Source of the DNA: Hahella sp. KA22 | GTDB lineage: Bacteria > Pseudomonadota > Gammaproteobacteria > Pseudomonadales > Oleiphilaceae | Assembly: GCF_004135205.1 (NCBI RefSeq) | Contig: NZ_CP035490.1 | Coordinates: forward strand, 4,569,644-4,633,643 | DNA: 64,000 nt | Direction: 5' to 3' | Shown here: in pieces, positions 1 through 64,000 of the stretch | Position numbering within the stretch: position 1 is the first letter of the stretch | Layout: every line of letters starts with the position of its first letter | Translations under genes and position numbers: made by a program | Notes under the pieces: generated by a model | Database searches by the model: none | The model's input: the letters and a program-made list of their open reading frames with translations, nothing else | What the model was told of the DNA's origin: nothing

Positions 1-291
1 TTCAAGGGGCTCATTATCATGCCACGTAGTCATCACACACTTCTCTTTTGGAATATCACCGTAGCTGAATGCTTCAAGATTAGCGTGATCAACTGAATCA
101 TCCCAACTACTTGCCTCGTTACCCCATGCCATCATGTAAAGGCAGCCAGCTTTGACCAAGCTTCTGCTAAGATCATGTTGCCACTCGGGAGAAACCGGTT
201 CCTCTACCACAACGATGGCGCGAAATGGTACAGAAGACAGTACCGGTAGATTCCCTGCATTTGGCTTTATGTTCAAATATTCAGTTTTCAT
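1..291 (-). CDS. Hypothetical protein, DUF7684-like, 3' end off window
   Basis: An open frame runs from an ATG at 291 to the left edge of the window without a stop, giving 97 residues. The protein looks soluble, with no signal peptide or membrane segment. Recognisable blocks are CLYMMAWG and SSWDDSVD near residues 50-68, followed by an acidic, tryptophan-containing tail (TTWHDNEP). From memory these blocks resemble the small uncharacterised family DUF7684; this could not be checked by search and the function is unknown. It lies just downstream, in the minus-strand sense, of an attC-like site, so it is probably an integron gene cassette like its neighbour. The 3' end and stop codon are outside the window. 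Confidence 0.6.
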   Translation of the reverse strand, partial: MKTEYLNIKPNAGNLPVLSSVPFRAIVVVEEPVSPEWQHDLSRSLVKAGCLYMMAWGNEASSWDDSVDHANLEAFSYGDIPKEKCVMTTWHDNEPLE

Positions 292-316
292 GAAAACGTT
301 CAATAATCAAATATGC

Positions 317-400
317 GCATAACGCTATGCATTGGGACGACTGAAGCGTAGCGTAAGCCATCCCAGTCACGATAGTGGCGACATTAGCGCCTTGTCAGGT
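317..400 (-). other. attC-like integron recombination site
   Basis: Read on the minus strand, the segment starts ACCTGACAAGGCGCTAATG and ends CATAGCGTTATGC. CGCTAATG (382-389) pairs with CATAGCG (323-329) leaving one unpaired base, as attC extrahelical bases do. Inside, TGGGA/TCCCA (333-337 and 361-365) closes a second stem. The ends resemble the RYYYAAC/GTTRRRY core sites, each with one mismatch. The stop codon of the adjacent cassette ORF lies inside its first bases, which is typical of cassettes. Identification is from pattern and folding by eye only. Confidence 0.6.
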
Positions 401-910
401 GAGACTTGGCACATTACTTTTAATCACTTCATTTGGTATTGCAAGACGGAAATCAATCCGCACCAGCTCTCCAGCAGATGGATTTTTAAGAACCGGCGCT
501 TCATCAAGGGACTGACTTTGGGGAAACACGACCAGAGATAAGTATGGGTTCTCCCTGATTGTGGAATACATAAGCATCTGAATCGCCCCCATATCAGTCC
601 TTTTCCAGTGATTAGGGCCTTCTAGAATCTTGCCCACAGAATGATAGACCACCCTTATGCTAGACCCATTTTCGTTATCGCTAAATTTGTATACGTCAGT
701 AGGATGGTCTAGCTCCACTCCAACCCTTTTAAGTTGCCCCTGCAACTCTTCAGGAAGAACAACCTTCCAGCAATGCTTCCAGTTAAAGCACCACTCACAA
801 TCACAGCCGTAAGCTGGCACACCCTTTTGATTCTGAATTTCATGGGTTGCCTCTAAGTGGGTAGCCAATTTCCATTCGGAAATTGGAACTGTGGGGCGTC
901 GTCTTTTCAT
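395..910 (-). CDS. Hypothetical cassette protein, 171 aa
   Basis: A 171-residue soluble protein without signal peptide or membrane segment. It begins with a basic stretch (MKRRRP). Near residues 34-48 it has a Cys/Trp cluster, YGCDCEWC followed by NWKHCW, which could bind metal. No family was recognised. The TGA stop lies inside the attC-like site at 317-400, and a second attC-like block (961-997) lies about 50 bases upstream of the start, so the gene fills the space between two cassette boundaries. That spacing is the main argument that it is a mobile integron cassette. The start is the ATG at 910; no strong ribosome site precedes it, which is common in cassettes. Confidence 0.65.
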   Translation of the reverse strand: MKRRRPTVPISEWKLATHLEATHEIQNQKGVPAYGCDCEWCFNWKHCWKVVLPEELQGQLKRVGVELDHPTDVYKFSDNENGSSIRVVYHSVGKILEGPNHWKRTDMGAIQMLMYSTIRENPYLSLVVFPQSQSLDEAPVLKNPSAGELVRIDFRLAIPNEVIKSNVPSLT

Positions 911-960
911 AATCGGCTACCGCTAGCTTTCGGGTAGCCAGTGCAACGTGACAGTTGTCT

Positions 961-997
961 CAGACGCGAAAGCGGCGACAACAGCGCCTTGTCAGGT
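961..997 (-). repeat. Second attC-like block (half-site), repeat of 364-400
   Basis: On the minus strand this 37-base block matches the start of the first attC-like site at about 30 of 37 positions, sharing ACCTGACAAGGCGCT and TGTCGCC. The other half of a full attC is not clear. The sequence down to the next start codon instead holds a different strong hairpin, GGCTACC/GGTAGCC, so this site is either a diverged attC or only its left end. It separates the 171-aa cassette gene from the decayed ORF at 1008-1181. Confidence 0.5.
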
Positions 998-1007
998 GAT
1001 ACTACTG

Positions 1008-1181
1008 CTAGTTTCGTGTAGAGCCCCATAAATCTTCAAACTCACTTTGCGTAATCTGTTTTGCATCAAGATGTTCTTTGCCGCATTTTAGGTTTTCATC
1101 GGTTAATTCTGGCGGATCTGTGAAGTCAGACTATTCATCCTTCTCTTCGTGTAGCGCTGCAGCCTCAAGATCGCCATCTAT
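1008..1181 (-). pseudogene. Decayed small ORF with in-frame stop
   Basis: Read on the minus strand, one frame gives an acidic peptide (DLEAAALHEEKDE), a TAG at 1131-1133, and then a further 41 codons. The part after the stop contains SDFTDPPELTDENL and SEFEDLWG before the terminal TAG at 1008. The run DPPELTDENL resembles C-termini of small antitoxins such as BrnA, but this rests on memory alone. There is no good start codon, and a TGA at 1182-1184 closes the frame upstream. The ORF stops just before the attC-like block at 961-997, the position a cassette gene would occupy, so it is read as a broken cassette. It could instead be chance coding. Confidence 0.3.
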
Positions 1182-1335
1182 TCAACTATTACGATTAATT
1201 ACTCCATCAACCATTTATAGAAGAAAGCTACTTGTTTGCCTGATTAATCGTACCTTGGATGCGTATTCAGTGCTGGAAAGATTAAATTTGAAGGCGTATA
1301 CAACTGTATTACGTAAATGTTAAACCTAAAACATG

Positions 1336-2115
1336 TTAACTTTTGTTTTTCAGAGATATCATATCGTCAAGCCGCTTCTTATACTCTTGGGAAAGTTCAA
1401 CAAAAACATTAGACATAAACTCATTTATGGCTTCGTCTACTGCCTTAGGGATATTGTTGTCTTGTTTGTAGTACTCACAACTAATCGCGCTCGGCTCAAA
1501 TATAATCGCAAGATCATGGTCATCTGAAATTGGGGCGTGCCATTCTACTTCGACTGCTTTTTCAGGCAGTTTTGCTAGAATCACATACCAGTTACAACCG
1601 TTGATATTTACGATATCAATCTCATTCTCTGTTTGAGGATAACGCCAGAAGTCGCGTTCCGGGTCTACCGGCCTGACCTTTTTATTTCTGCGCGCCCTAG
1701 TATCTCTATTGAGGCTTCCCCACATATCCTCACAATACTGTAACAGCCACTGCGACATAGCGCTTTGAATGAAAAAGCTGTCAACTTTCTGAAAGTGTGG
1801 GTGTCGTCGACGTAGTTTAATGCTTGTAACGGTCAGGCCAATTGCACCTTTTCCGAAAGGTCTGTCCCAAAATTTCCATCCCGTTGTCAATAGCTCAAGA
1901 GACATTCCTTTCTTGCTGCTCCAGACTTTAAATAGATCATCCTTATATATATCAATATGCTCAGGAGCCACCTTCAAAGCAGAAGATATTTCATGTGGGG
2001 GGCACTTAAACTTAATTATACTTCCTGACAAATTAAAATGACGCCATGGGGCTGACTTGAAGTCAGGCCCCAGTGGATTCATTAAAGATGCTTTAAATGA
2101 CTTGATCAATCGCAT
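1336..2115 (-). CDS. Hypothetical protein, 259 aa, downstream partner of the 457-aa gene
   Basis: A 259-residue protein rich in Trp, Lys and Asp, with no signal peptide or membrane segment, so probably cytoplasmic. No known domain was recognised. Its ATG overlaps the stop of the upstream 457-aa gene by one base (TAATG on the minus strand), so the two are translationally coupled. Base composition is AT-richer than the core genes to the right. The coupled arrangement, a larger protein with a hydrophobic glycine-rich segment followed by a smaller soluble one, is what an effector-immunity pair looks like. That is inference from layout alone. Confidence 0.6.
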   Translation of the reverse strand: MRLIKSFKASLMNPLGPDFKSAPWRHFNLSGSIIKFKCPPHEISSALKVAPEHIDIYKDDLFKVWSSKKGMSLELLTTGWKFWDRPFGKGAIGLTVTSIKLRRRHPHFQKVDSFFIQSAMSQWLLQYCEDMWGSLNRDTRARRNKKVRPVDPERDFWRYPQTENEIDIVNINGCNWYVILAKLPEKAVEVEWHAPISDDHDLAIIFEPSAISCEYYKQDNNIPKAVDEAINEFMSNVFVELSQEYKKRLDDMISLKNKS

Positions 2116-3488
2116 TACCAGCGCGACCTCACGTCACGAACCAAAGCCATGAATGACTGTTTGAACCCTCCAGACTGATTAATAACTTGCGTATTAAAAT
2201 CAACGTTACTTTTTGTTGGATTTAGATGAGGATTAAGCACAGGGCTTCGAGAGCTATTGGCTATTATGTTTCTGATTTTAGACGCACCAAACAACAGCCC
2301 AACCGCAGAAACAGCAGCGGCAGCGCCACCTCCAAATGTAGAGATTATTGGCGCCCCCATTGCAATTGAGCCTATCTTGAAGCCCGTACCAAACGCAGAA
2401 GCGGTAAAACCAAAGCCCCAAGCACCATCAATTCGCGCCTGCACGCGAACCTTTTCTGCAACTTCTGAAGGGGCGCCTCCCCACTTCTCTAAAATCTCCG
2501 CAGTTTTAAACTGTTCAAGCATTTTAGTCCTTACACAAGTCCAGTCATCCGTTTGTGTCTTTGTTACATCTTTCGCCAAAGTCATACCACGTCTCTGCAT
2601 TTCAAGCAGTAAAGGGTTGGCGATCATTCCTGGTGCGCCTAAAAATACAGTATGCTTGTCCAACTGCAGGTTGGGTGGCAGTTGCTTAAGAGCGCTAAAC
2701 ATCAAGTCAGCGCCGTTACCTATAACTGTCCAATTAATCTCTCGTCCAATTCGTTGTGTCCTATAAATGCCTCTTGCGAGCATTGTTGCAGTGAATGACG
2801 CAGAGGTTTGTTTTTGCTCCGGGGTTGTCCACTCTGTACAGTCCCGATACAAAGGTGGTGGGTTATAAGCTAGCGTATAGCCTTCTTGCTCCAAATAAGC
2901 TTGATCATCATAGGCATCCTTGATAATAGCTGGCATTGTCTGAGTCGCAGCTACTTTGAGATTCTCTGTAAAGTCCCCATTTATTGCAACATGCTTACTG
3001 GACAAATTGTTTTCAGGAGATGAGCTTACTTTCCAACTATCAACTATGTATTTGACGTGATAAAAGCCTGGCTTATGGCCTTCGGCATGCTCTACCAGTT
3101 CAATATCCGTTATATACACACCCGGGGAAAGGCCGTCTACGCTATCTTGGCGAATTACATAACTAATGCGCAGGTTTTCCACTAGGTCAACATGTTCAAA
3201 TGCATTTCGCTTATTAGAATAAGACTGAAATCCCCCTGCGCATGACCTTAGCCGGGATAGACGGGACAAGATGAGTTCTTCGTTGCCACCGACTGCTACT
3301 AAGTGAGCGAAACGCTTCCCTAGATCACCGCCTGGTATATATATTTTTCGGCCAGATTCATTCACTACACCATCAAACATCAGTATATAGCCAGATGCTG
3401 CATTTCCGAATGAGCGTTTAAAGCCATGATTAGTCAAGCCAGGCTGGCTCAAGGTCGTTCGGGTAAATTCTGTCGCAAGCGCATTCAT
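2115..3488 (-). CDS. Hypothetical protein with glycine/alanine-rich hydrophobic segment, 457 aa
   Basis: Residues 1-360 look globular and soluble, with no family recognised. Residues about 370-410 are hydrophobic and rich in Gly and Ala (GFGFTASAFGTGFKIG, then GGGAAAAVSAVGLLFG), long enough for a membrane hairpin, followed by a polar C-terminal tail. There is no N-terminal signal peptide. The start is the ATG at 3488; the upstream 258 bases contain no gene. It is the first gene of a two-gene unit with the 259-aa protein. The soluble body plus late amphipathic hairpin recalls pore-forming or T6SS-delivered effectors, but no motif proves this. Confidence 0.6.
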   Translation of the reverse strand: MNALATEFTRTTLSQPGLTNHGFKRSFGNAASGYILMFDGVVNESGRKIYIPGGDLGKRFAHLVAVGGNEELILSRLSRLRSCAGGFQSYSNKRNAFEHVDLVENLRISYVIRQDSVDGLSPGVYITDIELVEHAEGHKPGFYHVKYIVDSWKVSSSPENNLSSKHVAINGDFTENLKVAATQTMPAIIKDAYDDQAYLEQEGYTLAYNPPPLYRDCTEWTTPEQKQTSASFTATMLARGIYRTQRIGREINWTVIGNGADLMFSALKQLPPNLQLDKHTVFLGAPGMIANPLLLEMQRRGMTLAKDVTKTQTDDWTCVRTKMLEQFKTAEILEKWGGAPSEVAEKVRVQARIDGAWGFGFTASAFGTGFKIGSIAMGAPIISTFGGGAAAAVSAVGLLFGASKIRNIIANSSRSPVLNPHLNPTKSNVDFNTQVINQSGGFKQSFMALVRDVRSRW

Positions 3489-3746
3489 GCGGGATAAATC
3501 TCCATATTTAGGTGGGCTCTAAAAGGTAAAATCGACTGTATAGTAGCCAAATCCAAGCAAACGAAGAATCAGCCTAATAGCATAAATTTTTTTGGTCAAT
3601 TCTACTGAGCGAAACGACGGGAAAGGGCCAGCCAGTACGTTTTCCCACTGACTAGCGGATAGGACTTACATATAAAGGAAGGCGGTAGTTAATCTGTGTT
3701 TACTGGTCGGTGAACAACGGACTCTCCCTAGTGAATGCAGGTCACC

Positions 3747-4112
3747 CTAACACGCCAGTGCGCCGATGGTCACCGCATCGCCGGAACATAGTTGAAAGTT
3801 CATGTCCTGGCCGGGACACAGGTGTTCGCCGTTGTGACGATGTATGTGAATATCAACGATAGCTTCGCCGTGCACGGAGTTTTTGTCCAGATAATAAAAG
3901 TACTTGGACTCCCCTTCCGGCAATGGGATGTTGTCGTCGCCGTCAAAAGGCCGGATGCTGGCGCTGAAGGCGTTAGCGTATTGCGTCAGGGCCTCGCCCA
4001 AAGTAGCGGCGGCGGTTTCGAACGGGGCGTTCTCGACCAGGATGTATTTATCCTGCACGGGACATTTCTCAAAACGATATCGGGGGCTTGCCGGACCAAT
4101 AATTCTGACCAT
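3747..4112 (-). CDS. Hypothetical protein, 121 aa, His-rich
   Basis: The frame is open from 4211, but the ATG at 4112 is the better start. It has an AGAAG-like ribosome site close upstream and gives a protein beginning MVRIIGPASPRYRFE. The protein is soluble and acidic, with a histidine cluster DIHIHRHNGEHLCPG near residues 86-100 and three Cys residues in the last third. No family was recognised. An overlapping plus-strand frame (3792-4214) is less protein-like and is treated as a shadow. The gene is divergent from the repeat protein at 4382. Confidence 0.5.
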   Translation of the reverse strand: MVRIIGPASPRYRFEKCPVQDKYILVENAPFETAAATLGEALTQYANAFSASIRPFDGDDNIPLPEGESKYFYYLDKNSVHGEAIVDIHIHRHNGEHLCPGQDMNFQLCSGDAVTIGALAC

Positions 4113-4381
4113 GAATACTTCTGTCTGATTGAAAAGAATAGGCGTCGCCGAGCGACTAAACCGGATTGCTGGCTCATATTGCGCAGGTCGTCTCAACAGC
4201 GACCTTATCAATAAGTCGAATACCCTTTCGAAGCTGCGCCGTCACTGGCGCGACAGGCCGCTGCGCACTCCGTATACCGGTTAGCGTTGGCGGCCGTATT
4301 AAGGTATAACACCCGTGGAGCGGACGGTGAATCGGCCATTTGTCCGTGTATTTACAAAGAGATCCAAGAGGATATTCCGTC

Positions 4382-5125
4382 GTGAAAGAACTGGAGCAAC
4401 TTTTAACCGCTTCCGCCATTCAAGACGCCAACTGGGCGTCGGATTTACTTGCTCACATGTCGATACATAAAGATGATTACGCATCCACATCAGCAAATAT
4501 AGCTTGTAGCGAAATACTCGCCCACCCTGACGCCATCGCTCATCCACGCTGGCCAGAGCTGGTGGAGGCGGCGATCAACGCTTCCCGCGACTTCGAGGAT
4601 GTGGCGGAAGAAATCTATGGTGAACGTATTTCTATCGCAGATGACGAAGGGTGGCTATGTCAGGGATTCGATAGCTACAGCACCACCTATAGCGTCGCCG
4701 AACTGCTTGGGGTAAAGGCCGCCCGCGCCCATCCGCAATGGTTTAGCTTGGTGCTTAAACTAATTGAAATGAGCGATTGTAACGAACACCAAGCGCCTGT
4801 CGGGGAGGATACTATTTTACCGGCCGTTCTGGACAACCACCCGCAATGGGACCAGCTCATTCCCCATTTGCTAGATTTGGATCACTATACCTTCATGGAC
4901 ACACTGCTACCCCAACGCCAAATTCTATCACACCCAGATTTAATGAAATGGGTGACGCCGTTTAAAAGTCACGTAATGATGGTACGCGCCATTACGCACC
5001 CCGATGTCGCGGCCCATGAGCGCTGGCGGGAGCTGGCCTTGTTGGTGAAAGATCAACCTTATATTCGCAACAGCAGCGACTTCCCCGCTCTGCAAAAGCT
5101 CCTGCAGGAAAGAGGCTTGGAGTAA
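4382..5125 (+). CDS. Helical repeat protein with HPxW-type motif, 247 aa
   Basis: Start chosen as the GTG at 4382, which has AGAGGA nine bases upstream; the longer TTG start at 4340 lacks a ribosome site. The protein is cytoplasmic and built of imperfect helical repeats marked by AHPRWPELV, AHPQWFSLV, NHPQWDQLI, SHPDLMKWV and THPDVAAHERWREL, spaced roughly 20-60 residues apart. This pattern resembles HEAT or variant leucine-rich repeat solenoids and suggests a protein-binding role. No catalytic motif is visible. A possible promoter lies upstream (TTAGCG at 4281 and TATAAC at 4305, 18-base spacer). Function unknown. Confidence 0.65.
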   Translation: MKELEQLLTASAIQDANWASDLLAHMSIHKDDYASTSANIACSEILAHPDAIAHPRWPELVEAAINASRDFEDVAEEIYGERISIADDEGWLCQGFDSYSTTYSVAELLGVKAARAHPQWFSLVLKLIEMSDCNEHQAPVGEDTILPAVLDNHPQWDQLIPHLLDLDHYTFMDTLLPQRQILSHPDLMKWVTPFKSHVMMVRAITHPDVAAHERWRELALLVKDQPYIRNSSDFPALQKLLQERGLE

Positions 5126-5218
5126 TTTTTCACTTAATCTGAAAGAGACTCTTTTTTGTCATCAAAGCGCAATATAACAGACTTAGCATTTCGCACTTTT
5201 TGATTCACAAACGCCGCT

Positions 5219-6430
5219 ATGAACGACCTCACTGACGCTCCCGCTCAAACCTCCACGACTGGCGATATCTTTCGCGCGTTTTTAAAGCTGGGTCTGACGT
5301 CTTTTGGCGGGCCGGTGGCGCATCTGGGGTATTTTCGGGATGAGTTCGTTATTCGGCGGCGCTGGCTGAGCGAAGAAAGTTATGCCGATCTGGTGGCGCT
5401 GTGTCAGTTCCTGCCGGGGCCGGCAAGCAGTCAGGTGGGGTTCGCGTTGGGAATGCGGCGTGGCGGCGTGAAAGGCGCGTTGGCCGCCTGGACTGCTTTT
5501 ACCTTGCCATCCGCGTTGTTTCTGCTGCTCTTCGCGCTTAGCGCCGACGCATTTGCCGGAGGCATAGGGCAAAGTCTGATCCACGGATTGAAGCTGGTTG
5601 CAGTCGCAGTGGTCGCTCAGGCTGTGTGGGGAATGGCGCGTAATCTGTGTCCAGATAGACAGCGCGCCGGTATCGCCCTCGTCGCGGTGATTCTGACCGC
5701 CGCCCTGCCCTCGGCCTTCGGACAAATAGGCGTCATTGCGCTTGGCGCCGGGGCGGGTTTGCTTCTTTGCGGTCATGCGCAACGCAAAGCGGAGGAGCAT
5801 CGGCCGGTGGAGTTTCCTCACGGCAAGTCCTACGTAGCGCTGGCGACCTTTTTCCTTTTATTGCTGATACTACCAGCGCTTACCCTCTCCACCGGCTCCA
5901 ATGCCCTGGCGCTGTTCGAAGCTTTCTATCGGGCCGGAGCGCTGGTGTTTGGCGGCGGTCATGTGGTGCTGCCTTTGTTAGAAGCCAGCGTGGTCGATAC
6001 GGGCTGGGTCAGCGCCAACAGTTTCATCGCGGGATATGGCGCCGCGCAGGCGGTTCCAGGGCCGTTGTTTACGTTCGCCGCCTACTTGGGCGCCTCCGTA
6101 TCGCTGACGCCCAATGCGCTGCTCGGCGCCGTCATTAGCCTCATCGCCATTTTCCTGCCGGGTATGCTGCTGGTTATCGCCGTCCTGCCACACTGGGACC
6201 GTTTCCGCCAGCAATCCCGCGCCCAGGCCGCCATGGCGGGCGCTAACGCAGCGGTGGTCGGTTTGCTGGGTTCTGCGCTCTATCATCCCGTATGGACCAG
6301 TTCCGTGCTATCCCCACGAGACTTCGCCGTCGCCCTGACCGCGTTCTGCTTATTAACTATCTGGAAACTGGCGCCGTGGAAAGTGGTAGTCGCCACCACC
6401 ATTGCTGGCGCGTGGATTTATTACCTGTAA
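5219..6430 (+). CDS. chrA: Chromate transporter ChrA family
   Basis: A full-length two-domain ChrA (CHR superfamily) inner-membrane protein of 403 residues. Each half carries the family signature: FGGPVAHLGYFRDEFV and FLPGPASSQVGFALG in the N-terminal half, and FGGGHVVLPLLE and AAQAVPGPLFTFAAYLG in the C-terminal half. About ten hydrophobic segments are visible. Family members expel chromate, and some act on sulfate or other anions. No regulator (ChrB) or reductase gene is adjacent, so the substrate cannot be fixed from context. The start is the ATG at 5219; the ribosome site is weak. Confidence 0.92.
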   Translation: MNDLTDAPAQTSTTGDIFRAFLKLGLTSFGGPVAHLGYFRDEFVIRRRWLSEESYADLVALCQFLPGPASSQVGFALGMRRGGVKGALAAWTAFTLPSALFLLLFALSADAFAGGIGQSLIHGLKLVAVAVVAQAVWGMARNLCPDRQRAGIALVAVILTAALPSAFGQIGVIALGAGAGLLLCGHAQRKAEEHRPVEFPHGKSYVALATFFLLLLILPALTLSTGSNALALFEAFYRAGALVFGGGHVVLPLLEASVVDTGWVSANSFIAGYGAAQAVPGPLFTFAAYLGASVSLTPNALLGAVISLIAIFLPGMLLVIAVLPHWDRFRQQSRAQAAMAGANAAVVGLLGSALYHPVWTSSVLSPRDFAVALTAFCLLTIWKLAPWKVVVATTIAGAWIYYL

Positions 6431-6526
6431 ACCTGATTCTTTCCCGCTTCGTACTAGACTGAGTAGTGTCGCCGGCCCTCCCAGCGTCGGCGCGCCTCAC
6501 AATAAAAACTAATACGGAGACCGGTT

Positions 6527-7264
6527 ATGAGAAAGCCACTACTCACCCTGCTAAGTCTTGTCTTTTCCTGCAGCGCCCTCGCCGCGGGCAAAAACGTCAC
6601 CTATAAGGTCGATGGCGACGCTTATGAAGGCTACTACGTCAGCCCCGGCAAAGACGCCCCGCTGGTACTGCTGGTGCACGATTGGGACGGATTGACCGAC
6701 TACGAAGTCAAGCGCGCGGAAATGCTGTCAGACATGGGCTACGCGGTATTCGCCGTCGATTTGTTCGGCGCGGGCGTGCGTCCCACCAAAGATGAAGACA
6801 AACGCCAGCATACCGGCGAACTTTATAAAGACCGCAATAAAATGCGCAAGCTGTTGCAAGCGTCGCTGGATACGGCGAAGTCAGAGGGAGGAAACATCAA
6901 TAACGCTGTCGCCATGGGGTACTGCTTCGGCGGCGCGGCGGTATTGGAAATGGCCCGTTCCGGCGCCGACCTGAAAGGATTCGCCACCTTTCATGGCGGA
7001 CTGCAAACACCGGACGGACAGAACTACAGCAAAACCCACGGCCAGCTTCTGATCATGCATGGCAGCGCCGATTCCGCCATCACCATGGACCAGTTCGCGG
7101 CCTTGGCCAATGAGCTTGAAAAAAGCGGCGTGCGCCACGAAATGATTACTTATAGCGGCGCGCCTCACGCTTTCACGGTATTTGGATCGGAGCGATACAG
7201 AGAAGATGCGGACAAAAAATCCTGGAGCCGTTTCGGTGAATTTCTCACCAGCGTGACGCAATAA
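6527..7264 (+). CDS. Dienelactone hydrolase family protein, exported
   Basis: An alpha/beta hydrolase of the dienelactone hydrolase family, 245 residues. Residues 1-20 are a Sec signal peptide ending ALA, so it is probably periplasmic. The catalytic triad fits Cys133 (GYCFGG), Asp182 (GSADSAI) and His214 (APHAFT), the arrangement of this family where Cys replaces Ser. True dienelactone hydrolases are cytoplasmic enzymes of chlorocatechol breakdown; exported relatives such as this are usually of unknown substrate. The PEBP-family gene follows 41 bases downstream on the same strand and may be co-transcribed. Confidence 0.88.
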   Translation: MRKPLLTLLSLVFSCSALAAGKNVTYKVDGDAYEGYYVSPGKDAPLVLLVHDWDGLTDYEVKRAEMLSDMGYAVFAVDLFGAGVRPTKDEDKRQHTGELYKDRNKMRKLLQASLDTAKSEGGNINNAVAMGYCFGGAAVLEMARSGADLKGFATFHGGLQTPDGQNYSKTHGQLLIMHGSADSAITMDQFAALANELEKSGVRHEMITYSGAPHAFTVFGSERYREDADKKSWSRFGEFLTSVTQ

Positions 7265-7305
7265 ATCCGTTCAATCAGGAACAGGCTATTTAAGGGAGAG
7301 GATTC

Positions 7306-7785
7306 ATGGGATTTGCTTTATCCAACATGCAGCTTACCAGTGCGGCGTTCAGCAATGACGGCCGCATCCCCGGCAAACATACCGGCGAAGGCGAAGACGT
7401 CTCGCCAGCGCTGTCCTGGTCGGGAGAACCAGAGGGAACGCAGAGCTTCGCTGTCGTCTGCCACGATCCGGACGCGCCCTTGATCGGCGCCCAGGGAACT
7501 TACGGGTTCGTGCATTGGGCGTTGTATAACATTCCCGCCGACGTTCACAGTCTGCCGGAGGGCGTCAACGCTTACGCCAGCGGCAGGACAGACTTCGGCA
7601 AAACCGGTTATGGCGGCCCCATGCCGCCGCCGGGACACGGGACCCATCGCTATTATTTCTGGATTCTGGCGCTTAACGCGCAGTTGGACCTGCCGGAAGG
7701 GCTCACACTCTGGCAACTGCTGGCGAAAGTGGAGCCCCATGTCATCGGCATGAATCGGCTGGTTGGCGTGTACAGTCGCGGCTAG
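7306..7785 (+). CDS. YbhB/YbcL (PEBP) family protein
   Basis: A 159-residue member of the bacterial phosphatidylethanolamine-binding-protein fold (YbhB/YbcL type). Visible family blocks are VSPALSWSGEPEGTQSFAV, HDPDAP, FVHWALYNIP and the GTHRYYFWILAL strand, which form the small anion-binding pocket. There is no signal peptide. The start ATG at 7306 has a strong AGGGAGAGGA site upstream. The bacterial family has no settled function; relatives are called Raf-kinase-inhibitor-like by fold only. The stop overlaps the end of the convergent methyltransferase gene by four bases at a CTAG. Confidence 0.9.
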   Translation: MGFALSNMQLTSAAFSNDGRIPGKHTGEGEDVSPALSWSGEPEGTQSFAVVCHDPDAPLIGAQGTYGFVHWALYNIPADVHSLPEGVNAYASGRTDFGKTGYGGPMPPPGHGTHRYYFWILALNAQLDLPEGLTLWQLLAKVEPHVIGMNRLVGVYSRG

Positions 7786-8528
7786 CCCCCGTGGCGGCCT
7801 GCGAGGATAAATACATCCAGCGTCACCGGGCGGGTTTCCACCCCGCCCCAGGCTTCCCTCATTCGGGCGTAACTATCCGCGAAGAAGCTATCTCCCCGGT
7901 CCTCCATACAGCGCCGGGTCGCCGACCAGCTATGCAGGTAGGAGAAAAATTCGTCCAGAGTCCAGGGCATGATCAGTTCAAACCGCGGCGTGCGTATGGG
8001 CTCAAACGGAAACGGCACGTCTTTGTATTCGTTCCACAGCAATAGATTTTGCGGCGCCCAATAGGGCTCGATCACCTGCAATAAGCTCTGCTCCAAAACG
8101 CCATCCAATTCCATGCCAAGATGCGGCCAGCTATACCCCCAGGCTGCGAACAACCCGCCCGGACGCAACACTCGTTTCACTTCCGGCCAGAACTTCTCGT
8201 AATCAAACCAGTGCAAGGCCAGAGCGACGCACACCGCGTCGAAATAAGCATCTGGATAACCGGTGTCTTCACAGGGCCGCACGGAATAATGCACTCCATG
8301 GTAAGTCGGCGCGTTTTCAATCTGCGCCGCACTGACGTCACTGGCTTCCACTGCAGAAAAATACTCCCGCAGATCCGCCGCCGCCTGCCCGTTTCCACAC
8401 CCCGCATCCCACACCCGCTCATGCCCGCCACAGGCATCCGCCAGCCACTGATACAACGCCTTGGGATAATGCGGCCGCGCCTTCGCGTAGATCTCCGCCT
8501 TATCATCGAACAGCTTCTGAATATCCAT
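7782..8528 (-). CDS. Class I SAM-dependent methyltransferase
   Basis: A 248-residue cytoplasmic methyltransferase of the Methyltransf_11 type. Motif I is DAGCGNGQAA near residues 41-50, followed by the acidic strand end (VEASDVSAAQ) and the post-motif strand VCVALALHWFD. This small-molecule methyltransferase group is broad; related proteins are described as yeast Tmt1/Crg1-like or UbiE-like, but the substrate cannot be told from sequence. The gene is convergent with the PEBP gene and stands alone on its strand, with mostly non-coding sequence upstream. Confidence 0.88.
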   Translation of the reverse strand: MDIQKLFDDKAEIYAKARPHYPKALYQWLADACGGHERVWDAGCGNGQAAADLREYFSAVEASDVSAAQIENAPTYHGVHYSVRPCEDTGYPDAYFDAVCVALALHWFDYEKFWPEVKRVLRPGGLFAAWGYSWPHLGMELDGVLEQSLLQVIEPYWAPQNLLLWNEYKDVPFPFEPIRTPRFELIMPWTLDEFFSYLHSWSATRRCMEDRGDSFFADSYARMREAWGGVETRPVTLDVFILAGRHGG

Positions 8529-9044
8529 GTCCCCTCATCCTTAACAGTTTGAAAAGCATCAAAGATTCATTAGTGACTATTACTTGTTTGAGGGGAAATC
8601 GCAAATGCGCGTGGGAGGATATCGGTTAGCGAAAGCTGCTTTGAATAACGCTAGAACTTGCCGTCTTTGTTGCCGCGTATGCAATGGAGCGCGAGCAAAG
8701 AGTGCCTCACAATGTGTAAGACACCCTATTGCGAAAAATGCCCGTCGATGGGACCAAAATAGTTTCGACTCACACCGTCCATTGGGAGGCAACTTACTTG
8801 CCCATACCTTGGTCAACGACAAGGCTCGAGATTTTCAATCTCGATATTGGTCTTTAATATCAGAATGTTATGTTGATAGTGTGTAAGTACAGCGTTCAAG
8901 ATGAGGCTCACGAAGGGACGCAATTATCGTGATTTGAATCGCCACCGACTTGATGGAGCAGAATATTCACAATCACACCACTCAGCATTTCATGGGGCAC
9001 CGCAACCTAAAGAACACCACCGTTTACCTGATTGAGGTTGCGCT
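8529..9044. other. Gene-poor stretch with repeat-like and recombinase debris
   Basis: About 515 bases between the methyltransferase and the PIN-like gene. It holds two things: a possible dispersed repeat (8580-8822) and the C-terminal codons of a tyrosine recombinase (8938-9051). Overlapping frames on both strands between 8580 and 8886 look like shadows of a repeat, not genes: they have low-complexity Cys/Arg-rich translations and no ribosome sites. No tRNA, terminator or promoter could be supported here. Confidence 0.5.
8580..8822 (-). repeat. Possible dispersed intergenic repeat
   Basis: The minus-strand frame translates to an Arg/Cys/His-rich peptide containing FFAIGCLTHCEALFA and LHTRQQRRQ, ending NRYPPTRICDFPSNK. 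From memory, very similar translations recur at unrelated places in several gammaproteobacterial genomes, usually mis-annotated as small hypothetical proteins, as expected for a dispersed repeat. This cannot be confirmed within one window, where it occurs once. Confidence 0.3.
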
Positions 9045-9051
9045 CTATTGA
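8938..9051 (+). pseudogene. C-terminal fragment of a tyrosine recombinase/integrase
   Basis: After a TGA at 8935-8937 an open stretch of 37 codons ends in a TGA at 9049-9051. It contains TQHFMGHRNLKNTTVY, the terminal box of phage-type/Xer-type integrases in which GH(R) is the last active-site histidine region and the Tyr is the nucleophile (compare the family pattern LGHxxxxTTxxY). The rest of the catalytic domain (Arg, HxxR) is not found upstream, so this is a relic. It runs into the 3' end of the PIN-like gene on the other strand. Confidence 0.5.
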
Positions 9052-9890
9052 GTTTGACTGAGCGCCTGAATTGCCTGTGATGGTGTTAGTGCCTGAACTG
9101 TATGCGACTTATATTGGTTCAGTATGTTCTTATCCGTGGTCATGAAAAAATCACAGTGTGCTTCTTCAGCAGTCCATAGGTGCAAAGCATCCAGATAGGT
9201 ATTTGGCCTGTTCTTCTCGTTTATTTCTCTGACATTCAACGCCTGAAGAATAGCGGTATAACGCTTGTCTGGCACCATTTTTAGAAGGGAGTAAAGCAGC
9301 ACGGGAGCATTTGTCTTGTATCCTGAGACCTCTTTAACGATGGCTATTGTATTTTTGAAGTCCATGTGATGCAGGAAGCTATTGATTGGAATTCTTAGTA
9401 AAGCTTCCCGCATGAATTCTTCCAGTTTTTCACTGCTTGTTTCTGAATCAATGTCAAAAGCGGAAATGGTTCTAACTTGATCCGGATAAATTTTTAGTGG
9501 ATATAGATTGTCATCATCTTTGGCAAAATCGGTCTTACCCACTTTCAGTAACGGCGAGTGAACTATCTCACAAGGTGCACCGTGAAAGCGGCCTATGGCA
9601 ATGTCAACGAGGGGCTGACAACATAGCTCCAAGTTGACTTCATGTGAATAGCACAAGGTCAACTGTCCGTCTTTTGCTAAGTCTGAAATGGCTTTGATTG
9701 CCTCGAGCTCTGATTGAATATCTTGTCTCTCAGAACTGGGAATCACGTCATTATTCACCATCATGAAAGTTGCAGACCTTTTCTCACCGGTTGGCTGAAT
9801 GATATAGCCTTCGCTTTTTTTGGCATGAGTCGATACTTTTACGCTAGAGGCATATCGAAACACCATTGTGTCAACAAATACTCTGTTCAC
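9045..9890 (-). CDS. PIN-like domain protein, 281 aa
   Basis: A 281-residue soluble protein with a split PIN-nuclease pattern. The N-terminus VFVDTMVFRY supplies the first acidic residue. The C-terminal block YLDALHLWTAEE, followed by HCDFFMTTDKNIL, supplies the later conserved Asp residues (DALHL and TTD are typical of PIN proteins). The central 150 residues are an insertion without a recognised fold, making the protein about twice the length of a VapC toxin. No small antitoxin gene is adjacent, so it is not a standard VapBC pair. PIN domains are usually metal-dependent ribonucleases. Activity is inferred, not shown. Confidence 0.6.
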   Translation of the reverse strand: MNRVFVDTMVFRYASSVKVSTHAKKSEGYIIQPTGEKRSATFMMVNNDVIPSSERQDIQSELEAIKAISDLAKDGQLTLCYSHEVNLELCCQPLVDIAIGRFHGAPCEIVHSPLLKVGKTDFAKDDDNLYPLKIYPDQVRTISAFDIDSETSSEKLEEFMREALLRIPINSFLHHMDFKNTIAIVKEVSGYKTNAPVLLYSLLKMVPDKRYTAILQALNVREINEKNRPNTYLDALHLWTAEEAHCDFFMTTDKNILNQYKSHTVQALTPSQAIQALSQTQ

Positions 9891-10075
9891 TGTGCAACTT
9901 TATCCCGTTGAGTCAATGAAACACCTCAAAGACCACTATTTTTAACTTTCTGGCAAAAATATTATATGAAGAATCCTCTCTTCAATCGGCATATATACCA
10001 GTTGATAACAATAACTTTAAGGGTAAATCTCATGCGTATGTTAGATGGTCGCGGCACAGCCGCATATTGTGAAGA

Positions 10076-10112
10076 AGTAAAAATCCACCTTCTTAGAAGG
10101 TGGATTTTTACT
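10076..10112 (-). terminator. Rho-independent terminator of the carbamoyltransferase operon
   Basis: A perfect 37-base inverted repeat centred on 10094, with AAATCCACCTTCT on one arm and its complement on the other, flanked by A and T runs on both sides so it can work in both directions. It lies 25 bases past the carbamoyltransferase stop on the minus strand. In the other direction it would block read-through into that operon. Confidence 0.85.
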
Positions 10113-10136
10113 GTGGATCACAAACGGTTTATTGAA

Positions 10137-11921
10137 TCAAATCCCCACGTTTTCCGGGTACAGGCTGCCCAGGCCTTTTTCCCACTCTTTCTTCTCGTCG
10201 ACCTTGCGCGGCGCTTGAGCGACGGCGGCTTTTTCGATCAGGCAGCCGTCGATGACTAATGCATCCAGGGCGCATTCCATGAAAAAGTCGAGGGCTTCTT
10301 TGGGGGTTTCTACGATGGGCATGCCTTTCTTGTTGAACGAGGTGTTGAGCAGGACATAAACGCCGGTGAGTTCGCCAAACTTGTTTAGCAGTCGATAGTA
10401 GTTGGGCGACACGGACTCGGTCACCGTCTGCACTCTGGCGGAGCCGTCCGCATGGACGACGGCGGGGATTTCTTTTTTCCACTCTTCCCGGGTCGGCGCC
10501 ACCAGAATCATGTAGGGACTGGGATAGTCGCAGTCGAAATAGACGCCGGCTTTTTCCAGCGGTACGGAGGGCGCGAACGGCCGGAAGTCTTCGCGGAATT
10601 TAACGTTGCGATTGATATGCTCGCGTACGTCGGGATTACGCGGGTCCGCCAGAATGCTGCGATGTCCCAGAGCGCGCGGGCCGAATTCGGAGCCTTTTTC
10701 AAACCAGGCGACCACTTTACCCTCCGCCAGCAATTCCGCGGTGCGGTTAATCGCTTCGTCCTCCGGCAGACGTCGGTAACTGATTTTTCCAGCGTAGGTC
10801 TGCATGGCGGGATACAGCTCTTCCGCTTCGTAGGACTTGCCGAAATAAGGCGAAGCGTCGTGTTTGATCCGTTCCTGCCCCAACACTTCCAGCCAGCCGT
10901 AATAGGCGCAGCCAATGGCCAGGCCGTTATCCGCCGCGGCGGGTTGAAAATAGAAATCCTCGAAGCCGGTTTGCTTCAAGAGCTTGGCGTTGGCCACCGC
11001 ATTTAGCGCCACGCCGCCAGCGTAACCCAGGTTTTTGTGGGGCTGATGTTCAAAACGGTGATTCACCAGATACAGCAGTGCGCGTTCGATCTCCCGTTGC
11101 ATCCAATAGGCGATATCCGCGTAATAATCGAAATTCTCCGCCAGATCTTCATAGCGCACCCGCGGCCGATTGAAATGCTTCATCCAGTCGTAGTTGACGA
11201 AAACGCGCCCGTCGCGACATTCGAACGCCTGAAAATCATAGACGCCTGGGCGCCCGTAAGGCGCCAGTCCCATCAGTTTGCCCGGGTCTTCCATGCCCTG
11301 AAATACATACTGACTCACCCCGGAATACAACCCGCCGATGGAGTGTTTGGTGGTCGGCGGGCACATGGAGTAGCCCTTGAGAAAATAGCCGAAAGGAGAG
11401 AAATCTTTGTAAACCGGGCGCAGCTTCCCTTTCTCATAAAGGTAATAACTGTCCTTTTCGAAAAACAAATGATTAAAGTCAGCGCCGGGTTGAGCCTCCG
11501 GCACGTGGGCGCCGTCGAGATCCAGGCAGTCGTCCCAGCTGCTGCCGCAACCGTCGATCACCAGTACCGCCATGTCGTCAAAGGGACTGGTTCCCACCAC
11601 ACTGTAGGCATGCGCCAGGTGATGCGAAATAGTGACCGTTTTGACATGGTCCGGGATGATCCGCGGTTGCCCATGAAAGATCTTGTTGCCGCGATCGAAA
11701 TTGCTGAAGTTAGCGTTCTGCACCACTGCCGACACGTCATCGAAGCTGATGCCCTCGGCGTCCAGACAATACTGCATCGCCTCACTGTCGCAAAAACCGT
11801 CATGCTTGATGCGGGTGATCCGCTCTTTCTCGATGGCCACGCACACCTCGCCATCTTTTAACAGGCACGCCGAACCGTCATGGGAAAGTCCGGTTCCCAG
11901 CACATAAATTGGTTTAGACAT
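10137..11921 (-). CDS. Carbamoyltransferase, NodU/CmcH/TobZ family
   Basis: A full-length two-domain enzyme of 594 residues that transfers a carbamoyl group from carbamoyl phosphate (via carbamoyl-adenylate in TobZ) to a hydroxyl of a sugar or natural product. The N-terminal Kae1-like half has GLSHDGSACLL near residue 10 and ISHHLAHAYSV, the metal-binding His pair. The C-terminal YrdC-like half has GPRALGHRSILADPR and FREDFRPFAPSV. The start at 11921 is preferred over the ATG six bases earlier because AAAGGA then lies at proper spacing. It is the last gene of an operon with two JmjC/cupin-type oxygenases, with a strong terminator after it. The acceptor is unknown; no glycosyltransferase or NRPS/PKS gene lies in the window. 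Confidence 0.9.
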   Translation of the reverse strand: MSKPIYVLGTGLSHDGSACLLKDGEVCVAIEKERITRIKHDGFCDSEAMQYCLDAEGISFDDVSAVVQNANFSNFDRGNKIFHGQPRIIPDHVKTVTISHHLAHAYSVVGTSPFDDMAVLVIDGCGSSWDDCLDLDGAHVPEAQPGADFNHLFFEKDSYYLYEKGKLRPVYKDFSPFGYFLKGYSMCPPTTKHSIGGLYSGVSQYVFQGMEDPGKLMGLAPYGRPGVYDFQAFECRDGRVFVNYDWMKHFNRPRVRYEDLAENFDYYADIAYWMQREIERALLYLVNHRFEHQPHKNLGYAGGVALNAVANAKLLKQTGFEDFYFQPAAADNGLAIGCAYYGWLEVLGQERIKHDASPYFGKSYEAEELYPAMQTYAGKISYRRLPEDEAINRTAELLAEGKVVAWFEKGSEFGPRALGHRSILADPRNPDVREHINRNVKFREDFRPFAPSVPLEKAGVYFDCDYPSPYMILVAPTREEWKKEIPAVVHADGSARVQTVTESVSPNYYRLLNKFGELTGVYVLLNTSFNKKGMPIVETPKEALDFFMECALDALVIDGCLIEKAAVAQAPRKVDEKKEWEKGLGSLYPENVGI

Positions 11922-11942
11922 AAGCATTCCTTTATTCGGTTT

Positions 11943-12857
11943 TTATTCGGTTTTTGTCAGTCGTTTGGGTGCGAACAGCAAGTCATACAACAACTTGCCG
12001 GTAGGAGGCGTACTGAATAATCGCTGGTTGTAGGCGCGGCCTAACACGCCGTGCCAGAGGAAGTCACGCAGGATGCGAAACCATAAATGCCGTCCGGCCA
12101 GATTCACGCCGCGCGCCTGCTCGGCGATGGTGAGCGGCGCGCCATACCAACAGGACAGTGAGATCGACGGCCCAGTGGACGAAAAGTGATGCCACCAGCC
12201 GCGAGGGAAAAACAAAATGTCGCCGGGTTGCAGACGGGCAGTCAGGGTTTTCGCTTTGGCGAAACGTGGGTAATGCATCAGATCGGGACGTTCCGGGTCC
12301 ACCCGACTCTTGGAGATGCAGTCGCCAAAGGGGTATAAATTGCGCGCCTCCTGCGGAGCCAGCAGGATCGCTTTTTTCTCTCCGTAAACCTGCACGAACA
12401 GGTTGTCCATGTTGTCGTAATGCAGTCCCGAACGGGTCTTGGAGCCGATCCATAGACTGGTGAAGTTCACCCCCGGCGAAATAAACTGCTGATAACAATA
12501 ATCCTCCTCAAGACCGCTAAAAGAATGCACATCGGTCTGGTCGACATAGCAGGCGTCGCCCGATTCCAGAATGTCGATAAACTCGCTCAGATACATCTCT
12601 CTGCGATGATGTTTTTCGGTGCTGAAATAGGGAGCGCCATAAGCGGGCAGCTGCAGGGACGGGCGCACTCTTTGCGAGGCGAAACGGCGTCGGAAATAAT
12701 CCGGCGTCCATTTCTCCAACGCCGGCCACGCCAGCGCCCCTCCACTCAGGATCACCGGCTGCGATGATTCCTGACATAACGCGGCGAACCTTTCGCTGTC
12801 CTCTGCATCCAGACGTTCTACCTCGGACTGTAAGCCGTAACTCTTTTCCTTGTTCAT
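11943..12857 (-). CDS. Cupin-like (JmjC-type) Fe(II)/2-oxoglutarate oxygenase A
   Basis: A 304-residue Cupin_8/JmjC-type protein. The iron triad is visible as His-x-Asp in GLHYDNMDNLF and a distal His in PRGWWHHFSS, with KKAILLAPQE between, as in FIH-like hydroxylases that act on peptides or small molecules. The ATG at 12857 is chosen because AAGGAG sits nine bases upstream; an earlier ATG directly abuts that site. The stop is followed by a tandem 12-base duplication (AAAACCGAATAA on the minus strand), after which the carbamoyltransferase starts, 21 bases away. It probably hydroxylates the molecule that is later carbamoylated, or a partner protein; that is inference. Confidence 0.82.
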   Translation of the reverse strand: MNKEKSYGLQSEVERLDAEDSERFAALCQESSQPVILSGGALAWPALEKWTPDYFRRRFASQRVRPSLQLPAYGAPYFSTEKHHRREMYLSEFIDILESGDACYVDQTDVHSFSGLEEDYCYQQFISPGVNFTSLWIGSKTRSGLHYDNMDNLFVQVYGEKKAILLAPQEARNLYPFGDCISKSRVDPERPDLMHYPRFAKAKTLTARLQPGDILFFPRGWWHHFSSTGPSISLSCWYGAPLTIAEQARGVNLAGRHLWFRILRDFLWHGVLGRAYNQRLFSTPPTGKLLYDLLFAPKRLTKTE

Positions 12858-12968
12858 GACAGGCATCTCCTTGGGAAGAGATTTTATTGGGAGCGTGGGG
12901 GGGGAATGCGACGGAGTATCGAGGGAGCCTCAGGCGATCATCCTGATAGCCACGTCGCGTTCTAATCC

Positions 12969-13868
12969 CTAAACCACATCAGCCGGTCTGCGCAAACCGT
13001 CGATAACGCCATTAACGGTCATCAGACCCAGTTGGGACAGGTACAGCGCCAATCCCAGTTTATTGCTGGTCAGACGGGAGAACGGCTTGACCCGCCAGAA
13101 GCGATTGACCGAGCAGGTATAGAAATCCTTGCCGATGCTGGACAGTTCATGCCACCAGTATACGGGGATGAACAGCACCTCGCCTTTGCGCAGCACCAGC
13201 TCGATTTTGTGTTTCATAGCTTCCCGCAGTTTCGGGTAGGCGTCGTAATCCGGCTTCGCCACGTAGACTTTGCTGAACCAGGGCGCAGCGGGACTGCCAT
13301 AGAGGGAAAAGGGATACAGGTTTTCACTTTGCTCCGGCGGAAACAGCACCACCTTCTTGGCGCCGTGCAGCATCAACACTGTGCCCTCACCGCAATCCCA
13401 ATGCAGCGGTTCGGTGTGGCCGCTGGGTCCCAGCCAAAGGAACATGTCCGTGGCCTTCTGCATATCGCAACGTTCGGAAATATTGCCCAGCGCCCCACGC
13501 AACACGTTGGCCAACGACGTATCGCCGATGGCGACCTGCCCCATGTAATGATTATTCTTGCGCGCGTAATCGCTGGTCAGTTGCAATGCATAATCAGCGA
13601 GTTTCATCTCCTGATAATCGCAGTACTTGCTCCATTCCGATTTGGGCTTGTTGAAGTGTCCAGGGCCGTAGCAACGCACGGGAAATTTACGATCGCCGAC
13701 TTCGCGACACATAAATTCAAGGGACCAGTTTTTGGCGTCGTTCAGGGCGCCGGTGATGATCAGGGGGCGGCTTTTGCGCCGGTATTCCGAGTGAAACAGT
13801 TGGGGGGTGATTTGAGAGATATCCAGACGATCAACGGGACACGCCTCGACGTCAGCAAGTTTTTCCAT
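12969..13868 (-). CDS. Cupin-like (JmjC-type) Fe(II)/2-oxoglutarate oxygenase B
   Basis: A second, divergent member of the same family, 299 residues from the ATG at 13868 (a TTG four codons earlier is possible). His-x-Asp lies in EPLHWDCGEGT and the distal His in PVYWWHELSS. LHGAKKVVLFPPE matches the central strand pair of family members, and RPLIITGAL near residue 40 is the usual N-terminal motif. It is the first gene of the three-gene operon, about 110 bases upstream of oxygenase A. Two non-identical oxygenases in one operon suggest two separate hydroxylations. The ABC exporter begins 476 bases away on the opposite strand. Confidence 0.82.
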   Translation of the reverse strand: MEKLADVEACPVDRLDISQITPQLFHSEYRRKSRPLIITGALNDAKNWSLEFMCREVGDRKFPVRCYGPGHFNKPKSEWSKYCDYQEMKLADYALQLTSDYARKNNHYMGQVAIGDTSLANVLRGALGNISERCDMQKATDMFLWLGPSGHTEPLHWDCGEGTVLMLHGAKKVVLFPPEQSENLYPFSLYGSPAAPWFSKVYVAKPDYDAYPKLREAMKHKIELVLRKGEVLFIPVYWWHELSSIGKDFYTCSVNRFWRVKPFSRLTSNKLGLALYLSQLGLMTVNGVIDGLRRPADVV

Positions 13869-14344
13869 GTCGCTTATCAACTTTTATCTTGTTGTTATAT
13901 GAGGTTACCTCCGCACGTTTTTGGCGCCCATACGTGCGGCTGCGACAGCCCTTGTTGAACTCCCTGACGGGCTGCGTCCTGCTCTGGATGGGCGCCCTGA
14001 AGAAGATAATTTCTCCTTGTAAATCAGTCCTTCAAATATATTTTGGACCAGACGGGACGCCCCCTGCGCGAGCAAGGTGGAAATAAGTATAGTTAAGCGA
14101 GAAAAAATCGGTAGCGGAATCTCAGAAAATATTTTTCCGCGCGCGCAAGGCAGGAAATATTAGAAATATCGGCGCAAAGCTCCTAGAATGATTTCGCACA
14201 CTATGGAAGGGTGAACGATAAACAGGAAAAATGCTGTATTTACAGGGCTTTGTCCGCTCTCTATCTATTCTTCCCTCCGCACCCGCCTGACAGAAATACA
14301 AAAAGAATCCCTTATCACCCGGACATGGGCGGTCGCTGCGTTAT
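13869..14344. promoter_or_regulatory. Divergent intergenic region, oxygenase operon / ABC exporter
   Basis: No convincing gene lies here. An 8-base inverted repeat, CCGCACGT (13911-13918) and ACGTGCGG (13932-13939), lies about 45 bases upstream of oxygenase B and could be an operator. A plausible promoter for the exporter is TTAGAA (14160-14165), an 18-base gap, and TAGAAT (14184-14189). Plus-strand frames in the interval start only at TTG and have no ribosome site, so a precursor-peptide gene is not supported. Confidence 0.4.
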
Positions 14345-16021
14345 ATGGAATTTCTGAACTTTATTAAACGGGAACACGCGGACTTCAATTATTATGCGCT
14401 GGCGATGGTAGTGGTCAGCGGTATGCTCAACGGCGTCATCGCCGTTATCGTCATTCACGCGGCGCAACACGCCGCCCCACACGAACTGAACTTCCGCTAT
14501 CTGTTGATGTTCGCCGTCGCCCTGGCCGCCTTCTGGCTCAGCAAGCGCTACACCCTCAATTACAACACCACCCAGGTGGAGCATGTACTTGAGCGAATCC
14601 GCACCCGCATCGCCGATAAAATCCGTAAAACGGATCTGCGCGCGTTTGAGAAAGTGGGCCGTGGCCGTATGTATTCGGTGTTGAACACGGAAACCCTGAC
14701 GCTGTCGCAATATACGCCTTTCATCATCAACGCTATCGGCTCTTTTGTGATGGTGATATTCGCGTTGCTGTTCATCGCTTACGTGTCCACCACCGCCCTG
14801 CTCCTCACCGTGCTGACCACCTCGCTCTGCCTGTTTTATTTCTTCGCCCGCCAGCGCGTATTGAATCGCAAACTGCATATGGCGTCGGAAAAGCAGAACG
14901 AGTATTTCGACGCCCTCGGCGAACTGCTGGATGGCTTCAAGGAATTGAAGATCAACCCATCGAAAAGCAACTGTTTTTACCAGGAACGTTTGCTGCCGCT
15001 GTCCAACAGCATGGAGACGTTGAAGATAGAGACCAGCCTGGCCTACAACAATCTCAACGTATTCACCCAGAGTTTCACCTTTATTCTGATGGCCTCCATC
15101 ATCTTCCTGATTCCGATGATAAGCCCCGCCTCCACGGAGAGTATTCCGAAACTGGCCGCCATCATGTTGTTCGTTATCGGTCCTTTGAGTGAAATCGTCG
15201 GCGTGGCGCCGCTGATCGCCAAAAGCAACGTGGCTATCGTCAATATTCAACGCCTGGAGACAGAGCTGGACAGCTTGCGCAGCATCGAATCCGACCAGCT
15301 GCAGCACTTCTCCAATGAAGATGCGATCACGCAAAGCCAGGAGGCGCCGTTTCAGGAAATCCGCTGCGATCACATCCAGTTCAGCTACAACGAGAACGGC
15401 CAGCCAGGTCCGGGACAGGCCAAAGGTTTTACCGTCGGCCCTATCGATCTCACGATCAAGCGCGGCGAAATCATCTTCATGATTGGCGGCAACGGCAGCG
15501 GCAAATCCACCTTTCTTAAGCTGCTGACAGCCCTGTACCAGCCTGATTCCGGCAGCATTCTGATGGATGGAAGCCCCCTGCACGCCAACAACATGCTGCA
15601 ATACCGCAGCCTGTATTCCGTCATCTTTTCCGACTTCCATTTGTTCAAGCATCTGTATGGCGTGGACGTCAAAGACCGCAGCAAAGTGAAGCGCCTGCTG
15701 GAGCTGATGAAACTGTCGGAGCGTTGCCAGATCAAGGATAACGAGATCAGCGACATCAAGCTGTCCACCGGACAGAAAAAGCGCATGGCGCTGATTGTAT
15801 CTCTGCTGGAAGACAAACAGATTTACGTTTTCGATGAATGGGCGGCGGATCAGGACCCGGATTTCCGTCGCTATTTCTATGAAACCATTCTTCCGGAAAT
15901 GAAGGCGCAGGGTAAAACCATTATCGCGGCCACCCACGACGATCATTATTTCGAGATCGCCGACCGGGTGATCAAACTCGACGCAGGCAAAATAATCACA
16001 AATCCTAGTCTGCATATTTAA
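14345..16021 (+). CDS. Cyclic peptide exporter-type ABC transporter (SyrD/PvdE family)
   Basis: A single-chain ABC half-transporter of 558 residues that would act as a homodimer in the inner membrane. About six membrane segments occupy residues 1-290. The ATPase domain follows: Walker A GGNGSGKST near 381, signature LSTGQKKRMALI near 473, and Walker B IYVFDEWAADQDP near 493. The LSTGQ signature and the FDEWAADQDP D-loop are typical of the SyrD/PvdE (cyclic peptide transporter) group, which carries siderophore precursors and lipopeptides to the periplasm. It is divergent from the oxygenase/carbamoyltransferase operon, so it may export that operon's product. No peptide synthetase is present nearby. 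Confidence 0.88.
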   Translation: MEFLNFIKREHADFNYYALAMVVVSGMLNGVIAVIVIHAAQHAAPHELNFRYLLMFAVALAAFWLSKRYTLNYNTTQVEHVLERIRTRIADKIRKTDLRAFEKVGRGRMYSVLNTETLTLSQYTPFIINAIGSFVMVIFALLFIAYVSTTALLLTVLTTSLCLFYFFARQRVLNRKLHMASEKQNEYFDALGELLDGFKELKINPSKSNCFYQERLLPLSNSMETLKIETSLAYNNLNVFTQSFTFILMASIIFLIPMISPASTESIPKLAAIMLFVIGPLSEIVGVAPLIAKSNVAIVNIQRLETELDSLRSIESDQLQHFSNEDAITQSQEAPFQEIRCDHIQFSYNENGQPGPGQAKGFTVGPIDLTIKRGEIIFMIGGNGSGKSTFLKLLTALYQPDSGSILMDGSPLHANNMLQYRSLYSVIFSDFHLFKHLYGVDVKDRSKVKRLLELMKLSERCQIKDNEISDIKLSTGQKKRMALIVSLLEDKQIYVFDEWAADQDPDFRRYFYETILPEMKAQGKTIIAATHDDHYFEIADRVIKLDAGKIITNPSLHI

Positions 16022-16074
16022 CTCTCCAGCGTCAGGAGAAAGCGGACGTTTGGTTCAAGAAGGGACTTTTGGGT

Positions 16075-17232
16075 ATGAATGCGACGGCATCCATGAGAAG
16101 TAAAGGAAATAAACGCTGGAGAGAGAGATTTATGGCGCGCTGGCGGCCATTCTGGCGACGCGCCAAAGTCCCTCTCATTGTGTTGTTTTTTATCATCCTG
16201 TTTCTTGTCGCCTATTTGTTTCACCGCATCTTCATCAATATCTATCCCGGTGAGGCTGGCGTGCTGTGGAAGCGCTTCGACGATGGCGTGGAGCAGCGGG
16301 TTTATGGCGGCGGCCTGCATATCATCAACCCGTTCAACATCATGTATAAATACGAAGTGCGGGTGCAGCAGCGGGAAACCATCTTCACCGTGCTCAGCAA
16401 GAACGGACTGCTGATCCGGGTGCGCGCGTCGGTGCGTTTCTCTCCTAATCGCAAGACGCTGTATCTGTTGCATGAGTACGTGGGGCCGGAGTATATCGAC
16501 CGGGTGGTGATACCGGAAACCCAGGCGATTATCCGCCGGGTGCTGGGTGAATATGAGCCCGACGATATATACGCCACTCAGGGCAACATCATTCAGAACA
16601 TCGTGCTGATGGCGCTGACCGAACTGCAGCAACGGCATATCGTGCTGGACGATCTGCTGATCAAGGAAATTCATCTGCCGGACACTGTCGCTTCCGCCAT
16701 AGAAACCAAACTGGAAGAAGAACAAAAAGCGCTGGCGTACACCTATATTCTGGAACGTGAGCAGCTGGAGATTCAGCGCAAGCAATATGAGTCGCAAGGG
16801 ATCCAGCAGTTCCAGAAAAACGTCAACGAAGGCCTGACGCCGGAATATCTGCGCTATCAGGGCATTCGCGCCACCCTGGAGCTGGCCAAATCCAACAACG
16901 CGAAACTGGTGGTGATTGGCGGCAGCGGCACAGATGGCCTGCCGTTGATTCTGAATACCGCCGGCGACGCGACCACTGCTGCGGCGCCCAGTTCTCCCGT
17001 GGGCATTTCGGACCTGTCGTCCGTATTCGCGTCCAGCCTGAAGTCCACCAACATCGCCCAGACGGACGACACCCTGACCTCCTCTGCAACGCCGACGGCG
17101 CAGCCGAGAACAAACGATCCGTCCGCGCCTTCCAACACCATCATACCTTCAACGCCAACCGCCAAACCCAGCACCAAGAATCTGGGGGAAGGCATCGAGC
17201 AACGTCAGGATGTGGGAGTGACCGTCGATTGA
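16075..17232 (+). CDS. SPFH/Band 7 domain membrane protein
   Basis: The ATG at 16075 has AAGGGA nine bases upstream and gives 385 residues; a TTG two codons earlier is open but less likely. A basic N-terminus is followed by one membrane helix (residues about 28-50, VPLIVLFFIILFLVAYLF), then an SPFH/prohibitin-like domain (about 55-210), a coiled coil with EEEQKALAYTYILEREQLE, and a Thr/Ser/Pro-rich low-complexity tail of about 90 residues. Such proteins form oligomeric scaffolds in the membrane and often accompany transporters or proteases. It starts 53 bases after the ABC gene and is likely co-transcribed. No NfeD partner is visible. Confidence 0.85.
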   Translation: MNATASMRSKGNKRWRERFMARWRPFWRRAKVPLIVLFFIILFLVAYLFHRIFINIYPGEAGVLWKRFDDGVEQRVYGGGLHIINPFNIMYKYEVRVQQRETIFTVLSKNGLLIRVRASVRFSPNRKTLYLLHEYVGPEYIDRVVIPETQAIIRRVLGEYEPDDIYATQGNIIQNIVLMALTELQQRHIVLDDLLIKEIHLPDTVASAIETKLEEEQKALAYTYILEREQLEIQRKQYESQGIQQFQKNVNEGLTPEYLRYQGIRATLELAKSNNAKLVVIGGSGTDGLPLILNTAGDATTAAAPSSPVGISDLSSVFASSLKSTNIAQTDDTLTSSATPTAQPRTNDPSAPSNTIIPSTPTAKPSTKNLGEGIEQRQDVGVTVD

Positions 17233-17240
17233 CGGTCGCC

Positions 17241-18491
17241 TCAGAATTTCCAGAGCTGGTGCTGGCTGCGTTCGGTTTTGTAGTAATTCTGTTTGCGTAG
17301 ATGCTCGAAGTAAAAGCGCATGACGTCCCGCCATACGGTGTCGTAGATTTTCTCGTCATCCCCTAAGTACTGGCGAATAAACACAGGGCCGCTGGTGGTG
17401 GGCAGGAAATAGGCCGGGCCATTGACGATCTCCGTCTTCACATAGGGCTCCGCCTGTTGATTGACGGTGGCGAAGTAAGAGTAATTAGTGACGTCCGCCG
17501 ACATGAAGGGATCAAGCAGGCAGTTGATGTATTCCAGCGCCAGTTCCTGCCTGGTGGAGGTTTTGGGAATCGCCAGCGCATCGAAATACACCAAAGCGCC
17601 CTCGTCCGGTAGAGAGAAACGTACGATCTTCGCCGCCAGGCTGTTAATGCCGCTTACGTCCGGATCTTCGTTGAGCGCTTCCGCAATTTCACCGCTCCAG
17701 GCCATGGTCAGCAACAAGTCCTGACTGGCCAGCATGTCGCCCATGCCGGAGTTCATCATGCGTATGTCGTATTTGGCGATGGCCGTTTTCAGATATTCTC
17801 CCGCCTGCTGCACTTCGTCCTGATCCCTGGAGTTGGGCGACTTGCCCATGGCGAGCAGCGCAATACCAAGACTAATGCGGGCGTCTGGCGAAATCGCTAT
17901 CAGTCCTTTCAGGGAAGTGTTCGACTGTGGCTCGAACAACATCTTCCAGTTAAAAACGATATTGCCGATTTCCCAGTAGTTATAACCAATGCCCAGGCTG
18001 CCATAGATATAGGGCACCGAATAGTCGAACAGGCTTCTGGCGAAATCCTGACGCCGCAGGTTCATCGCGATATTGCGGTAGTTGGGGATCTTGTCGTAAT
18101 TGATTTTCTCGATCAGCCCCTTCTCCGCCAGACTCAACACCATGTAGTCGGTGGGCATGATGATATCGAAGGGAATTTCCGGATCGTTGGGATTCTTGTC
18201 GTCGTTGCCGTGAAGATTCAGATGCTTCTTGAACTCCGCATCGGAGTCAAAGGTGGTGACCTCTATGTTGATATTCAGCTCCTGCTGAATTTTCTTGTGC
18301 ACGGTGTCGGGAATATAGCCCTTCCACAGCAGCACCTTCAGAGTTTCCCTGTATTTCATCTTGGTGCCGCCCAGGGCGAACGTATCTTTGGCGTCGACGC
18401 TGCGTTCAATTTCCTGCCAATATACGCCGACCAGCAAGGCCATAACGGCGGTAAAGACGACTAAGAAAAAAAGCGTTCCATGTTTTTTCAT
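17241..18491 (-). CDS. Extracellular solute-binding protein, PotD/PotF-like
   Basis: The start ATG at 18491 has AGGA at good spacing; the frame is open 12 codons further upstream without a ribosome site. The 416-residue product has a hydrophobic N-terminal segment (LFFLVVFTAVMALLVGVYW) that may be an uncleaved anchor. A type II solute-binding fold follows, with LKVLLWKGYIP, PFDIIMPTDYMV, GSLGIGYNYW and AWSGEIAEAL in the order seen in spermidine/putrescine-binding proteins. No permease or ATPase gene of a polyamine importer is nearby, so it may sense or serve a transporter elsewhere. It is convergent with the SPFH gene, eight bases apart. Confidence 0.8.
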   Translation of the reverse strand: MKKHGTLFFLVVFTAVMALLVGVYWQEIERSVDAKDTFALGGTKMKYRETLKVLLWKGYIPDTVHKKIQQELNINIEVTTFDSDAEFKKHLNLHGNDDKNPNDPEIPFDIIMPTDYMVLSLAEKGLIEKINYDKIPNYRNIAMNLRRQDFARSLFDYSVPYIYGSLGIGYNYWEIGNIVFNWKMLFEPQSNTSLKGLIAISPDARISLGIALLAMGKSPNSRDQDEVQQAGEYLKTAIAKYDIRMMNSGMGDMLASQDLLLTMAWSGEIAEALNEDPDVSGINSLAAKIVRFSLPDEGALVYFDALAIPKTSTRQELALEYINCLLDPFMSADVTNYSYFATVNQQAEPYVKTEIVNGPAYFLPTTSGPVFIRQYLGDDEKIYDTVWRDVMRFYFEHLRKQNYYKTERSQHQLWKF

Positions 18492-18834
18492 ATTTCCTGT
18501 CCGGGATATCCTTTTTTTGTCCGCCATAATGGCGCGGATGACGAGAAAATTATAGCGGATTTTAATCTCCCCCTACCTCCTGTTCTGGAACAATTAATCC
18601 CGCGAACAACTGGCTTCCTTTAGATGTCTGAAACGACAGCGCCGACGCATTTCAAAATGCCGGAAATATACAATATTTCGTCACAATAACTGTGTTAAAA
18701 ATACATCCGCACGCTCCCCCCTGGGTTTCACCGGGAATGGAGCGCAGCAAAGCGCAGAAGGCGTCAGAATACGCCTCTGCGCGGTCGTTTTAAGCCAATC
18801 AACAGGACTAGGCGAACATAATAAAGGAGAAAAA
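18492..18834. promoter_or_regulatory. Divergent intergenic region with a 17-base palindrome
   Basis: Between the polyamine-type binding protein and the cysteine-rich secreted protein. It contains the 17-base palindrome GAAATATACAATATTTC (18663-18679, 7-base arms), which looks like a dimeric repressor site, and a strong hairpin at 18752-18782. No ORF is supported. No regulator can be named from the palindrome alone. Confidence 0.4.
18752..18782 (+). other. Leader hairpin upstream of the cysteine-rich protein gene
   Basis: GCGCAG-A-AGGCGT pairs with ACGCCTCTGCGC around a six-base loop, a 12-bp stem with one bulged A, followed by GGTCGTTTTAAG. It ends about 50 bases before the start codon of the 18835 gene. 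It could be a 5'-UTR structure or a weak terminator of an unrecognised short transcript; the T run is short. Confidence 0.4.
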
Positions 18835-19239
18835 ATGACTTATTTCAAACAAGGCATGATGCTGACGAGCGCGCTGTTGTTGAGCGCCGCGATACAGGCT
18901 CAGGAATTCGCCACAATAGAGGGAATTCAGGTGGTCGACGAGCAATATAACGCCACTGTGATGGCGGGAGAGGAAACCAAGTGCGCGGGCTTATGGACTT
19001 TGTCCTGTATCTGGCCCGAGGACTGTCGTTATGTGAAAAGCTCCACAGGGTTTGTCGACAACGGCGGCTGCGACGTGCACTGGAACCTGAACGAGCCCAA
19101 CCCCGATCGGGGCTGCGGCTACACGAAGACGACGGATGGTTCATTGCATGCAAAATGGTATGACTTTGACGCCAAAGGATGTCCCGGTCGGGCTTTCGTG
19201 TTCGAAACGGGTCAGGAGTTTGAAGTGCTGACCCCTTGA
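18835..19239 (+). CDS. Small secreted cysteine-rich protein, 134 aa
   Basis: An excellent ribosome site (AAAGGAG) precedes the ATG. Residues 1-22 are a Sec signal peptide (ALLLSAAIQAQ). The mature part has seven cysteines (KCAG, LSCIWPEDCRY, GGCDVHW, RGCGYTK, KGCPGR) and many aromatic residues, so it is likely disulfide-bonded outside the cytoplasm. No family was recognised. The gene stands alone, with a structured leader upstream and stem-loops downstream. Roles such as a secreted inhibitor, toxin or surface factor are all possible and cannot be separated from sequence. Confidence 0.75.
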   Translation: MTYFKQGMMLTSALLLSAAIQAQEFATIEGIQVVDEQYNATVMAGEETKCAGLWTLSCIWPEDCRYVKSSTGFVDNGGCDVHWNLNEPNPDRGCGYTKTTDGSLHAKWYDFDAKGCPGRAFVFETGQEFEVLTP

Positions 19240-19262
19240 TCTGAATAACTTCAGACATTACC

Positions 19263-19310
19263 TCAGGTTTTATACCTGAAATGACAGACTCCGCGCATCT
19301 GCGCGGAGTC
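19263..19310 (+). terminator. Tandem stem-loops after the cysteine-rich gene
   Basis: Two hairpins follow the stop codon: TCAGGT/ACCTGA (19263-19279, five-base loop), then a perfect 10-bp stem GACTCCGCGC/GCGCGGAGTC with an ATCT tetraloop (19287-19310). Neither is followed by a T run, so termination efficiency is uncertain. The second may instead stabilise the mRNA 3' end, or serve the convergent gene that ends at 19325. Confidence 0.5.
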
Positions 19311-19324
19311 GCCGCAAGGTCGCC

Positions 19325-20191
19325 TCAGTTCTGTTCCGCCTTCTCTAACTGATCCAGATAAAAATCGTGCAGGACTTTATCCGAGCCAGGACGGGTATAT
19401 GGCTCCAGACCATAGCGACCGAGAATATATTTATATTCATCCGACTTTACGAAGGTCTGAATAGCGGTGTTCAGCACCTCACGGTCCTGCGGCGTCGTAG
19501 ACTTCTTGCTCAACAGGAAGTGCACGAAGTCCTGGTTCAGCAGGTGTTCATGGATGGCGACCTTCTCCGCGATGCCCAGCGTACGCGCCATGACGCTCAA
19601 ACTGACCCGGTCGCCGGCGATTGCGTCAAGGCGGTTCAACACCAATAAATCCAGCAACCGTTCATTGTCTTTCATCAGAATCAAACGGTTGTTCTTCGCC
19701 AGCGAGGCGTGATCCAGCAGCTCGTACTCCGCCCCATAATAAGCGCCGATGACCGCGCCGAAGATCAGTTGATAATTATTCAACAGATCATTCAGGCTTG
19801 AGGCGGGGTAATAGTTCTGCTGTTCCTTGCGGATGAAGATCACCATGGTTTCATCCCGATAACTGACGGTGAAGCGCCCGTACACTTCCCTTTCCGGCGT
19901 AATGGAAGCGCCCGCCACCATGTCCACTCGCCCCTTCTCCAGCTCCAGCAGCGCCCGCTTGGAGGGAATTCGCACGAACGTATACTCGCAGCCGGCGAGA
20001 TCCAATATGGCTTTGACCAGTTCATAGTCCAAACCGGCAAGTTCTCCGTTTTCCTTCACGTACATATAAGGCTTCCAATTCGCCTGATTGATGACCAGGG
20101 ATTTGGAGCAGGCGGAATAAGCAGGCGCAGCCAAAAACAACAGGCTAAACATGAGCGCCACGGTGAGCTTGGAAACTTTCACAGGGGACAT
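19325..20191 (-). CDS. Periplasmic amino-acid-type solute-binding protein (SBP_bac_3)
   Basis: The start is taken as the ATG at 20191: GGAG lies eight bases upstream and it opens a proper Sec signal peptide (VALMFSLLFLAAPAYSA). The longer frame from 20296 has no such features. The 288-residue product has the family-3 binding fold: ANWKPYMY, GELAGLDYELVKAILDLAG, RVDMVAGASITPERE and the hinge region near LLDLLVLNRLDAIAGD. Related exported proteins without adjacent permeases are common in Vibrio- and Oceanospirillum-type genomes, where they may bind amino acids or act as sensors. No transporter genes lie next to it. Confidence 0.85.
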   Translation of the reverse strand: MSPVKVSKLTVALMFSLLFLAAPAYSACSKSLVINQANWKPYMYVKENGELAGLDYELVKAILDLAGCEYTFVRIPSKRALLELEKGRVDMVAGASITPEREVYGRFTVSYRDETMVIFIRKEQQNYYPASSLNDLLNNYQLIFGAVIGAYYGAEYELLDHASLAKNNRLILMKDNERLLDLLVLNRLDAIAGDRVSLSVMARTLGIAEKVAIHEHLLNQDFVHFLLSKKSTTPQDREVLNTAIQTFVKSDEYKYILGRYGLEPYTRPGSDKVLHDFYLDQLEKAEQN

Positions 20192-20341
20192 TGTTGAAGC
20201 TCCGAGGTAGCCAAGGAGAGAAGATAGGCTGAATTGCAGAAGAGGCGTTCCTCTCATAACGCCGGTTCTGTTGTTAATTATAAAGCACTCGAGCAAATTT
20301 TGACCGACATTCTTGTTTCCCTTTTGTGAGTTTTAACTTTG

Positions 20342-20374
20342 TTGACAAAATAGTCTTTTTGTTATGCTATAACA
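20342..20374 (+). promoter_or_regulatory. Promoter with Zur-box palindrome upstream of CobW-family gene
   Basis: TTGACA (20342-20347) is a consensus -35. The palindrome TGTTATGCTATAACA (20360-20374) covers the -10 area. It matches the gammaproteobacterial Zur pattern TGTTATANTATAACA at all but one fixed position. Zur with zinc would block RNA polymerase here, so the gene 39 bases downstream should be switched on when zinc is scarce, which is usual for CobW/ZigA-type zinc chaperones. Confidence 0.75.
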
Positions 20375-20412
20375 TTTACAAAACACACTATTCATATCCG
20401 TGGAGTCATACC

Positions 20413-21630
20413 ATGTATAAATTGCCCGTGACCGTGCTGTCGGGGTTTCTCGGCGCAGGAAAAACCACCCTGCTCAACCATATTCTGCAAAACCGGGACG
20501 GCCTTAAGGTCGCGGTCATCGTTAATGACATGAGTGAAGTCAACATTGACGCCAGCCAGATCAATCGCGAAGTGAATCTGAATCGGGCGGAAGAAAAACT
20601 GGTGGAAATGAGCAATGGCTGTATCTGCTGCACCTTGCGAGAAGATTTATTGCAGGAGGTTTCCCGCCTTGCACGGGAGAATCGCTTCGATTATCTGGTC
20701 ATAGAATCGACGGGCGTATCCGAACCGCTGCCGGTGGCCGAAACTTTTACGTTTCGGGACGAGCATGGCGTGAGTCTGGCGGATATCGCGCAACTGGATA
20801 CCTTGGTCACGGTAGTGGATGGCGTCAACTTCATGCGCGATTATGAAAACGCCGCTACGCTGCAGGAAGTCGGCGAGTCGCTGGACGCCGGGGACGAGCG
20901 CAACGTCGCCGAGCTGCTCGTGGAGCAAATTGAGTTCAGCGACGTGTTGGTAGTTAGCAAGCTTGATCTGATCAGTCAGGCGGAACGGGAAGAGTTATTT
21001 TCCGTGCTGCGCAAGCTCAACCCGGATGCGGATATCGTGGCGGCCTTGATGGGACAGGCGCCGCTGTCTAAAGTTTTAAACACTGGCAGATTCAATTTTG
21101 AGAAAGCCGCCCGAGCGCCGGGTTGGTTGCAGGAACTGCGCGGCGAGCACACGCCAGAGACGGAGGAGTACGGCATCGGCAGCATCAGTTACCGGGCGCG
21201 TCGCCCTTTTCATCCCCAGCGCTTTCATCAGTTTCTGGAGCGGGACTGGAATAATGGACGCCTGCTACGGTCCAAAGGATATTTCTGGCTCGCCAGCCGC
21301 CCTTATGAAGCCGGGGGCTGGTCTCAAGCCGGCGGTGTGATGCGCTACAGTTACGCAGGCCTGTTTTGGGCCGGCGCGCCACAAGAATACTGGCCCCAGG
21401 ATGAAGAATCCCTGCGCCTGATTCGCGGTAACTGGCTGGAGCCTTACGGCGATCGCCGTCAGGAGCTGGTGTTTATCGGACAGGGAATCGACTGGGAGCG
21501 GCTGCGCAGCGAACTCAACGCCTGCCTGTTGACCGACGCGGAATTGGCCCAAGGCGAAAAAGTCTGGGTGACCTACCCTGACCCGCTGCCGGCATGGCGT
21601 TCGTTTCAAGATGAAAGGGAATCGGCGTAG
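20413..21630 (+). CDS. CobW/COG0523-family GTPase, probable zinc metallochaperone (ZigA/YeiR-like)
   Basis: The ATG at 20413 has GGAG eight bases upstream, giving 405 residues. Visible features are Walker [10 protein letters not shown], switch-region [13 protein letters not shown], the metal-binding CxCC motif in [11 protein letters not shown], the GTP-specificity motif SKLDL, and the C-terminal CobW_C domain ([21 protein letters not shown]). These GTPases hand metal to client proteins. The Zur-type box in the promoter argues that the metal is zinc and the condition zinc starvation. It is a single-gene unit closed by a strong terminator. Confidence 0.92.
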
Positions 21631-21684
21631 TTGCAGGATCAGCCTGTTGGCGTCCGCAACTGCGCCTGACCGGCAGGATGCCTT

Positions 21685-21719
21685 AAAGCCCCGCGCGCCC
21701 ATCCGCGCGGGGCTTTTTT
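21685..21719 (+). terminator. Rho-independent terminator after the CobW-family gene
   Basis: A 13-bp perfect stem, AAAGCCCCGCGCG (21685-21697) with its complement (21704-21716) around a six-base loop, runs into six T (21714-21719). The A run on the left side lets it also serve the convergent aminotransferase gene ending at 21744. Confidence 0.92.
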
Positions 21720-21743
21720 ATAAGGCGAGATTAACGCTCGTTA

Positions 21744-22928
21744 TCAAGCGCCAACGGCGATAAAGGCTTTCACCACCGCGTCGATGTCGCTTTCTCTCAA
21801 TCCCGCCACATTCAGGCGGCCGCCGCCGACCAGATACACGCCGTGCTCCTGGCGCAGCATAGCGATTTTCTCATCGCTCAGGCTGGTGACGGAGAACATG
21901 CCTTTGTGGCGTTTGAAATAGTCAAAGCGATCACTGCCAGTCGCAGTCTGGAACGCCGCCGCCAATTGTTCACGCAGACGTTTGATGCGCGCGTTCATAT
22001 CCTGCAGTTCGGTCAACCAGGTTTCCTTCAACTGCGGATTGTTCAAAATCATGGCCACAATCGCCGCGCCGTGATCTGGCGGCATGGTGTAAGTGGAGCG
22101 CGCCATTTCCAGGATGCGTCCCCGCGCCTTCATGGTTTCTTCCATGGTTTTGCCGATAACGATGGCCGCGCCAGTGCGCTCGCGATAGAGGCCAAAGTTC
22201 TTCGAGCAGGAGGTGGCGATAATCATCTCTTCTACGCTGTCCGCCAATATGCGTAAACCCGCCGCGTCTTCCATCAGACCATCGCCGAAGCCCTGATAGG
22301 CGATATCGACAAACGGCAGAAACCCTTTCGAATTGGCCAGTTCTGCAATGCGTTTCCAAGTGTCTAAAGAAATATCCGCGCCGGTGGGGTTGTGGCAGCA
22401 GCCGTGCAGCAACAGCACATCGCTTTCGCCCAATTGCTCAACCTGAGCCAGCATGGCGGCTTCGTCCACCGCTTTGGTTTCGGCGATAAAGTATGGGTAC
22501 TCCTTCACGGTCAGACCCGCCGCTTCCATCACCGGACGGTGATTCACGTAACTGGGCGAGCTGATCCAGACGGTGGCGTCTGGACGCGCTTGTTTCAGCA
22601 GATCCGCCAGCATACGCAACGCGCCGCTGGCGCCAGGCGTCTGCACGCCCGCAGCGCGACTGTGCAATTTGGTTCCCTGCAACAATAGATCAACCATCGC
22701 CTTGTTGAAGATTTCGTCTCCGGCCAGACCGACATAGCTCTTGGATTGTTGCGTGTTCGCCAGCACCAGTTGCGCCTCGCGCACGGCGGCCATGATCGGC
22801 GTTTGCCCCTCACTGTTGCGGTATACGCCGATGCCCAGATCGATCTTATTGGGTCGGGGGTCTTCCTTGAATGCAACGCTGATGGACAGGATCGGGTCCT
22901 GCTTGGGGGCGCTTAAACGCTCGAACAT
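21744..22928 (-). CDS. Aspartate/aromatic amino acid aminotransferase (AspC/TyrB type)
   Basis: A full-length 394-residue class I PLP aminotransferase of the Ia subgroup. The N-terminal IDLGIGVYRNSEGQTPI block is typical of AspC/TyrB. HGCCHNPTGADIS carries the Asn that contacts PLP. SCSKNFGLYRER holds the Schiff-base Lys (about residue 240) and the phosphate-binding Arg. It exchanges amino groups between aspartate or aromatic amino acids and 2-oxoglutarate; sequence alone does not fix which. It follows the EamA-type transporter gene by 72 bases on the same strand, and both are divergent from an Lrp/AsnC regulator, so the three may form one amino-acid response unit. Confidence 0.92.
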   Translation of the reverse strand: MFERLSAPKQDPILSISVAFKEDPRPNKIDLGIGVYRNSEGQTPIMAAVREAQLVLANTQQSKSYVGLAGDEIFNKAMVDLLLQGTKLHSRAAGVQTPGASGALRMLADLLKQARPDATVWISSPSYVNHRPVMEAAGLTVKEYPYFIAETKAVDEAAMLAQVEQLGESDVLLLHGCCHNPTGADISLDTWKRIAELANSKGFLPFVDIAYQGFGDGLMEDAAGLRILADSVEEMIIATSCSKNFGLYRERTGAAIVIGKTMEETMKARGRILEMARSTYTMPPDHGAAIVAMILNNPQLKETWLTELQDMNARIKRLREQLAAAFQTATGSDRFDYFKRHKGMFSVTSLSDEKIAMLRQEHGVYLVGGGRLNVAGLRESDIDAVVKAFIAVGA

Positions 22929-23000
22929 GGTTTTTACTCCATCTGATAGAGTGATTGACGTTGGAAATCCGGTGATTTTCGGCGCCGCCGCTTAACCTGC

Positions 23001-23960
23001 TCAGGCTTTCTCCCGGTTCAGCAGGCCGCTGGCGCAAATGACGCCTGAGGTTACCAAGCCCAGTCCCAACAGGGAAGCAAATTCGACGCTTTCCTGTAAC
23101 ATAACCGCCGCCAGCAAAGTGGCGCAAACTGGCGTCATGGAGCCAATGGCGGAGGTAATTTCAGCGCCCAGTCGCGAGATCGCAAAACTGTACAGAAAGC
23201 CCGCTCCCAGCCCTACTCCAATGCCTTGCACCAGCATCTGCGCCGTTAACTCCATCACAGGCATGCTGCTCCAGGCTAATTCGGGCTGGCTCCATAGCGC
23301 CCAGATCAATAGCAGCGCCGCATTCGGCGTCGTCACTACCGCTGCCGCCTCCAAGGGCTTCAAGCCGCTTTGACGAACGGAAATCGTAAACACCGCCCAC
23401 ATGGCGCTACAGAACAAGAAGAGCACATGGCCCCGCCACAGGTCGCCGGAAGGATGAGATAATGAGGAATAGAGAAAACAGGAAGCGCCCACCGCCACCG
23501 CCAGCAACCCGTATCGACGCCATACCGACAGCGGCTCCTTGAAAATCAACACCGCCATACCGGTCACGAACAATGGCGCAGCGCCCGGAATCAACGTGCT
23601 GCCGTCCGCCACAGGAGCCCAGCCCATAGCGGCGGCGCTCAACAGAAAGAACGGCAGCCCCGCCCCCACCATGACGCCCAGAAGATACAGTTTGGGCGCC
23701 GCCAGAATGCGATGCCGGCGTTTGATTAACAAAGGCGTCAGGATAAGACCGGGAATACAGAAGCGAAACAAGGCGAGATCGAAAATGCCCAGGGGCGACA
23801 GCGCGCCAAACTTGAGGGACAGAAAATAGCTGGACCAGATCAACACAGTGAGGCAAGCGGCCCCATAACCCAGCAATTTTTGCTTCGAATCGGACAGGAT
23901 GGGAGTGACTCGGGTCAGGGACGCCTCAGAGTGAGCGTTAATGGACGCACTGGCGGACAT
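23001..23960 (-). CDS. EamA/DMT-family transporter
   Basis: A 319-residue inner-membrane protein with about ten hydrophobic helices in two EamA repeats, preceded by a polar N-terminus of about 27 residues. Family marks are LIWSSYFLSLKFG in helix 1, the PGAAPLFVTGMAVLIFKEPLS end of the first repeat, and ITSAIGSMTPVCATLLAAVMLQE in the second. Many relatives export amino acids or metabolites. The ATG at 23960 has GAGG at seven bases. It is divergent from an Lrp-type regulator and upstream of an aminotransferase, so amino-acid export is a reasonable inference. Confidence 0.88.
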   Translation of the reverse strand: MSASASINAHSEASLTRVTPILSDSKQKLLGYGAACLTVLIWSSYFLSLKFGALSPLGIFDLALFRFCIPGLILTPLLIKRRHRILAAPKLYLLGVMVGAGLPFFLLSAAAMGWAPVADGSTLIPGAAPLFVTGMAVLIFKEPLSVWRRYGLLAVAVGASCFLYSSLSHPSGDLWRGHVLFLFCSAMWAVFTISVRQSGLKPLEAAAVVTTPNAALLLIWALWSQPELAWSSMPVMELTAQMLVQGIGVGLGAGFLYSFAISRLGAEITSAIGSMTPVCATLLAAVMLQESVEFASLLGLGLVTSGVICASGLLNREKA

Positions 23961-24039
23961 AGGGATGCCTCGTTAGTTGTTTTTCCCATTATCATGGAAA
24001 TTAAGAGGCGAAAACTGGCAACTTTCACGAACAGATAGC

Positions 24040-24071
24040 GAACATTTAGCTGATTAAACTAATATATGTTC
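24040..24071. promoter_or_regulatory. Inverted repeat in the Lrp/EamA divergent promoter region
   Basis: GAACAT (24040-24045) and ATGTTC (24066-24071) form an inverted repeat with a 20-base AT-rich spacer, between the divergent EamA-type and Lrp-type genes. Lrp/AsnC proteins bind AT-rich inverted repeats beside their own gene and the divergent target, so this is a candidate operator. The match is short and could be chance. Confidence 0.35.
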
Positions 24072-24097
24072 ATTTAGTAGTGATTAGAGCCATTTCC

Positions 24098-24565
24098 ATG
24101 CAGAGAGCAAATCTTGACCGGATAGACCGACAGTTATTAGACCTGCTGCAACAGGACGCCCGCCTGACCACCGCACAACTGGCGGATAAAGTCGGTCTGT
24201 CCGCCTCGCCCTGCGCCAGACGCGTCAGACATCTGGAGGAAAGCGGACTGATTCAAACCTACCGGGCGCAATTGGACAGAACCAAGCTGGGACTGGGGGT
24301 CACTATCTTTGTGCATGTCCGTTTAAGCCGCCACACGGAATCCGTGGTCGCCGACTTTGAAGAAAAAGTGCGCAATATGGACGAGGTCGTGAATTGCCAC
24401 ACCGTATCAGGTCCGTTCGACTACCTGCTGCAAGTGGTCAGCGCGGGTCTGCCGGGGTATGAGCGCTGGGTGCGCCGGCTGCAAAGTCTTCCCGCCGTCA
24501 ATAACATCGACAGCAGCTTCGCCATCCGTTCAGTGAAAGAGCATGGCCCCCTCCCTATCTACTAA
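24098..24565 (+). CDS. Lrp/AsnC family transcriptional regulator
   Basis: From the ATG at 24098 (a GTG six codons earlier is open but less likely) the protein has 155 residues, the family length. The N-terminal helix-turn-helix is LDRIDRQLLDLLQQD through LADKVGLSASPCARRVRHLEESGLI. The C-terminal RAM domain, which binds amino-acid effectors, covers VTIFVHVRLSRH and VSGPFDYLLQVV. It is divergent from the EamA-type transporter and aminotransferase genes, the common layout for a local regulator of amino-acid export or metabolism. The effector is not predictable from sequence. Confidence 0.9.
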   Translation: MQRANLDRIDRQLLDLLQQDARLTTAQLADKVGLSASPCARRVRHLEESGLIQTYRAQLDRTKLGLGVTIFVHVRLSRHTESVVADFEEKVRNMDEVVNCHTVSGPFDYLLQVVSAGLPGYERWVRRLQSLPAVNNIDSSFAIRSVKEHGPLPIY

Positions 24566-24882
24566 ATACAGACCAACACCTTGGCGATCTGACTTGCATT
24601 TGGGAACACTTTGGGAGATGACAACAGCTCTCCCAACCCCACCTAATCACATTAAAAAACATGCATAAGCCACTGTTTTAAAATACATCAGATAAGAATT
24701 TTCGGCTTATTCCAAACGAAATATCACCTACTCCATAGGCCATCCAGGGTATTGGAGCAGCCGTCATCTTTTTACACTCTTGTTGTTTCTCGGCAGTGCG
24801 CCATGATTTTCATTAATGGCGGAATTCATCCGTACTGCCGCCCAAACCGCCCGGATATAAGAACAGCAGGAAGGAACTACCT
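24566..24882. other. Intergenic region before the polysaccharide lyase
   Basis: About 317 AT-rich bases. An 8-bp inverted repeat, TTGGGAGA (24611-24618) and TCTCCCAA (24629-24636), follows the Lrp gene and may end its transcript, though no T run follows. The rest should contain the lyase promoter, but no confident -35/-10 pair could be assigned. A ribosome site (AAGGA) precedes the ATG at 24883. No ORF is supported. Confidence 0.4.
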
Positions 24883-26595
24883 ATGAATACTTCAACTATT
24901 CCCCCTATCCCGACGCCGCCCTGCGCCGTCGTTCGTAAACCGTGGCGCTCATCCGTTTCCGCTCTGGCGACTTCGTTCGCCCTGATCGCTCTGGCCAGCG
25001 CCACAGCCCAGGCGGCGGTCACCGTTTCCGCCGATGGTCCGGGCAACACTTATGAACTCTTCGCCGAAAAGCTCGGCGCTGATCCTGAAACGCCGGACTG
25101 TCGCCATACCGGCAGACATATTGCGGAAGAATGGAATGCTGAGCTGAACACGCATGTATTCGCCTTTCTTGCCCATGTGGACGAAGACGACGACCGTTGC
25201 ATCAACAGCGACCGTCAGCGTACAGAGGTAAAAACAGCGTCTTCTTCACCTGACAAATTAAAAGGAACCCTCGGCGAAACACACACTTACAGGTGGAAGT
25301 TCAAGCTGGACTCAGGCTTCCAGCCGTCCAAAAGCTTCACCCACGTACACCAGATCAAAGGGGATGGCGGCGGCATGCCGTTAATAACCTTGACGCCCCG
25401 CGCCGGCAGTCCCAATAAAATGGAGCTCATTCATAACTCAGACAGCGTCAATCTCGGTAAGGTCAAAATCGTCGACCTGGAGCCCTTTATGGGCGAATGG
25501 GTGGAGGTCATCGAAACCTCACGCTTCGACGACCACGGAACCTACAGCCTCCGTATCAAGCGTCTGCGCGACGGCCAGGAATTGATGTCCTGGAGTTCCA
25601 ATGACATAGATATGTGGCTCAATGACAAGCCTTTCGTCCGTCCCAAGTGGGGCATTTACCGCAGCCTCAACAACAAGGCCTCTCTGCGGGATGAAAAGGT
25701 GCTGTTTAATGATTTCTGCATCGCCGAGGGCGACGATCAGTGCCCAGGCGATGGACCCGGCGACGGCGAGCCCGACGTCACCGCCATAGAAGCGGAAACC
25801 GCCAAGCTGCACGGCCAGACCAAGGTCCTGTCGAAAACCTTTATGTCAGGCGGTAAAGGCCTGGGATATATCGGTAACGGCGACAACTGGGCGGAGTTCA
25901 AGGTCAACGCCAAAAGCGCCAACTACTATCCCATGACACTGCACTTCACCTCCGGCAAAACCCGGACCCTGTACTGGAGCGTTAATGGCGCAGGAGAGGA
26001 TTCCGCCCCGTTGAACTCCGGCAGCTGGAGTCAGGTTAAGGCCCACGAAGACAGCCTCTTCCTCGACGTCGGAGACAATGTCATACGCTTCTACAACGCC
26101 AGCGCCTGGGCGCCGGACCTGGATAAAGTTGAATTCGGCGCGCCCGCCGGAGGCGAGCCTCCCAGCGACGGCGGTTCAACAACGGTGAGCAACCTCGCCC
26201 AGGGCAAACCGGTTTCCTGCACCGATGAGGAGGACGGCAACGGCTGTCGCCGCGCCGTAGACGGCGATGTAGAGACGCGCTGGTCGGCGAAATATTTTCC
26301 ACAAGCGCTAACCGTAGATCTGGGCTCAAAGGCCCAAATCAGCGCGGTTGAATTAGTCGCCTATAAAGATCGCGCTTATCACTATGTGGTGGAAGTCAGC
26401 GACGCCGCCGCAGGCCCCTGGACGCAGATCGTGGATCGCAACGACAACGCCAGTCCGGGAACCATTGACGCGCCTAACCACGATGAGGTCGATGCCGCTG
26501 GACGCTACGTTCGCATCCGCGTCAACGACGCCAATGTCTATGACGGCGACTGGACCAGTTTGCTGGAGTTCCGCGTGTTGGGCGTCCCACAATAA
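24883..26595 (+). CDS. Secreted polysaccharide lyase-like protein with CBM6/35-like and F5/8 type C domains
   Basis: A 570-residue exported protein. A long signal peptide ends near AQA (residue 44). Residues about 46-290 form a concanavalin-like jelly roll; YRWKFKLDSGF and FTHVHQIKGDGGG resemble the strands carrying the catalytic His/Gln in jelly-roll lyases (heparinase-I-like, PL7 and PL20 groups). A glycine-rich acidic linker leads to a CBM6/35-like module (AIEAETAKLHG, about 298-420). A second linker leads to an F5/8 type C (CBM32-like) module (NLAQGKPVSC through LLEFRVLG, about 435-570). It probably cleaves a uronic-acid polysaccharide outside the cell. The exact substrate is not predictable. 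Confidence 0.8.
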   Translation: MNTSTIPPIPTPPCAVVRKPWRSSVSALATSFALIALASATAQAAVTVSADGPGNTYELFAEKLGADPETPDCRHTGRHIAEEWNAELNTHVFAFLAHVDEDDDRCINSDRQRTEVKTASSSPDKLKGTLGETHTYRWKFKLDSGFQPSKSFTHVHQIKGDGGGMPLITLTPRAGSPNKMELIHNSDSVNLGKVKIVDLEPFMGEWVEVIETSRFDDHGTYSLRIKRLRDGQELMSWSSNDIDMWLNDKPFVRPKWGIYRSLNNKASLRDEKVLFNDFCIAEGDDQCPGDGPGDGEPDVTAIEAETAKLHGQTKVLSKTFMSGGKGLGYIGNGDNWAEFKVNAKSANYYPMTLHFTSGKTRTLYWSVNGAGEDSAPLNSGSWSQVKAHEDSLFLDVGDNVIRFYNASAWAPDLDKVEFGAPAGGEPPSDGGSTTVSNLAQGKPVSCTDEEDGNGCRRAVDGDVETRWSAKYFPQALTVDLGSKAQISAVELVAYKDRAYHYVVEVSDAAAGPWTQIVDRNDNASPGTIDAPNHDEVDAAGRYVRIRVNDANVYDGDWTSLLEFRVLGVPQ

Positions 26596-26617
26596 TCCAG
26601 ACGCGAGACCTCTGGGT

Positions 26618-26643
26618 AATGAGACGGCGTGAGCCGTCTCATT
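26618..26643 (+). terminator. Rho-independent terminator after the polysaccharide lyase
   Basis: An 11-bp perfect stem, AATGAGACGGC/GCCGTCTCATT, with a GTGA loop, followed by CTTTC. It lies between the convergent lyase and ThrRS-like genes. The T run is short, so termination may be partial. Confidence 0.7.
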
Positions 26644-26649
26644 CTTTCA

Positions 26650-27897
26650 CTACTCTGCATACGCAGCCTCAATAGTTGGCTCACTTACAGAAACGTCCCC
26701 ACAATTAGCGACAGACAAGGCTTCTCTCACCATCGCAACGAGATCATCCCGAGACGCCAACGCCTGTTCACTACCGCGACGTCGCACCACAACCGAGTCG
26801 CTCGCCATCTCCTGCGCGCCGACGATCAAGATGACGGGCGTTCTGCTCCGCCTCAACAGCTTCATTTTTTTCGCCAGGGAAACATCGTCCAGGTCCATTT
26901 CAACGTGTACGCCGTGACGCCTCAGCAATGCGCCAACGCTTTCGCAGTAGGCGACAGAGTCTTGTCCCACTGAAGCCAGCACCACTGGTTGAGGATGCAC
27001 CCAGGCTGGCAGCGCCGCCTGATAAGACTCCAGCAGCACGCCAATCCAGCGCTCAATGGAGCCATACACCGCCTGGTGCAGAATCACCGGCCTACGCCGT
27101 TCTCCGGCGGCGTCGATATAATGCAGGTCAAAGCGCTCCGGCATGTTGAAGTCCAACTGGATAGTGCCCATCTGCCATTGACGCCCCTGTCCGTCCTTGA
27201 GCGCCAGTTCAATCTTGGGTCCATAAAATGCGCCCTCGCCTTCCTGCCGAATAAACTCTGCGCCAGCCGCTTCACAGGCTTGCGTCAGCATGAGTTCAGC
27301 GCGTTCCCAGTCTGCAGGCGCGCCAAAGTAGTCCCGCTGTGGACGAGTGGATATGAAGACCTGGGGGCGTCCGTATCCGTAATCCGCATACACGCGTTCA
27401 GCTCGGCGCAAAAACGCCTGAATCTCTTCGCTGACCTGATCCCAGCGACAGAAAACGTGAGCGTCGTCCTGAGTGAACTGACGCAGACGCATCAAGCCAT
27501 TCAATGCGCCGGAGCGTTCATTGCGGTGCACCGAACCAAACTCGAACAAACGCAACGGCAGAGACTTGTAACTGCGCACGCCCCGTCTGTAGAGCAGAAT
27601 ATGCGCTGGACAGGACATGGGCTTCAGCGCATATTCCGGCTCATCGCCAAACCCTGCGCCGACAAACATGTCATCCGCGTATTTTTCCCAATGCCCTGAC
27701 GTCTCCCACAGCTCCCGCTTCAAGAGCTGCGGAGTGGCCACTTCCTGGAAGCCTTCGGCTTCATAGGCGGCGCGAATATGGTTCTTTACAGTCCGGAACA
27801 TCCGCCAGCCGCGCGGATGCCAGAACGCCATACCGGGTCCCTGGGGTTCTGAATGGAATAGATCGAGTTCTTCTGCGATATCGCGATGATTTTTCAT
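26650..27897 (-). CDS. Short threonyl-tRNA synthetase-like protein lacking TGS and editing domains
   Basis: A 415-residue class II synthetase; standard bacterial ThrRS has about 640. It begins at the catalytic core (RDIAEELDLFH, where the catalytic domain of full-length ThrRS starts) and ends with the anticodon-binding domain, so the N-terminal TGS and editing domains are absent. The zinc ligands that select threonine are kept: Cys95 (MSCPAH), His147 (DDAHVF) and His274 (ILHQAVYGSIERW), with spacing like the E. coli enzyme. Class II motifs are RLFEFGSVHRNE and the GSIERW region. It should charge tRNA-Thr but cannot remove mischarged serine. AGGAGG precedes the ATG by seven bases. Its mRNA starts with a Thr-codon attenuator (27962-28073), so synthesis should rise when Thr-tRNA is scarce. 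It is probably a stress or resistance paralogue of a housekeeping thrS elsewhere. Confidence 0.88.
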   Translation of the reverse strand: MKNHRDIAEELDLFHSEPQGPGMAFWHPRGWRMFRTVKNHIRAAYEAEGFQEVATPQLLKRELWETSGHWEKYADDMFVGAGFGDEPEYALKPMSCPAHILLYRRGVRSYKSLPLRLFEFGSVHRNERSGALNGLMRLRQFTQDDAHVFCRWDQVSEEIQAFLRRAERVYADYGYGRPQVFISTRPQRDYFGAPADWERAELMLTQACEAAGAEFIRQEGEGAFYGPKIELALKDGQGRQWQMGTIQLDFNMPERFDLHYIDAAGERRRPVILHQAVYGSIERWIGVLLESYQAALPAWVHPQPVVLASVGQDSVAYCESVGALLRRHGVHVEMDLDDVSLAKKMKLLRRSRTPVILIVGAQEMASDSVVVRRRGSEQALASRDDLVAMVREALSVANCGDVSVSEPTIEAAYAE

Positions 27898-27961
27898 GGT
27901 TCGCCTCCTACGGCTTCGTTTTCAGTACAAATTCAGGACCCGAAACGAAAACAAGAAGGCG

Positions 27962-27993
27962 AAAAAAAACCCTCCGGCTTTCGCTCGGAGGGT
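27962..27993 (-). terminator. Attenuator terminator in the ThrRS-like leader
   Basis: On the minus strand ACCCTCCG pairs with CGGAGGGT, with a bulged A, two inner G-C pairs and a GAAA tetraloop, followed by eight T. It stands about 65 bases before the ThrRS-like ATG, so it would stop most transcripts ahead of the gene. Its 5' arm (ACCCTCC) can instead pair with GGAGGGT at 28016-28022, the last codons of the leader peptide, giving a mutually exclusive antiterminator. Confidence 0.85.
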
Positions 27994-28013
27994 CCTTATT
28001 CTTCAGACGCGCA

Positions 28014-28073
28014 CTACCCTCCAAGCCAGTTGGTGGTGGTGCGGGTGGTCGAAAAAAGATTGATGAGTTTCAT
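28014..28073 (-). CDS. Threonine-rich leader peptide (attenuator), 19 aa
   Basis: A 19-codon ORF ending at TAG 28014-28016, with the run STTRTTT encoded by five ACC codons near the middle, then NWLGG. This is the hallmark of an amino-acid attenuator such as E. coli thrL. Ribosome stalling on the ACC codons when Thr-tRNA is short would leave the GGAGGGT segment in codons 18-19 free to pair with the terminator's 5' arm, allowing read-through into the ThrRS-like gene. Completed translation covers that segment and lets the terminator form. The ATG at 28073 has no clear ribosome site; an in-frame ATG four codons upstream is possible. A TTGCCG/TATGTT promoter (18-base gap) would make the message nearly leaderless. 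Confidence 0.78.
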   Translation of the reverse strand: MKLINLFSTTRTTTNWLGG

Positions 28074-28201
28074 GTGGGCAAACATAGCATTGAAATCAAT
28101 GCAGCGGCAATCCTGATGAGGAATAATTTTTAACGCACGATGGACGCCCTGCGGCGAAAAACTAAACTTTACTATGCAGTCGTTAGAAATGGAGGTCCGA
28201 T

Positions 28202-29722
28202 ATGTCACGCACATTCGAGCGTCAAGACGCCCCTTTCACTTCCGATCGTTCTACTCCCGATAATTCCGATATTCCCGCTCCCCCCTTATATACGCCGTTT
28301 ATGCGCCGTCACATTCGCGCTGCGGCGGATCACTTGCGCAATGATTCCGAACAATTGCGGCAATGTTCTCCCGAACAGCAGCTGTACCACCAATATATCG
28401 ACGCCGACGAGCCTCATGGCCCGCCGCTGTACGCAGTAAAAGGCGAGCATTGGAACGGGGTCTGCCCGGGCTTTCTGGACTTTATCAACCAGTTCGCCTT
28501 TCGACCTGAAGACATGGGGTACGCGGAGTGTGGTTACGGTATTCAGCGTCATCGCGACTTCCTGCATCGCCTGATTCTCGCCGAGCATGACCTGCATTCG
28601 CTGCAGCAAGGCTTCGCCGGCCGTATTGACGTCGGTTGTCTGGCGATGACGACGCGCATGGCCATGTACGATCTGGCGAAAGTCGCATATCGGCAATTCA
28701 AGACCCGTTGGCCCGAGGCCGCTCCGGTGGCATTGGTCCCTACTCCCAGCTGGGACTATCGGGGGATTTTCAAAGATGTGGGCTTTGAAGTGGTCTACCT
28801 GCCCATCCGGCCACAACATGGCTGGCGGCCCAATTTGTCGGAATGGAAGGACATTATCGGCGATCTGCGCGGACTGCAAAGTCGGCGTATTGCGCTCGCC
28901 GTCAGCAATCCGCAGCATAATCCCACCGGCATGCAGTGGCCGACGAAAGTGACCGAGCACTTGCTACAGGTTTGCGCCGAGGAGTCCGCTTATTTGCTCC
29001 TGGATGACGCCTACTTTAACGTGCACGACCCCAGAACGCCGATCGTGAACCATCTGAAGGCGCTCTTGCAGGCCTTTGATCAAAACGGCGGAGACAATGC
29101 GCTGGTTCGCTCCGGCATGTTTGAGCGCTGGGTTTCCACGCGCCCCTTCGGCAAGCAGTTCAGTTGCAACACCATGGGCGTGGCGGCGATAACGACATCC
29201 CCTCTGCTGCTGCGTCAACTAGCCCGTGAATCCTGGATCAACCGCTACCACTGTAATACCCACAATGCGGAAGTCATGTGCGCCTGGCTGGCCACACAGG
29301 ACGCCGCGGATTGGACGGTAGAAACCGGGCTGCAATACGCCCGGCAGAAAGAACATGTGAAGCAGTATCTGGTGACGCACTTGGGTTGGCCTCAAGACGA
29401 AGTCTGCATCGGCCCCTCCACGTCTTACATGATTTTCGCCGTACCCGAGGTCTATCAAAAAGAGCCCGCCGGCATTGATCGCTTCCGCGACGACCTGTTC
29501 TACGCGACCGGCACAATGCTGTGCGCATCGCTATTCAACCAACAGGCCCCGGCGCCCTATGTGCGGCTTCACCTGGGGAGTCATCCCGATATCATTGATG
29601 AGATTTTGAGGCGCTGGAGCACAGGTGGATTACACTATCGACAGAAAAGCCCCTTTGCGGGCCAGGAAGCGCTCAAAACGCCGCTGCCTCAGCAGCGTTT
29701 TCGAACGCAGGCTGAAAGCTGA
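28202..29722 (+). CDS. Class I/II PLP-dependent aminotransferase, divergent group
   Basis: A 506-residue fold type I PLP enzyme. PTPSWDYRGIF, SNPQHNPTGMQW (PLP-binding Asn), LLLDDAYFNVHD (Asp that contacts the pyridine N) and RPFGKQFSCNTMG (likely Schiff-base Lys) are in the usual order. The N-terminal 90 residues and the polar C-terminus are longer than in common aminotransferases, so it belongs to a distinct, poorly described subgroup. The GGAGG site is seven bases upstream of the ATG. It is divergent from the attenuated ThrRS-like gene; the two promoters share about 130 bases. A link to threonine or threonine-like amino acids is possible but unproven. Confidence 0.8.
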   Translation: MSRTFERQDAPFTSDRSTPDNSDIPAPPLYTPFMRRHIRAAADHLRNDSEQLRQCSPEQQLYHQYIDADEPHGPPLYAVKGEHWNGVCPGFLDFINQFAFRPEDMGYAECGYGIQRHRDFLHRLILAEHDLHSLQQGFAGRIDVGCLAMTTRMAMYDLAKVAYRQFKTRWPEAAPVALVPTPSWDYRGIFKDVGFEVVYLPIRPQHGWRPNLSEWKDIIGDLRGLQSRRIALAVSNPQHNPTGMQWPTKVTEHLLQVCAEESAYLLLDDAYFNVHDPRTPIVNHLKALLQAFDQNGGDNALVRSGMFERWVSTRPFGKQFSCNTMGVAAITTSPLLLRQLARESWINRYHCNTHNAEVMCAWLATQDAADWTVETGLQYARQKEHVKQYLVTHLGWPQDEVCIGPSTSYMIFAVPEVYQKEPAGIDRFRDDLFYATGTMLCASLFNQQAPAPYVRLHLGSHPDIIDEILRRWSTGGLHYRQKSPFAGQEALKTPLPQQRFRTQAES

Positions 29723-29725
29723 GCG

Positions 29726-30721
29726 TTAATCTTCCCGCTGTGGCAGGCCTTTAAGCGCCGCAGCGGGAAGAAATCGCTGCGGCGCCGGAATAGCCTGATC
29801 CACCGGGATGCCGGCGCCGCGGCACTCAAAGTCCGGCGCGTAGGAATAATAGTGGGTGGTCAAATGTAAACGGCTGCCGTCGTTCAGCATGAACTCCTGC
29901 TGGGACCAGCATTTGCCATAGGAAGGCGCCCCCGCAATGGGAATGTCCATATGCGTCTTCAGCGCCCCCGCCATGACTTCACAGGCGCTGGCGGTGAGTT
30001 CGCTTTGCAGAATGACGCCTGGAGCCGCCGGGTGGTTTGCGGTTTTCTGGCTGTAATACTCATACTTTTCCCCGCTGGCGGCGATCAGCTCCGCGACTTT
30101 CTTGTCTTCGGGCAACCAATCAGAAAGTATGTCGATGGTTTCGTATAAGTCGCCGCCCTGACAGTAACGCAGGTCCAGTGTATATCCTTCCTTCAACCTG
30201 ACACTGAGACGGTTCAAAGTGGCGCGGGTTGAGCGGGCGTCGATACGGAACAAGGTCAGCGTTTGTTGCTTCGCGTCGACGATCATATCCGGCGCATTGA
30301 AGGGTTCTAGTCGCACCTGGCGGGACCAGCTTTCTGACTGGTCAGGCCAGCGGCCTTCGACAAGAACGATTTCACTATCAGGACTGATTTTATTGGGATT
30401 TAGCCAAATGAAAGGACGATTGACTCCCGCCTGCTCCAAACCGCCGTCCGGCAGTGGGTATATCAAACGCTGACGACCCAGTGCGAATTCCACGCCGCCC
30501 AGTCCTCGTCGCGCACGCTCCGGGGGAATCACCAGACCGTAAGGGTCCAGTAAGGGCAGCAGTCGCGGCAAATCCTTGCGCTCCTGCAATAACAGCGCCT
30601 TGGCGGCATCGCTCGCATACCAGTTTTCATTGACGATAGTGTCGAGAGAAGCGGCCGCCGCAGAAGCGCAGGCGGCCGCCAATAACAGGCATGGAAGCGC
30701 AGAGCGTCTTCCTGGGATCAT
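29726..30721 (-). CDS. S41-type (C-terminal processing) peptidase-like exported protein
   Basis: A 331-residue protein with a short Sec signal peptide (CLLLAAACASAAAA). The second half follows the S41 core. LDLRYCQGGDLYETIDIL corresponds to the substrate-binding DLRxNxGG strand. SELTASACEVMAGALKTH corresponds to the SASASE block, whose serine is the nucleophile, and the Lys of SYGKCW sits at the right distance for the general base. The N-terminal half is not a recognised PDZ domain. It therefore looks like an active periplasmic serine protease of unknown target. Its start overlaps the stop of the coiled-coil lipoprotein gene by four bases, so the two are co-translated, within a minus-strand run that continues up to the kinase and phosphatase. 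Confidence 0.65.
   Translation of the reverse strand: MIPGRRSALPCLLLAAACASAAAASLDTIVNENWYASDAAKALLLQERKDLPRLLPLLDPYGLVIPPERARRGLGGVEFALGRQRLIYPLPDGGLEQAGVNRPFIWLNPNKISPDSEIVLVEGRWPDQSESWSRQVRLEPFNAPDMIVDAKQQTLTLFRIDARSTRATLNRLSVRLKEGYTLDLRYCQGGDLYETIDILSDWLPEDKKVAELIAASGEKYEYYSQKTANHPAAPGVILQSELTASACEVMAGALKTHMDIPIAGAPSYGKCWSQQEFMLNDGSRLHLTTHYYSYAPDFECRGAGIPVDQAIPAPQRFLPAAALKGLPQRED
29731..29770. other. 10-bp inverted repeat at the convergent aminotransferase/peptidase junction
   Basis: CTTCCCGCTG (29731-29740) and CAGCGGGAAG (29761-29770) form a perfect stem around a 20-base loop. It lies just after the aminotransferase stop and inside the last codons of the S41-type gene on the other strand. 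It may help end the aminotransferase transcript, but lacks a T run. Confidence 0.4.
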
Positions 30722-31269
30722 TGCAATTGAAGGTCCGCGCGTTCCTGCAGCAACTGATATTCATCCAGCAGACTGTCGCGCTGATTTTCCAGCGAGGCCA
30801 TGTCGGCTGCCGACATGACTTCACTGCCGACTTCGGCGCGCCCGAGCTTAACCTTCAGGTTATTCATGGCGTACTCCAGTTCGGCGACTTTATCCTGCAG
30901 CTCCTGCTTGCTGGATTCCTGCGCGCTCACCTTTTGCTTGAGCGCAGACAGGTTGCTGGACGCCTTGTCCAATTGCTTTCTCAGCTTGTTCAACTCTGCG
31001 CGCTGAATCTTGAGCGCCGCCGTGCGTTCGGCTTTGGTCATTTCCAGCTCGCGGTTGCCGGCTTCGACTTCCGCGGTCTCTGCGTTAACCTCGTCCAGTT
31101 CACGTTCTTTGCCGACCTTACGCGCTTCATAATCGCCGCCATACACCCCATACAGGCCTTCAAAAAAGCCGCCTTTGCGGGGGTTGTTGTCCGTATTCGG
31201 CTGATGCGCGCATCCTCCCAGCAGGAAGGACGCGGCGATCAGGCCGGCAGACAGAGTTCGCAGAGTCAT
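30718..31269 (-). CDS. Coiled-coil lipoprotein, 183 aa
   Basis: The N-terminus has a lipobox, LLGGC, with the lipidated Cys at about residue 20, so the mature protein is membrane-anchored in the envelope. Residues about 45-183 are an almost continuous heptad coiled coil (ERELDEVNAETAEVEAGNR and onwards). A short Gly/Tyr-rich stretch (GGFFEGLYGVYGGDY) lies between. No enzyme motif is present. It is likely a scaffold or tether, perhaps holding the overlapping S41-type protease or the glycine-zipper lipoprotein gene product at the membrane. The spacing to the glycine-zipper gene is about 27 bases. Confidence 0.75.
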   Translation of the reverse strand: MTLRTLSAGLIAASFLLGGCAHQPNTDNNPRKGGFFEGLYGVYGGDYEARKVGKERELDEVNAETAEVEAGNRELEMTKAERTAALKIQRAELNKLRKQLDKASSNLSALKQKVSAQESSKQELQDKVAELEYAMNNLKVKLGRAEVGSEVMSAADMASLENQRDSLLDEYQLLQERADLQLQ

Positions 31270-31296
31270 ACGCGCTTCTCCTGGTCCGGCCTGAGA

Positions 31297-32001
31297 TTAG
31301 ATCAGGTTCTGCTGGATAGCCGCCAACTGCTCTTCCTGCACGCGCATGGAGCGGATAGCGTCAGTCAGTGCGACGATCTCTTTCTGCAGCGCGTCTTTTT
31401 CAGGCGTCGGCGCAGGGTTTTCCGCCAGCATGGCGTCGAACTTGGTCACCAGGTGCTGATGGTAGTCTTCCAGCACTTCGATCTGGCCGGCGTTTTCTGC
31501 GGAAACTTTTTGCAGACGCTCGTTCTGCTTGGCGTACACCAGCTTTTTGTTCTGGTTGGACACTTTGGTCTTTTTGACTTGGGCGATTTCTTTTTCGATG
31601 GACTCGATTTCTTTCTGCAGATTGTTTCTGGTGTCCAATGCGTATTCACGCTGCGCCGTGGATTTGGCGATCATCACGTCCAGAGTATCTTCCTGGGAGA
31701 TAGCTTCTTCACGCTGGTCCTGCACGTGGCTGCCCAGAAGACCGCCCAGCAGACCGCCAGCCGCTGCGCCGACCAGTGCGCCGCGTCCGCGTTTGTCCTT
31801 ATCCACCAGAGCGCCAGTCACTGCGCCCAAAGCCGCGCCGGTCACCGCGCCTTCAGTCACGGTTTGGGTGCGTTGATCGCTAGTGGATTGGGCGGTTTGC
31901 TGATCGGCCTTCTGGTCCGCATTCTGCGGTTTGGCGTTTTGTTGCTGGCAGCCAGTGGTAGCCAGTGCGCCTGCGAGGATAAGGAGGCTTAATTTCTTCA
32001 T
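31297..32001 (-). CDS. Glycine-zipper lipoprotein with coiled coil, 234 aa
   Basis: A lipobox (TTGC) ends the signal peptide near residue 18. A Gln/Asp-rich linker is followed by two glycine-zipper stretches, AVTGAALGAVTGALVD and GALVGAAAGGLLGGLLGS (about residues 52-90), of the kind found in SlyB/17-kDa surface antigens and membrane-inserting proteins. The remaining 130 residues are a charged coiled coil. It probably oligomerises in or on the membrane. It lies 25 bases downstream of the kinase gene on the same strand, so all five minus-strand genes from PP2C to the S41 protein may form one unit. Confidence 0.8.
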   Translation of the reverse strand: MKKLSLLILAGALATTGCQQQNAKPQNADQKADQQTAQSTSDQRTQTVTEGAVTGAALGAVTGALVDKDKRGRGALVGAAAGGLLGGLLGSHVQDQREEAISQEDTLDVMIAKSTAQREYALDTRNNLQKEIESIEKEIAQVKKTKVSNQNKKLVYAKQNERLQKVSAENAGQIEVLEDYHQHLVTKFDAMLAENPAPTPEKDALQKEIVALTDAIRSMRVQEEQLAAIQQNLI

Positions 32002-32026
32002 CTTACTAATCCTTATAGCTAGTCGT

Positions 32027-34975
32027 TTAATTCAAGATTGCGTTCAATTGATCTTTCAATTCGTCGTCTCCAGCCTCAGCAGTGGAAATGCATTGGCCGA
32101 GATGATCCAGCAGCAGGCGGGTAACAGGCTGATCGGATAGATTTGCGGTTGTCACTCCGTTGTCCTTTAAATGACGGGTAAATTTCTCTGCGCTCAGGTT
32201 CTGATCGCATGCATTCGCCAAAGCTGTTTTGTATTCCCCTAGACTCTGCGCCGCCTGATCCTGCGCAACGTTAAGCTGCGCACGCGTCTTCTGAACATCC
32301 TGCTCGTAACGGCTACCAAAACGCTCCCGTAAATCTTCGTTCACTTTGAGACGTTTTTGCAGAGTGAATGTATTGCTTTCGGCCTTCACCCAACTACTGT
32401 AATGCTGATAGAGGAACAGACTGTGGCTGGGACTGAGGTCCTGCGTCACTGTTCCATTGGCGGGCGCCGGGCCGCCAAGGCCGGTTATTGTAGCGATTGG
32501 CGAAGGAATTAGCACTATTACGGCTAAAATTCCTCCAGCCGAACCTAAACCGGCCACTCTCGCCAGACGTTGCCCGAAGCGTCCGTCCGGCGCTTTGGCG
32601 AACACCTGCCGAATGCCGATGCCCGCCACGAAGCCGCCCAACGCCAAAGTAATAAGATACTGCATGGGTCCGGCAAGATTTGTCCCCAATCGTTTGATGG
32701 AGGACAACATATCTCCCACCGACGAGAGATCCACCGGCGATCCTTCCACCAACGCCAGCCCGCACACCAGTGCGCTCAAACTCAGCCCGTGCAGCAACAG
32801 ATATTTCGGGCGGAACGGAATGCAGCCCAGCAACACGCTGAACATCAGACCGAACACCAGCCCTTTTTCCGCCTGCAGGTAGGAAGCGTGGTTACGCAAG
32901 GTGAACAGGATGAAGCCCGTGGACATGGCGGCCCACAGTGAACCGAAAATAACGCGTTCAATTAAAGCGCGCTTATAACGCCGCTTCTCTTCCCGTTCGT
33001 CCGCCAGCTGCGCTTCCGCCATGGGCAACAGATCAAGAATAAATCTGGCCTCGGCGATGCTGGTCGGCTCCGCTCGATAAATACGCCCGAACCATTTGAC
33101 CTGGGAGGCTTCCCGGAAGCGTTCGATGGGAACCTGCGCCATGATCTCGGCGGGAGACTGGTGTTTGAGTATCGCCTCCAACACATGGGCCATAAAGGCC
33201 ATGCCGGGCATTTTCTCGAACGCGCCGGGCTGGGTGAACGACCCCATTTCGGCGAACTTCAGCGGAATATTCAGCAGCGGATTGGCTTCCACTCTCGGCA
33301 TCAGCGTCTCAGCTCCGCTTTGCTGACGCAGTCCTTTCAGAGAGGTCAGATAGGCGATAACTTCGCGCTGCCAATTATGCGCGTATTGGCGCAGGGTGAC
33401 GTCTCGCTGCGTCTTGCCCGCCTGCTCCAATAAGTTGTGACGATAGACCCCGGTCAGGGTTTCCAGGTTGCTGCGGGTCAGGTTCTTGGCGCCCTGCCCT
33501 AGAAACGCCTGCAGCCCTTCCCGGGTCAGCTCCAGTTCTTTAAATTTGGACTTGAGACTGGGGTTCAGATAACTGATGAACTTGAACAGACGCAGATTGG
33601 GGTCGCTGCTTTCCTGGGCGAAGTGGCGCACCCGCTGCGCCGCCTCCAGATTGTCCTGTGAGGAAAACCAGTTTTCCAGCTGCTTGGCCAGCACCTTGTC
33701 CACCAGGGGATTGACGTCCCATTCCGATTGCAGCGCCTTGCCGACTTCCTCTAAGGTCATGCAGTCGTGCAGACCGATACGGAAAGCCCCTTCCGGCACT
33801 TTGCCGCGCGCAGACACCCGTCGCGCTTTCACCGGCTCCAGGTCCCGATACACAGGAATGTCGTTGTCGCCGGCCAGCCAGCGGCCTATTTGCTCCGTTC
33901 CCCAACGCAACTCATTGTTACGAGTCAGCAGGCCTGCGCATAACAAGCGCCAGCGCACGTCGGCGACGCCGCTCACATCGATGTCATGCAGAATCTTATA
34001 GTCCACCACCGTTTCGTGGTCGATTTGCTCGAAAACGCCCTTGCCGCGCAGACACTCCATGATGATCATGCCCACCGACCACCAGTCCAGAGCGGCGGAT
34101 TTGAGACCCGTGCTGGCCTCCGGCGCCGCATAGCGCTCGGTGCGGGAGATCGTGGTGCGGTTGCTTTCGGTATTCATCATGGAGGAAATACCAAAGTCCA
34201 CCAGACAGATATCCAAAGGCGAGGTGGTGCGCAGCAGAATGTTGTCAGGTTTTAAATCCCGGTGGACGATGGAGTGTTCATGCAGACGGGTCAGTGCGTC
34301 ATGCAATTGCGCCAGCAGCTTGTGCACCATGGTCAGCGACATGGGGCCGCTGAGAGACTTCAGGTAGGTTTTTAAGGTTCCGGCCTGTACAAATTCCATC
34401 ACTTCGAAGAAGCGGTGGGTGCTCATACAAAACTGAGCTTCTATCAGGTTAACAATATGATGCTTGCCCTGATTCCCCAAGAGGTAACGCACCACTTCGT
34501 CCTTGGGGCGCATATTCGGGTTGTACAGTTTAAGAATGCAGTCTTCGCCGGTATCGTGCCGGGTGACGATGCCGACGGTGGCTTCCGCGCCGATGGTGGT
34601 CAGCCACTCCACCAAGTCATAGTTTTGCAGAATGGCGGGGGGAATCACGCCCCAAGTAGAGGCTTTACCGGTAGCGGTATTATCCGTGCGCCGAGAAGTG
34701 TTGGGTGAAGATACAGCCGTCGCGGGCTGCGGCACCACTTTGGTTTCCGGAGCCGCTTCAGGTTGCGGCTCGGTACGCTCCTGGGGCTCCGTACGCAATT
34801 GCGGCTCGGTCGGCTCATCCCCCTGCGCGGCGTCTTCCTCGGCGGGTCGCGCCTGCGCCAGTTGAGTCGACTCCATTCCCGGCGCTACTACCGTCGGTTC
34901 ACAGTCCTGTTGCGGTTGAGTGGGATCCACCACTTCGTCCAAGCTATCCTGTGAAGGGCGAGAATCCTCAGTCAC
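32027..34975 (-). CDS. Ser/Thr protein kinase with C-terminal multi-pass membrane region
   Basis: A 982-residue protein. Residues 1-110 are disordered, rich in Pro/Glu/Gln/Thr. A Hanks-type kinase domain (about 115-375) has the catalytic HRDLKPDN, metal-binding VDFGIS, RYAAPEAST and the ATP lysine in CILKLY. The glycine loop is degenerate (TIGAEATVGIV in place of GxGxxG). A helical region (about 400-680) leads to five or six membrane helices (about 690-850, for example LVFGLMFSVLLGCIPF), then a charged C-terminal coiled coil. It would phosphorylate Ser/Thr targets at the inner membrane. A PP2C phosphatase gene lies upstream, and the MoxR/bpX operon is divergent from that, so these proteins are the likely substrates; that is inference. 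Confidence 0.88.
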   Translation of the reverse strand: MTEDSRPSQDSLDEVVDPTQPQQDCEPTVVAPGMESTQLAQARPAEEDAAQGDEPTEPQLRTEPQERTEPQPEAAPETKVVPQPATAVSSPNTSRRTDNTATGKASTWGVIPPAILQNYDLVEWLTTIGAEATVGIVTRHDTGEDCILKLYNPNMRPKDEVVRYLLGNQGKHHIVNLIEAQFCMSTHRFFEVMEFVQAGTLKTYLKSLSGPMSLTMVHKLLAQLHDALTRLHEHSIVHRDLKPDNILLRTTSPLDICLVDFGISSMMNTESNRTTISRTERYAAPEASTGLKSAALDWWSVGMIIMECLRGKGVFEQIDHETVVDYKILHDIDVSGVADVRWRLLCAGLLTRNNELRWGTEQIGRWLAGDNDIPVYRDLEPVKARRVSARGKVPEGAFRIGLHDCMTLEEVGKALQSEWDVNPLVDKVLAKQLENWFSSQDNLEAAQRVRHFAQESSDPNLRLFKFISYLNPSLKSKFKELELTREGLQAFLGQGAKNLTRSNLETLTGVYRHNLLEQAGKTQRDVTLRQYAHNWQREVIAYLTSLKGLRQQSGAETLMPRVEANPLLNIPLKFAEMGSFTQPGAFEKMPGMAFMAHVLEAILKHQSPAEIMAQVPIERFREASQVKWFGRIYRAEPTSIAEARFILDLLPMAEAQLADEREEKRRYKRALIERVIFGSLWAAMSTGFILFTLRNHASYLQAEKGLVFGLMFSVLLGCIPFRPKYLLLHGLSLSALVCGLALVEGSPVDLSSVGDMLSSIKRLGTNLAGPMQYLITLALGGFVAGIGIRQVFAKAPDGRFGQRLARVAGLGSAGGILAVIVLIPSPIATITGLGGPAPANGTVTQDLSPSHSLFLYQHYSSWVKAESNTFTLQKRLKVNEDLRERFGSRYEQDVQKTRAQLNVAQDQAAQSLGEYKTALANACDQNLSAEKFTRHLKDNGVTTANLSDQPVTRLLLDHLGQCISTAEAGDDELKDQLNAILN

Positions 34976-35109
34976 TGCACCACTCCGTCAGACCTCTGAG
35001 TAAAACGTACGTCAACGGCCGCTGTTTAAATGCAAGCCGCATGAACACCAAAACACCATCCCGGGCATGACGACTCAGCGTCTCCCGGGACAGGTCATGC
35101 ACACCGGAT

Positions 35110-35859
35110 TCAATCATCCAGTCTTTCTATAAGAATAAACGAAAAATTGTCATGCGCTCCGCCGGCTTTGATACGAGCGCTCAGCCAGTCGCCAACCTGC
35201 TCTGTGTCGCCGGACATCATGTTGGCCTCAAATTCAGAGGCGGAGACGATATCCGTCACCCCGTCGGTGCAGATCAGCAATCTGTCAGTGACGCCGAATC
35301 GAATCGGGCGGTAGTGGGCGAAGGGAGCATTGTTAACCGGCTCTACTCCCAGGGCGGCGATCAGTTTGTGACCGTCCAGCCCGGTTAATTCAGGTGGGTC
35401 ATCATCGTCGTATCCGAACACATCGTCAATACTGACCTGACGTAAGTACCCGAATTGCCAATGATAAATGCGCGAATCTCCAATGTTGAACGCATGCAGC
35501 GCGCCCTCTTGTTCATAGACGCCCGCGAGAGTAGCGCCCAGTCCGTGGGTCTCAGGGCGATTATGCATCAGCTCCGCCAGACGGGACTGACAACGGTCCA
35601 ATACGCTTTGTAAATCCGGCGCAGCGCTCAGATTGCACGCCGCCAGAGTGGAGCACAGCGTATAGCTGGCTAACGCGCCGCAGGCATGACCGCCAAGACC
35701 GTCCGACACAGCCCAGCTTTCCGCTCCTGCGGTTTCAAAATACCGGGTGACGGGCTCCGGCATGGATTGATTAATAACCTGACCGCAGATCAGCACAGTG
35801 TCTTCATTGTGCTCTCGTTGCAGTCCGGTATTGGTTTGAAACGTTACCTTTAATTTCAC
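35110..35859 (-). CDS. PP2C-family Ser/Thr phosphatase
   Basis: A 249-residue cytoplasmic PPM/PP2C phosphatase. The metal-binding and catalytic motifs are in order: REHNEDTVLI, SDGLGGHACGALAS, FNIGDSRIYHW and CTDGVTDIVS, with a final DNFSFILIE. It should reverse phosphorylation by the kinase encoded downstream (135-base gap, same strand). Its start is about 200 bases from the divergent MoxR ATPase start, so the regulators and the MoxR operon share one promoter region. Kinase/PP2C pairs flanking MoxR-type operons suggest an on/off phospho-switch. Confidence 0.9.
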   Translation of the reverse strand: MKLKVTFQTNTGLQREHNEDTVLICGQVINQSMPEPVTRYFETAGAESWAVSDGLGGHACGALASYTLCSTLAACNLSAAPDLQSVLDRCQSRLAELMHNRPETHGLGATLAGVYEQEGALHAFNIGDSRIYHWQFGYLRQVSIDDVFGYDDDDPPELTGLDGHKLIAALGVEPVNNAPFAHYRPIRFGVTDRLLICTDGVTDIVSASEFEANMMSGDTEQVGDWLSARIKAGGAHDNFSFILIERLDD

Positions 35860-36059
35860 TCTTTGCGATCCCTGACTTTACTATCGAACCCTTATGCGCC
35901 CTGTCGTATTATCGTTTGACTTCACCGACGCGCCGGCTATCATTTTGTGGCGGGCCGCTGCGCGCCCTATTTGTTACAAACTCTCGTTTTCACAACGAGT
36001 TGCGCGGCCACCCCGTTATTCTTCAGAAGCCCCTCCACATTGGCAAGCAACTTATTACT

Positions 36060-37193
36060 ATGGAAGTATCAAACGCCCTCTCGGCAGTGCGCCAAGCCGT
36101 AAAAGAAGCCACCCAAGGGCTGGTTGAGCGCGAAACGATCGTTGACCTCATTCTTCTTTCCGCCGTGGCGCGGGAGCACCTGCTGATAATCGGTCCTCCC
36201 GGCACGGCCAAGAGCGCCGCCGTACGCCGGATTTCCCAGGCGCTGGGAGGAAAATACTTTGAATATCTGCTGGGACGCTTCACCGAACCCAGTGAAATTT
36301 TCGGGCCTGTGGATATCCGCAAACTGTCCGAAGGCGTCGTGGAAACCGCCACTGACGGCATGCTGCCGGAGGCGGAAATTGCGTTCCTGGATGAGGTCTT
36401 CCTCGGATCGACGGCAATTCTAAACACCTTGCTTGGGGTTCTCAACGAGAGACGCTTCAAGCGTGGGCATACGCAAATAGATTGTCCGCTGCGTATCTGC
36501 GTGGCCGCCTCCAACCACTTACCGGAAGATGAAACGCTCGCGGCCTTCGCCGACCGCTTCCTGGTGCATTGCTTTGTAGAGCCCGTGGCGGATGCGCAGT
36601 TGGAAGAGTTGCTACGCCAGGGCTGGTGGGCGGCGACCCACCCTCCAGTCAAGAGCTGTGAGATAAAGCTGCTGGATACTCTGGCGGAGCAGGCGCGACA
36701 AGCGGACATGTCGCTGGTTCAACCTTTGTTGGCGAAGTGCGTGCGCCAGTTGCGCAAGGAAGGCATTCAATTGTCTGACCGCAGAGTGGTGAAGGCGCAA
36801 GGTCTGATCAGCGCCGCCGCCACGCTGGCGGGTCGAAGCCAGCCCACTGAAGCGGACCTGTGGCCATTGCTGTACGCTGTCCCTACCCGGGAGAATCAGG
36901 AAAGCGCCCGAGAGATTCTTAGCGATGCGTTGCGCCATTGTGAAAATGACGCCCTGTCCGCCGCCGCGGAGGCCGCCGCCAACAGCCCAGCTGCTCGCGC
37001 CGCGCGGTTGGCGGAAAAAGCGGAGGCGCTGTTACAGGAAGAAGCCTCTCATGAACGCCGCAGTCGCCTGGAAGCACTCGGGCGGGAAATCGACGCAGGC
37101 TTTGCGCCGGACGCCCTGCCCGAGCGCCTCACCGATCTGCGCCAGCGTCTGCAGGATGCACTGACTCAGCATGAGGCTTCACAGGGAGAATGA
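36060..37193 (+). CDS. MoxR-type AAA+ ATPase of a bpX ternary system
   Basis: The start is the ATG at 36060, where similarity begins (EVSNALSAVRQAVKEATQGL); the frame is open for 48 codons upstream but without a conserved N-terminus. The 377-residue protein has Walker A GPPGTAKSAA, Walker B IAFLDEVF, NERRF, sensor-1 AASNHLPED and the lid domain typical of MoxR/RavA ATPases. MoxR proteins work as chaperone-like remodelers with vWA partners. It heads a translationally coupled four-gene operon: the next start overlaps its stop by four bases (ATGA). The C-terminal 80 residues are a helical, Ala/Glu-rich extension. Confidence 0.9.
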   Translation: MEVSNALSAVRQAVKEATQGLVERETIVDLILLSAVAREHLLIIGPPGTAKSAAVRRISQALGGKYFEYLLGRFTEPSEIFGPVDIRKLSEGVVETATDGMLPEAEIAFLDEVFLGSTAILNTLLGVLNERRFKRGHTQIDCPLRICVAASNHLPEDETLAAFADRFLVHCFVEPVADAQLEELLRQGWWAATHPPVKSCEIKLLDTLAEQARQADMSLVQPLLAKCVRQLRKEGIQLSDRRVVKAQGLISAAATLAGRSQPTEADLWPLLYAVPTRENQESAREILSDALRHCENDALSAAAEAAANSPAARAARLAEKAEALLQEEASHERRSRLEALGREIDAGFAPDALPERLTDLRQRLQDALTQHEASQGE

Positions 37194-37609
37194 TTGAGAT
37201 CGAATGGCGACGGAGCGAGCAGCCAATGCAACCCGGTGGACTGCTCGCGCGCAAGGAATACAGAGCCGACTGTCTGCGCGCGCTCCTGCAACTGGAGCCG
37301 ACGCGCCAGACGACGCTAATGGGCGTGGCCGCCGCGTCCTGCATTGTCATCCTGGGCCAGGAACAAGATCTTCCCTGGATTCCGGGCGTTATTTATCTTG
37401 GCCGCGCGCCATCCAGCCCCCACCTGTGGTGGCCGACTTACTTACAGCCGATGACGCCGCCGGACCTGTTGCAACAAGCCGTGCGTCGTCACGCCGGCTC
37501 TGGCGATTTCGCCATTGATCCAGAGAACAAGACCTTGATTCCCCTGCGGGAGGCCTTGCCACTGGACCCGCACACCATTCAGGACATACTGAAACGCCAT
37601 GCGACTTAA
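37190..37609 (+). CDS. Small bpX5-like protein of the MoxR-vWA-beta-propeller system
   Basis: A 139-residue soluble protein. The central segment PWIPGVIYLGRAPSSPHLWW, then PTYLQPMTPPDLLQQAV and IPLREALPLD near the end, fits what is known of the bpX5 domain that accompanies MoxR and vWA/beta-propeller proteins in computationally described ternary systems; this was recognised from memory and not by search. No catalytic residues are evident, so it is probably an adaptor. The gene overlaps its neighbours at both ends (4 and 11 bases), which indicates fixed stoichiometry within the operon. Confidence 0.68.
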   Translation: MIEIEWRRSEQPMQPGGLLARKEYRADCLRALLQLEPTRQTTLMGVAAASCIVILGQEQDLPWIPGVIYLGRAPSSPHLWWPTYLQPMTPPDLLQQAVRRHAGSGDFAIDPENKTLIPLREALPLDPHTIQDILKRHAT

Positions 37610-39461
37610 TAAAGGCGCCGAAAAATGGTCTGTTCTGCTGCAGTTGTTTCAGGATGACCTCGGAGACTATCTGAACACAACACAGCAAAAGCTGGCCACG
37701 TTGTTCGGTCCGGCGCGACTGAGCGCGCTATCGGGCGAGCGCGAACCGGACGGCTACGCAGGCGTGTCCCGAGAGGCGGACTACCAACGCCTGCTGCTTA
37801 GTGAATGGACGGTCGCCAAGCGCTACCCCCATGAGTTTATGCGCAGAGCGGCAATGGGCGAGCATTTGTTTTTGGCGCAGGCGCAAAAGACATCTCGAAA
37901 CGACCAAAGCACCATCCTGCTTTTTGACGCCGGCCCCATACAGTTGGGCGCGCCGCGACTTGCGCACCTGGCCCTGTTTATCCTTTTCCTGCGCCGGACA
38001 GCCCAGCAAAAACGCATTCTGCGCTGGGGGATGCTGCAGGACGACAAACTGCAATTGAGCGAACAGGCGGACGAAAACGCGGTCATGAAACTGCTGTGTT
38101 CGCGCTACCCGCAGCCAGTAACGATGGAACACATCTCCGCCTGGAAGCAGCGCTTACAAGATCAGGAGTATTCAGAATTGTGGCTGGTTGGCGGCCACAC
38201 GCCAGCCTCCCTGACCCATTCCCGATCTATTCTGATTGAGGAAAACGTCGCAATTTGCGCCCCGGCGTCGCTGCAGGTCAGCCTGCCATCTGCATCCGCC
38301 AGTTCCGGTAAACCACCCGGCGACCCACTTGCTTTCTCCAAAACGCTTACCCTCCCCCTGCCTGAACAAGATATCGGCCTGCGTCTGTTGCGCAATCCAT
38401 TCAGCCGCAACAAAGCGACGCCTGAATCGACTCAGCAAGAGGCTATCACCGGGTTTGCGGCGTTCAGCCAGAACGGTCGCAAACTGGCGTTTTTCCAGGG
38501 AGCCAACAAAGTTGTCGCTATGTCTATTCCCGGCTCTTCCCGCGAAAACCCAGGTGGGGTGAAAACGCTGGCTTGGCCAAAGAGCCAGCAGTTGCTGGCT
38601 TTGTCTCTCAGCAAAAAGCGCCTCAGCGCGATTCTCGTCTCGGGACAAAAGACCTATCTCCACCGTTTTCCAGGCTGCCAGGAAACCCTGGCCCGTCCCG
38701 GCGCCAACCCTCGCTCCCCCCAGCCGCCAGGGACGCCGCCAAACCCCTTGTTTTTCACGCCCACCGCCAAGGAACAGCGCCAACTTTGGGCGAAAGACGC
38801 CGAAGGACGGTTGCTATATATGAACTGGGACGCCGAGGATGCGGAGTTTCAGCGCAAAGACGAAAACGTTCTATATCTCGACGCTTATGGCAAACGTTTA
38901 TTCCGAGCAGTTTGGCGCAAGCCGAACCTGGTCGTCTATGGCGCAATGAGTGGAGAAAGCGCCCCCCTGAAGGAGAAGCAATTTCCTACTGAACTGCAAT
39001 CGGAACCCAGTGTTTTCTTCCATACCGGATCTCATGGTTCTGTACAGGGCGTGCCCGCCATGGCGTATCAATATGCTGAGACTACCTGGAAGATCAGTTC
39101 CGCATCAGTGAATGAAACCTTCAACGTCGCCGCAACGGATGGAACCGTGGTCGGCATCGTCTCATTCGCGCCGGCAGCGGAAGAGTTGGGAGGGTATGTG
39201 CGTCAGTCCAGACCCAGTTTGATTGTGCTGGAGCCGTGCGGGACCAAAGTCACCGCCCGTCAGGACTCCCATGCTTTTTTGGTGATGAAAAATACGCGCA
39301 AAATGTCGCATATGATGATTAATCCACATCTACCCTATCTGCACTACATTGAAGACAGCGGAGACTATGTCGTCTACGCCATCCTGAAGCAGGAAGAACT
39401 CCTGCGCCTGCCCGTCGACGCCGCATCAGAGGCTTTTTCGGATTCAGGCGGAGAGCGTTAA
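37599..39461 (+). CDS. Degenerate vWA plus beta-propeller protein of the bpX system
   Basis: A 620-residue cytoplasmic protein without signal peptide. Residues about 1-80 are helical. Residues about 85-240 resemble a vWA domain: the strand STILLFDAGPIQLG stands where the metal-binding DxSxS motif would be, so the MIDAS site is degenerate, and helix/strand alternation continues through LILF-type segments to LWLVGGHTPASL. From about residue 280 to the end the sequence shows repeated beta-blades (FAAFSQNGRKLAFFQG, LLALSLSKKRLSAIL, GERLLYM-like segments) as in a beta-propeller. It is the probable partner of the MoxR ATPase. The next gene starts on its own stop (TAATG). Confidence 0.65.
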   Translation: MRLNKGAEKWSVLLQLFQDDLGDYLNTTQQKLATLFGPARLSALSGEREPDGYAGVSREADYQRLLLSEWTVAKRYPHEFMRRAAMGEHLFLAQAQKTSRNDQSTILLFDAGPIQLGAPRLAHLALFILFLRRTAQQKRILRWGMLQDDKLQLSEQADENAVMKLLCSRYPQPVTMEHISAWKQRLQDQEYSELWLVGGHTPASLTHSRSILIEENVAICAPASLQVSLPSASASSGKPPGDPLAFSKTLTLPLPEQDIGLRLLRNPFSRNKATPESTQQEAITGFAAFSQNGRKLAFFQGANKVVAMSIPGSSRENPGGVKTLAWPKSQQLLALSLSKKRLSAILVSGQKTYLHRFPGCQETLARPGANPRSPQPPGTPPNPLFFTPTAKEQRQLWAKDAEGRLLYMNWDAEDAEFQRKDENVLYLDAYGKRLFRAVWRKPNLVVYGAMSGESAPLKEKQFPTELQSEPSVFFHTGSHGSVQGVPAMAYQYAETTWKISSASVNETFNVAATDGTVVGIVSFAPAAEELGGYVRQSRPSLIVLEPCGTKVTARQDSHAFLVMKNTRKMSHMMINPHLPYLHYIEDSGDYVVYAILKQEELLRLPVDAASEAFSDSGGER

Positions 39462-42166
39462 TGAAAGCGAAAAAGCTGCTGCACCAAGGCGTTCTTGATT
39501 GCCAGGGCCTCTTGCTGGAACTCGGAAGCAATGACGCGAGTCTCGACAAACTGAAACGCCAGATTCTGCAAAACTGGATTCCAGGCTCCTTTCTTTATGA
39601 GCTTGACGAATGTTGGGCGCTGGTTTGGCCACGGCCACGAGAACTGGACTGCCAACAGATAAGCGGTTACGCGCTGGTGCGTTATGGCGACACACTGTCG
39701 ACCACTCCCCTGCATGACGGCCAATTTGCGCCAGACGGATCTTTACAGTGGTTGCTGCGGCAGCATGCCGGCGATTTGACCAGGTACTCTTTACACAAGG
39801 AGAAGCTGCGCGATCCGTCTGAGTTTATCGCTATTAACCGCTACCAAGTTCTGACGGTGGAGCCGCTGGGGGAAATCAGCCCGCCTGAAGCCGCCATCCA
39901 TCATGTCGACAGCAATGTCCGCCAGGTATTCAAAGAAGCCGGCTTAGAAGCGTCGCAAGCGCAACAGGAGACTCTTAACGCGCTAAAGCAGATGCATTCT
40001 GGAGCAAACGCCGGCCCGACGCTTACTGGTTTGGTTCGCGCCGCGCTATCCGGATTATTCAGACCGTCGGGAGACAATGGGCCCGGGGCGGCGTCAGGTC
40101 AGGGGCGCAAGCCCAGCACACCATGGTCGCGAATGCGCGATGCGGTGTCCATGTATCTCATGACCACCCGCATGGGCGCTCTCCTTGGCAGAAAACAGGC
40201 CCAGCATCTACATAAGATGATGGAACTGTTTGAGCAAGGGTTACTGGAAGAGGCGCTGAAAAATGCGATACCACTGGGGGATATAAGAGACGCCTTCGAT
40301 AGGAACACGGAACGCCCTGCTTTGGGCTCGCCCGACGCCCGCCAGGATCTCTCCCTGAGCACACACCGACAAAGCAGCGGCGGCTCTATTTACGTGCAAG
40401 ATGAGTCCATGAGCCTGCTGGAGCGAACCTACGAGCAGGCGTTCAAACGGCTGGACGCCGCCGGCAAAATCGAAGAAGCGGCGTTCGTACTGGCGGATCT
40501 GTTGCGCAAATACGAGAGAGCGGTGGACTATCTGGAAAAGCACGGCAGGTTCAAACTGGCGGCTGAACTGGCGGAAGGACAACAACTTTTCCCCGCCCGG
40601 GTCGTGCGGCAATGGCTCTTGGCGGGGGATACGGCCCGCGCCATCGCCATCGTCAGACAGACTGAATGCTACAGAGCCGTCCTCGACCTGCTACATCGAC
40701 ACGCGCCGGAAGAAGCCGCCCGAATGCGCTGGGAATTCGCCAGCCAACAAGCCGCGGAAGGCGCCTTCCATGAGGCGGTGACGCTCGCCTGGCCGTTGGA
40801 GGATAAGCGCGACGAGGTGATTGAGTGGATCAACCGGGCTGTTTCCGAAGGCGGCGATAACGCAGCGAAACTATTGATCTATTACCTGAAGACAGGACAT
40901 CAAACGAACGCTCAAGCTTATCTACGGGAAGCGCAGCGAATACTGTCTGATGATCGAGCTGAATACGCCAATGTCCGCCATGCCCTCATTCAGGAGTTAA
41001 GCGCCAGCAATGGCGCGGACGCTAAACAGGAAGGCGTGCGGCTGGCGGCGAAAACAGCGGTTCGCGCCCTCCTCAAAGAGCTGAACGCAGGGCATGCGAA
41101 GTACGATAAGCGTTCGCTGCAGCGACTTCTCGGCGTAGCGGCTGATCCATTACTGAGTCATGAGATAAACGCGCTCGCCCTGGGCGCGGCTCATCATGGA
41201 GCCGGAGAACCACTGCATGTTCGCGCCTCGCCTCTGGAATACAGCCTTGCCAAAGGCGATGGCGCAGCCATCCTGGACATCTGCCCCCTGCATAACGGCG
41301 GCCTTCTTGTCGCACGCGGCGACGCCGGCTTGTTTATGTATGACGCACGAGGCCACTGCGTTCATAGCTGGTCTGTCGGCGCACGCGCGCTGGTGGGGTC
41401 GGATCACGGCAATCGTGCGCTGGTGCTGGATCGCAATGAAAGCTTTATCAAAGCGCAATATTTTGATCTCGCCGCACGCAGCGTACGCCGTTGGCTGGAA
41501 CTTAAAGCTGACCGCATCGCCACCAGCTTCGATGGCGGACAATGGATCGCCGCAGAAGGGACCAGCCTGTGGTCGCTGGATGTGTTAAGTTCCCAGAGAA
41601 GTGCGTTATGGGGCCTCTCCGATTTACCTGGCCGGGTCGTTGCGCTCAACCGTACGCCTCAGGCGCTGACATTGCTGGTGCAAAGCTCCGAGGACGCCTT
41701 CGAGTTATGGCGCTATCGGTTACCGCACTTTTTCCTGCGCGCACGCGATCCGGTCAGCAAAACGATCATTCGTCAATGCCGCCCCCTGGCGATGGGGCCA
41801 GATGGCGTCATCGCCGGCCTTTTCACGAATCAGGGCGACAATGGAGCGGAGTATTTATCGCTCCTTGAAGGCGATCATCGTGGAGAACCATTAGCACTGC
41901 CGCCAACGGATAAAATAGCCCATGCGCTGCTGCAGGATGACTGGCTGGTGGTGGAAACCCAAAGTCCCGGCGGCGGTCGCAAGTTTCGCCTGTATGCAAG
42001 ACAAGGCCGACTTATCCGCCAGCTCTGCCTGTCCATTCATGTAGAGGGCTTTGCGCCGGTGAACATGAAGTTCTTCCCCAAACAGCTGGCCCTGTATAGC
42101 GATGACGGCAGAGTCATGGTGGTGGAACTTAACGAAGGCCGTCTGGTCAAGGACTGGAGCCTTTAA
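39461..42166 (+). CDS. bpX6-like / alpha-solenoid / beta-propeller protein
   Basis: A 901-residue cytoplasmic protein. The N-terminal 150 residues (LLLELG, WALVWPRPRELDCQQISGYALVR) fit the bpX6-type domain of MoxR-vWA-beta-propeller systems, judged from memory. Residues about 150-590 are helical, with solenoid-like repeats (KIEEAAFVLADLLRKYERAV, GDTARAIAIVRQTECY). Residues about 600-901 are a beta-propeller (ILDICPLHNGGLLVARGDAG, then VVALNRTPQALTLLVQSSED and similar blades). It would serve as a large scaffold or target-recognition protein. It is the last gene of the coupled operon. A short palindrome at the stop codon is not a clear terminator. Confidence 0.68.
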   Translation: MKAKKLLHQGVLDCQGLLLELGSNDASLDKLKRQILQNWIPGSFLYELDECWALVWPRPRELDCQQISGYALVRYGDTLSTTPLHDGQFAPDGSLQWLLRQHAGDLTRYSLHKEKLRDPSEFIAINRYQVLTVEPLGEISPPEAAIHHVDSNVRQVFKEAGLEASQAQQETLNALKQMHSGANAGPTLTGLVRAALSGLFRPSGDNGPGAASGQGRKPSTPWSRMRDAVSMYLMTTRMGALLGRKQAQHLHKMMELFEQGLLEEALKNAIPLGDIRDAFDRNTERPALGSPDARQDLSLSTHRQSSGGSIYVQDESMSLLERTYEQAFKRLDAAGKIEEAAFVLADLLRKYERAVDYLEKHGRFKLAAELAEGQQLFPARVVRQWLLAGDTARAIAIVRQTECYRAVLDLLHRHAPEEAARMRWEFASQQAAEGAFHEAVTLAWPLEDKRDEVIEWINRAVSEGGDNAAKLLIYYLKTGHQTNAQAYLREAQRILSDDRAEYANVRHALIQELSASNGADAKQEGVRLAAKTAVRALLKELNAGHAKYDKRSLQRLLGVAADPLLSHEINALALGAAHHGAGEPLHVRASPLEYSLAKGDGAAILDICPLHNGGLLVARGDAGLFMYDARGHCVHSWSVGARALVGSDHGNRALVLDRNESFIKAQYFDLAARSVRRWLELKADRIATSFDGGQWIAAEGTSLWSLDVLSSQRSALWGLSDLPGRVVALNRTPQALTLLVQSSEDAFELWRYRLPHFFLRARDPVSKTIIRQCRPLAMGPDGVIAGLFTNQGDNGAEYLSLLEGDHRGEPLALPPTDKIAHALLQDDWLVVETQSPGGGRKFRLYARQGRLIRQLCLSIHVEGFAPVNMKFFPKQLALYSDDGRVMVVELNEGRLVKDWSL

Positions 42167-42289
42167 GGCTTAAGCGCCAGGATTGCCCGGCGCAAAATAT
42201 ATTTTCTTACGCCACGGCTTCCGTCTTGCAGTTTTAAGTCCGCTCATCTACACCTAAAGAACTCTCCCCTTGTGGCCAGGACGTCCGCA

Positions 42290-44311
42290 ATGAGCTTAAG
42301 GTTAAGGACCCTGCTCTCCCTCAGCTTCGCCGGGGTGGTCATCGCGACGACCGCCGTGGTGAGCGCTATTGTCGACTATGAAGCTTCTCACCGCCTGCAA
42401 AAAGAACTGGATCGCCAGTTTATCGGCGCCGCGTCGCAACTGGCCGAAGACCTGGATCGGGGAATATACGCAAGGCTGCGGGATATCATCAACGTCTCCA
42501 GTCTTCCCACCATGCGCCATTTGCGGGAAGGCCAGGAGGAGGAACGCCGTAATATTCTGGAGGCGCTGAAAAGAACCCAGGAATATTACGCCTGGATCGG
42601 ATTCACCGACGAAAACGGCGTCGTACTGCAGGCCACCAATGGTTTGATGGAAGGGCTGAATGTCGCGAGTCAGTCCTGGTGGCTGGGTGGAGAAGCCGGT
42701 CCTTATGTGGGCGACATTCGCAGCCTGCGCCAGGACGCCATCAATAACCCCGGCTTCACGACCAAGCTTTCCAATTTCATTGAGATAGCCGCCCCAGTTC
42801 GCAACGGACAAGGGTTGGTCATCGGCGTGCTGGGCGCCTATGTGAGCTGGGATTGGGCCTCAGAGCAGGCGGCAAATGTCTTGCGTCACCAGAGCCAAAA
42901 ATTCGAGTTATTGGTTGTCTCCCAGCAAAACCGCGTCATCTTGGGGCCAGACTCCCTGCTCGCCCTGGACATCCATTTGCCGGATTCGCCTAGAGCCAAC
43001 GCGATTGGGTTGATTCAATGGCCAGACAGCGAACGCTATCTCACAGGGTTCGCCGACACCAAAGGCTTTCGCAGCTTCAAAGGCCTGGGGTGGACCGTGG
43101 TGGCGCGTCAGCAGGCGGACACCGCGCTAGAGCCGATCCGCCAGCTACGCACGGTTATCTGGCGGTGGGGCGCGATCATCGCCGCGGCATTCGCCCTGGT
43201 CGGCTGGGGCATCGCTGAGCAAATCTCCCGTCCGTTGAAATCTCTCGCGGCTTCCGCCCGTCAGATCAAGGACGGCGCGCGTCTGATCGCCTTTCGCATG
43301 CAGCAATCAGCGCCCCAGGAAATTCACTTTTTGAGCGATGCATTGGGCGACATGATGCAGCAGTTGAAGTCCAGGGAAACGGCATTGCAACGCCAATATG
43401 CGGAATTGGATATGCTCTATGAAGGCGCGCCTATTGGTATCGTCATTGTCGACCAGACCATGCACTGCCTGCGCATGAATGTGAAACTCGCTGAGTGGAG
43501 CGGGCTGCAAAATACCGTTGTGCACGGACGTACGGTCACTGAGCTTGCGTCGGAACTTCTGGGGCAGTTTGAAACGCCGCTTTCACAAACACTGCTATCG
43601 GGATCCCCTTCCTACAACGCCGAAGCCGTGATCGAGGGCAAGGCGAATGAGGTAGAGAGACACTTCCTCGCCGCCTGCCTGCCTCTCTTCGAAGATGAAC
43701 AAAGCGGTCCCGCCGGCGCCGCGCTGCTTATTTCAGAGATGACCGCACAGCGTCAGGCGGAATATTTCGCGACGCATGACTCACTGACAGGGCTCGCCAA
43801 TCGGCGTTTCCTGACCGCCTACTTATTTCAGGAACTCGCCATGGCCCGCCGCCGCAAACGCAAGCTGGCGCTACTCTATCTGGACCTGGATCGTTTCAAA
43901 GCAGTCAACGATACCTATGGCCACGACGCCGGGGACGCACTGTTGAAAGAAGTCGCATTTCGCCTCAAAAACATCTGCCGTGAGTCCGACCTGATTTCGC
44001 GCCTGGGCGGAGACGAATTCGTCATCGTCGCCCTTGACCACAAGAACCTCAACAACTCCGCCCGCCTCGCCAAAAGCGTCGTCATCAGCCTGTCGCGCCC
44101 TTATATCCTCGGCGGCGTCCATATCCACACCTCCCCCAGCATCGGCATCGCCATCTATCCAGACGACGCCGACGACGAAACCACCCTGCTCCGCTACGCC
44201 GACGAAGCCATGTACGAAGCCAAAAAATCCAGCCCCGGCCAATACCGTTACTACTCGCTGATCAAACCAGGATTACTGGAAGCTAAGGGTGGGTCGGATT
44301 CTGTGGCTTGA
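42290..44311 (+). CDS. Membrane-bound sensor diguanylate cyclase (Cache-HAMP-PAS-GGDEF)
   Basis: The ATG at 42290 has AGGA eight bases upstream; a GTG six codons earlier is less likely. The 673-residue product has a membrane helix at 8-30, a periplasmic Cache-like sensor (about 31-285), a second helix (about 290-310, WGAIIAAAFALVGWGIA), a HAMP-like linker, a PAS domain (about 375-490) and a GGDEF domain (about 500-665). The active site is GGDEF in RLGGDEFVIVA, and the product-inhibition site RESD sits exactly five residues before it, so it should make c-di-GMP and be feedback-inhibited. No EAL domain is present. It stands between the bpX operon and the giant-protein locus without a clear link to either. 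Confidence 0.9.
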   Translation: MSLRLRTLLSLSFAGVVIATTAVVSAIVDYEASHRLQKELDRQFIGAASQLAEDLDRGIYARLRDIINVSSLPTMRHLREGQEEERRNILEALKRTQEYYAWIGFTDENGVVLQATNGLMEGLNVASQSWWLGGEAGPYVGDIRSLRQDAINNPGFTTKLSNFIEIAAPVRNGQGLVIGVLGAYVSWDWASEQAANVLRHQSQKFELLVVSQQNRVILGPDSLLALDIHLPDSPRANAIGLIQWPDSERYLTGFADTKGFRSFKGLGWTVVARQQADTALEPIRQLRTVIWRWGAIIAAAFALVGWGIAEQISRPLKSLAASARQIKDGARLIAFRMQQSAPQEIHFLSDALGDMMQQLKSRETALQRQYAELDMLYEGAPIGIVIVDQTMHCLRMNVKLAEWSGLQNTVVHGRTVTELASELLGQFETPLSQTLLSGSPSYNAEAVIEGKANEVERHFLAACLPLFEDEQSGPAGAALLISEMTAQRQAEYFATHDSLTGLANRRFLTAYLFQELAMARRRKRKLALLYLDLDRFKAVNDTYGHDAGDALLKEVAFRLKNICRESDLISRLGGDEFVIVALDHKNLNNSARLAKSVVISLSRPYILGGVHIHTSPSIGIAIYPDDADDETTLLRYADEAMYEAKKSSPGQYRYYSLIKPGLLEAKGGSDSVA

Positions 44312-44367
44312 GGAAGTGTGCGTTCCGAGTGTTAATGGTATTGCCAAATGGGGGATACCCAACGAAA

Positions 44368-44393
44368 AAAGCCGACTATTGCTAGCCGGCTTT
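44368..44393. terminator. Bidirectional stem-loop between diguanylate cyclase and RTX gene
   Basis: AAAGCCG (44368-44374) pairs with CGGCTTT (44387-44393) around a 12-base loop, with an A run before and a T-rich tail after. It lies between two convergent genes and can serve both. The stem is short, so strength is moderate. Confidence 0.6.
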
Positions 44394-44414
44394 ACTTCTT
44401 TCGTTAGCGAACGG

Positions 44415-47400
44415 CTATCGCCACTTCGCGTTAATGCTGGCTTTGATGGTCTCCCACTCAGAGTCCGACACAGTAAGGTGGCCGGAACTGGGGGCGGAGT
44501 AGCCTGACATTAGGTCCGCCAATGCGGATATGTCATCTCCGCTAATGGTCGCCTGATCAAGCTTAATCTCACGAACGGGTTTAACCGCCGCATCGTACCA
44601 TCCCTCAATAACCATCCTGTCGTTCTTCCCGTACCCCAGAATTTCCACCACCAATGAGGAGCCGGACCGACGGAACCATACCTGTTCCGCCGTCACGCCA
44701 CCAACGATAACAATGCGGTTTTGCCCCTCATCGTTTACATCATTGATAGTGTCTGATCCATCATTGGGACTGAATACATAGACGTCTGCGTCAAGACCGC
44801 CTTCCAAATAATCGTCGTCTTCGCCACCTTGCAGGATGTCCTCGCCCTCATCTCCATAAAGTCTGTCGTTGCCCCTTCCTCCGATCAAGGTATCAGCTCC
44901 TGCGCCACCATGGAGCTGATCGTCTCTCAGCCCGCCATCGATGTAGTCGCTGGCTCTGGAACCTATCACGACATCCGCTCCATTCCGGGTTTCTATACGC
45001 GACACGCCAATCAACTCCACGGAACTAAAGTCGAGAGCATCATTTCCGTTGTATCCGTCGGCGCCAATCAGGAGATTACCCCCTTTACCCAAATCGATTT
45101 TTTCCACATCCAGCACAGACTTGGAGTCACCATCTTTGGGGGCGGGAATACGAATCATGTCATCGCCGTCAGTTCCGAGAATGACATCAAAACCTTCTCC
45201 GCCAATAAAGATATCCACGCCTTCGTCTCCGCCATTGAGCACAAAGGTGTCATTGTCAGAGCCGCCATACATAACGTCATTACCGGCGCCGCCATTCAGG
45301 TAGTCGTCACCTTCATCGCCATATAGCTCATCATTGGCTGAGCCGCCATTCAGATGATCATTTCCACCACGCCCATGCAACCTATCATTGCCTGAATCGC
45401 CGTTGATAACATCTGCGCCCGACGAGCCTATAACAATGTCATCACCGCTATATAGATCTATTGACGTAATGCCAACCAACTCTATTTGACTCAGATCCAG
45501 GTAATCAGTCGTGCCATAGCCTTTGGTTCCTGTAATCAGGTTACGACCGCCGCCGCCGTCAATACGCTCAATAGAGACCAATTGGCTCTCAGGGTCACCT
45601 GATTTGACCAATGCAAACTTGAACTCATCGTCTCCGGCGCCGCCTTCCAGAACGTCAAAGCCTTCGCCGCCATCAAATCGGTCTCCCGCCTGACTGGCGC
45701 CGCGGACAATAAATCGATCGTTGCCGCCGCCGCCATAAAGACGGTCATCTCCGGCTTCGCCGACTATTACATCAGCGCCCGCAGTTCCGTAAACCACGTC
45801 ATCGCCAGAGCCCGCATTGATTTCAGTGATCCCCAGCAAAGTCGCGCCCCGGAAGTCGAGCAGGTCATTCTGATACGTGCCTACGATCTTGTCCTGCCCG
45901 CCGCGTCCGTCGACCATCTCAATGTTGGCGACAGACGTCAGTCGGATCAGATCATTCTCCGGCGTGCCCAGGATCTGATCGATCCCTTCGCCTCCGTCAA
46001 TGGAGTCAGCGTCCGCATCGCCTGCGGTAATCATAAAGCTATCGTCACCCTTGCCGCCTTTCAGAATGTCCGCGCCCGGCCCGCCTACAATCAGGTCAGC
46101 GCCTGCGCTGCCTTCAATCAGGTCGTCGCCGCCCAGACCATCGATTCTGGCGATATTCTTCAACAGCGTATGCGTCAGCACGATACGATCCGCGCCTTCC
46201 GTTCCTTCTATCAGGTTATAACCGGCGCCGCCGTCGATTTCCTCCACGGAGGCTTCATCGCCATACTCAGGCGCAAAGACGCCATAAGTGGACAGCCTCA
46301 CTACATCGTCGCCGGAACCGCCAACAATACGGTCATATCCCTCACCGCCGATGAACAGATCGGCGTAGATGTCTCGACCTTCGATCAAGAAGCGGTCATC
46401 GCCGTTGCCGCCCAACATGATATCCGCGCCAACGCCGCCAATAATCGTATCGGCGCCATCGCCGCCTGCAATCAAGTCATTGCCGCCGCGCCCCTGCAAT
46501 TCGTCATCGCCATCTGTGCCTTGCAGGTTGTTGTCGCCATCGTCGCCATCTGTCTGCGTGTAGGGCGTTCCTGGCGTCAGTGACCACCGCAGGGCGCTGT
46601 AATCAACCAGACCATTGGCGCTGGCGGGAGCATCCACCAACACGCCCTGGTTACTTTGCGCCTTCAGTCCCTGGTAAATCACCGGGAACGTAACTGACGT
46701 CGCATCCAGGATACTCAGGTCAGCGCCTGCTTTGACCGAGGCAGTCGCCGTAACGTCCTGCATCGCCGCGCCATAATTAGTCACGGTGGGCCAGACCCGC
46801 GCCTGTATTCTGCCTCCATTGACGACTTGATCAGTCACTTCAACAGAGCAGACCACCAGCTTCTGCCCGGGTTGTTCATCGTCCAGGTTGTAGAGGGTCA
46901 CGTCGTCCACGTCATAACCGCTGTACACTGGGTCGTCACTGACCGCTGGAGCCAGGATCAATTTGTAGGCGATCTCACCGTCCGGTTCACAGTCGTCCAC
47001 GCCTCTGACACTGACGGTCTGCGGCAAGTTCCAGCTGGTCTCGGTGAATTGCAGATAGTTCTCCGTTAATAACAGGCCTTCGCTGGCGTCGGACAGGCTG
47101 AGATTGATCAGCACACTTTTGCCCGCTTCCGGCTTTCGCCCCAGAGAAATCTGGATATCGACCGTTTTCGCACTGCCTTCTTCCGTTTCCAACGAAGGCG
47201 GCAGTGAGACGATAACCGGCGCAGAGTTGGACTGCTTGGTCACCGTACAACAGGCGGCTACAGAGACCTGATTCGCCTCGTCTTTAATCAACGCGCTGAG
47301 CGTATAAACCCCGTCCGCCAGACCATCCAGGCTCCAGGTGTATTTATCACCGTCCCCATCCAGATCTTCCTCTATGTTGTCGGCAATGACGACGCCATTC

Positions 47401-50400
47401 GCAAGCAAAGTAATCTTCGCCGCGCTGTCCGGGTCGGCGTCGGTCCATTGAATCGCGACCACGCCGCCGGACAGAACCTGGTTTTCCTTCGGCAGAACAA
47501 AAGCGAAAGTCGGCTCGTCATTGACGCCATCCACATTCACAAAGAAACTTTGCGCCGCGCTCCATGGACCCGCTGTGTCTTGGGCGTCAATCGCCTGCGC
47601 CCGCCACCAGTAGGTTGCGTTATCAGACAGATCAGCATCCGGCGTCCAGATAGCTTCGGCGCTCTGACGCGCCATGATTCTGTTCTTTAGTTCAGCATCG
47701 GCGTACAGCTCGAAACGATAGGTCACCGCATCGCCGTCCGGATCATTAACCGGATGCACAGACAGGGCTGGTCTGGCGACTTCAACCCAGGCGCCATCCG
47801 CCGGATTATTCAGGGTCGGCGCGGGAGGCGCGAGATTCTCGGCGTCAACGGTGAAAGAGACGCTAATCCAGGGACTGAATGACAGCCCGTCATAGGCTTT
47901 CACACGCCAGTAATAGACCTTGTCCTCCACCAGACCTTCTACCCGCCAGGAGGTGGTTTGCTGCGTTTCCGTTATCGCGCCGGACGCTTTCTTCTCCGCG
48001 CTGTTGAATGTCTCGACCGTATCCAGTTCAAAGAAGTAGCTCAGGTCGTTACGCTCAGGATCAACCGCGTTGTGCACTTGCAAGTCCAGGACGACATCCG
48101 CCGTCACCGCGCCGTTCTCTGGCGCTGCGATACGCGGGGCCGCCGGCGCTTCATTCAATGTGCTGACGATAAAGCTGGCGGCTTCGCTGGTGGCGACAGC
48201 GCCATGCTCGTCGGTGACCTTGGCGATCCATAGATAGACGCCATTCTCTTCCAGTAATTCAGAGACCTGCCAGGAAGTCTTGCCGCCGATGCCGGGATTC
48301 AAGCCCGTCACCTGCGCCACCGGGCTGGAGAAGCTCGCGTCGGATTCCGCATACACATAAAAGCTGTAGTTCAACGCATCCCGGTCCACGTCAACGCTGT
48401 TATTAACAACCAAGGTAGGCCTTACGGAGGCGACCACAGACTCACTGGCGGGAAAAGCAATGGCGAATTCGCCCGGCGCATCATTCGCGGAGTTCAGGAA
48501 GAAGCGTCCATTCACCCAGTCGCTGTTGGCTTCAGCGCCTTCCAGGCGGGCGCGCCAGTAGTATTCCGCGTTGTCGCTGAGCGTGACGCCCGGCTCCAGT
48601 TTGTCATCGGCGATAACCGCCTCCGTGGTTGCGACGCCCTCAGCTACGCCAGCCATCGTCGCTACTTTTTGCTTCAGGGCCTTATCGCGGTATACCTCGA
48701 ATCGATAGCTATAGGCGCCATCCTGATGTGCGCCGTTTTTCACCTTCAATACGGGAGCGGCGGTAGCTACTTCCGCGTCATAGGCGGGCGTGTCCAGCTC
48801 TGGAGGCTGCGGTCCCGTGGGGGGATTCTTGGGATCGCCGCCATTCAGAAACTCCGCCAGATCTAATATGCCATCATGGTCATAGTCATCGGTTCCATCA
48901 CGGGAAAGGTCACCGAAATGCTCTATCTCCCAGGCGTCGTCCATGCCGTCGCCATCGCGATCATTTTCAGGATTCACCACGATTTTCACGGATTTGGCCG
49001 CTTTCAAGGCGCCATCGGTGGCTTCAAAGTTAACTATGTAGGTTCCAGCTTGTCCACGCTGTGGGAACCAGTTAAATGTCCCAGTACCGTCGCCTTTGGC
49101 ATTAAAGGTGGCTCCGCTGGGAGGATTCAGAACGGTTAACGTCGGTGTGGTTTTATTGGGGTCGCTGGATTGCACCAGAAAGCCGACCTGACCGGTTTCA
49201 TAGGTCGTGCGATCGCTGATATGTTGAATAACTGGTGGTAAATTTACCTGCGCGGCGCCGCCAAATTCCAGCGTATATTTGGTGTCGCTGGACGAGGACA
49301 GGCTATCAAACAGGTTCAAGTAATAGTCGTAGTTGATCTTGTCTTCTTTCAGGGTTTTGGACAGCCAGAAGTTACTCACTGGCAGCGCTTTGCCATCGCC
49401 GCGCACTACTCGCGTCAAGGCCTTGTCGCCCAGGTAGGGATCACTGATCTTGATGTACGCCAGCCCTTCCATCGCGCCAACGGTCAACACGCGTCTGACG
49501 GAACCGCCACCGCTCTGCTCGCCGCCAAGAGCGCCACTCAAAGTCTTGACGTCTGTGCAGTCGTTACACACCGGATTCTCGACGCCCAATGACTCAGATT
49601 CATACACTTTGTAGCCAGCGCCTTCATGCGCAAGAAAATCCGTAATATTGTCGCGCCCAGGCAAATCAACTTTAACGTCGTGCACCAATAGATGTGTGAC
49701 CGGGGCCTGCAGCAAAGACGTCAGGGCGCCGCCCAGTTCGTCGGCATGGGTCATCTTGGCGGTCAGTTCCGTGAAGGCGCCCGTCAGGGAAGACTCCATG
49801 ATCCAGCGCCCGACACGATTGCTCTTGGCGGGAATATCGCCAAAGTCGATCAGCAGGGTTTTATCCGCTGGCTTGTCATCCAGATAGCTGCCAGTGATTT
49901 TGAAGTCCACCAGCAACTGATGCTGGTTGTCGATAATTTTGGGCTGCGCCGATTCGATTTTGACTTTATGCGCCGCGCCGCCGCCCCGGTTGGAGATACG
50001 CACGCCAAGGGTGTATGGCTCCGCCGGTTCAATTGGCGTCGTGAATGGGTTGTCGCCATTCACTTCCCGGGTCAGGAAGTAGTCGAGCAGTATGTCGGGC
50101 TGTGGTTTGACAACGATCGTATCCGGCGCCACCTGCAGGGTCTCGGATTTACCGCCGTATGTCAGATTGAGGGTTGCGCCAACATAATAGAGCTTGCCCT
50201 GCCCGTCAGCGCCGCCGGAGTTTTTGGTGGGGATGATCAGCCAGCGCAGCTCGCCGACTTGAGCGGGGTCGATCTTACCATCGGTAATGGCGCCGTTCGC
50301 CCCTGACAAGACGGAGTTGATCCCCTGATGCTGATCCAGCTTGATGAAAAACTTCGCCGAGCTGTGATTCGGATCAGAGGAAGCAATGACCGAATTACCC

Positions 50401-50639
50401 GCATCATCGCTGAACTGAATCGCAATCTTGATATTCTCCAAAGCGAACGCATCCAGGCTATTGGTCACCCGCATCGTCGCCTCAAAGGCCTGCCGCTCCA
50501 CCGTCAATTCCTGGGAGAGCTCCATCTTCACCACCGCACACAGCGACTCCTCCGCCCGCGCAACGCCACCCAGCAGCCCCGCCACGAACAAAACCAACCC
50601 CGCCGTCACGATCCACGACTTACTTCGAATCGCTGTCAT
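44415..50639 (-). CDS. Giant secreted FN3/RTX calcium-binding protein, 2074 aa
   Basis: A clear Sec signal peptide (residues 1-29, LVLFVAGLLGGVARA) opens the protein, which is unusual for RTX proteins because most use only a C-terminal type I signal. Residues 30-590 are beta-rich with CARDB-like and cadherin-like parts (VIQHISDRTTYETGQVGFLV). A calcium-type loop region NDRDGDGMDDAWE lies near 560. Several FN3-like modules with YYWRAR- and YWWRAQ-type strands span about 620-1040. A Calx-beta-like segment (about 1140-1230) and long RTX arrays (about 1375-1970) follow, then an HCBP-related tail (WFRRSGSSLVVEILG). It is probably a surface or extracellular adhesin. It lies after the RHS toxin and immunity genes on the same strand. 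Confidence 0.85.
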   Translation of the reverse strand: MTAIRSKSWIVTAGLVLFVAGLLGGVARAEESLCAVVKMELSQELTVERQAFEATMRVTNSLDAFALENIKIAIQFSDDAGNSVIASSDPNHSSAKFFIKLDQHQGINSVLSGANGAITDGKIDPAQVGELRWLIIPTKNSGGADGQGKLYYVGATLNLTYGGKSETLQVAPDTIVVKPQPDILLDYFLTREVNGDNPFTTPIEPAEPYTLGVRISNRGGGAAHKVKIESAQPKIIDNQHQLLVDFKITGSYLDDKPADKTLLIDFGDIPAKSNRVGRWIMESSLTGAFTELTAKMTHADELGGALTSLLQAPVTHLLVHDVKVDLPGRDNITDFLAHEGAGYKVYESESLGVENPVCNDCTDVKTLSGALGGEQSGGGSVRRVLTVGAMEGLAYIKISDPYLGDKALTRVVRGDGKALPVSNFWLSKTLKEDKINYDYYLNLFDSLSSSSDTKYTLEFGGAAQVNLPPVIQHISDRTTYETGQVGFLVQSSDPNKTTPTLTVLNPPSGATFNAKGDGTGTFNWFPQRGQAGTYIVNFEATDGALKAAKSVKIVVNPENDRDGDGMDDAWEIEHFGDLSRDGTDDYDHDGILDLAEFLNGGDPKNPPTGPQPPELDTPAYDAEVATAAPVLKVKNGAHQDGAYSYRFEVYRDKALKQKVATMAGVAEGVATTEAVIADDKLEPGVTLSDNAEYYWRARLEGAEANSDWVNGRFFLNSANDAPGEFAIAFPASESVVASVRPTLVVNNSVDVDRDALNYSFYVYAESDASFSSPVAQVTGLNPGIGGKTSWQVSELLEENGVYLWIAKVTDEHGAVATSEAASFIVSTLNEAPAAPRIAAPENGAVTADVVLDLQVHNAVDPERNDLSYFFELDTVETFNSAEKKASGAITETQQTTSWRVEGLVEDKVYYWRVKAYDGLSFSPWISVSFTVDAENLAPPAPTLNNPADGAWVEVARPALSVHPVNDPDGDAVTYRFELYADAELKNRIMARQSAEAIWTPDADLSDNATYWWRAQAIDAQDTAGPWSAAQSFFVNVDGVNDEPTFAFVLPKENQVLSGGVVAIQWTDADPDSAAKITLLANGVVIADNIEEDLDGDGDKYTWSLDGLADGVYTLSALIKDEANQVSVAACCTVTKQSNSAPVIVSLPPSLETEEGSAKTVDIQISLGRKPEAGKSVLINLSLSDASEGLLLTENYLQFTETSWNLPQTVSVRGVDDCEPDGEIAYKLILAPAVSDDPVYSGYDVDDVTLYNLDDEQPGQKLVVCSVEVTDQVVNGGRIQARVWPTVTNYGAAMQDVTATASVKAGADLSILDATSVTFPVIYQGLKAQSNQGVLVDAPASANGLVDYSALRWSLTPGTPYTQTDGDDGDNNLQGTDGDDELQGRGGNDLIAGGDGADTIIGGVGADIMLGGNGDDRFLIEGRDIYADLFIGGEGYDRIVGGSGDDVVRLSTYGVFAPEYGDEASVEEIDGGAGYNLIEGTEGADRIVLTHTLLKNIARIDGLGGDDLIEGSAGADLIVGGPGADILKGGKGDDSFMITAGDADADSIDGGEGIDQILGTPENDLIRLTSVANIEMVDGRGGQDKIVGTYQNDLLDFRGATLLGITEINAGSGDDVVYGTAGADVIVGEAGDDRLYGGGGNDRFIVRGASQAGDRFDGGEGFDVLEGGAGDDEFKFALVKSGDPESQLVSIERIDGGGGRNLITGTKGYGTTDYLDLSQIELVGITSIDLYSGDDIVIGSSGADVINGDSGNDRLHGRGGNDHLNGGSANDELYGDEGDDYLNGGAGNDVMYGGSDNDTFVLNGGDEGVDIFIGGEGFDVILGTDGDDMIRIPAPKDGDSKSVLDVEKIDLGKGGNLLIGADGYNGNDALDFSSVELIGVSRIETRNGADVVIGSRASDYIDGGLRDDQLHGGAGADTLIGGRGNDRLYGDEGEDILQGGEDDDYLEGGLDADVYVFSPNDGSDTINDVNDEGQNRIVIVGGVTAEQVWFRRSGSSLVVEILGYGKNDRMVIEGWYDAAVKPVREIKLDQATISGDDISALADLMSGYSAPSSGHLTVSDSEWETIKASINAKWR
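44740..46530 (-). repeat. RTX nonapeptide array with longer super-repeats
   Basis: Roughly forty GGxGxDxxx-type nonapeptides lie in the C-terminal third of the 2074-aa protein. They are grouped into about four longer units with a recurring order: an FIGGEGFDVI block, a GDDxxRL strand, an ExIDGGxGxNLI block, an LxGIxxI strand, then GSGADVIxGxxGDDRLxGG nonapeptides and a DRF/DTF end. Such super-repeats indicate expansion by in-phase duplication. The low-complexity coding makes long shadow frames on the plus strand. Confidence 0.8.
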
Positions 50640-50782
50640 TTTACTAATCTACCCTCGCCATAGATATTATACCTTCAGAGTTAAACTCAGAAACCTGTGT
50701 AATAATATATCCTGAGTAGTATTCAAAGCTTTTATCACACTCCCTCCTATAAGTAGTACCTAAGACTGCAAAGTGATAAATA
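50640..50782. other. AT-rich spacer between RTX gene and SMI1/KNR4 gene
   Basis: About 143 AT-rich bases separate the immunity gene from the 2074-aa gene on the minus strand. No ORF or hairpin is convincing. The spacing and composition suggest that the RTX gene has its own promoter here or that the toxin/immunity module was inserted upstream of it. Confidence 0.35.
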
Positions 50783-51241
50783 TTAATCCAATTCTATTTC
50801 ATACAAGCCATTTAGAAATTCATCCAAGTCATCTGCCAAAAAATGAATATTAGACATATCAGGCGGAAAACCATCAGCCTCCTCTTCGTGATCCCAAAAA
50901 TATATCTTTCCCACTTTATCCCCCAACACTCCAATAAGTATAAGATTTCCACCCGGATCACGGCCTATAGGAAACATGTAATTTGGAATACGAGTTCTGT
51001 AAACAGAAAAATAGTGTTCTAAGTCGCTATGTTCCTCAACATCCACTCCAAAAAACCTATCAACAATTGAGCCATCAGATTCATCTTTAAAAAGAAAACC
51101 ATCCGGCTCAGGATGGCCACCGTTATATTCCTTCAAATAATCCAAATATTGCAAAGGAAACTTGACTGAAAACCGCTTTTCAAGCTCCTCAATTCGACTC
51201 ATCCCTACGGGTCTACCGCTATTTTTAATTTCATATTTCAT
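50783..51241 (-). CDS. SMI1/KNR4-family immunity protein
   Basis: A 152-residue acidic cytoplasmic protein of the SMI1/KNR4 (SUKH) superfamily. The N-terminal IEELEKRFSVKFPLQYLDYLKEYNGGHPEPDGF block matches the family's helix-strand opening, and MFPIGRDPGGNLILIGV plus the C-terminal DDLDEFLNGL helix complete it. SUKH proteins neutralise nuclease toxins of polymorphic toxin systems. It starts eight bases after the stop of the RHS-WHH toxin gene, the classical position of a cognate immunity gene. Its base composition is clearly AT-richer than the surrounding genes, in keeping with transfer together with the toxin tip. Confidence 0.9.
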   Translation of the reverse strand: MKYEIKNSGRPVGMSRIEELEKRFSVKFPLQYLDYLKEYNGGHPEPDGFLFKDESDGSIVDRFFGVDVEEHSDLEHYFSVYRTRIPNYMFPIGRDPGGNLILIGVLGDKVGKIYFWDHEEEADGFPPDMSNIHFLADDLDEFLNGLYEIELD

Positions 51242-51249
51242 ACAAACAC

Positions 51250-54200
51250 CTATTTTGATTTAGCTATTCCACCAGTATGCTTAATTGCATCATGTATGTC
51301 GGTAGGTACAAGCTGCATATATCCTGTGTCTTGATGATGATGCCAAGTATAATCATTTGGTCTAGGGTTATTCTTAGTATATCCTGCAGCCTTATCTGCC
51401 CTTCCAAAGTCCACCCCTCTACTCTTTCCAAGAGTAATTCTTACGTTCTTTATTGAGTACCTCGAAAAATCAGGAAACCCAGCACCGTTAAAAGTAACAC
51501 TGTGGGGATACTTTTTTCGTAAAGCTAAGGGCAAGTCTTCGAGAGGTACGGTTTTTCCAGCATATTTGCTATTTATGGGTCTTCTGCCATTAACCGCCCT
51601 TACCCTACTAGTGAGATCGCATACTCTTGTATTATGAACCCAAGCACCACTCTCACCAACAAAGTAGTTATGATTACCTTCTACGTCAAAGTTAAAAGTA
51701 GGCTGTTTATCTGTTTGATAAACTAGACTGACGACTCTCAGCAATTTCCCACTATAAGCTACTAAGTAATCGCCTTCTTCTAACTTGTCAGCCCTAGACC
51801 AAGACTCGCCTTCAACCCAAATAGGATGCTCTGGGGTCGTATTGATCTCTTCTTGGCGCCCTTCGGAATCCCTTACTGTAATAGTGACAATCTGCTTGTC
51901 TTGATTCTGGATAGTGTTCAGAACCGTTCTAAGCTGCGTTTCTCCTGTTATCTCATCCCTGGCATATACTTGGTCGCCGACTTCAATCTCTTCAATGGCG
52001 ACCTTCCCTTCAGCTGTTTCAACTAGAGTGCCAGCGACAAAGCACTGACAGGCCGGACCGGTATTGTTTTTGGTGCCAGAAGTTTTATTGCCTTTGCTGA
52101 GATTAGACGTCTTTCTTGAGCGCGTAAGCCTGCTGATGCCTTTGGCCGGACCGCCCCAAGGGATAAAGCCTGCTGCGAAGTCTACAAAGCGGTACATGCC
52201 GGAGCACATATTGACGCCACCGTCAATGCCCAGCCAGTTTCTGATTTCCTGCCCAGAGACGAGGCCACCACTCACTGTGGAAATAGCATTATCACCAATG
52301 GCAGCAGCGCCATCCACAAAACCTTGAGGTAAGGGTATTGGGTAGCCGTCCTCATCTTTCGGTGAAATTAAATCGAAAAACTTATCAGTTATCTCATAAT
52401 AGTCAGTTCCATAAGGATCAAAAGCCATTAACGGACTTAAGCGGGAGTATGCGTACCTGTTCAAGCCACCACCAATACCGAGGGGGTCAGCCTGTATATA
52501 ACGACCTATATCGGGATCGTAATCCCGCATAAAGTTATGGTGGAAACCGGTTTCTTTATCGAAATACTGGCCGGGTAAACGCAGGTTGTTTTCTACTTTG
52601 GCGCTTACGACTTCCGCTTCGCCAAACGCGTCGTAACGACCTTCCCAGACCGTCTCGCCATTGGGTTTGATCAAACGAGTAGGCGTGCCCAGGTGATCCA
52701 CCTGGTAGTAATAGATCTCCCCTTTTTCACGCATGAACAGGGGGTCGCTCATCCAGGTGCTGGTTGGCAGGTAGTGATACTCTTTGAGCAGATTGCCTGA
52801 GGCGTCGTATTCCGCCATCAACCCTGAGAAGTTGTACAGGAAATAAGTGCGCTCGCCAGCTACCTCCTTCCATAAGCGGCGTCCGAATGGATCATAGCCG
52901 TACTCGGCAATCACCGTCCCGGCGCCCGATTCGACGCGCACCAGACGTTCGTCGGCGCTGTAGATGTAACGATATTCGGGATTCTCTCCGGTAGCGTCCG
53001 CACCTTTGCTGATTAAATGGCCGTTGGCGTCGTAGTGATAATAAACCTCACCCTGACGCACCAGTTGGTTAGCGTCGTTATACTCCAGCTCTTCAGTAAC
53101 AACCTCTGCGTCATTAGAGCCGCTCTTACGACTCAAGCGGTTGCCCGCTGCGTCGTAGGTATAAGCCTGATCAGTCAGTTCCGGGGTGGATTGGGGATAA
53201 TCGACGGACTCCAGACGGTTCAGGTTGTCATAGCCGTATGTGTAGTCGCCGTGGTCGGTCGAAAGGTTGGTGATATTGCCGGCGCCATCGTAGCCATAGA
53301 CCGCACGCATAATGACATTGCTGGCGGGGTCAAGCAGCTTGTTTTCCGTAAAGGCCATCAGACCGTTGTAGTTGCGCTCAATGCTCGCGCCGCCCGGGAA
53401 GGTGATGGAAGTCGGCTGTCCCCAGTTGTAGCTATTGAATGTAATAACACCCGCGCCCGGTACCGTCACCGTAGATATTTTACCCACCCCGTTGTAGCCA
53501 TACTCATAGGTAAGGCTTTCAGGGTTGGTGTAGCTGTCCACTACCCCGTTTTCGTCGTAGGTATAGGCAATGGTTTTGCTGAATGGACCATAATTGACCG
53601 TCGCCTCGGCGAGATGACCCAATTCGTCGCGACGGTAAACAGCAGAAGTCTCGCCATCGCTGTAGCTCTTCAGCAGGCCCAGCTCGTCATAGGCGAAATT
53701 AACGACCTTGCGCGCCAGGGCGGCGTCTTTATTGACGAAGTACTCCAGCCGTTTTAGCTGGTCCGCCTCATCGTAGGTGTATACCAGCTTCTCTCCGATG
53801 GGAGTGATAACCTGCGCAAGGTTGCCATTAGGGTCATAGCTGTAAGTGCGTCGATGTTCAACGCCCTCGACCACAAAGACTTCGGCCTTGATAAAACCGT
53901 TAGTATCATATTCCAGTCGCGCTTCCCGATTTTCCGGGTCAATGACTTTAATCAGATTGCTGCGATGGTCATAGAAGAACTGAGTCAATCCGCCGTCCGC
54001 GTCTTTCAAAACGCTTACCCGGCCCAGTTCATCGTATTCATAGGAAACAGAACGGCCGCCTGCGACGATTTTTTTGGTCAACTGCCCCAGCACGTCATAT
54101 TCAAAGCTGGTGACGGAGCTTTGCCCATCGTACTCCGTAGTGACCTGCTCAATCAGACGCTGGTTATTGTAGGAAAACTTCTGCGTTAAGGTGGGATACC

Positions 54201-56235
54201 GAACTTCTTTCAGAAGCTGATTATCATAAACATACTCAACCCTGTTCCCCTCGCCATCCACAAACTCCAGCGGCTCGCCAAACATTCCATTGCGAATATA
54301 ACCAACGGATTTCCCGGCAGAAGCAATGCGGGTCGTATTGGTTTTGGGATCAGTTTTGTGTTCCGCCTTCTGATCTAGCTGGTCTTTGACTTCTTCCCAC
54401 TGATTCAGCGCATTATATGTAAAAGAAGTTTTGCTTTTATTAGGCGCTGTTTCAGTAATGACATTGCCCACTTTATCGTAGACGTAACTGGTCGTCCGAA
54501 AGAGTGGATCAGTTACAGATAACAGGTTGCCGGCATCGTCATACTCAAAGGTATAGGTATAGCCCCGCGGGGTGGTCATGGTCTTAACATTGCCCATGAC
54601 GTCGTAGGTATATAAAGTCTCATAGCCTTCGCTATCGACTTGTTTGATATTGTTGCCGCGGTCGTCGAAGTATGAATATCTGCTGAATGCTTCACCTACT
54701 TTCCCACTGTAGGTGGCTTTTGTCATTTCATCCGTATGCGCAAATGTAACGCTACTGGCCACATCCGTGCCCACAGCAAGATTTGCGGACGCCATTCTAC
54801 CCGCGGAATCATAACTGTATGTTGAGCGAATACCGGCCTTATTGGTATGCGAGGTTACATAGTCAAATCTTGCATCATAAGTACTGCTGACCTCCTCACC
54901 ATCTGGGTATACCTCCTTAATGGTATTCCCCCATTGGTCTTCAAGAAGCGCAGTCCTTTTTCCATATACGTCTGTTAAAGTGCGAATACCGGTTTCATGA
55001 GAATAGTGAACTGTTGAGAACTGCTTTCCATTTATTTTTTCAGAATATATTTCTCTTCCGTAACTCTTTTTGGGGTCCTTGGCTACACTGTCAAAAAGAG
55101 CTTTTACCTTTAAGACAGAGGTGGATTTAGGCTTTGGTGAAGAACCGCTTCCACCCTGTGAGACAAAGTAGACTTTCTGCTCTTGCTCAGGATCATTATC
55201 CAGGATTTTCTGATCAATAACCGTTCCGTCCACACCGCGAGTAGTGAACAGATACATCTTGTACTTTTTATCATATCCGTATTCATAGGCTATACTGCTG
55301 CCATCGGCATATACAATCTGATCGACTCGACGATCCTCATACCCGTATGTCGTTACATTGTTCTCAGGGTCTATTCGCCGATTCAGGTCACCGTCATCAT
55401 TATATTCGTATCGCCACTCATATCCCCTTACATCGATCACCGAAGTAAGATGACCATTAGTATAGTGATAACTGACTGTTCGCCCTGTATAGTCAGTGGC
55501 GGACTTTACCAGACCACTTTTTTCATCAACATAGCTAAGGGAGTATAAGGTGCGATCAAGAGTATCTTTAACCTCTGCAACCCTTCCCGCTTCATCACGC
55601 TTAAAATATATTTCATTGCCTTCGGCATCTCCATATTTAAGCATGACCCCTGCTGAGTCATAAGTAATCCACTCTCCTTCCCGGTTATGCCAAATGTAAC
55701 CAGTCGGAGTGGCCTCTATATAATTGCCGCCGTAGCCAAATCGCTTTTGTCCCTTGACGTGTTCATACTTTGTATCGCCGCGTTTAATATAGTCCCAACG
55801 TAAATAGTGCTCTTCTGGCTTAAGCGGCGTTTCAACGACCTTATCCAGCTTTAGACTGTTCGTACCATTACTGCCATATCCTCCATTGGCGACATCAAGC
55901 ACCAGCTTTACTTCATTTTTTTTGAGCTTAAGTCTGTCCCAACGTTCATTCCAGGTCCACCCACGGCCATCTTTGTAAACACGGGAGAGTCGTACAGGGC
56001 TCCCCTTAGATTGGACCCAGAAATCCATTTCCCGCAGATTGAATCCTCCGGTGTGATACGCCTGCTCTTCAAGCAGCGCAATGCCAGGAGCCGCATAAGC
56101 GCCACTAGAGCTCACCAGCAACAACAGGGCTAGAACCACTTGAGTCAGTCTGGCGCAATAACTTTTAAACAATGAGTCGAACACGTGTTTTCTCTTTACT
56201 TCAATCTGATTTACTACTTTTCCCATTACACTCAT
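51250..56235 (-). CDS. RHS-repeat polymorphic toxin with Hint domain and WHH nuclease tip
   Basis: The start chosen is the ATG at 56235, eight bases after the stop of the upstream giant gene; the frame is open upstream but overlaps that gene. The product has about 1661 residues. A hydrophobic signal (VVLALLLLVSSSGAYAA) is at about residues 32-48. An N-terminal beta domain is followed by a long row of YD/RHS repeats and the RHS core (YYQVDHLGTPTRLI, FDKETGFHHNFMRDYDPDIG, YIQADPLGIGGG). A Hint self-cleaving domain (CFVAGTLVETAEG through NYFVGESGAWVHN, about 1397-1530) precedes a toxin tip ending YTWHHHQDTGYMQLVP and IHDAIKHTGG, the WHH group of HNH/Endo VII nucleases. The Hint domain likely releases the nuclease. 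The adjacent SMI1/KNR4 protein is the immunity partner. Confidence 0.9.
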   Translation of the reverse strand: MSVMGKVVNQIEVKRKHVFDSLFKSYCARLTQVVLALLLLVSSSGAYAAPGIALLEEQAYHTGGFNLREMDFWVQSKGSPVRLSRVYKDGRGWTWNERWDRLKLKKNEVKLVLDVANGGYGSNGTNSLKLDKVVETPLKPEEHYLRWDYIKRGDTKYEHVKGQKRFGYGGNYIEATPTGYIWHNREGEWITYDSAGVMLKYGDAEGNEIYFKRDEAGRVAEVKDTLDRTLYSLSYVDEKSGLVKSATDYTGRTVSYHYTNGHLTSVIDVRGYEWRYEYNDDGDLNRRIDPENNVTTYGYEDRRVDQIVYADGSSIAYEYGYDKKYKMYLFTTRGVDGTVIDQKILDNDPEQEQKVYFVSQGGSGSSPKPKSTSVLKVKALFDSVAKDPKKSYGREIYSEKINGKQFSTVHYSHETGIRTLTDVYGKRTALLEDQWGNTIKEVYPDGEEVSSTYDARFDYVTSHTNKAGIRSTYSYDSAGRMASANLAVGTDVASSVTFAHTDEMTKATYSGKVGEAFSRYSYFDDRGNNIKQVDSEGYETLYTYDVMGNVKTMTTPRGYTYTFEYDDAGNLLSVTDPLFRTTSYVYDKVGNVITETAPNKSKTSFTYNALNQWEEVKDQLDQKAEHKTDPKTNTTRIASAGKSVGYIRNGMFGEPLEFVDGEGNRVEYVYDNQLLKEVRYPTLTQKFSYNNQRLIEQVTTEYDGQSSVTSFEYDVLGQLTKKIVAGGRSVSYEYDELGRVSVLKDADGGLTQFFYDHRSNLIKVIDPENREARLEYDTNGFIKAEVFVVEGVEHRRTYSYDPNGNLAQVITPIGEKLVYTYDEADQLKRLEYFVNKDAALARKVVNFAYDELGLLKSYSDGETSAVYRRDELGHLAEATVNYGPFSKTIAYTYDENGVVDSYTNPESLTYEYGYNGVGKISTVTVPGAGVITFNSYNWGQPTSITFPGGASIERNYNGLMAFTENKLLDPASNVIMRAVYGYDGAGNITNLSTDHGDYTYGYDNLNRLESVDYPQSTPELTDQAYTYDAAGNRLSRKSGSNDAEVVTEELEYNDANQLVRQGEVYYHYDANGHLISKGADATGENPEYRYIYSADERLVRVESGAGTVIAEYGYDPFGRRLWKEVAGERTYFLYNFSGLMAEYDASGNLLKEYHYLPTSTWMSDPLFMREKGEIYYYQVDHLGTPTRLIKPNGETVWEGRYDAFGEAEVVSAKVENNLRLPGQYFDKETGFHHNFMRDYDPDIGRYIQADPLGIGGGLNRYAYSRLSPLMAFDPYGTDYYEITDKFFDLISPKDEDGYPIPLPQGFVDGAAAIGDNAISTVSGGLVSGQEIRNWLGIDGGVNMCSGMYRFVDFAAGFIPWGGPAKGISRLTRSRKTSNLSKGNKTSGTKNNTGPACQCFVAGTLVETAEGKVAIEEIEVGDQVYARDEITGETQLRTVLNTIQNQDKQIVTITVRDSEGRQEEINTTPEHPIWVEGESWSRADKLEEGDYLVAYSGKLLRVVSLVYQTDKQPTFNFDVEGNHNYFVGESGAWVHNTRVCDLTSRVRAVNGRRPINSKYAGKTVPLEDLPLALRKKYPHSVTFNGAGFPDFSRYSIKNVRITLGKSRGVDFGRADKAAGYTKNNPRPNDYTWHHHQDTGYMQLVPTDIHDAIKHTGGIAKSK

Positions 56236-56242
56236 TACCCTG

Positions 56243-59200
56243 TCATGAACCTGACTCGGTACCGCTGCCGCCGCCACAGTTACCGTCCCCATCGCCACAA
56301 AATCCACTGCCCACGCCTTGCGATGTGGCGGGTTCTGGCGACACAGAGGTCCCGGGACCAAAGTCGCCATATTCTCCCGACCATATGCCACCGCCTAACG
56401 TAAACGGGCTGTCGCCGCCGTCATCACAGGATGAACCTCCCGCTGCGTTATGGTTTATACCTGCATTTCCTTTCGCCACGTTCCCGTTGGCGCAAGGAGA
56501 AGAGAAACTTATATCCGAGTTGTAGTTATGGTTCGCACATCCGGCGCCGCTGGCGTCGCCGTCGGCGCTGGGATCAAAGTCCTGAAGTGCGATGATGCGA
56601 TAAGGCACAACTATCACTTGTCCCGGGAATAAGGTGTCAGGGATCTCTCCGAAGTATTCAAAGCGCGCGAAGCTATCGCCCTTGGTCAGATTTGACTTCA
56701 CATCTTCCGCCGCGACCAAGCCATAGTTCGTCAAACTGAACTCGCCCTGGAACACTTCGCCTTTCTTCATCATCGGCAGGTTGACCGACATGGGTTCGAA
56801 CAGGACGACCGGGGCTGGGACGTTGGTTTCGTAGGTGGCGTTCAACACCACCTCGTAACGGTCTTCCAGGGTGATTTCACGTACGGAGAACTCCACCGAG
56901 ATCAGTTTGTTCATCAGGAACACTTCTTCGCTGGTCACCGCGCCCGAGCGCACCCAGATACGCCCGCTCACGCTGTCATGATCAAACGCGCTGGCCCGAT
57001 AGGTATAAGAGCCGGTGGAGAGGTTTTCCAGGAAACCATCGCCGAACTCATCGGTGTAGATTTCATAGGTTTCGCTGAGCACGTCTTCGTTTTGCAGCGA
57101 GATGCGTACTTTCGCCAAACCTGGAATCAGGCCGCCGTTTTCAGCCTTGGTGGCGGTGTATATATCCGAAGTATGGAAATGCACGCCACCGATGGTGGAG
57201 TCCGTCACCGCCACATCCACAATGTAAGGCTGGGTCGGCAAATTATCGCCCTGAATCAACACCTTAAAGCGGTAGTCGCCTTTGGGCACAGTCGCATCCG
57301 GACGGAACGCTAACTGGATAGTGCGTGACTCATTCACCGCAATATCGCCCAGACTGCGATCGCCAACGATACGCACCCACGCCGGGGCCGGCGCATCGTA
57401 TTGATCTACCAGAGACAGGCGAGCGTTAGTCAAAGTTTCCAGGCCGCCGTTGGTTACCTTGAAGGTTTCCCCTTGTTCATCTCCCAGCTTTACGCCAGAG
57501 GTGATGTAGCTTGGCGATACCTTCGCCAACGGCGCCGCCGCTGACAGATAATATTGCACCGTCAGCAACGCCAAAGGCTGCTCCTGGTTGTCCGTCATAA
57601 CCTTGAAGTAAAGACGTCCATTTTCTGGAGCCAGATTATCGCCCGTCAGCTTCAGTTTGAGATAACCGGTAGTATTGGGCGCGATAGCCTCAAGTGCAGT
57701 GCTGCTGACTTGCAGTCCATCCGCCATTGGTTTCGGCTGTCCTTCTTCATCCAGTTCCGCCGCCCACTCCAGACGCACATTGGTCAACTGCGTACTGAAA
57801 CCGGCTTTGACGCGCACGTCCATGCCATATTCATAGTTTCTGGGCACAGACACCTTGTATATAGCCGGCGCCACAGATGCGCCCTCTACAATGAAACGGC
57901 CGTGTTCCGGACGATCCAATTTATCCGGATGGACAATGGAAACCACATACTCTCCAGTGTCATTGATGGTCGGCGTGTAGGTGAACTCGAACTGGCCCTC
58001 CACATCAGTAAAGGCAGCGTATTGGCGCTCAAACCCGCGCACCTTCATCGCCACCGTCAATATGGCGTTGGCCATCGGTTCATTGCTGGCGCGATCAATC
58101 GCACGTCCCTTGATTGTCACGGTTTCGCCAGCGAACGCTTTGGCGGGCTCTACAGACGTCAGCTCACCGTAATAAGGCGTCTCCTGTAACGTCACTGCTT
58201 GTGACGCGCGTGTACCAGCGATCGCAACATGCGTATCGCGGCCAACCTGGTAGTGCAGCTTGTCAATCTCCAGACGCAGCAACGCTGACTCCGGGACAGA
58301 AGACGGCACAGGCACATCGAAGTATTCTGTGACGTACTCGCCGCCCGCTGGAATACGCGCTACTGTGGAGCGATCCGTGGTGGTGACGACATCTCCAGTC
58401 ACTTGCTTGATAGAGGTCGCGCCATACACGTTGCCGGCGAAGTCCTCAAGGATAAAGCGAATGTCCGGTGAGGCGTTCTTGCCGCTGTTCGCCGCCATGA
58501 GAATCTCAGACTCCACATCGCTGACATTTTCCAATCGGAATCGCGCTTTTCCTGTTGCACCGCGAACGAAATTCAGCGTCTCCAGAGTGGCCACCAGCGC
58601 GGACTGGCCAACGGCTACCTGACGCCACTGACGAATCTCTACGTTCTCACCCGCCTGCGGCGACCACAGAATGCTGATATCGAGATCCGCAAACGCATCC
58701 AGAGATTGGTATCCGCCGATGACAACGCCTACGTCGGAGAAGCTTCCCGGTTCAACAGCGAAGTAGTCCGAGTAGTGAGACTTGGCTGTTCCTCCGACAT
58801 TCACCGTCACTTTCAAGCGTGCACGCTCAATCTTGGCGCCGCCGCCGTTGGCGACACGGAACATCACCCGATTCATGACGCCACGTTTGATCGGCTCAAC
58901 GCTGTTTTCAGACTCGTCAGCAGGCTTCAAATCCACGCTCAGCGCGGGCAGCAACAGACTATGGCCAATGCTTTCCTTGCCTTGGTTGTCTTTCGCCACG
59001 ACGGTGTAGAATCGCTCCTCCACCGAGCCGGAGCTGAACTCACCCGCGTTGTAACCCAGATCTTCATAATCCGCGTTAGTCAGCAGATCAGCATTGAGCT
59101 TGACGCGATCTGCCTCATCGCCAACGTAAATATCGTATCCAGCGATACTGGCGCCATTGTGGCTCCAGTTGACCACCGGACGGCTGTCGTTTTCCAGCAA

Positions 59201-62200
59201 CACACTCAATTGGTTAACAGGCAGCAAATCTGCATTTACATACTGAGTGTTAGAAGGCGCGGACTCATTGCCTGCGCTATCCACGGCTGTCACCACGTAC
59301 AGGTGCTCAGTTTCTGAAGGTTTGCTATCCAGAGCGACTTCTTTTGGGAGATTATCCTGAAGCGCCGCAACGCCAGTAAGATCAATATCCTCCGCCGTAT
59401 CCGGCAGGTTCAGTCGATAGACGTTGTAACGCAGGCCATCCCCTGCAGGCGCTTGCCATTGCAGATATACGCCAGAACCGCTCAGTCTGGCTTGCAGGCT
59501 GGCAGGCGCTGTTGGCGCCGTCGCATCCGCGTTAATCAATACTGGGACACCGGGAGCGCTGGCTGTTGTCTGCCCGTTTTCACTTCGTAGAGAGGCGATG
59601 GCGTATTGATATTCGCCATCAGCCAAAGGCGTTGACTCACCGTCGATGTAGCTATCCATCAACACGTCATCGAATCGCTTCCATTCTGACAACTCGGTTT
59701 CACCGGGCGCTTTACGATACAGCGCATACCCCGCCGCACTGCCCACCAGACTCCAGTTCAAGGCGATTCGACCGCCAGGTAAGGCTTTGCCCGTCAACTG
59801 ATCCGGCGCGCCCAACGGAGGCAACTCTCCTTGATAAACCTGGAAGCGTATATGCGCTGGCACAGGCTTGACGGCGTTACCCAGATCATCCTGGGCGGAA
59901 AGTAAAAAGCCGAGTTGCTCCGCGTTAGGCTGACCATCCTGATCCTGTCCCGCCGTCAGCGGCAAGCGCATGCGGCCAACGTAGACTGGGCGTCCCTCCT
60001 GGGAAGATCCGTCTTTGCTCAGCGTAATGCCGTCCTGGTAATCAGCAATAACCGTTGGCGCGCCATTTTCCTCAATAAACGGAACCAGCTTCGGCTCCTC
60101 TCCTGGATTGACGTCATCCGCCAGGGTCAAGACAACTTCAACTTCTTTGCCAGCCGGGTCATCGTTACGAATTGGCGCAGCGGGGTTGACTGTCAAAGTA
60201 CGGACATCCGGCCCTTGCGTATCAATGCGCAGATCGCCACCGCTTACCACTAGTGATCCACGATTGCCGACACTATCAAACGCCGCCAGCACAGGAGTCA
60301 CCACACCAGCAGGCGTAGTCGCTTCGATTTCAAACTGGCCGCGGTATAGAAGCTCATCATCAAAATCCCGCTCCAGCTCGACTGTCAGCGGCAAGGCATT
60401 TTCCATCGCCAGCGCAAAGTAAGGGGGATTACGCAGAGGCTCATCGAAAGTCACGGCCAGATCCACCAGGCCTGGCCCAAATCGGCCGCTTGCTTCATCC
60501 TTGGCGCCGTACGCCATGTATTCGACTTTGACCGCCTTTGGCGCTTCACTGTCAGCTTTTACGTCTACGACTTCGGATAGCTCACTCAAGCTACCCAGCT
60601 CATTGACGCTGGCTACGCGATAGAAATAAACGCCATCGGTGAAAGGAACATCCGTATAACTGGTTCCAGTAATCAGCTTCTGATTTACCGGCGCGCCAGC
60701 TTCAGCAATCGTGCTAAATGAATCGGTAGAACGATACAGGTTATACCCTTTCACTCTGGGGTCATTGACCGGCATCCAGCCCAGCGCCACTTTACCCAGC
60801 GCTTTTCCAACCGCCGACAAACTCTGCGGCGCGTTCGGCAGTGTGTCGTCCAGAGTCACGGACAGAGCGTCGCTGGCGGCGCTCACCTTGGTGCGCCCAA
60901 CGTAGGTCGCCTTGGCGGCGATCTCATTCACGCCATTCTGCAAAGACACCACGCCAGAGAACACGCCCGCTTCCGCAACACTATACGTTTCACCTTGCGC
61001 TTCACCGTTCACGAACAACTGAACCAAAGTATTTGCAGTTGCAGTTCCCGCCACATCGACTTCAACCTTGTTGGTGGTTACGCCGTTGAGCGGCGCGGTC
61101 AACTGTGGGGCCGACGGCGCGGCCAAATCAACGCTGACAGGAATATTTTTGATCTGAGTGACATTATTGAGATTGTCATAGACGGACACACTGATCGTGT
61201 GAGCGCCGTCAGTCTCTCCCGCCAGCAACCAGGCGCGCTCGAAGTCAGGATCAGCGTTCAGGTCCATCCCCCAGCTTTCGCCATCTTTCTCAAACTCAAC
61301 ACGACTGACGCCAGCAGGGTCGTTCGCTTTTACAACGACCTTTCCATCCATCGTCAACGTCGAGCCGCTCAGCTGCGCTGAACCATTCGCACTGACAAAT
61401 TCGACAGATACAATCTCAGGGCCGACGTTATCTTCTTCCGGCTTGCCTGTCACAGCAGCCACTTGCGTTTCTTCACCGCCAGAGAGATTCACAGCCGTCA
61501 CGGCCACGTAATAGGTCACACCGTTAGACAGCCCTGCAATGTTGCGTGTGAGCGCGCTGCCACTGACGGTTGTTTTGGGAGCCATGCCAGCAACACTGGA
61601 AAATGCAGCGTCTTGCGCATAGATACGATATTCCTTTACCAGATTGGCAGGCTGAGAGGCTTGCCAGCTTACCTTCAACTGACCGCTTAACGGATCAGTC
61701 GTCACGCCAGCCGGGTTAGCCAACAACGTCACGCCAGGATTGGAGACAGCATTGGACTCATTGCCAGCCAGATCATAGGCTGTAATGCGAATCGGGTTCG
61801 CAGTAGCAGCTTGCAACCCTTCGACTTTAACGTTCACGCGCCCATCGGAGATACTCGCCGAGGCCAGCGGAATTTCTTTGACCTCTTCGTCCCCCGCCTT
61901 GTTCACATAGATTCTGTAGCCCGCTAAATCGCCGGCCGTGTTCGCATGTTGCGCCCAGGACAAGTCTATGGAAGTCGATGCAGAAAGCGCTCGCAAATCA
62001 ACGATAGGCTCAGGTTTGACAATATCTTCAGGAGTAACCGGCTGCGCAGTTACAGCCGTCCGTTTCAGGCCAGCAGTATCCTCCGCCACAACAGCCGCAT
62101 ACACTGTCGCGCCACGCATCAGGCCGGCGAGCTTGAATGTCTTGGCGCCAGATGAGATTGACGCCGCCGGGGTCATTCCTGCGATATCAGAGAAGTTCGA

Positions 62201-64000
62201 GCCTGATACGTAAATATGGTAAGCAGCAATGTCGTTACCGTTAGAGAACTCATCGTAAGCGCTCCAATCCAGCATCGCCTCCGTTCCATCGCCTTTTCCG
62301 TCTACAGTGAACGTCACCTGCCCTGGGACAGTATCATCAAAACGAATTTTGGCGATGGTGGGGACGCTGGCGTTGCCGGCAGCGTCAATAACGACAAACT
62401 CAAATCTATTATCGCCACGCTGAAGGTCCAAGAGCAGATCAAAGGTAGTTTTGTCTTCGCTGGCGAGCTTCTGAACGCCATTTACCCATACGCTTGAGTT
62501 TTTCTCTCTTGTGCCTTTAAAGCGGTACGCATTGACATCAGTGACATCAGGGAAAGCCTCAAGCTGTGGTGATGCTGGCTTGGTCGAATCAAGGATGAAC
62601 GTATACTCCTTAGGAGCGGAGATGTTCCCATGAGTATCAGCTACCTTGACGACAACTTTATAGCTCCCTTCGAGCAAAGGCGCAGTTGCTGTAAAAATGT
62701 ATTCACCTGACGCTAAGGCGAGTTCACCTGTTACCGCCAAGCCATTTCTATAAACAGCGACTGACGCTCCTTTCAATGAGAGCCCACTGGCGCCAACATC
62801 CTCCGCCTTGACGCGAATGGAATTGTCACTACTATTGATGATTCCCGAAGGCGCCATCAGCAGTACCTCAGGCGCTTGGCTGTCTACATTGATAGCCAGT
62901 ATGACTTCTTCTGAAAAGTTGCCTGCCAGATCGCCAACTTTCAATGACAGTTGGTTGTCACCTTCCTGCAACGCAATATTGGAGACGCTCCAGTTTACGT
63001 CTTCTTGCCCTGATACTCTTTTACCGTTGAGCCACAAGAGCGTCCCAGGTTCTTTCACACCACTGAGATTAATGACTCTGGCATTTATCAATACAGGCGT
63101 TGAAACATTGTGCGACGTTACAGTAGGCGCAGCAGGCTTTTCGGTATCCACGACAAAGGAAGCAACGAAAGCATCATCGGCTTCATTGGGCGCGCCATTA
63201 TGGTTCTGGTCCATTCCAAGACCATCTTTTGTCTTGATATCAGGGCCGACTGTTAAGCGATATGTTCCATCTTCCAAGGGGGCGGAAAAACGAATGCGGT
63301 ATTGCACCCCATCTATTTGCTCTAAAGCAGTGATGGAAACAGAAGAGCTGTCACCAACAAGCAAAATGTCGTCGATAGAAAACGAAGCAGGATCAATCTC
63401 ATTGACAAACGACAGCGTAATTTCCTGCACTTTATCAGCGACATATTCAGTCACAGACAAGCCAGTAACATAGGTATTTATATGCTTTTGTTCAGTGTAT
63501 ACGGAGCCATCTTGTCCAGGCGTAAACCCTGAATGTCTGGCCTTTCCGCCGTTTACTTCTACTTGCGATGCGAAATCAAACGCGTTCAGTACAGAGTAAT
63601 AAACAGCAACCCGCCCACCGGCGCCGCCCCCAGCATAATCACCAGCCCCGCCGTTAGCCAGAATCCGCCCACTCCCTGACAAAATGCCTATATCAAGCCA
63701 AATGGAGCCGCCACTTCCCCCTCCTGCTCCAGATTCGGACTGTGATTTAGCATAGTCGCCATCCGCTTTCACTTCTCCGTCAAGATTCAGCCAATCCGCA
63801 ATAATTTTTACGGCGCCGGCTCCTCGCACACCAGAACTGCCATTCCCCCCAGCGCCCCCGGTCCCAGGTAGAACCGGCTGACGATAGTCTCCATAAGCGG
63901 ATTTATTCTCTTGGCCGTTGACCGGCGTTCCGCCCACACCACCATAACTTCCACCACAATGTGCGCATACTTCAGCGTCAGGGAGCCCTCCCTTTCCGCT
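56243..64000 (-). CDS. Giant FN3/CARDB-rich secreted protein upstream of the RHS toxin, 5' end off window
   Basis: The frame is open from the right edge of the window to TGA at 56243, at least 2585 residues; the true start lies outside. The visible N-terminus is glycine-rich (GGAGGNGSSG), followed by a Big-like block and repeated FN3/Ig-like modules (for example AYHIYVSGSNFSDIAG, YRIYVNKAGDEE, YNLYRSTDSFSTIAEAG). Later come CARDB-like modules, a carboxypeptidase-regulatory-like domain (MANAILTVAMKVRGFERQYA), and a Gly/Asn/Asp/Ser-rich tail with several Cys. It is surely extracellular or surface-bound. The RHS start follows eight bases after its stop, so the two are co-expressed. A role in displaying or delivering the RHS toxin is inference; the family is found beside RHS genes in other bacteria. 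Confidence 0.85.
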   Translation of the reverse strand, partial: SGKGGLPDAEVCAHCGGSYGGVGGTPVNGQENKSAYGDYRQPVLPGTGGAGGNGSSGVRGAGAVKIIADWLNLDGEVKADGDYAKSQSESGAGGGSGGSIWLDIGILSGSGRILANGGAGDYAGGGAGGRVAVYYSVLNAFDFASQVEVNGGKARHSGFTPGQDGSVYTEQKHINTYVTGLSVTEYVADKVQEITLSFVNEIDPASFSIDDILLVGDSSSVSITALEQIDGVQYRIRFSAPLEDGTYRLTVGPDIKTKDGLGMDQNHNGAPNEADDAFVASFVVDTEKPAAPTVTSHNVSTPVLINARVINLSGVKEPGTLLWLNGKRVSGQEDVNWSVSNIALQEGDNQLSLKVGDLAGNFSEEVILAINVDSQAPEVLLMAPSGIINSSDNSIRVKAEDVGASGLSLKGASVAVYRNGLAVTGELALASGEYIFTATAPLLEGSYKVVVKVADTHGNISAPKEYTFILDSTKPASPQLEAFPDVTDVNAYRFKGTREKNSSVWVNGVQKLASEDKTTFDLLLDLQRGDNRFEFVVIDAAGNASVPTIAKIRFDDTVPGQVTFTVDGKGDGTEAMLDWSAYDEFSNGNDIAAYHIYVSGSNFSDIAGMTPAASISSGAKTFKLAGLMRGATVYAAVVAEDTAGLKRTAVTAQPVTPEDIVKPEPIVDLRALSASTSIDLSWAQHANTAGDLAGYRIYVNKAGDEEVKEIPLASASISDGRVNVKVEGLQAATANPIRITAYDLAGNESNAVSNPGVTLLANPAGVTTDPLSGQLKVSWQASQPANLVKEYRIYAQDAAFSSVAGMAPKTTVSGSALTRNIAGLSNGVTYYVAVTAVNLSGGEETQVAAVTGKPEEDNVGPEIVSVEFVSANGSAQLSGSTLTMDGKVVVKANDPAGVSRVEFEKDGESWGMDLNADPDFERAWLLAGETDGAHTISVSVYDNLNNVTQIKNIPVSVDLAAPSAPQLTAPLNGVTTNKVEVDVAGTATANTLVQLFVNGEAQGETYSVAEAGVFSGVVSLQNGVNEIAAKATYVGRTKVSAASDALSVTLDDTLPNAPQSLSAVGKALGKVALGWMPVNDPRVKGYNLYRSTDSFSTIAEAGAPVNQKLITGTSYTDVPFTDGVYFYRVASVNELGSLSELSEVVDVKADSEAPKAVKVEYMAYGAKDEASGRFGPGLVDLAVTFDEPLRNPPYFALAMENALPLTVELERDFDDELLYRGQFEIEATTPAGVVTPVLAAFDSVGNRGSLVVSGGDLRIDTQGPDVRTLTVNPAAPIRNDDPAGKEVEVVLTLADDVNPGEEPKLVPFIEENGAPTVIADYQDGITLSKDGSSQEGRPVYVGRMRLPLTAGQDQDGQPNAEQLGFLLSAQDDLGNAVKPVPAHIRFQVYQGELPPLGAPDQLTGKALPGGRIALNWSLVGSAAGYALYRKAPGETELSEWKRFDDVLMDSYIDGESTPLADGEYQYAIASLRSENGQTTASAPGVPVLINADATAPTAPASLQARLSGSGVYLQWQAPAGDGLRYNVYRLNLPDTAEDIDLTGVAALQDNLPKEVALDSKPSETEHLYVVTAVDSAGNESAPSNTQYVNADLLPVNQLSVLLENDSRPVVNWSHNGASIAGYDIYVGDEADRVKLNADLLTNADYEDLGYNAGEFSSGSVEERFYTVVAKDNQGKESIGHSLLLPALSVDLKPADESENSVEPIKRGVMNRVMFRVANGGGAKIERARLKVTVNVGGTAKSHYSDYFAVEPGSFSDVGVVIGGYQSLDAFADLDISILWSPQAGENVEIRQWRQVAVGQSALVATLETLNFVRGATGKARFRLENVSDVESEILMAANSGKNASPDIRFILEDFAGNVYGATSIKQVTGDVVTTTDRSTVARIPAGGEYVTEYFDVPVPSSVPESALLRLEIDKLHYQVGRDTHVAIAGTRASQAVTLQETPYYGELTSVEPAKAFAGETVTIKGRAIDRASNEPMANAILTVAMKVRGFERQYAAFTDVEGQFEFTYTPTINDTGEYVVSIVHPDKLDRPEHGRFIVEGASVAPAIYKVSVPRNYEYGMDVRVKAGFSTQLTNVRLEWAAELDEEGQPKPMADGLQVSSTALEAIAPNTTGYLKLKLTGDNLAPENGRLYFKVMTDNQEQPLALLTVQYYLSAAAPLAKVSPSYITSGVKLGDEQGETFKVTNGGLETLTNARLSLVDQYDAPAPAWVRIVGDRSLGDIAVNESRTIQLAFRPDATVPKGDYRFKVLIQGDNLPTQPYIVDVAVTDSTIGGVHFHTSDIYTATKAENGGLIPGLAKVRISLQNEDVLSETYEIYTDEFGDGFLENLSTGSYTYRASAFDHDSVSGRIWVRSGAVTSEEVFLMNKLISVEFSVREITLEDRYEVVLNATYETNVPAPVVLFEPMSVNLPMMKKGEVFQGEFSLTNYGLVAAEDVKSNLTKGDSFARFEYFGEIPDTLFPGQVIVVPYRIIALQDFDPSADGDASGAGCANHNYNSDISFSSPCANGNVAKGNAGINHNAAGGSSCDDGGDSPFTLGGGIWSGEYGDFGPGTSVSPEPATSQGVGSGFCGDGDGNCGGGSGTESGS

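Follow-up and report, generated by a model that had tools for sequence, protein, structure and literature searches.

A predicted threonine-codon attenuator upstream of an auxiliary, editing-less threonyl-tRNA synthetase gene in Hahella

The locus

The window analysed here is a stretch of 64,000 nucleotides from Hahella sp. KA22 (GCF_004135205.1, contig NZ_CP035490.1, positions 4,569,644 to 4,633,643), and its minus strand carries a threonyl-tRNA synthetase (ThrRS) gene preceded by a short threonine-rich open reading frame (ORF). An earlier note, made from the letters of this DNA, had described a 19-codon ORF with the stretch STTRTTT and five ACC codons, a terminator with a GAAA loop and eight T, and then an AGGAGG in front of the synthetase gene, and all these elements are present (Table 1). 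Three points go beyond that note: the gene appears to be a second ThrRS gene whose product has no editing region, a protector hairpin covers the Thr codons, and a promoter-like site would place the RNA start near the leader ATG. The ThrRS gene stands alone, with a convergent gene for an F5/8 type C domain protein on one side and a divergent gene for an aminotransferase-fold protein (28202-29722, plus strand) on the other. The latter protein shows only weak similarity to models of GntC and capreomycidine synthase, with scores that fall far short of the cut-offs.

Table 1. Features of the leader region and the synthetase gene (positions in the window)
Feature	Position	Strand	Remarks
Candidate -35 element TTGCCG	28105..28110	-	with the -10 element, top-scoring sigma-70-like pair within 70 nt upstream of the leader ATG
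Candidate -10 element TATGTT	28081..28086	-	ends 7 nt before the leader ATG
Leader peptide ORF MKLINLFSTTRTTTNWLGG-stop	28073-28014	-	19 codons, 5 of them ACC (Thr); direct reading
Protector (1:2) hairpin	28011..28042	-	Thr codons pair with the antiterminator strand; MFE fold
Antiterminator strand CUUGGAGGGU	28025-28016	-	last leader codons
Terminator hairpin ACCCTCCGAGC-GAAA-GCCGGAGGGT	27993-27969	-	GAAA is a GNRA loop; 5' arm common to the antiterminator
U8 tract of the intrinsic terminator, eight T	27969-27962	-	direct reading
AGGAGG Shine-Dalgarno of the synthetase gene	27909-27904	-	direct reading
Predicted auxiliary threonyl-tRNA synthetase, 415 aa	26650..27897	-	ATG at 27897; catalytic core and anticodon-binding domain

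The auxiliary synthetase

The ThrRS of the window scores 429.8 bits against TIGR00418, above the equivalog cut-off of 383.65, and the match covers positions 171-562 of the profile only. Its Pfam domains are limited to PF00587 and PF03129, and neither TIGR00418 nor Pfam detected the TGS/N2 editing region, so that the protein is not a full-length ThrRS. A full-length housekeeping thrS (639 aa, L102) lies elsewhere in the same genome. Judged by its sequence, the gene of the window is not this housekeeping thrS but an auxiliary ThrRS gene that lacks the N-terminal editing region, and each of the four leader-bearing genomes for which a second match was available (G000, G434, G728 and G730) likewise has a full-length ThrRS.

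Residues C96, H147 and H274, which are presumably the zinc ligands, are invariant in seven short ThrRS proteins, and so are Y225 and G226, the equivalents of E. coli Tyr462-Gly463. Met252 occupies the position of E. coli Leu489. Obafluorin is reported to act at Tyr462-Gly463 of E. coli ThrRS, where Ser in place of Gly463 gives resistance and the L489M change does not (PMC11252418). An ObaO-type role in obafluorin immunity was considered for the short enzyme and rejected, since G226 is kept and no Ser is found at that position. With both the presumed ligands and the Tyr-Gly pair invariant, the enzyme therefore looks active, and sensitivity to the inhibitor would be possible. A backup role appears to fit the short ThrRS best; its lack of proofreading may be a cost, may be covered in trans by the full-length enzyme, or may be useful.

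The leader ORF and its promoter-like site

The leader ORF of the window has no Shine-Dalgarno sequence (best match 2/6). The promoter-like pair upstream of it has the layout TTGCCG-18-TATGTT and a shuffle p of 0.075, with 0.060-0.155 in the other Hahella copies, so that the Hahella match is weak taken alone; a stricter promoter scan of the window did not report this pair. The scan was extended to 28 leaders, with the ATG picked from peptides already read and without the four Acaryochloris leaders and L144. In 27 of these, all but L184, the top-scoring sigma-70-like pair of the 70 nt scanned ends 6-8 nt upstream of the ATG. Shuffle p values do not exceed 0.03 in 23 of the 28, and those of the four Hahella leaders are 0.06-0.155. 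The site of Burkholderia arboris, for example, reads TTGACA-17-TAGATT-6-ATG. The best Shine-Dalgarno match among these leaders is 4/6 in G1335, a genome of the same order as the window, and 2 or 3/6 in the rest.

The leader transcript is probably leaderless, to judge from this layout: RNA polymerase would start on the leader AUG or no more than one or two bases away from it, and ribosomes would therefore read the leader as a leaderless mRNA. A leaderless attenuator ORF is reported for Sinorhizobium trpL (PMC10117765). A transcription start downstream of 28014, which the earlier note had named as something that would speak against attenuation, is not favoured, the best promoter-like site, weak as it is in Hahella, lying 7 nt before the leader ATG. 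Between the candidate -35 and -10 elements there is an inverted repeat of 7 bp, GCATTGA-TT-TCAATGC (28087-28102, minus strand); its role as an operator is doubtful because the repeat is imperfect in the other three Hahella copies.

Mutually exclusive structures and the position of the ribosome

The terminator stem, which is placed with its U8 tract between the leader and the ThrRS gene, has a folding energy of -18.5 kcal/mol. The proposal that GGAGGGT (28022-28016) pairs with the terminator 5' arm holds. The full helix, formed by CUUGGAGGGU (28025-28016) and ACCCUCCGAG (27993-27984), comprises 10 contiguous pairs including a single G-U, with a complementarity above that of 500 of 500 shuffles. 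The minimum free energy (MFE) fold of the free leader consists of the protector hairpin over the Thr codons (-13.4 kcal/mol on its own) and the terminator, and the leader fold reaches -44 kcal/mol against a shuffle mean of -33.8 (z -2.7; 3 of 200 shuffles as good). An Rfam search of the window, with Thr_leader and T-box included, returned no family at gathering score, and a tRNA or a known RNA family, considered as candidates, were rejected because none was found.

Nascent RNA was folded as a transcript that ends just before the 3' arm of the terminator, with a ribosome covering 11 nt past the A-site codon. In the window RNA, the antiterminator has an energy of -20.4 to -20.6 kcal/mol when codons 8-12 occupy the A site, is weaker at codons 13 (-12.2) and 14 (-4.4 kcal/mol), and is absent from codon 15 to the stop. 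It follows from these energies that a ribosome stalled at Thr codon 9, 10 or 12 would be effective, and one stalled at 13 or 14 less so. In these folding models the antiterminator is exclusive with the terminator and depends on the position of the ribosome, early Thr codons and stop giving opposite outcomes, which supports the mutually exclusive threonine switch that the earlier note had put forward. At equilibrium, with the whole terminator made and the 11-nt footprint, Pterm is 0.36-0.92 for codons 8-12 of the window leader: the terminator often wins, and the two forms are near balance at best. Because equilibrium folds often prefer the terminator, the attenuation model is a kinetic one, like that of classical attenuators.

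Five other leaders were folded, namely those of G1335, B. arboris and Caballeronia and both leaders of one Acaryochloris plasmid. In all five the terminator 5' arm pairs upstream with the ribosome on early Thr codons, and this pairing is absent once the ribosome has reached the stop; a single base of the arm was enough to count as upstream pairing. In B. arboris (codons 10-14, counted from 0) and Caballeronia (13-15), the antiterminator failed to form when the ribosome was placed at later Thr codons. Pterm at equilibrium is 1.00 in four of the five even with a stalled ribosome, and the ribosome-free RNA of the second Acaryochloris leader is the sole case of the five that prefers the antiterminator.

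Conservation in Hahella and G1335

Of seven genomes of the genus that were searched, four have the short ThrRS gene, and all four copies keep the ATG, STTRTTT, the antiterminator strand and the terminator, the Thr stretch and the 3' end of the leader being conserved throughout. As the four copies are near-identical, the conserved stretch may be kept as structure, not as coding sequence. Two of the three genus genomes that lack the gene have the aminotransferase orthologue (75% identical) beside other genes, and the third gave no aminotransferase match at the limit used.

In G1335 the leader is MNAYILFNISSTTTTSTTELLGG-stop and the ThrRS is 56% identical to that of the window. Between Hahella and G1335 all 10 terminator pairs are kept, two of them by double substitution (C-G to U-A), and so are all 10 antiterminator pairs, with 100% of cells paired across the five sequences in both cases. 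The antiterminator pairs survive changes because the leader-side G can pair with either C or U. The covariation score of the terminator was equalled by 18 of 500 shuffles, a procedure that cannot test covariation in the antiterminator, and this covariation amounts to one divergence event, because four of the five sequences are nearly alike.

Recurrence across bacteria

A Thr cluster was defined as at least 4 Thr in 7 codons within an ORF up to 400 nt upstream of the gene. By this rule a Thr leader precedes 29 of 31 distinct short ThrRS loci (28 of 30 in an earlier count) and 1 of 151 full-length rows. The earlier note had named relatives with the terminator but no Thr-rich ORF as evidence against attenuation; all four Hahella copies retain both. 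The 31 loci span Hahella, another family of its order, Burkholderiaceae, Acaryochloris plasmids, one phage and two presumed alphaproteobacterial families, the Burkholderiaceae and alphaproteobacterial labels of the G genomes being drawn from similarity and kinship codes; they are not independent, because four come from one genus and 19 from Burkholderiaceae. The 151 rows contain duplicates (L093 and L119, for example, are the same place); one further full-length row with too little upstream sequence was left out, and L198, L141, L153, L002 and L086, cut by contig or locus ends, were dropped. Placing the gene starts with three query proteins or with P0002 alone gave the same outcome.

Thr is the commonest cluster residue of the short set and among the rarest of the full-length set. 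No other residue exceeds 17 of 31 in the former (Gly, much of it from the antiterminator strand), and clusters in the latter are led by Arg (45), Leu (39) and Ala (21). With a hairpin and at least 6 complementary bases added to the rule, the count is 26 of 37 short rows (30 distinct ones and 7 duplicates, to which L207 adds the 31st locus) against 1 of 151. The single leader-like match among the full-length rows, L062, was judged to be due to chance, its Thr cluster being in a 38-aa frame that ends 238 nt upstream. Attenuation of this kind was also considered for housekeeping thrS (L102, L105) and for the threonine biosynthesis gene hom, and was rejected: the thrS upstream regions contain only ORFs with 3 Thr and no Thr cluster, and hom has no Thr-rich ORF upstream.

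Two loci of the short set escape the rule: the phage gene L144 is without a Thr leader, and L178 retains a run of nine Thr, then GGCGGG, and the terminator. In L178 (1329-1449; family of G730) an extra G in the G run of the leader extends the frame beyond the usual stop. Upstream of the short ThrRS of L144 (2474-3658; LR756504.1, a 636-kb phage record) there are a terminator and, by eye, a tRNA-like stretch. Among full-length thrS paralogues, L113 and L110 (Klebsiella and Thioclava plasmids) lie near a metal transporter, dihydroorotase and hemB, or hisI, presumably the kind of surroundings in which zinc-limitation paralogues are found.

Three of the first eight matches in the plasmid collection were short ThrRS genes, and their upstream regions, read only afterwards, have Thr-rich ORFs. 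Such a leader reads MNARFVTTTTTTTTTANGGLGGGCTS-stop in Burkholderia arboris and MNSHFFTLTTATTTTTFSGGSSGGRAR-stop in Caballeronia. The third gene is on a plasmid of the cyanobacterium Acaryochloris marina, and a second plasmid has a copy of it. Both plasmids are conjugative, and upstream of either gene stand tandem Thr leaders, two in number, with a separate terminator after each (L107 2100-2500, L142 3600-4000). The second leaders of the two plasmids are distinguished by one Thr codon and by two positions at which Thr and Ala are exchanged. Frame length was checked in 11 plasmid and phage records. The 398 genomes of the phylum contain at least six short frames that are not at a contig start (G000, G730, G656, G728, G434 and G605); those near contig starts (G634, G673, G539, G554 and G652), and also G558, were left out. 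Profile searches found short ThrRS in 17 of 249 genomes of the family of G730, three short frames among 17 genomes of that of G434, and short ThrRS in 2 of 390 genomes of the order of the window (the window and G1335). In class-wide searches with P0001 and P0002 the matches listed were filled with full-length ThrRS, and profile A2 performed better.

When the segment after the last Thr was shuffled, complementarity as good as the native one arose in 0-3 of 500 shuffles for the four Hahella leaders and in 8 to 460 of 500 for the Burkholderiaceae, alphaproteobacterial and Acaryochloris leaders (L175, 233; L185, 226), the script having misassigned the antiterminator in L146, L183, L107 and L142. 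Base composition alone explains much of the complementarity in the non-Hahella leaders, and this shuffle by itself proves little, because 0 of 500 shuffles were as good as the native sequence in L144, a locus that lacks a Thr leader. Among the 23 Burkholderiaceae and alphaproteobacterial leaders, GGCGGG occurs in 20 and CCCGCC in 22 of the terminators, their Hahella counterparts being GGAGGG and CCCTCC; L149 and L196 have GGCGGC, and L189 has neither form. Nine of these 23 terminators are without a good U tract (L111, L147, L148, L182 and L184-L188). The leaders differ strongly between the clades described below, yet they keep the Thr run, a mostly Gly-encoding antiterminator strand and the terminator.

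Descent of the cassette

A tree of 65 ThrRS proteins, including 21 of the 29 leader-bearing short ones, places Acaryochloris, G1335 and Hahella in one clade (100/99) and Burkholderiaceae with the two presumed alphaproteobacterial families in another (100/98). The union of the two is present in the best tree and weak (37/93; 68/91 before G1335 was added), and a quick tree with seven short rows gave it an SH-aLRT of 96. The phage protein (L144) falls outside both leader-bearing clades, and the long branches advise caution. A single origin of the leader-bearing short ThrRS is possible on these trees, in which case an old cassette would have been widely dispersed; the alternative is that a Thr leader became linked to a non-editing ThrRS separately in two lineages.

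Proposed mechanism and alternative explanations

It is highly probable, on the sequence and its predicted folds, that a ribosome-mediated transcription attenuator controls an auxiliary, editing-less ThrRS which would serve as a backup. The elements of the switch, their conservation, the mutually exclusive structures, the paralogue status of the gene and the recurrence of the arrangement all come from computation, and a model for the transcription start, ribosome stalling, read-through, enzyme activity and physiological trigger can be inferred from them. With enough Thr-tRNA, the ribosome would reach the stop codon and cover GGAGGGU, and the terminator would form. With too little, it would stall on the ACC codons and break the protector hairpin, and the antiterminator strand would then pair with the terminator 5' arm before the 3' arm is made, so that the ThrRS gene would be transcribed. 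Since the signal in this model is charged tRNA-Thr, both Thr starvation and failure of the housekeeping ThrRS would switch the backup on, and such failure may mean zinc loss, an inhibitor or damage.

It could be argued, tentatively, that the switch is real and that it normally responds to a housekeeping ThrRS disabled by a shortage of zinc or by a natural inhibitor, and not to Thr starvation, which would make the gene a resistance or metal-limitation paralogue. The Zur-controlled thrS2 of Anabaena is described as a paralogue of this type (PMC4787780, PMC6103462). In Acaryochloris, the neighbours of one copy include a Fur-family gene and a gene for a metal-binding protein and those of the other include cysS and folE, which suggests a link to metal limitation in that organism. 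An auxiliary TrpRS gene is also said to be under ribosome-mediated attenuation. However, the presumed zinc ligands are intact, so that no zinc independence is visible, the glycine equivalent to E. coli Gly463 is kept as G226, and four other leader-bearing genomes show, by eye in their ORF lists, no common zinc or antibiotic cluster or partner.

Very little favours an ordinary or constitutive premature terminator behind a Thr-rich ORF that is just incidental low-complexity sequence. ACC-rich runs do arise easily in G+C-rich DNA, and equilibrium folding often favours the terminator, but such an ORF would leave unexplained the distribution of Thr clusters between short and full-length ThrRS loci, as well as the persistence of Thr run, antiterminator strand and terminator in leaders that otherwise diverge between clades. 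The idea that control bypasses leader translation and works through, for example, a T-box-like element or an RNA element bound by protein deserves hardly any credence: the autoregulation of E. coli thrS illustrates that ThrRS genes can be controlled by RNA binding, but no Rfam family reached gathering score anywhere in the window and the conserved parts are those of a leader-peptide attenuator.

Relation to known systems

In E. coli, thrS is autoregulated at translation, and thrABC is preceded by thrL, whose Thr-rich leader peptide works through a protector, an antiterminator and a terminator and which mixes Thr and Ile codons and has a Shine-Dalgarno sequence. The switch of the window resembles thrL (Rfam Thr_leader) in its Thr-rich leader and in this three-structure logic; unlike thrL, it would control a synthetase and not threonine biosynthesis, it relies on Thr codons, it is probably leaderless and it has no Rfam match. 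The earlier note had set a Thr-attenuated synthetase gene against E. coli thrS; the attenuator interpretation is supported, but that comparison needs changing, as the gene is not thrS, which lies elsewhere. Auxiliary synthetase genes are the better comparison, because the window gene appears to encode an editing-less auxiliary ThrRS.

Bacillus subtilis thrZ is a second ThrRS gene, induced through T-box antitermination when Thr-tRNA is short. The gene of the window shares with thrZ its status as a second ThrRS gene and its induction on Thr-tRNA shortage, which is a prediction here, and differs from it in depending on leader translation in place of a T-box and in the missing editing domain of its product. 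Vecchione and Sello reportedly described, in 2010, an auxiliary, antibiotic-resistant TrpRS gene of Streptomyces under ribosome-mediated attenuation. There too a second synthetase gene would be switched on by this mechanism; the amino acid, the phylum and the enzyme are different, and the product there is a resistant one.

Attenuators have been predicted for Streptomyces trpS and leuS (PMC1262725), and hisS paralogues of bacilli are reported to have a His leader peptide in a 2010 survey, according to which leader-peptide attenuators had been known only in Proteobacteria and Actinobacteria before bacilli were added (PMC2965389). The pheST attenuator and, as described in these accounts, those of Streptomyces trpS and leuS and of bacilli hisS are like the present case in that a synthetase is attenuated via codons of its own amino acid, and unlike it in that here the amino acid is threonine, the target is an editing-less paralogue, and the arrangement extends over several proteobacterial families and one cyanobacterium. 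The auxiliary ThrRS of Anabaena (thrS2/T2) is described as editing-impaired, conditionally expressed and under Zur control, with the full-length ThrRS covering the missing proofreading in trans (PMC4787780). The window ThrRS resembles T2, as portrayed there, in being an editing-impaired auxiliary enzyme with conditional expression, predicted in our case, and differs from it in having no editing domain at all, where T2 keeps a degenerate one, and in its proposed control by a Thr leader, where T2 is under Zur. Attenuators of synthetase genes are thus already known, and what appears to differ here is a Thr leader on an editing-less ThrRS paralogue. Thr-leader control of a ThrRS gene was not found described in the open-access papers searched, most subscription papers lying outside the search.

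Significance

The tandem Thr leaders of Acaryochloris would be leader-peptide attenuators in a cyanobacterium. A further reading, speculative and improbable, is that of starvation-gated mistranslation: a Thr shortage means a high Ser:Thr ratio, and the non-editing ThrRS, released when Thr is short, would accept Ser at Thr codons and so keep ribosomes moving. On that reading, the leaderless Thr leader and the non-editing ThrRS would form a portable stress module, which would have spread over three proteobacterial classes (in the NCBI sense, the alphaproteobacterial one by presumed assignment) and cyanobacterial conjugative plasmids. A recurring cassette in which a ThrRS without proofreading would be expressed, by the logic of its sequence, when Thr-tRNA is scarce makes it possible to test directly whether bacteria tolerate or use Ser-for-Thr mistranslation under starvation.
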